Positions 1-12,831 of a DNA stretch of 12,831 nt are shown here, in pieces (the stretch's first letter is position 1; each line of letters starts with the position of its first letter). A program made the position numbers and the translations under genes. The notes under the pieces are model-generated. The model did not search any database, had not been told where the DNA came from, and worked only from the letters and a program-made list of their open reading frames with translations. Source of the DNA: Bacteroidota bacterium (GTDB lineage: Bacteria > Bacteroidota > Ignavibacteria > Ignavibacteriales > Ignavibacteriaceae); NCBI GenBank assembly GCA_022567875.1, contig JADFGB010000010.1, positions 1 to 12,831 on the forward strand, read 5' to 3'.

Positions 1-113
1 TATACAGCATTAAAAAAATAAAATTCAATCACGCAATCTTCCATATGTTTGTTTTAATTGGTAGTTTTTGTCATTTTATATCGGTGTTCATTTATGTTTT
101 ACCAAGTGAATAA
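1..113 (+). CDS. trhA: Haemolysin III family (PAQR-type) membrane protein, C-terminal end only
   Basis: Only the last 36 codons are in the window (reading from base 3, stop TAA at 111-113); the gene starts upstream of it. The visible peptide contains NHAIFHMFVLIGSFCHF, followed by a hydrophobic stretch and the tail VLPSE. This matches the final transmembrane helix of haemolysin III/TrhA proteins as I recall it: an HxxxH motif (visible residues 10 and 14), then a FVLxGSxxHF stretch. In PAQR proteins the two histidines of HxxxH help bind a metal inside the membrane. The family are inner-membrane proteins of about 200 residues with seven helices; the biochemical role in bacteria is poorly defined, though links to membrane fluidity have been proposed. 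The next gene starts 130 bp downstream on the same strand. The identification rests on a short but distinctive stretch. Confidence 0.75.
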   Translation, partial: YSIKKIKFNHAIFHMFVLIGSFCHFISVFIYVLPSE

Positions 114-243
114 ATCACCATTTGTTTTGTGGTAAATTAATAAACAAAATAAAAAGACTGCTAACATTGTATAAAAAAACATAGCCACCTGCTGAATGGT
201 GACACTTTTTATATATAACATTAAGAAATATTAAAAAGAAATA
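114..243 (+). other. Spacer before malic enzyme
   Basis: This 130-bp, very AT-rich spacer separates the haemolysin III-like gene from the malic enzyme gene. A near match to a Bacteroidota -7 box (TAACATTG, 162-169) is present, but I see no convincing upstream element at the right distance. The bases before the ATG at 244 are A-rich (TTAAAAAGAAATA) with no real Shine-Dalgarno core. A 7-bp inverted pair, TTTACCA (98-104) and TGGTAAA (130-136), has a 25-base loop and no T-run, so I do not call it a terminator. Confidence 0.3.
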
Positions 244-1857
244 ATGATTACAAAAAAAAGAAACTTTGAAGTGCTACATGACGGTACATTAAATAAGTCC
301 GTTGCTTTTACAAAAGAAGAAAGAGAACAATTAGGATTGAGAGGTTTATTACCATATTCAATTGTTAGTCAAGATATTCAGGTAAAACGTGTTATGAAAA
401 GTATAAAACGAAAAGCTTATGATATAGAACGTTATATACTTTTATCATCTCTGCAAGATCGTAATGAAAAGCTTTTTTATAGAGTTGTTATCAATCACAT
501 TGAAGAAATCATGCCCTTAATTTATACACCAACTGTGGGTCAGGCTTGTAAAGAATTTTCTCATATTTTCAGAAGATCAAAAGGTTTTTACATCACACCT
601 GATGATAAGGGAGAAATCAGTAAAATCCTTGATAACTGGCCTGAAAAGGATATCCGGATAATTGTTATAACAGATGGACAGCGTATACTTGGTCTTGGAG
701 ATTTAGGAGCAAATGGTATGGGAATTCCAATTGGCAAACTAGCATTATACACAGCTTGTGCTGGGATTCTTCCACACCAATGCCTACCGGTAATGTTAGA
801 TGTTGGTACAAATACTCAGGAAATATTAGAAGATATACTTTATTTAGGTTATCCAAAAAAAAGACTTGAAGGAGAAGAATATTTTGAATTGATTGAAGAA
901 TTTGTAATGGCTGTGCAGGAAAAATATCCGAATGTATTAATCCAGTTTGAAGATTTTTTAACTCCAAATGCTTACGCTTTATTGAATAAATACAGGAATC
1001 GTGTACTCTGTTTTAACGATGATATTCAAGGTACTGCTGCTGTTGCATTAGCGGGCGTGTATGCTTCTACTAGAATTACAAAAATAAAATTTTCAGATTT
1101 AAGAATTATGTTTTTAGGCGCTGGATCGGCTGCTACTGGTATTGCCGACCTTATGGTCTTTGCCTTTGAAGATGAAGGTTTGAGCAAAGAAGAAGCTTAT
1201 AAACGTTTATGGTTTGTAGATATAAACGGACTGGTAGTGTCAAACCGAGATGATTTAATGGAACACAATCTCCCTTATGCTCATGATTATAACCAGTTAA
1301 ATTTTATTGATGCAATTGATTCAGTAAAACCTCATATCCTAATCGGAGCCACAGGAGCTCCGGGTACATTCACAAAGAAAGTAATTGAACAAATGGCAAC
1401 CATTAATGAACGACCTGTAATTTTTGCTTTATCCAATCCTACATCTAGAGCGGAATGTACAGCCGAGCAAGCATATAATTGGAGCAATGGAAGAGCTATC
1501 TTTGCTAGTGGAAGTCCATTTGATAAGGTTCATTTTAATGGAAAAGAATACCGCCCCGGACAAGGGAATAATGCTTATGTCTTCCCAGGATTAGGCTTAG
1601 GTGCTATAATATCTATTGCTCGGACTATTCCAGACGATTTGTTTTTAGTTGTTGCTCGAACACTTGCCGAATTGGTGAATGAAAAAAATATTCAAGATGG
1701 TGCACTTTATCCACGATTAACAGAAATTAGGAATATATCATTAGCTATTGCCACAGCTGTAGCAGAAAAAGTTTATGAGTTAGGTATCGCTCAAAACGAT
1801 AAGCCTAAGGATTTAAAACAATTTATTTCGGACTATATGTATGATCCACGTTATTAG
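244..1857 (+). CDS. maeA: NAD(P)-dependent malic enzyme (SfcA/MaeA type)
   Basis: Cytosolic oxidative decarboxylation of L-malate to pyruvate and CO2 with reduction of NAD(P)+. The 537-residue protein is the right size for the eukaryotic/SfcA-type enzyme and clearly not the ~760-residue MaeB-phosphotransacetylase fusion. The N-terminal catalytic domain carries YTPTVG at 94-99 (Tyr94, predicted general acid), GIPIGK with Lys165 as predicted general base, FEDF with metal ligands Glu236/Asp237, and NDDIQGT with metal ligand Asp260. The C-terminal nucleotide domain has the Rossmann loop GAGSAATGIA at 292-301, then SNPTSRAE (397-404) and GNNAYVFPG (441-449). All expected active-site residues are present. 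NAD versus NADP preference cannot be read safely from the sequence. The ATG is the natural family start; no Shine-Dalgarno is evident. It appears monocistronic and converges on ppk1. It supplies pyruvate, the substrate of the PFOR encoded in the same window. Confidence 0.95.
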   Translation: MITKKRNFEVLHDGTLNKSVAFTKEEREQLGLRGLLPYSIVSQDIQVKRVMKSIKRKAYDIERYILLSSLQDRNEKLFYRVVINHIEEIMPLIYTPTVGQACKEFSHIFRRSKGFYITPDDKGEISKILDNWPEKDIRIIVITDGQRILGLGDLGANGMGIPIGKLALYTACAGILPHQCLPVMLDVGTNTQEILEDILYLGYPKKRLEGEEYFELIEEFVMAVQEKYPNVLIQFEDFLTPNAYALLNKYRNRVLCFNDDIQGTAAVALAGVYASTRITKIKFSDLRIMFLGAGSAATGIADLMVFAFEDEGLSKEEAYKRLWFVDINGLVVSNRDDLMEHNLPYAHDYNQLNFIDAIDSVKPHILIGATGAPGTFTKKVIEQMATINERPVIFALSNPTSRAECTAEQAYNWSNGRAIFASGSPFDKVHFNGKEYRPGQGNNAYVFPGLGLGAIISIARTIPDDLFLVVARTLAELVNEKNIQDGALYPRLTEIRNISLAIATAVAEKVYELGIAQNDKPKDLKQFISDYMYDPRY

Positions 1858-1985
1858 AAAGAAAGTACACTCGTTCAAATAAATATTTGTTAATAAAAGA
1901 TTTTTATGCGAACCATTTTCAATTCTGTTAATTTAGATAAAACAGGTGTTCCAAAGGAAATATTTAAAATAAATGTAAAGCATTC
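1858..1985. other. Convergent spacer between maeA and ppk1
   Basis: 128 bp lie between the two facing stop codons. The only structure I find is a weak hairpin, CTGTT (1925-1929) and AACAG (1941-1945), with an 11-base loop and no T-run on either side. A 27-codon ORF at 1906-1989 has no recognisable product and overlaps the ppk1 stop, so I do not call it. No confident terminator is visible. Confidence 0.3.
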
Positions 1986-4043
1986 TTAAACATTCATCTC
2001 TTTTAGATATTTATATGTCTCGTACTGTGATCTAATTTTAGAATGTGTGTCATCTCTTTTATATTGATTATCTTGAAATTCATTTATAATCCTGGATTTG
2101 ACATTATCTTTAACCTGAATATCAAATAATTTTTTCAGCATTTCTTTTAATGATTTATTATATATTGGAAAAGCTACTTCTATTCTTCTACTTAAATTTC
2201 TTTTCATCAAATCAGCAGAAGCCAAGTATATTTTTTCGTCTCCACCGTTGTGAAAAATATAAATTCTGCTATGTTCAAGGTACCTGTCAACAATACTATA
2301 TACTTTAATATTCTCACTTAAATTTATTATACCGGGTTTTAAGCAGCATATCCCTCTAACAATCATATCAATTTTAACACCTGCTTTTGACGCCTTGTAT
2401 AACTTTCTAATCATCTTTTTATCTTCAAGATTATTTATTTTAATTTTAATTGAAGAGGGTAAACCATTCTTTGCATTTGTAATTTCATTTTCTATTAATG
2501 CTTCAAAGCCTGATCTTAAGTAATGTGGAGCGGTCAATAAATGTTTTGTAGTTTGATGTTTTTCATGATTTGATAAAAACCGGAAAATTTTTCTTATATC
2601 TTTTATAAGTCTTTCATCAGATGTAAAAAAACCAAAATCAGAATATATTTTAGAGGATTTCTCATTAAAATTTCCGGTCGCTAAATAAGCATAAAATTTT
2701 ATTTTTCTATTTTCAATTCTTTTTATAAGACATAGTTTAGCATGTACTTTTAATCCCGGGAAACTATACAAAACATTTACACCTGCTTCCTCCATTTCCT
2801 TAGCCCAAAACAAATTTAACTCTTCATCAAACCGGGCTTTTACTTCTACAAACACAGTTACTTTTTTTCCATTTTGTACAGCTTTTATTAAAGACTTTAC
2901 GACTGAAGAATCGGTAGCTACCCTGTATAAAGTTATTTTTATTTCTTTTACTTTTTTATCAATAGCTGCTTCATTTAAAAAGTTTAAAACATAATTATAT
3001 GATTGATAAGGATAGTGAAGTAGTATATCTTTTTTTCTTATAGAGTTAAAAAAGGATTTATCCAAAGAAAAGAATTTGCTTGGTAGAGGGGGGTGTGGAG
3101 AATATACCATAGATCTTTTGGTGGGGTTTTGTAAAGTAAAAAAATCTTTAAAGTTATGATATCTACCTCCTTTTACTAAATCGTTTTTCTCAAGCCTAAA
3201 GTAATCAGTTATAAACTGTAAAAAATCATCGGGCATATTTTCATCATACAAAAATCTTGACGGAACACCGGTTTCTCTTTTACTAAGCCCTGATTTAATT
3301 TTTTCTAATAAATTTCCTGTAAATTCATCATCAATATAAAGTTCGGCATCTCTTGTCAGTTTAATTGAATATAAACCATATAGATCGTAGTTAGGTAATA
3401 ATTTTGGAAGACAATATCTTATAATATCATCTAAAAAAATAATGTTGTGCCTGCCACGATATTTTGGTAAAAAAATAAATCTTGGAAGATGACTAGAGGG
3501 TATTTCTATCAGTGCGTATTTAAATTTATGTTTCCTTCCATCATAATTCTTTTTTTTAATTTTAACAACAATGTAAAGTGCATCATTATTAAGAAATAAA
3601 TTTATTTTTTTGTTTACCAAAAATGTAGGCGCACAATAATTTTTGAGTACTTCCTCAAAATAATTATCAAGGAATTTCTTTTGATGTTTATTTATTCTTT
3701 TTTCATCAAGAATAAATATGTTGCTTTTATTTAATAAAGGAATTATTTCGTTTTTAAAAATATTACCGAATTCTATTTGCTGATTTGTTACAATATAATT
3801 TATTTGATTTAGCAGTACTTCAGGGTTGAAAGATAATTTTTTGTATTCGCTTCTTTTTAAATTGCTAAGAGTTCTTAGCGATGCTACCCTAACCCTATAG
3901 TATTCATCTAAATTTGAAGAGTAAATTGCTAAGAATTTTATCCTTTCAAAAAGAGGGACGGATTTATCCTTAGCTTCTTGTAAAACACGGTAATTAAAAG
4001 AAAGCCAGCTAATTTCTCGGTTATAATAATTACTAATATTCAT
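1986..4043 (-). CDS. ppk1: Polyphosphate kinase 1
   Basis: Reversibly transfers the gamma-phosphate of ATP to a growing inorganic polyphosphate chain through a phosphohistidine intermediate, usually at the inner membrane face. The 685 residues are almost the length of the E. coli enzyme (688), and key residues fall in near-identical positions: Asn44 (YSSNLDEYYRVRV, ATP base region), Arg374 (TLYRVATDS) and Arg404 (VKARFDE) as Mg/phosphate ligands, the autophosphorylated His434 (GLKVHAKLCLI) and the second catalytic His591 (YLEHSRIYIF). Order: N-terminal domain (NREISWLSFN at 8-17), head domain, then two phospholipase D-like catalytic domains. The start is the ATG at 4043, just before the conserved NREISWL motif; no Shine-Dalgarno is seen. 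It is the last gene of the minus-strand run, 9 bp after sixA, so expression probably depends on the upstream operon. No truncation or missing residue. Confidence 0.97.
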   Translation of the reverse strand: MNISNYYNREISWLSFNYRVLQEAKDKSVPLFERIKFLAIYSSNLDEYYRVRVASLRTLSNLKRSEYKKLSFNPEVLLNQINYIVTNQQIEFGNIFKNEIIPLLNKSNIFILDEKRINKHQKKFLDNYFEEVLKNYCAPTFLVNKKINLFLNNDALYIVVKIKKKNYDGRKHKFKYALIEIPSSHLPRFIFLPKYRGRHNIIFLDDIIRYCLPKLLPNYDLYGLYSIKLTRDAELYIDDEFTGNLLEKIKSGLSKRETGVPSRFLYDENMPDDFLQFITDYFRLEKNDLVKGGRYHNFKDFFTLQNPTKRSMVYSPHPPLPSKFFSLDKSFFNSIRKKDILLHYPYQSYNYVLNFLNEAAIDKKVKEIKITLYRVATDSSVVKSLIKAVQNGKKVTVFVEVKARFDEELNLFWAKEMEEAGVNVLYSFPGLKVHAKLCLIKRIENRKIKFYAYLATGNFNEKSSKIYSDFGFFTSDERLIKDIRKIFRFLSNHEKHQTTKHLLTAPHYLRSGFEALIENEITNAKNGLPSSIKIKINNLEDKKMIRKLYKASKAGVKIDMIVRGICCLKPGIINLSENIKVYSIVDRYLEHSRIYIFHNGGDEKIYLASADLMKRNLSRRIEVAFPIYNKSLKEMLKKLFDIQVKDNVKSRIINEFQDNQYKRDDTHSKIRSQYETYKYLKEMNV

Positions 4044-4052
4044 ATGTAAAAT

Positions 4053-4547
4053 TTAATGTTTATATTTCTTGGGATATTCAATAAACTCAAACGACCAATT
4101 ATCATCAATCTCTTCCCAGTTATCTGCTTCTTTTTTTAAACAAACTATTCCTGCGGTAGGAAGATTGTCTAATCTTTTATCAGAAATAAGATTAATTAAA
4201 TACGTAATTCCGGGGTTATGTCCAACAAGCATTAGGAATTTAAGTTTATTATTTGTCTGTTTTATAACATTAAGTAAATCTAATGCACTTGCTTGATATA
4301 TCTTTTTGTCTTTTCTAATATTTGAAAAAGAATATTTTAATTTTTCTGCTATTATTTTAGCCGTTGTAATTGCTCTTAAGGCGGGACTTGAAATTATTAA
4401 TTCCGGAGAAATATTTTTCTTTAATAATATCTCACCCATAAATGGTGCATTTCTTATTCCTCTTTTATTAAGTGGCCGGTCAAAATCATCAAGAGAGGGT
4501 GAACTCCAACTGGATTTAGCATGTCTTAGTAAGTATAAAGTTTTCAA
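4053..4547 (-). CDS. sixA: SixA-type phosphohistidine phosphatase (histidine phosphatase superfamily)
   Basis: Predicted cytosolic phosphatase of the RHG/histidine phosphatase superfamily. The 164 residues open with LYLLRHAKSSW (RHA motif, nucleophile His9), then DFDRPLNKRG (21-30), the SSPALRA arginine region (Arg58) and VGHNPG with the second catalytic histidine, His110. This short form lacks the lid insertions of phosphoglycerate mutases and fits SixA, which dephosphorylates phosphohistidine on proteins such as phosphotransfer domains; the target here is unknown. The start is TTG at 4547: it places the initiator exactly before the family's usual KTLYLLRHAK opening, the next in-frame ATG is at codon 37, and an in-frame stop lies four codons upstream. 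It is 36 bp after the PycTM gene and 9 bp before ppk1. SixA-like genes beside polyphosphate genes recur in bacteria, so a functional link is plausible. Confidence 0.9.
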   Translation of the reverse strand: MKTLYLLRHAKSSWSSPSLDDFDRPLNKRGIRNAPFMGEILLKKNISPELIISSPALRAITTAKIIAEKLKYSFSNIRKDKKIYQASALDLLNVIKQTNNKLKFLMLVGHNPGITYLINLISDKRLDNLPTAGIVCLKKEADNWEEIDDNWSFEFIEYPKKYKH

Positions 4548-4554
4548 TAATAAT

Positions 4555-4565
4555 TACCTAAGGTA
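4555..4565. promoter_or_regulatory. Short palindrome upstream of the sixA TTG start
   Basis: TACCT (4555-4559) and AGGTA (4561-4565) form a perfect 5-bp inverted repeat around one central base, in the 36-bp gap between the PycTM stop and the sixA start. It could be a small operator, part of an internal promoter, or chance. The arms are short and no second copy was noticed nearby. Confidence 0.2.
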
Positions 4566-4583
4566 GTTCAATAATTAATCTTA

Positions 4584-5174
4584 TTAAAAAAAATGAACCA
4601 TCTCTAAAAGAAACGATATAACAGCTATAATCAGTCCATACATAAAGATGTTATACGCAATTTTCAGGTATTTGTATTTTCTAATTAAAACGGTTCCAAC
4701 AGCATATATATCTCTAATCATACTTAAATAAATATATTCTCTGTCGTTCATTACTACAGTCATTGCTTTTTCATATTCCTCTAAAGACATTTTATAAAAG
4801 TTACCAAAAAAAAGAAGGTTTCCTTTCTTTTGTTCAACATCTTCTGGGGTTATATTACCAGATGATACTTTCGGACGAGTAGCTATAGTTGCAAAAACTA
4901 TAGTTACAACACATACAATTAATAAAATAATAGTGGGAATAATAAGATCTTGATCTACACTAACCCTTCTAATTACAACTGATAATATTATTGAAATGAT
5001 AACAGCATTTATACTAATTAATATATTTGCTTTTCTGTCTGCAATAGCGCTTAAATTTAAATGATTTCTGGAAGTTATTCTGAATAAAGTTTCAATACCT
5101 CGGTCGGTTTTATTTTTCTTTTTTTGTTTACCCATTGTTTCAATATTATTTTGAATTTTTTCTTCTTCATTCAT
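4584..5174 (-). CDS. PycTM/DUF5706 (Pycsar-effector family) membrane protein
   Basis: A 196-residue predicted inner-membrane protein of the family now called PycTM (formerly DUF5706), whose defence members respond to cyclic pyrimidine nucleotides (cCMP/cUMP) by disrupting the membrane. The N-terminus is charged (Lys-rich at 16-24), followed by the family-like stretch LSAIADRKANILISINA (41-57), which leads into helix 1 (about 50-69). Helix 2 spans about 78-98 and ends at ATRPKV (98-103). A cytosolic segment includes NLLFFGNF (119-126) and RDIYAVGTVLIRKYKYL (154-170), and helix 3 covers about 173-193. This gene is unusual here in having a Shine-Dalgarno-like AAAAGGA at 5183-5189, 8 bases before its ATG. 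It follows the HD gene by 22 bp, in a different frame. In many Bacteroidota the two domains are, as I recall, one fused protein. No nucleotide cyclase gene is in the window, so a defence role is inference only. Confidence 0.8.
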   Translation of the reverse strand: MNEEEKIQNNIETMGKQKKKNKTDRGIETLFRITSRNHLNLSAIADRKANILISINAVIISIILSVVIRRVSVDQDLIIPTIILLIVCVVTIVFATIATRPKVSSGNITPEDVEQKKGNLLFFGNFYKMSLEEYEKAMTVVMNDREYIYLSMIRDIYAVGTVLIRKYKYLKIAYNIFMYGLIIAVISFLLEMVHFF

Positions 5175-5196
5175 AATAATAATCCTTTTAAAATAA

Positions 5197-5796
5197 TTAT
5201 TTAAATTGATTTTTTAATTTCTCTATGTTTTTTATTCTTTGTAGTCCATAATTTGTTTTTGCATATTTTGTATAAAAATTATGTTTTGTTAAAAATTCTA
5301 TGTTATTCTTTATCCATTCGTCATCAGAATAATTTTTATTCTGATTTTGTTTAAGTTCTTTGCGTAACAGTTCGGACTTCTCTAAACAATCATCGTTACC
5401 TATATGTAAAATATCAGCGTCTGATAAAATCCCTTCTAAAAGAGAATTTGGAACGTGGGATAACTTTGTTGCTTCAATGCATTTTTTAACTTGTTCAATA
5501 TCTTCAATTAAAAAATTATTAGCAATTAAAAAATTTTCGGCAATATCAATACTTACTTTTTCATGCCCATTTATTCCTTTACTGTATCCCACATCATGAA
5601 ACCAGGCGGCAAGTATTGCTATATCAAATTCTTTTTCTGATAATAATAAAGCCCTGCTAATCTCTTCTGTATTTTTTACTACATCTAAAGTATGGTTAAT
5701 ACAATGATAGTTATAATCTGTACTTAAATAATTTGATAGATATTCTGTAACATATTTTTTTGCTTTATCAATTATATTACTCAAAATATCCTCCAT
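5197..5796 (-). CDS. HD-domain phosphohydrolase (type found fused to PycTM)
   Basis: Predicted cytosolic metal-dependent phosphohydrolase of 199 residues, all helical in appearance. HD-superfamily landmarks are in order: YHCINHTLDVV with candidate ligand His35 (29-39), WFHDVGY with His67-Asp68, GHEKVSIDIAENFL (77-90), CIEATKLSH (106-114) and SDADILHIG with Asp126/Asp128 (125-133). The set H...HD...D is complete, so it should be catalytically competent. The C-terminal half (KSELLRKELK, then YSDDEW and FYTKYAKTNYG) also resembles the HD half of HD-DUF5706 fusion proteins as I recall them. The substrate is unknown: a (cyclic) nucleotide is a reasonable guess given the neighbour, but not shown. 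It is the first gene of the tight HD-PycTM-sixA-ppk1 run and begins 131 bp after the DHOD-like relic. The ATG at 5796 has an in-frame stop codon immediately upstream and no Shine-Dalgarno. Confidence 0.85.
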   Translation of the reverse strand: MEDILSNIIDKAKKYVTEYLSNYLSTDYNYHCINHTLDVVKNTEEISRALLLSEKEFDIAILAAWFHDVGYSKGINGHEKVSIDIAENFLIANNFLIEDIEQVKKCIEATKLSHVPNSLLEGILSDADILHIGNDDCLEKSELLRKELKQNQNKNYSDDEWIKNNIEFLTKHNFYTKYAKTNYGLQRIKNIEKLKNQFK

Positions 5797-5927
5797 CTAA
5801 AATATTGAATAAATATATACATTAACAAAACAAAAGAAAGAAAAATAAATAAAATAGTTGTGATAAAAAGCACTTAATAAGAAAGGGCCATTACAAGAAG
5901 TGATTGATCCTAAAAGTGAGGATGATT
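5797..5927 (-). other. Spacer between the DHOD-like relic and the HD gene
   Basis: 131 AT-rich bp on the minus strand. It is the only place in the block long enough for a separate promoter for the HD-PycTM-sixA-ppk1 operon, but I find no convincing -35/-10 or -33/-7 pair. A weak hairpin, ATCCT (5907-5911) and AGGAT (5919-5923) with a 7-base loop, sits just after the relic's stop. It has no following U-run, so readthrough from nifJ cannot be excluded. Confidence 0.25.
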
Positions 5928-6044
5928 TTATTTATATGAATTTAATACACTCATATAATTTGCTCTTTTAAATTGTGAAGGGTCCGCAGAAGGGATAACC
6001 GGATTTTTTAAATCCATTCCTAAATATTTTGTTACTAATTTCAT
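5928..6044 (-). pseudogene. Internally deleted relic of a dihydroorotate-dehydrogenase-like gene
   Basis: A 38-codon open frame starts with ATG at 6042-6044, overlapping the nifJ stop as ATGA (the TGA is at 6041-6043). Its first part, KYLGMDLKNPVIPSA, matches the N-terminus of the DHOD-like protein commonly encoded next to nifJ (family form about YLGLxLKNPLVPSAS). Its second part, DPSQFKRANYMSVLNSY, matches the C-terminus of that same family (about DPxxFERANYMxxLxSY), followed at once by TAA. The intact protein is about 330 residues, so nearly 290 codons from the middle, including the FMN barrel, are absent and the two tips are joined in frame near codons 20/21. It cannot be a working flavoenzyme. 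The family forms are quoted from memory. A real deletion, a population variant or an assembly collapse are all possible. Confidence 0.7.
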
Positions 6045-9000
6045 CTTATCACATTGTTAAATTTTTTTTCATTTTCCTGGATATTTTCTTCCTCTCCCTT
6101 TTTAAGAGGTTTAAAAGAGTTTAACTGCTCGTACATATTCCATTTTTCTTCAACATCTTTTTGCGCTTCTTTCATTAATCTTTTTGCTCTTTCGGGATGA
6201 GACTTTGTGAGCATTTTATATCTTGTTTCCATATATGCATAATCTTCAAATGGAATCTTTAATCCCTTTGATTCAAGTTTAAAAGGATTTTTACCTTCTT
6301 TTACTAAATCAGGATTATATCTGTACAATTGCCAATAACCGGAATCTACAGCAGCTTTTTGGTTATGCATTGCAAGCCCCATATTTATTCCGTGTGCAAT
6401 ACAATGGCTGTATGCAATTATTAATGAAGGACCATCATATGCTTCAGCCTCTAAGAATGCTCTTACTGTTTGTGTGTCATTCGCTCCGAGAGCAACTTTA
6501 GCGACATAAACACTACCGTAAGATATTGCCATAATTCCCAGGTCTTTTTTGGCTACGGATTTACCTGCTGAAGCAAATTTGGCAACTGCAGCTCTTGGAG
6601 TAGATTTTGACATCTGTCCGCCGGTATTAGAATAAACCTCTGTATCAAGAACAAGAATATTTACATTTTTACCTGAAGCTAATACGTGATCTAATCCGCC
6701 AAAACCTATATCATAAGCCCATCCGTCGCCGCCAATAATCCAAACAGATTTTTTAACTAAATAATTGGAAAGAGATAAAAGCTGTTTTATATCGGCGGTT
6801 CTACCGTTAGAAGAATTCTTTAACTGATCATTTAGTTTATTATTTAAAGTATCAACATATCCGCGTTGTTCATAAATGCCTGCTTCGTCTTTTTGCTCAT
6901 TGTTCAGTATATTATTAATTAGTTCATCACCTATTTCATTAGAAAATGTAGTTAGTAATGTTTTTGCATGTTCTTGGTGTTTATCAATTGCCAATCTAAA
7001 ACCAAGACCAAATTCAGCGTTATCTTCAAACAAAGAGTTATTCCATGCAGGACCTCTTCCGTCTTTGTTTACTGACCATGGAGTTGTTGGGAGATTACCG
7101 CCATAAATAGAAGAACATCCTGTTGCGTTTGCGATAACTGCTCTGTCACCGAACATTTGAGTGACAAGTTTTATATATGGTGTTTCGCCGCAACCTAAAC
7201 AAGCACTTGAAAATTCGAACAATGGTTCTAAGAACTGTGAATCTTTAACCTTAGTTAAATTAATTTTTGTTCTGTCAAGCTCAGGTAAAGACAAAAAGAA
7301 ATCCCAATTTTCTCTTTCCTTCTTTCTTAAAGGTATTTGTTCGTACATGTTTATAGCTTTCAGACGAGTATCGCTTTTGTTCTTTACAGGACAAACATCC
7401 ACACAGATTTCGCAGCCTGTACAATCTTCAGCTGCAACCTGAAGTGAATACAAAAGATTTTCCCCGTAATCTTTTGCTTTGAATTTAATGTATTTAAATT
7501 CTTTGGGAGCATCTTTTAATTGATCTTCTTCGTAAATTTTTGCTCTTATAGTTGCGTGGGGACAAACAATAACACACTTGTTACACTGAATACAAATATC
7601 CGGATCCCAAACAGGAATCTCTAAGGCAATATTTCTTTTTTCCCATTGTGTTGTACCGGAGATGTAAGTACCATCAGAAGGTAGTTGGCTTACGGGTATG
7701 GTGTCTCCTTTGCCTGCAATCATTTTGGCAATAATATTTCTTACAAATTTGGGAGCTTTTTCAGATACTGAAGCATTTATTTCAGTTCTACTGGTAACTT
7801 CTTTTGGTACTTCAACTTTAAATAAATTAACAAGTGTTTGATCTACAGCGGCAAAATTCATTTCTACAATCTTTTCACCCTTTGAACCATAGGTTTTCTT
7901 TATTGAATTTTTGATCATTTCAATAGCTTTCTCTTTTTCAAATATATTTGAAATAGCAAAAAAGCAGGTTTGCATAATTGTATTTATTCTTGTACCCATT
8001 CCGGTTGCGTGTGCAACTTTATAGGCATCAATAATGTAAAGATTCATCTTTTTTTCAATCAAATCTTCCTGTACCTTTTTTGGTAATGAATCCCATACTG
8101 TATCTTTCGACAACTTAGTGTTCAATAGAAATGTTGCACCTTCCATTGCATCTTCAAGCATGTCAAATATTTCTAAAAATACATGCTGATGGCAGGCAAT
8201 AAAATTAGCTTTATTAATTAGATAAGTCGATTTTATTTCTTTAGGTCCAAATCTTAAATGTGATATTGTTGTGGAACCCGCTTTCTTTGAATCATAAACA
8301 AAATAACCCTGAGCAAAATAATCTGTTCCTTCGCCGATAATTTTAATTGAATTTTTATTGGCACCGACGGTTCCGTCAGAGCCTAAACCATAAAATTTAC
8401 CTCTAAAAGTTTCGTCTGATTCAATTGAAAATTGTGGATCATATTTCAAACTTGTATTTGTAACATCGTCAATAATACCAATTGTAAAATGATTCTTGGG
8501 TTTATCTTTTTTCATTTCATCATAAATACCTTTTATCATAGCCGGAGTAAATTCTTTTGACGACAATCCATATCTTCCGCCTATAATTTTTGGAAAAGCA
8601 AAAGGAAGTGTACCATCCATAAACCTTTCTGAAATAGCATTTACTATATCTAAGTACATCGGCTCACCTGAGGCACCGGGTTCTTTTGTTCTATCTAAAA
8701 CAGATAAAGTTTTTACGGTTTTGGGTAAAGCATTTATAAAATGTTCAATAGAGAACGGTCTGTATAATCTTACTTTTAACAAACCGACTTTCTCTTTTTG
8801 AGCCGTCAAAAAATCAACGGTTTCTTCCACAGCCTCCGCACCCGAACCCATAATTATAATTATCCTTTCCGCATCAGGTGCGCCAACATAATCAAATAGA
8901 TGATATTGCCTTCCTACTAACTTTGCAAATTTATCCATTTTCTTTTGGACTATATCAGGACATTTTAGATAGTAAGGATTTACTGTTTCTCTTGCTTGAA

Positions 9001-9676
9001 AATAAACATCAGGATTTTGTGAAGTTCCCCTTATAAAAGGATTATCCGGATTCAAAGCCCTTCCCCTATGGGCTAAAACCAGGTTATCATCTATCATGGC
9101 ACGCATATCATCAAGTGTAAGTTGTTCAATTTTTTTTACTTCATGAGATGATCTGAAACCGTCAAAAAAGTGGAGGAAAGGAATTCTTGTCTCTAATGTT
9201 GCAGCTTGTGCAATTAAGGTAAAGTCCATAACTTCTTGTACTGAATTTGAACACAGCATTGCAAAACCTGTTGACCTTGCAGCCATTACATCACTATGAT
9301 CTCCGAAAATAGATAATGCCTGGGCGGCAATGGATCTTGCTGCTACGTTAAATACTGTAGATGTCAATTCACCCGCAATTTTAAACATATTGGGAAGCAT
9401 AAGAAGAAGCCCCTGTGAAGATGTAAATGTTGTTGTCAAAGCTCCTGTTTGTAAAGCACCGTGTACTGCACCGGAAGCACCGCCTTCACTTTGCATTTCA
9501 GTTACAGTGGGCACGTCGTTCCAAATATTTTTTTCGCCTCTCACAGACCAGGCATCTGACCACTCGCCCATATTTGATGATGGTGTGATTGGATAAATTG
9601 CTATTACTTCGTTAATATGGTAAGCAATATATGCTGCAGCTTCGTTTCCGTCAATTGTTACTTTCTTTCTTTCCAT
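6041..9676 (-). CDS. nifJ: Pyruvate:ferredoxin (flavodoxin) oxidoreductase, single chain
   Basis: Cytosolic enzyme: pyruvate + CoA + oxidised ferredoxin to acetyl-CoA + CO2 + reduced ferredoxin. The 1211-residue chain has the full fused-domain order. Pyrimidine/substrate domain: YPITPSS with Thr31, Glu64 in MQSEGGASGA, and Arg114. The CoA-binding and linker domains follow. The two-[4Fe-4S] ferredoxin domain has CxxCxxCxxxCP at Cys695/698/701/705 and again at Cys752/755/758/762. The proximal cluster ligands are Cys826 and Cys829 (CLGCG), Cys854 (ATGCSS) and Cys1092 (SHCIAHG). The TPP-binding core is GGDGWAYDIG (982-991) with NTGGQMSKST (1017-1026). These positions track the well-studied Desulfovibrio enzyme. 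The C-terminus is a short Lys/Glu-rich tail. No residue is missing. The ATG at 9676 has no Shine-Dalgarno. The stop overlaps the start of the DHOD-like relic, so nifJ heads a translationally coupled pair that is now broken. Confidence 0.98.
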   Translation of the reverse strand: MERKKVTIDGNEAAAYIAYHINEVIAIYPITPSSNMGEWSDAWSVRGEKNIWNDVPTVTEMQSEGGASGAVHGALQTGALTTTFTSSQGLLLMLPNMFKIAGELTSTVFNVAARSIAAQALSIFGDHSDVMAARSTGFAMLCSNSVQEVMDFTLIAQAATLETRIPFLHFFDGFRSSHEVKKIEQLTLDDMRAMIDDNLVLAHRGRALNPDNPFIRGTSQNPDVYFQARETVNPYYLKCPDIVQKKMDKFAKLVGRQYHLFDYVGAPDAERIIIIMGSGAEAVEETVDFLTAQKEKVGLLKVRLYRPFSIEHFINALPKTVKTLSVLDRTKEPGASGEPMYLDIVNAISERFMDGTLPFAFPKIIGGRYGLSSKEFTPAMIKGIYDEMKKDKPKNHFTIGIIDDVTNTSLKYDPQFSIESDETFRGKFYGLGSDGTVGANKNSIKIIGEGTDYFAQGYFVYDSKKAGSTTISHLRFGPKEIKSTYLINKANFIACHQHVFLEIFDMLEDAMEGATFLLNTKLSKDTVWDSLPKKVQEDLIEKKMNLYIIDAYKVAHATGMGTRINTIMQTCFFAISNIFEKEKAIEMIKNSIKKTYGSKGEKIVEMNFAAVDQTLVNLFKVEVPKEVTSRTEINASVSEKAPKFVRNIIAKMIAGKGDTIPVSQLPSDGTYISGTTQWEKRNIALEIPVWDPDICIQCNKCVIVCPHATIRAKIYEEDQLKDAPKEFKYIKFKAKDYGENLLYSLQVAAEDCTGCEICVDVCPVKNKSDTRLKAINMYEQIPLRKKERENWDFFLSLPELDRTKINLTKVKDSQFLEPLFEFSSACLGCGETPYIKLVTQMFGDRAVIANATGCSSIYGGNLPTTPWSVNKDGRGPAWNNSLFEDNAEFGLGFRLAIDKHQEHAKTLLTTFSNEIGDELINNILNNEQKDEAGIYEQRGYVDTLNNKLNDQLKNSSNGRTADIKQLLSLSNYLVKKSVWIIGGDGWAYDIGFGGLDHVLASGKNVNILVLDTEVYSNTGGQMSKSTPRAAVAKFASAGKSVAKKDLGIMAISYGSVYVAKVALGANDTQTVRAFLEAEAYDGPSLIIAYSHCIAHGINMGLAMHNQKAAVDSGYWQLYRYNPDLVKEGKNPFKLESKGLKIPFEDYAYMETRYKMLTKSHPERAKRLMKEAQKDVEEKWNMYEQLNSFKPLKKGEEENIQENEKKFNNVIR

Positions 9677-9726
9677 AATATAAAGTTTTCTCTGTTAGTT
9701 TATGTATAAATTTTATATATATAATC

Positions 9727-9734
9727 CAAAACTA
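9727..9734 (-). promoter_or_regulatory. Candidate -7 box for nifJ
   Basis: Read on the minus strand, this is TAGTTTTG, an exact match to the Bacteroidota TAnnTTTG -7 consensus, about 50 bases before the nifJ ATG. That would give a leader of some 40-45 bases. No clear TTG-type -33 element lies at the usual distance upstream, so support is partial. Confidence 0.3.
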
Positions 9735-9843
9735 TACCAAATAAATATTATGATTCTGCTCTGTTTTTTAGCATTTTATTTTTACCATCTATAAATTCAA
9801 TAAGTTTTCAATCAATTTATTCCCAATATAAAGAATTTTATGT

Positions 9844-9877
9844 TTTGTTACTTTTAAGTAGTTTAATACTATATTTT
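9844..9877 (+). promoter_or_regulatory. Candidate promoter for the TauE/SafE permease
   Basis: Two overlapping readings are possible. One is Bacteroidota-like: TTTG (9844-9847) and TATATTTT (9870-9877), 22 bases apart and one mismatch from TAnnTTTG. The other is sigma-70-like: TTGTTA (9845-9850) and TACTAT (9867-9872), 16 bases apart. Either would start transcription about 10-20 bases before the ATG at 9897. In such AT-rich DNA this can arise by chance. Confidence 0.25.
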
Positions 9878-9896
9878 TATCCATTTTATTGCCTTT

Positions 9897-10712
9897 ATGG
9901 AATTCATTTTAATATTAATTTTAGCTTCATTATTTGCTGCTTTTGGAACAATTATAGGTTTTGGGGGCGGTATTTTTATGATTCCAATCTTGGTTATTGG
10001 TTTTAATTTACCAATAAATGTTGCTGTCGGTTCTGTTATTTTGGCTTTATTTCCGGGTTCACTTGTTTCATCTTACTTTAATCATAAAAGAAAAAAAATT
10101 GATTACAGGGCTGGAATCACTCTTGAAATTCCTACCGTTATAGGTACAATTCTTGGAGCATATTTAACCTCTGTTCTTGCTCTTAACATACTAGAAATTG
10201 TGTTTGCAGTATTTGTAAGTGCAGTCGGTTTTAGTATGTTCAGAAAAATATCTATAAATATATCAGAAGATAGTAGACCGGAAATATTTAAAAAGTTAAA
10301 TAAATTAAATCCTGCCATTACAAGTACAACAAAAAATATACAATACAGAATGAGTTATTTATTAACAGGAATATTTGGATTGTCTGCCGGGTTTATTTCG
10401 GGCTTGTTTGGTATAGGTGGTGGTTTTTTAAAAACTCCAATTATGGTAAATGTGTTCAACATTCCTCCTTCGGTAGCATCGGCAACAGCATTATTTATGA
10501 TTGTTTTTACAAGTTTGACCGGAAGCATCTCTCACTTTTATTTGGGGCATTTAAACTTTTCTTACAGCATTCCTATCGTTATTGGATTTATTCTTGGGGC
10601 TTTTTTAGGCAATCAATTAAACTTAAAAATATCGGAAAAAACATTAAAAATATTAATTGGTTTTGGACTATTTGCAGCCGGATTTTCTATTTTGCTTAAT
10701 ATTATTTTATAA
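9897..10712 (+). CDS. TauE/SafE-family membrane permease
   Basis: A 271-residue, highly hydrophobic inner-membrane protein with about eight predicted helices. Two homologous halves each begin with the family's glycine motif: GFGGGIFMIP at 21-30 and GIGGGFLKTP at 172-181. Each is followed by a PxxVAxxSA-like segment (LPINVAVGSVILALFPGS at 38-55; PPSVASATALFMIVFTS at 190-206). A charged loop (about 116-151) separates the halves. The family (often named sulfite exporter TauE/SafE, or DUF81) exports organic or inorganic sulfur anions such as sulfite or sulfoacetate in characterised cases; most members have no known substrate, and nothing nearby (no sulfur-metabolism gene) identifies one here. The ATG at 9897 starts directly at the first helix; no Shine-Dalgarno is seen. 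It diverges from nifJ and converges on the rhomboid gene with a 9-bp gap. Confidence 0.9.
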   Translation: MEFILILILASLFAAFGTIIGFGGGIFMIPILVIGFNLPINVAVGSVILALFPGSLVSSYFNHKRKKIDYRAGITLEIPTVIGTILGAYLTSVLALNILEIVFAVFVSAVGFSMFRKISINISEDSRPEIFKKLNKLNPAITSTTKNIQYRMSYLLTGIFGLSAGFISGLFGIGGGFLKTPIMVNVFNIPPSVASATALFMIVFTSLTGSISHFYLGHLNFSYSIPIVIGFILGAFLGNQLNLKISEKTLKILIGFGLFAAGFSILLNIIL

Positions 10713-10732
10713 AAAATCTTATCAAGTTTTTT
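10711..10732. terminator. Weak A/T hairpin at converging stop codons
   Basis: AAAAAATCTT-ATC-AAGTTTTTT forms an imperfect inverted repeat (3-bp CTT/AAG stem, one T-T mismatch, then five A-T pairs). It overlaps both the TauE/SafE stop (10710-10712) and the rhomboid stop (10722-10724), with a T-run on either strand. The layout suits a bidirectional terminator, but the stem is too AT-rich to be sure. Confidence 0.3.
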
Positions 10733-11333
10733 CTATTTCTTCTTCATCTTCCCAATCATATTTTTTTATAGGATCTGATTTTCTAAAAATGATTGCAGCA
10801 TAAATTCCAGTTAATGCACCAAAAAGATGATACTCCCACGATATTTCTCTACTCAATGGAAGTACACCCCAAATTAGACCTCCGTATAAAAATGTTACGA
10901 TTAAAGCCAATGCAATTGATCTGTTGTCTCTTCTAATAAGACCACTAAAAAACAGAAATGTTACATACCCATAAACCAATCCGCTTGAACCTATGTGGTA
11001 GGATTCTCTTCCAAGAAACCAAACAAGTATTCCGGGAATTAAGTAAACCATAAAAAAAACTTTATATGCAGCTTCTTTATAAAAATAAAATATACCGCTT
11101 CCTAAAAATAATAAAGGTATAGAGTTTGAAATTATGTGATTGAAATCGGAATGAATTAAGGGTGCAGTAAAAACACCAATGAGTCCTTTGGCGGTTTGTG
11201 GGAACAGTCCATATTTAGCAAGCTTAAGTGAAAATAAATATTGTGCAAATTGTATCAACCATAATAAAACCAAAAAGGATAATGGAATAATTATTAATCT
11301 TAATTGTTTTTCATTGCTTTCTGTTTTGTTCAA
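10722..11333 (-). CDS. Rhomboid-family intramembrane serine protease
   Basis: A 203-residue membrane protein with about six predicted helices, the basic bacterial rhomboid core. Motifs: HSDFNHIISNS (61-71) with His66 and Asn70, which help form the oxyanion hole; the catalytic serine motif GSSG at 115-118 (Ser117); and EYHLFGALTG (167-176), which supplies the partner His169. The catalytic dyad is therefore complete. Rhomboids cleave transmembrane segments of other proteins inside the bilayer; the substrate here is unknown. The C-terminus is a very acidic cytosolic tail (DWEDEEEIEK). The start is TTG at 11333: an in-frame stop lies about ten codons upstream, and no in-frame ATG occurs before the middle of the protein. 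The gene follows mltF by 81 bp on the same strand and may be co-transcribed with it. Confidence 0.88.
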   Translation of the reverse strand: MNKTESNEKQLRLIIIPLSFLVLLWLIQFAQYLFSLKLAKYGLFPQTAKGLIGVFTAPLIHSDFNHIISNSIPLLFLGSGIFYFYKEAAYKVFFMVYLIPGILVWFLGRESYHIGSSGLVYGYVTFLFFSGLIRRDNRSIALALIVTFLYGGLIWGVLPLSREISWEYHLFGALTGIYAAIIFRKSDPIKKYDWEDEEEIEKT

Positions 11334-11414
11334 TATATGCCTAAAATGAGATTCCCAATATTAAAAAATAATCAACCTATTGTTTAAATTTTGGATTTTT
11401 GTTATTTGTGATTT

Positions 11415-12831
11415 TTAATAAGTGTTTATTGCCAAATGTTTATCCGAGTTTTCCTTTGTACTTATAAACTGTTTGTAGCGAGTATATAAATCAAGAATAT
11501 CCCTTACATACTCAACTGTTTCAATCCCTCTGCTGTATCCATACGTTACAACATCATCATTATAATATTTTTTCTTTGATTTCTGTAAAAGATAAAATTC
11601 TACATTTCCGTCCCATTTAATAGGATCTCTGCCATATTTTTCAGTAAGTTTTCTAGCGTCTATTATGTGTCCTAAACCGACATTATACGAAGCAAGAATA
11701 AACTTAATCTTTTCATTTTTATCCTCAATATATTTACTCCAATAATTATTTAACCACACTAAAAACTTTATACCTGCATTCAGACTTTGCTTTGGATCAG
11801 TTCGGTTGTCAGCTCCGTATTGTTTAGCTGTTGCAGGCATTAGCTGCATTAGACCCACAGCGCCGGCCCAAGATTTAGCTTCGGGATTAAACTGTGATTC
11901 TTCATAAATCTGCGCAGCCAATAAACGCCAATCCCAGTTTAATTTTTTTGCGTACACTTTAAACAAACTATCATATTTAGAAATGCTTCCGCCGGTAAGA
12001 GAAAAGAATTGACTTTTTGATCTTCTTCTAAAGTTTGCCCTGTTTTTAAAATACTTGTTATAAATTATATAATATATAGGTTTCTTTAAGATATTATCAA
12101 TCCAGGTATTTAAAGTATCTAATAATTGATGGGTGTCTTTTTTTACAGCCCAGGCAATTTTTTGTGGTAGAGAGATTTTTGTACTTATGTCAATATTTGT
12201 AAATGATGCCTGATTAAGCCGTGCAATATTTTCATCGGATATAGTGTAATCAATTTTACCTTCAGCAACCAACTCGATAAGATTTTCGGTTGTTAATTCA
12301 GGATCAGCAACAACAATATTTATATCTCCGCCTATTTCATCGGAAAGATTCTGCAATCTTGAAATATATGAAGACCCGCTTCGTACATAAACTGTTTTGC
12401 CTTCAAGGTAAATTGGATTTGTAATTATTTTCCTTTTTATTTGATCGAGGGTAATTCGTCTCCAGTTTTTAGGTTTTCTTTGTACCAAAACCTGAGTAGT
12501 TGTATTAGTGTGGTGTGTAAAAGCAACCTTTTTATTTCTCTCTTTAGTAACGGTTAAATTAAAAGCTATTAAATCTCCTTTTCCTTCGTTTAGCAGTGTA
12601 AACATATCGTTAATATTTTTAACAACCTTTATCTCAACATCTACTCCCAAATATTTACCGAATTGATTGAGCAGTTCATACTCAAAACCCATTGGCTGCC
12701 CTTTGTAAATAAAATAGCTGTAAGCATTGTAACCTGTTAGAGCAACTATTTTACCTGTTTTTTTTATCTTTTCTAATTCTGTCGGTTTATGTACTTCTTT
12801 CTTTCCGCACCCAATATTTATAAATATCAGT
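11415..12831 (-). CDS. mltF: Membrane-bound lytic murein transglycosylase F (lipoprotein), 5' end cut by window
   Basis: Cleaves the MurNAc-GlcNAc bond of peptidoglycan, leaving 1,6-anhydroMurNAc; acts in the periplasm. The open frame runs to the window edge (first whole codon at 12830-12828), 46 codons beyond the first in-frame ATG at 12692, which is not the real start. Those codons encode INIGCGKK, a lipobox-like end of a signal peptide with the cysteine at visible residue 8, then GKIVALTGYNAYSYFIYKG, the beginning of a periplasmic solute-binding domain (SBP-bac-3 type). The SLT domain follows in the C-terminal half: EESQFNPEAKSWAG with the catalytic Glu encoded at 11898-11900, GLMQLMPATA, and ASYNVGLGHIIDA. 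This domain pair defines MltF. Numbered from 12692, the solute-binding part covers about 1-215 and the SLT part about 240-410. Only about ten residues of signal peptide should be missing. No start or promoter is visible. Confidence 0.92.
   Translation of the reverse strand, partial: LIFINIGCGKKEVHKPTELEKIKKTGKIVALTGYNAYSYFIYKGQPMGFEYELLNQFGKYLGVDVEIKVVKNINDMFTLLNEGKGDLIAFNLTVTKERNKKVAFTHHTNTTTQVLVQRKPKNWRRITLDQIKRKIITNPIYLEGKTVYVRSGSSYISRLQNLSDEIGGDINIVVADPELTTENLIELVAEGKIDYTISDENIARLNQASFTNIDISTKISLPQKIAWAVKKDTHQLLDTLNTWIDNILKKPIYYIIYNKYFKNRANFRRRSKSQFFSLTGGSISKYDSLFKVYAKKLNWDWRLLAAQIYEESQFNPEAKSWAGAVGLMQLMPATAKQYGADNRTDPKQSLNAGIKFLVWLNNYWSKYIEDKNEKIKFILASYNVGLGHIIDARKLTEKYGRDPIKWDGNVEFYLLQKSKKKYYNDDVVTYGYSRGIETVEYVRDILDLYTRYKQFISTKENSDKHLAINTY

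Follow-up and report, generated by a model that had tools for sequence, protein, structure and literature searches.

A split HD-PycTM pair encoded with a polyphosphate kinase: a candidate chromosomal nucleotide-signalling module in Ignavibacteriaceae

The window analyzed here, a 12,831-nucleotide stretch from an Ignavibacteriaceae genome that is 77% complete, carries four closely spaced genes on the minus strand. In the direction of transcription they encode an HD-domain phosphohydrolase (5197..5796, 199 aa), a PycTM membrane protein (4584..5174, 196 aa), a branch 1 histidine phosphatase (4053..4547, 164 aa, with a TTG start and the motif LYLLRHAKSS near the N-terminus) and polyphosphate kinase 1 (PPK1; 1986..4043, 685 aa). 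A first-pass annotation had proposed these genes and the 22, 36 and 9 bp gaps between them, and ORF calls confirm the layout. The HD protein matches Pfam HD (PF01966) at 1.3e-8. The assignment of the second gene to PycTM was borne out by a profile search (PF18967 at 2.4e-33, 115 bits versus a cut-off of 27.2); PADLOC PycTM/2TM models also match, and hydrophobic windows span residues 48-75, 70-104 and 170-196. The third gene had been called a SixA-type phosphatase, and while its match to His_Phos_1 (PF00300, 9e-10) agrees with a histidine phosphatase, it scores 53.6 bits against the SixA equivalog TIGR00249, under the cut-off of 74.5, and we therefore use the name SixA-like histidine phosphatase. 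The PPK1 has all four PPK1 domains in Pfam, exceeds the cut-off of the full-length NCBIfam equivalog TIGR03705, and is the sole PPK1 found in the window genome. Searching the window for Rfam families and tRNA genes returned nothing, and a pattern-level scan found no terminators within the unit. The same kind of scan counted 42 promoter-like sites versus 27 expected in shuffles, but the promoters of Bacteroidota are of another type, which makes the scan uninformative.

The first two genes had been described as operon partners. They are indeed neighbors, but the comparisons suggest a closer relationship, in that HD and PycTM look like the N-terminal and C-terminal halves of a single ancestral protein rather than partners that met in an operon. 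In relatives the two are usually one protein of about 410 aa, and a profile of the fusion matches the window HD at 9e-62 (positions 4-197) and the window PycTM at 4e-83 (positions 209-400). The window HD is 29-42% identical to 36 fused proteins, and in a tree of PycTM halves the window PycTM clades with fused HD-PycTM proteins. The fused form occupies 133 of 158 loci, a share biased upward because 80 named loci, the top 80 among at least 558, were found with a fused-protein query together with conserved PycTM motifs (80/80 are fused). The set began as 161 sequences, the window plus 160 loci, from which L041 and L042 (weak, and of another PycTM kind) were left out, as was L176, for which the caller picked no ORF; merging at 97% identity gives 152. 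In a less biased phylum sample, the 150 PycTM frames among the matches listed comprise 91 of at least 385 aa (at least one of them a cyclase fusion), 12 of 230-384 aa and 47 that are shorter. The presumed split point of the ancestral frame is the 22-bp junction at 5175..5196, where PycTM has its own Shine-Dalgarno-like AAAAGGA ahead of its ATG. Two sister species have the same split as the window, with both halves under purifying selection; the same junction in genomes G004 and G001 carries AAAGGA, and a separate split event in G003 has an ATGA overlap.

The HD half retains the intact H...HD...D set that was read from the sequence at the outset, with H31, H35, H67-D68, D126 and D128 all present, and a few fused proteins (L034, L052, L160, L182) have lost ligand residues. 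Among PDB entries it is nearest in sequence to YedJ, BH2835 and 2pq7 (profile E values of 5e-8 to 3e-6); YpgQ, by its published description a Mn-dependent (d)NTP pyrophosphohydrolase, is matched by predicted fold and not by sequence. The fold, modelled on a fused relative rather than on the window's own HD, carries H, HD and D ligands as in YpgQ/YedJ, with the YpgQ ligand residues taken from that description. Unlike those hydrolases, the HD half belongs with PycTM at the membrane, as a fusion or as a split gene, and has a conserved H78-E79. In the same model-based comparison PDE10A ties with YpgQ and 2pq7, although the HD half is only 15% identical to this class I cyclic-nucleotide phosphodiesterase, and sequence matches to other PDEs have E values of only 0.5-1. 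Judged from the model, a pyrophosphohydrolase and a phosphodiesterase are equally good fold matches, and the comparison does not choose between them; we infer that the chemistry is most likely that of a cyclic mononucleotide phosphodiesterase or a related nucleotide hydrolase.

PycTM proteins are known from Pycsar systems (PycC plus PycTM), and the comparison drawn in the first-pass annotation holds to the extent that the window has a small PycTM protein with about three membrane segments, and no adjacent cyclase. No class III cyclase was found among the scanned window proteins (Pfam), and PF00211 has 0 matches in the window genome and, among the matches listed, 0 in three congeners, one of them 98% complete. 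The unit is nevertheless not simply a broken Pycsar, because the canonical cyclase-linked PycTMs occupy a distant clade. In FastTree trees, midpoint-rooted and with several weakly supported inner nodes, they fall in a long-branched clade with 11 members, all short PycTMs, which is separate from the window's HD-PycTM clade; 8 of the 11 have a cyclase or AGS-C gene next to them (L190, L192 and L194 showed none), and the cyclase family PF00211 gave positive controls in L191, L195 and L201. Another Bacteroidota family, f32, offers a different arrangement, in which PycTM either forms one protein with a class III cyclase or follows it immediately downstream, as seen in 18 of 27 genomes (at least 29 have a PycTM; G306 and G346, with short divergent PycTMs only, were left out). 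These PycTMs score like that of the window, and many have a metallophosphoesterase/Omp85-cluster gene nearby, but they carry a synthase instead of the HD hydrolase or, in two cases with the order cyclase>PycTM>HD, besides it. The inner branches joining them with the HD-PycTM clade have weak support. Of five cyclase-PycTM fusions, L162 and L177 were checked by Pfam and the other three with a home-made profile. Such a profile also gave the 12 class III cyclases near fused loci, of which L027 and L066 were Pfam-checked. In these arrangements, the cyclase (a synthase) and HD (a hydrolase) trade places on the PycTM membrane module. Class III cyclases cannot supply the messenger everywhere, since four genomes of the window's genus, including the window genome, lack a class III cyclase among the matches listed, as do 16 HD-PycTM genomes of the 80 searched.

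The neighborhood proved to be conserved in relatives, a check set beforehand: PPK1 lies within five genes of the fused gene in 39 of 127 non-redundant fused loci, including distant Bacteroidota. It is absent from that range in the other 88 (some contigs end early) and is thus not an obligate neighbor. The commonest neighbor across the phylum is instead the metallophosphoesterase/Omp85-cluster gene, found within five genes in 81 of the 127. Among 80 PycTM genomes, hand-picked for spread over genera, PPK1 lies within 10 kb of PycTM in 30 and within 2 kb in 26 of these, versus about 0.64 expected for 10 kb, a figure that approximates the sizes and PPK1 numbers of 56 genomes by the mean and ignores shared ancestry. 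Within the order, the PPK1 linked to HD-PycTM is a second paralog, present in 15 of 19 genomes with HD-PycTM (the remaining four lack it) and in 0 of 40 without, one being not callable and G007, with its weak PycTM match, counted as without. In this PPK1 comparison G374b is labelled unlinked but is linked, and G027, also labelled unlinked, is a fragment of a linked gene. The window enzyme, a full-length equivalog like other PPK1s, differs from them in belonging to this second lineage, found in the order only beside HD-PycTM.

The arrangement looks more like nucleotide signalling than phage defense. We judge it about an even bet that the four genes form an operon-like unit for a chromosomally encoded receptor of a nucleotide signal, one that brings its own off-switch and is tied to phosphate or polyphosphate metabolism, rather than an anti-phage Pycsar system. 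PycTM would be the membrane receptor, presumably binding a small nucleotide, and the HD protein would be a dedicated hydrolase of that nucleotide that resets or gates the receptor; the two would act as one polypeptide at most loci examined and as products of neighboring genes in the window. The PPK1 paralog and histidine phosphatase of the same operon would couple the HD-PycTM module to phosphate/polyphosphate metabolism, linking signal state to polyphosphate level, with polyphosphate as the putative output. This reading is based on the fused relatives, the split maintained under selection, the recurrent PPK1 linkage, the co-occurrence with the PPK1 paralog, the exchange of cyclase and HD, the retained HD residues and the YpgQ/PDE-like fold. 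Of the signalling or stress module first proposed, a signalling module that takes in polyphosphate synthesis is the reading best backed by the comparisons, but the weight placed on PPK1 shifts with the phylum-wide neighbor counts.

A more prosaic account is house-cleaning, in which HD is a membrane-held, YpgQ-like (d)NTP pyrophosphohydrolase, PycTM is an anchor with no messenger, and the operon merely groups phosphate-transfer enzymes. The PDB sequence matches, the known activity of YpgQ, and the presence of phosphatases and a kinase among the neighbors all favor it; but across 15 fused proteins, gathered by profile rather than by motif, PycTM is the better conserved half, which does not fit a simple anchor, and in another family it stands beside or fused to cyclases. 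We regard this account as rather unlikely. Distinctly less probable is direct action of the HD half on polyphosphate or another phosphate polymer, as an exopolyphosphatase counterpart of PPK1. The linkage to PPK1 would fit, as would the lack of an exopolyphosphatase gene in the four-gene unit (Pfam scan of window proteins) and, more weakly, the fold likeness to the HD domains of GppA/PPX (E values no better than 0.05). Those fold matches are far weaker than that of YpgQ, however, the HD domain of GppA/PPX is not known to be their catalytic center, and PPK1 is missing from the five-gene range at many HD-PycTM loci.

The messenger might instead be c-di-AMP, with the HD half as a membrane c-di-AMP phosphodiesterase, a role filled by PgpH in other bacteria, and PycTM as a c-di-AMP-gated membrane protein. 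A DisA-type cyclase domain is present in 6/6 genomes tested, four of them from the window's genus and without a class III cyclase among the matches listed, and SMODS was not found in the six. Against this, the DisA-type gene of those genomes is distant, either on a different contig or some 400 kb off, and where HD is replaced on PycTM it is a class III cyclase that takes its place; we consider the idea improbable, if a little less so than the polymer hypothesis. Least probable of all, and in our view very much so, is a Pycsar system minus its cyclase or a cyclase-independent defense effector. PF18967 is named for the Pycsar effector, the PADLOC models match, and the f32 cyclase-PycTM pairs resemble Pycsar in make-up, but beyond the clade separation the window has an HD hydrolase in the synthase's place, and the HD-PycTM clade has a recurrent chromosomal neighborhood with phosphate genes. 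Searches with the window PycTM, which reach close relatives only, agree: there was no phage match, none was confirmed in viral contigs, and one plasmid record was found. A defense remnant was also considered as the main reading and was rejected, since the canonical cyclase-linked PycTMs belong to another clade.

The signalling reading can be extended, more tentatively and at clearly less than even chances, to a Bacteroidota-wide axis. A nucleotide messenger, supplied by class III cyclases in certain lineages and by another synthase elsewhere, would be read at the membrane by PycTM and erased by the attached HD phosphodiesterase, and the axis would control a dedicated second PPK1; Pycsar immunity would have arisen from or alongside this housekeeping pathway, which would give polyphosphate synthesis a nucleotide-messenger input through PycTM. 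PycTM has been described as a membrane-disrupting abortive-infection effector; the present data add a large chromosomal PycTM clade with an N-terminal hydrolase (a cyclase in another family) that is repeatedly linked to a special PPK1 paralog. Within the open-licence literature we found no paper on DUF5706, and nothing joining Pycsar/PycTM with an HD domain, Pycsar with polyphosphate, or polyphosphate kinase, cyclic nucleotide and HD domain in Bacteroidetes. If the signalling reading is right, a membrane protein known for its part in immunity also exists in a form that serves housekeeping signalling, HD-PycTM genes are misnamed by Pfam's "Pycsar effector protein", and the control of polyphosphate synthesis in Bacteroidota could be tested by one enzyme assay and one deletion.

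The neighbor clusters were built by single linkage of blastp matches; Pfam was used to check three proteins from the metallophosphoesterase/Omp85 cluster and one from the propeller cluster. Cluster 2 (about 793 aa), without a Pfam or NCBIfam match, is another frequent neighbor of HD-PycTM.

The HD-PycTM/SixA-like/PPK1 unit is real, it is conserved, and Pycsar alone does not describe it. The four close minus-strand genes described in the first-pass annotation are borne out as open reading frames for an HD hydrolase (5197-5796; PF01966, 1.3e-8), a PycTM protein (4584-5174), a branch 1 histidine phosphatase (4053-4547) and a full PPK1 (1986-4043; TIGR03705), separated in that order by 22, 36 and 9 bp. 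The placement of 4584-5174 in PycTM holds (PF18967, 2.4e-33), and the PADLOC PycTM and 2TM effector models match it as well. Profiles also agree with the proposed HD and PPK1 identities; the SixA assignment falls short, with TIGR00249 under cut-off and the protein recognized by PF00300 only as a histidine phosphatase (SixA-like). The flanking genes in the window are ordinary, encoding malic enzyme, pyruvate:ferredoxin oxidoreductase (PFOR), TauE, rhomboid and a solute-binding/transglycosylase protein, and the genome assembly is 1.85 Mb and 77% complete. Between the PFOR and HD genes (5931-6044, minus strand) lie the remnants of a decayed dihydroorotate-dehydrogenase-like gene, of which roughly 22 codons at the start and 19 at the end can still be recognized; the matching position in locus L039 holds an open 329-aa gene (PF01180).

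Across 59 genomes (that of the window and 58 relatives), most strong PycTM matches belong to long open frames, about 400-470 aa, that carry HD and PycTM in a single chain; the window's genus is the exception, with PycTM frames of 202-219 aa. In the phylum sample, frames of at least 385 aa made up 91 of 150 among the matches listed. Of 161 sequences, 158 carried a PycTM of the same general type, with 133 fused to HD, 5 beside a separate HD gene and 20 lacking HD. Merging of near-identical entries left 152 loci, 127 of them fused, a share that is inflated because all 80 named-organism loci were retrieved with a fused query; 53 of the other 78 (of the 158) were fused. On the tree, one split is common to the window and genomes G004 and G001, while the split in G003 (L040) looks independent because its protein groups with a fused protein. 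The split halves have dN/dS values of 0.25-0.37 (HD) and 0.14-0.26 (PycTM), and their SixA-like and PPK1 operon mates 0.11-0.16; as judged from these values, purifying selection is retained on both halves. The window PycTM is also preceded by its own Shine-Dalgarno-like AAAAGGA. Degenerate HD ligand residues were seen in the fusions at L034 1088-2326, L160 9228-10511 and L182 9102-10367, which are perhaps sensor-only forms.

The claim that the neighbourhood is conserved in relatives was upheld when PycTM and PPK1 positions were compared in 80 PycTM genomes chosen for genus spread. PPK1 lay within 10 kb of PycTM in 30 (chance expectation about 0.64) and within 2 kb in 26, spanning eight families (f1, f2, f3, f16, f22, f24, f25 and f51); in 24 of these close pairs it was downstream on the same strand. 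Among named-organism loci (the best 80 of at least 558), 22 had PPK1 within five genes of HD-PycTM, including Pedobacter, Mucilaginibacter, Chitinophaga and Reichenbachiella. One strand of L087, from Pedobacter sp. BAL39, carries the series HD-PycTM, PPK1, propeller-cluster gene, 786-aa gene and metallophosphoesterase/Omp85-cluster gene, the last cut by the locus end.

Many of the PycTM genomes surveyed carry two PPK1s. In the Ignavibacteriales, one falls in a well-supported unlinked clade, and the HD-PycTM-linked one, lower-scoring and about 685 aa long, lies apart with moderate support. The linked paralog occurs in 15 of 19 HD-PycTM genomes versus 0 of 40 others in the 59-genome set (Fisher 1e-10, ancestry uncorrected). 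Tree placement covered 13 of those 40; G002 lacks PPK1, G014 has only a fragment, and the rest were judged from a single high-scoring PPK1. In the window's genus the linked PPK1 is the sole one in four of five genomes, and the remaining genome (G002) has neither PycTM nor PPK1. Two findings speak against a tight bond: four HD-PycTM genomes of the order (G008, G038, G039 and G053) are without the second paralog, although a sixA-like gene adjoins their HD-PycTM or lies two genes off, and PPK1 is missing within five genes in 88 of 127 fused loci (some contigs stop early). The degenerate fusion L034 comes from G053, a genome also without the linked PPK1. In G031, the PPK1 adjacent to HD-PycTM is in two frames (L031 6807-9154), and the other PPK1 is whole.

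A simple Pycsar identity was rejected as the main reading on the separate clade of the canonical cyclase-linked PycTMs. As a positive control, short divergent PycTMs of the same phylum adjoin class III or AGS-C cyclase-like genes in L191, L195, L197, L200 and L201, and receiver-domain cyclases in L189, L193 and L196. These eight, together with L190, L192 and L194 (no cyclase seen), form one long-branched clade, distant from the HD-PycTM clade to which the window PycTM belongs. In the window's genus, four genomes (one 98% complete) gave no class III cyclase; the same search found one in 60 of 80 genomes. With the window PycTM as query, phages gave no match, viral contigs no confirmed match, and plasmid records one, an 859-kb Persicobacter replicon. 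A possible two-component-controlled Pycsar variant stands at L189 4885-6934, L193 3298-5314 and L196 4904-6915, where a 346-aa class III cyclase with a receiver domain (confirmed by Pfam in L196), a small receiver-like protein of about 124 aa and the divergent PycTM follow one another.

Cyclase and hydrolase also take each other's place on PycTM. The PycTMs of family f32, in the same phylum, form their own supported clade near the HD-PycTM clade, with weak joining branches. A class III cyclase-TPR gene stands immediately upstream of PycTM, in the same orientation, in 13 of 27 f32 genomes; 5 more carry a fusion of the class III catalytic domain and PycTM in one chain of 356-395 aa (L162, L177 and L244-L246), and the remaining 9 lack a cyclase next to PycTM. 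In two of the 13 the order is cyclase-TPR, PycTM, HD (L168 6777-10103, plus strand; L243 7024-10355, minus strand). A convergent class III cyclase lies beside fused HD-PycTM in Marinoscillum (L066, L080) and family f26 (L178, L261, L262); in G191 (f26) the coordinates show this pair too, with the fused frame confirmed. To carry either a synthase or a hydrolase on the same membrane module is what would be expected of a nucleotide receptor. Class III cyclase is absent from 16 HD-PycTM genomes among the 80 searched, so these must use a different messenger or obtain it from another source. All six genomes tested have a DisA-type cyclase, far from the operon, and none of the six has SMODS.

In Pycsar as published, PycTM disrupts the membrane once activated by cyclic pyrimidines (PMC11224242). 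In the unit studied here, PycTM would bind a nucleotide on its cytoplasmic face and HD, held beside it, would destroy that nucleotide; a constantly present chromosomal PycTM would need an off-switch, and HD could supply one. The state of the module would be tied to PPK1, with polyphosphate the likely output or co-input and the histidine phosphatase a further phosphate enzyme. The sign of control on PycTM is not guessable, because a membrane effector of another family, that of Panoptes, is known to be kept inactive by a constant ligand (PMC12657218). The joint function of the four genes is an inference open to testing, and the interest lies in the split form, the PPK1-coupled HD-PycTM unit and the cyclase/HD exchange.

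The commonest HD-PycTM neighbour in the loci examined (L087, L102, L125 and many more) is a metallophosphoesterase/Omp85-cluster protein of about 1216 aa, encoded no more than five genes away in 81 of the 127 fused loci; the two domains occur together or apart in the three members checked. Within the same distance lie an unnamed 793-aa protein (53 of 127), a propeller-cluster gene (38; the one member checked matches PF06977), a SixA-like gene (24) and a class III cyclase (12). Outer-membrane genes of this sort are absent from the window operon. At L132 8198-9211, and likewise in L131, L046 and L047, a K+ channel gene (TrkA-N/C) on the opposite strand sits between HD-PycTM and sixA-ppk1.
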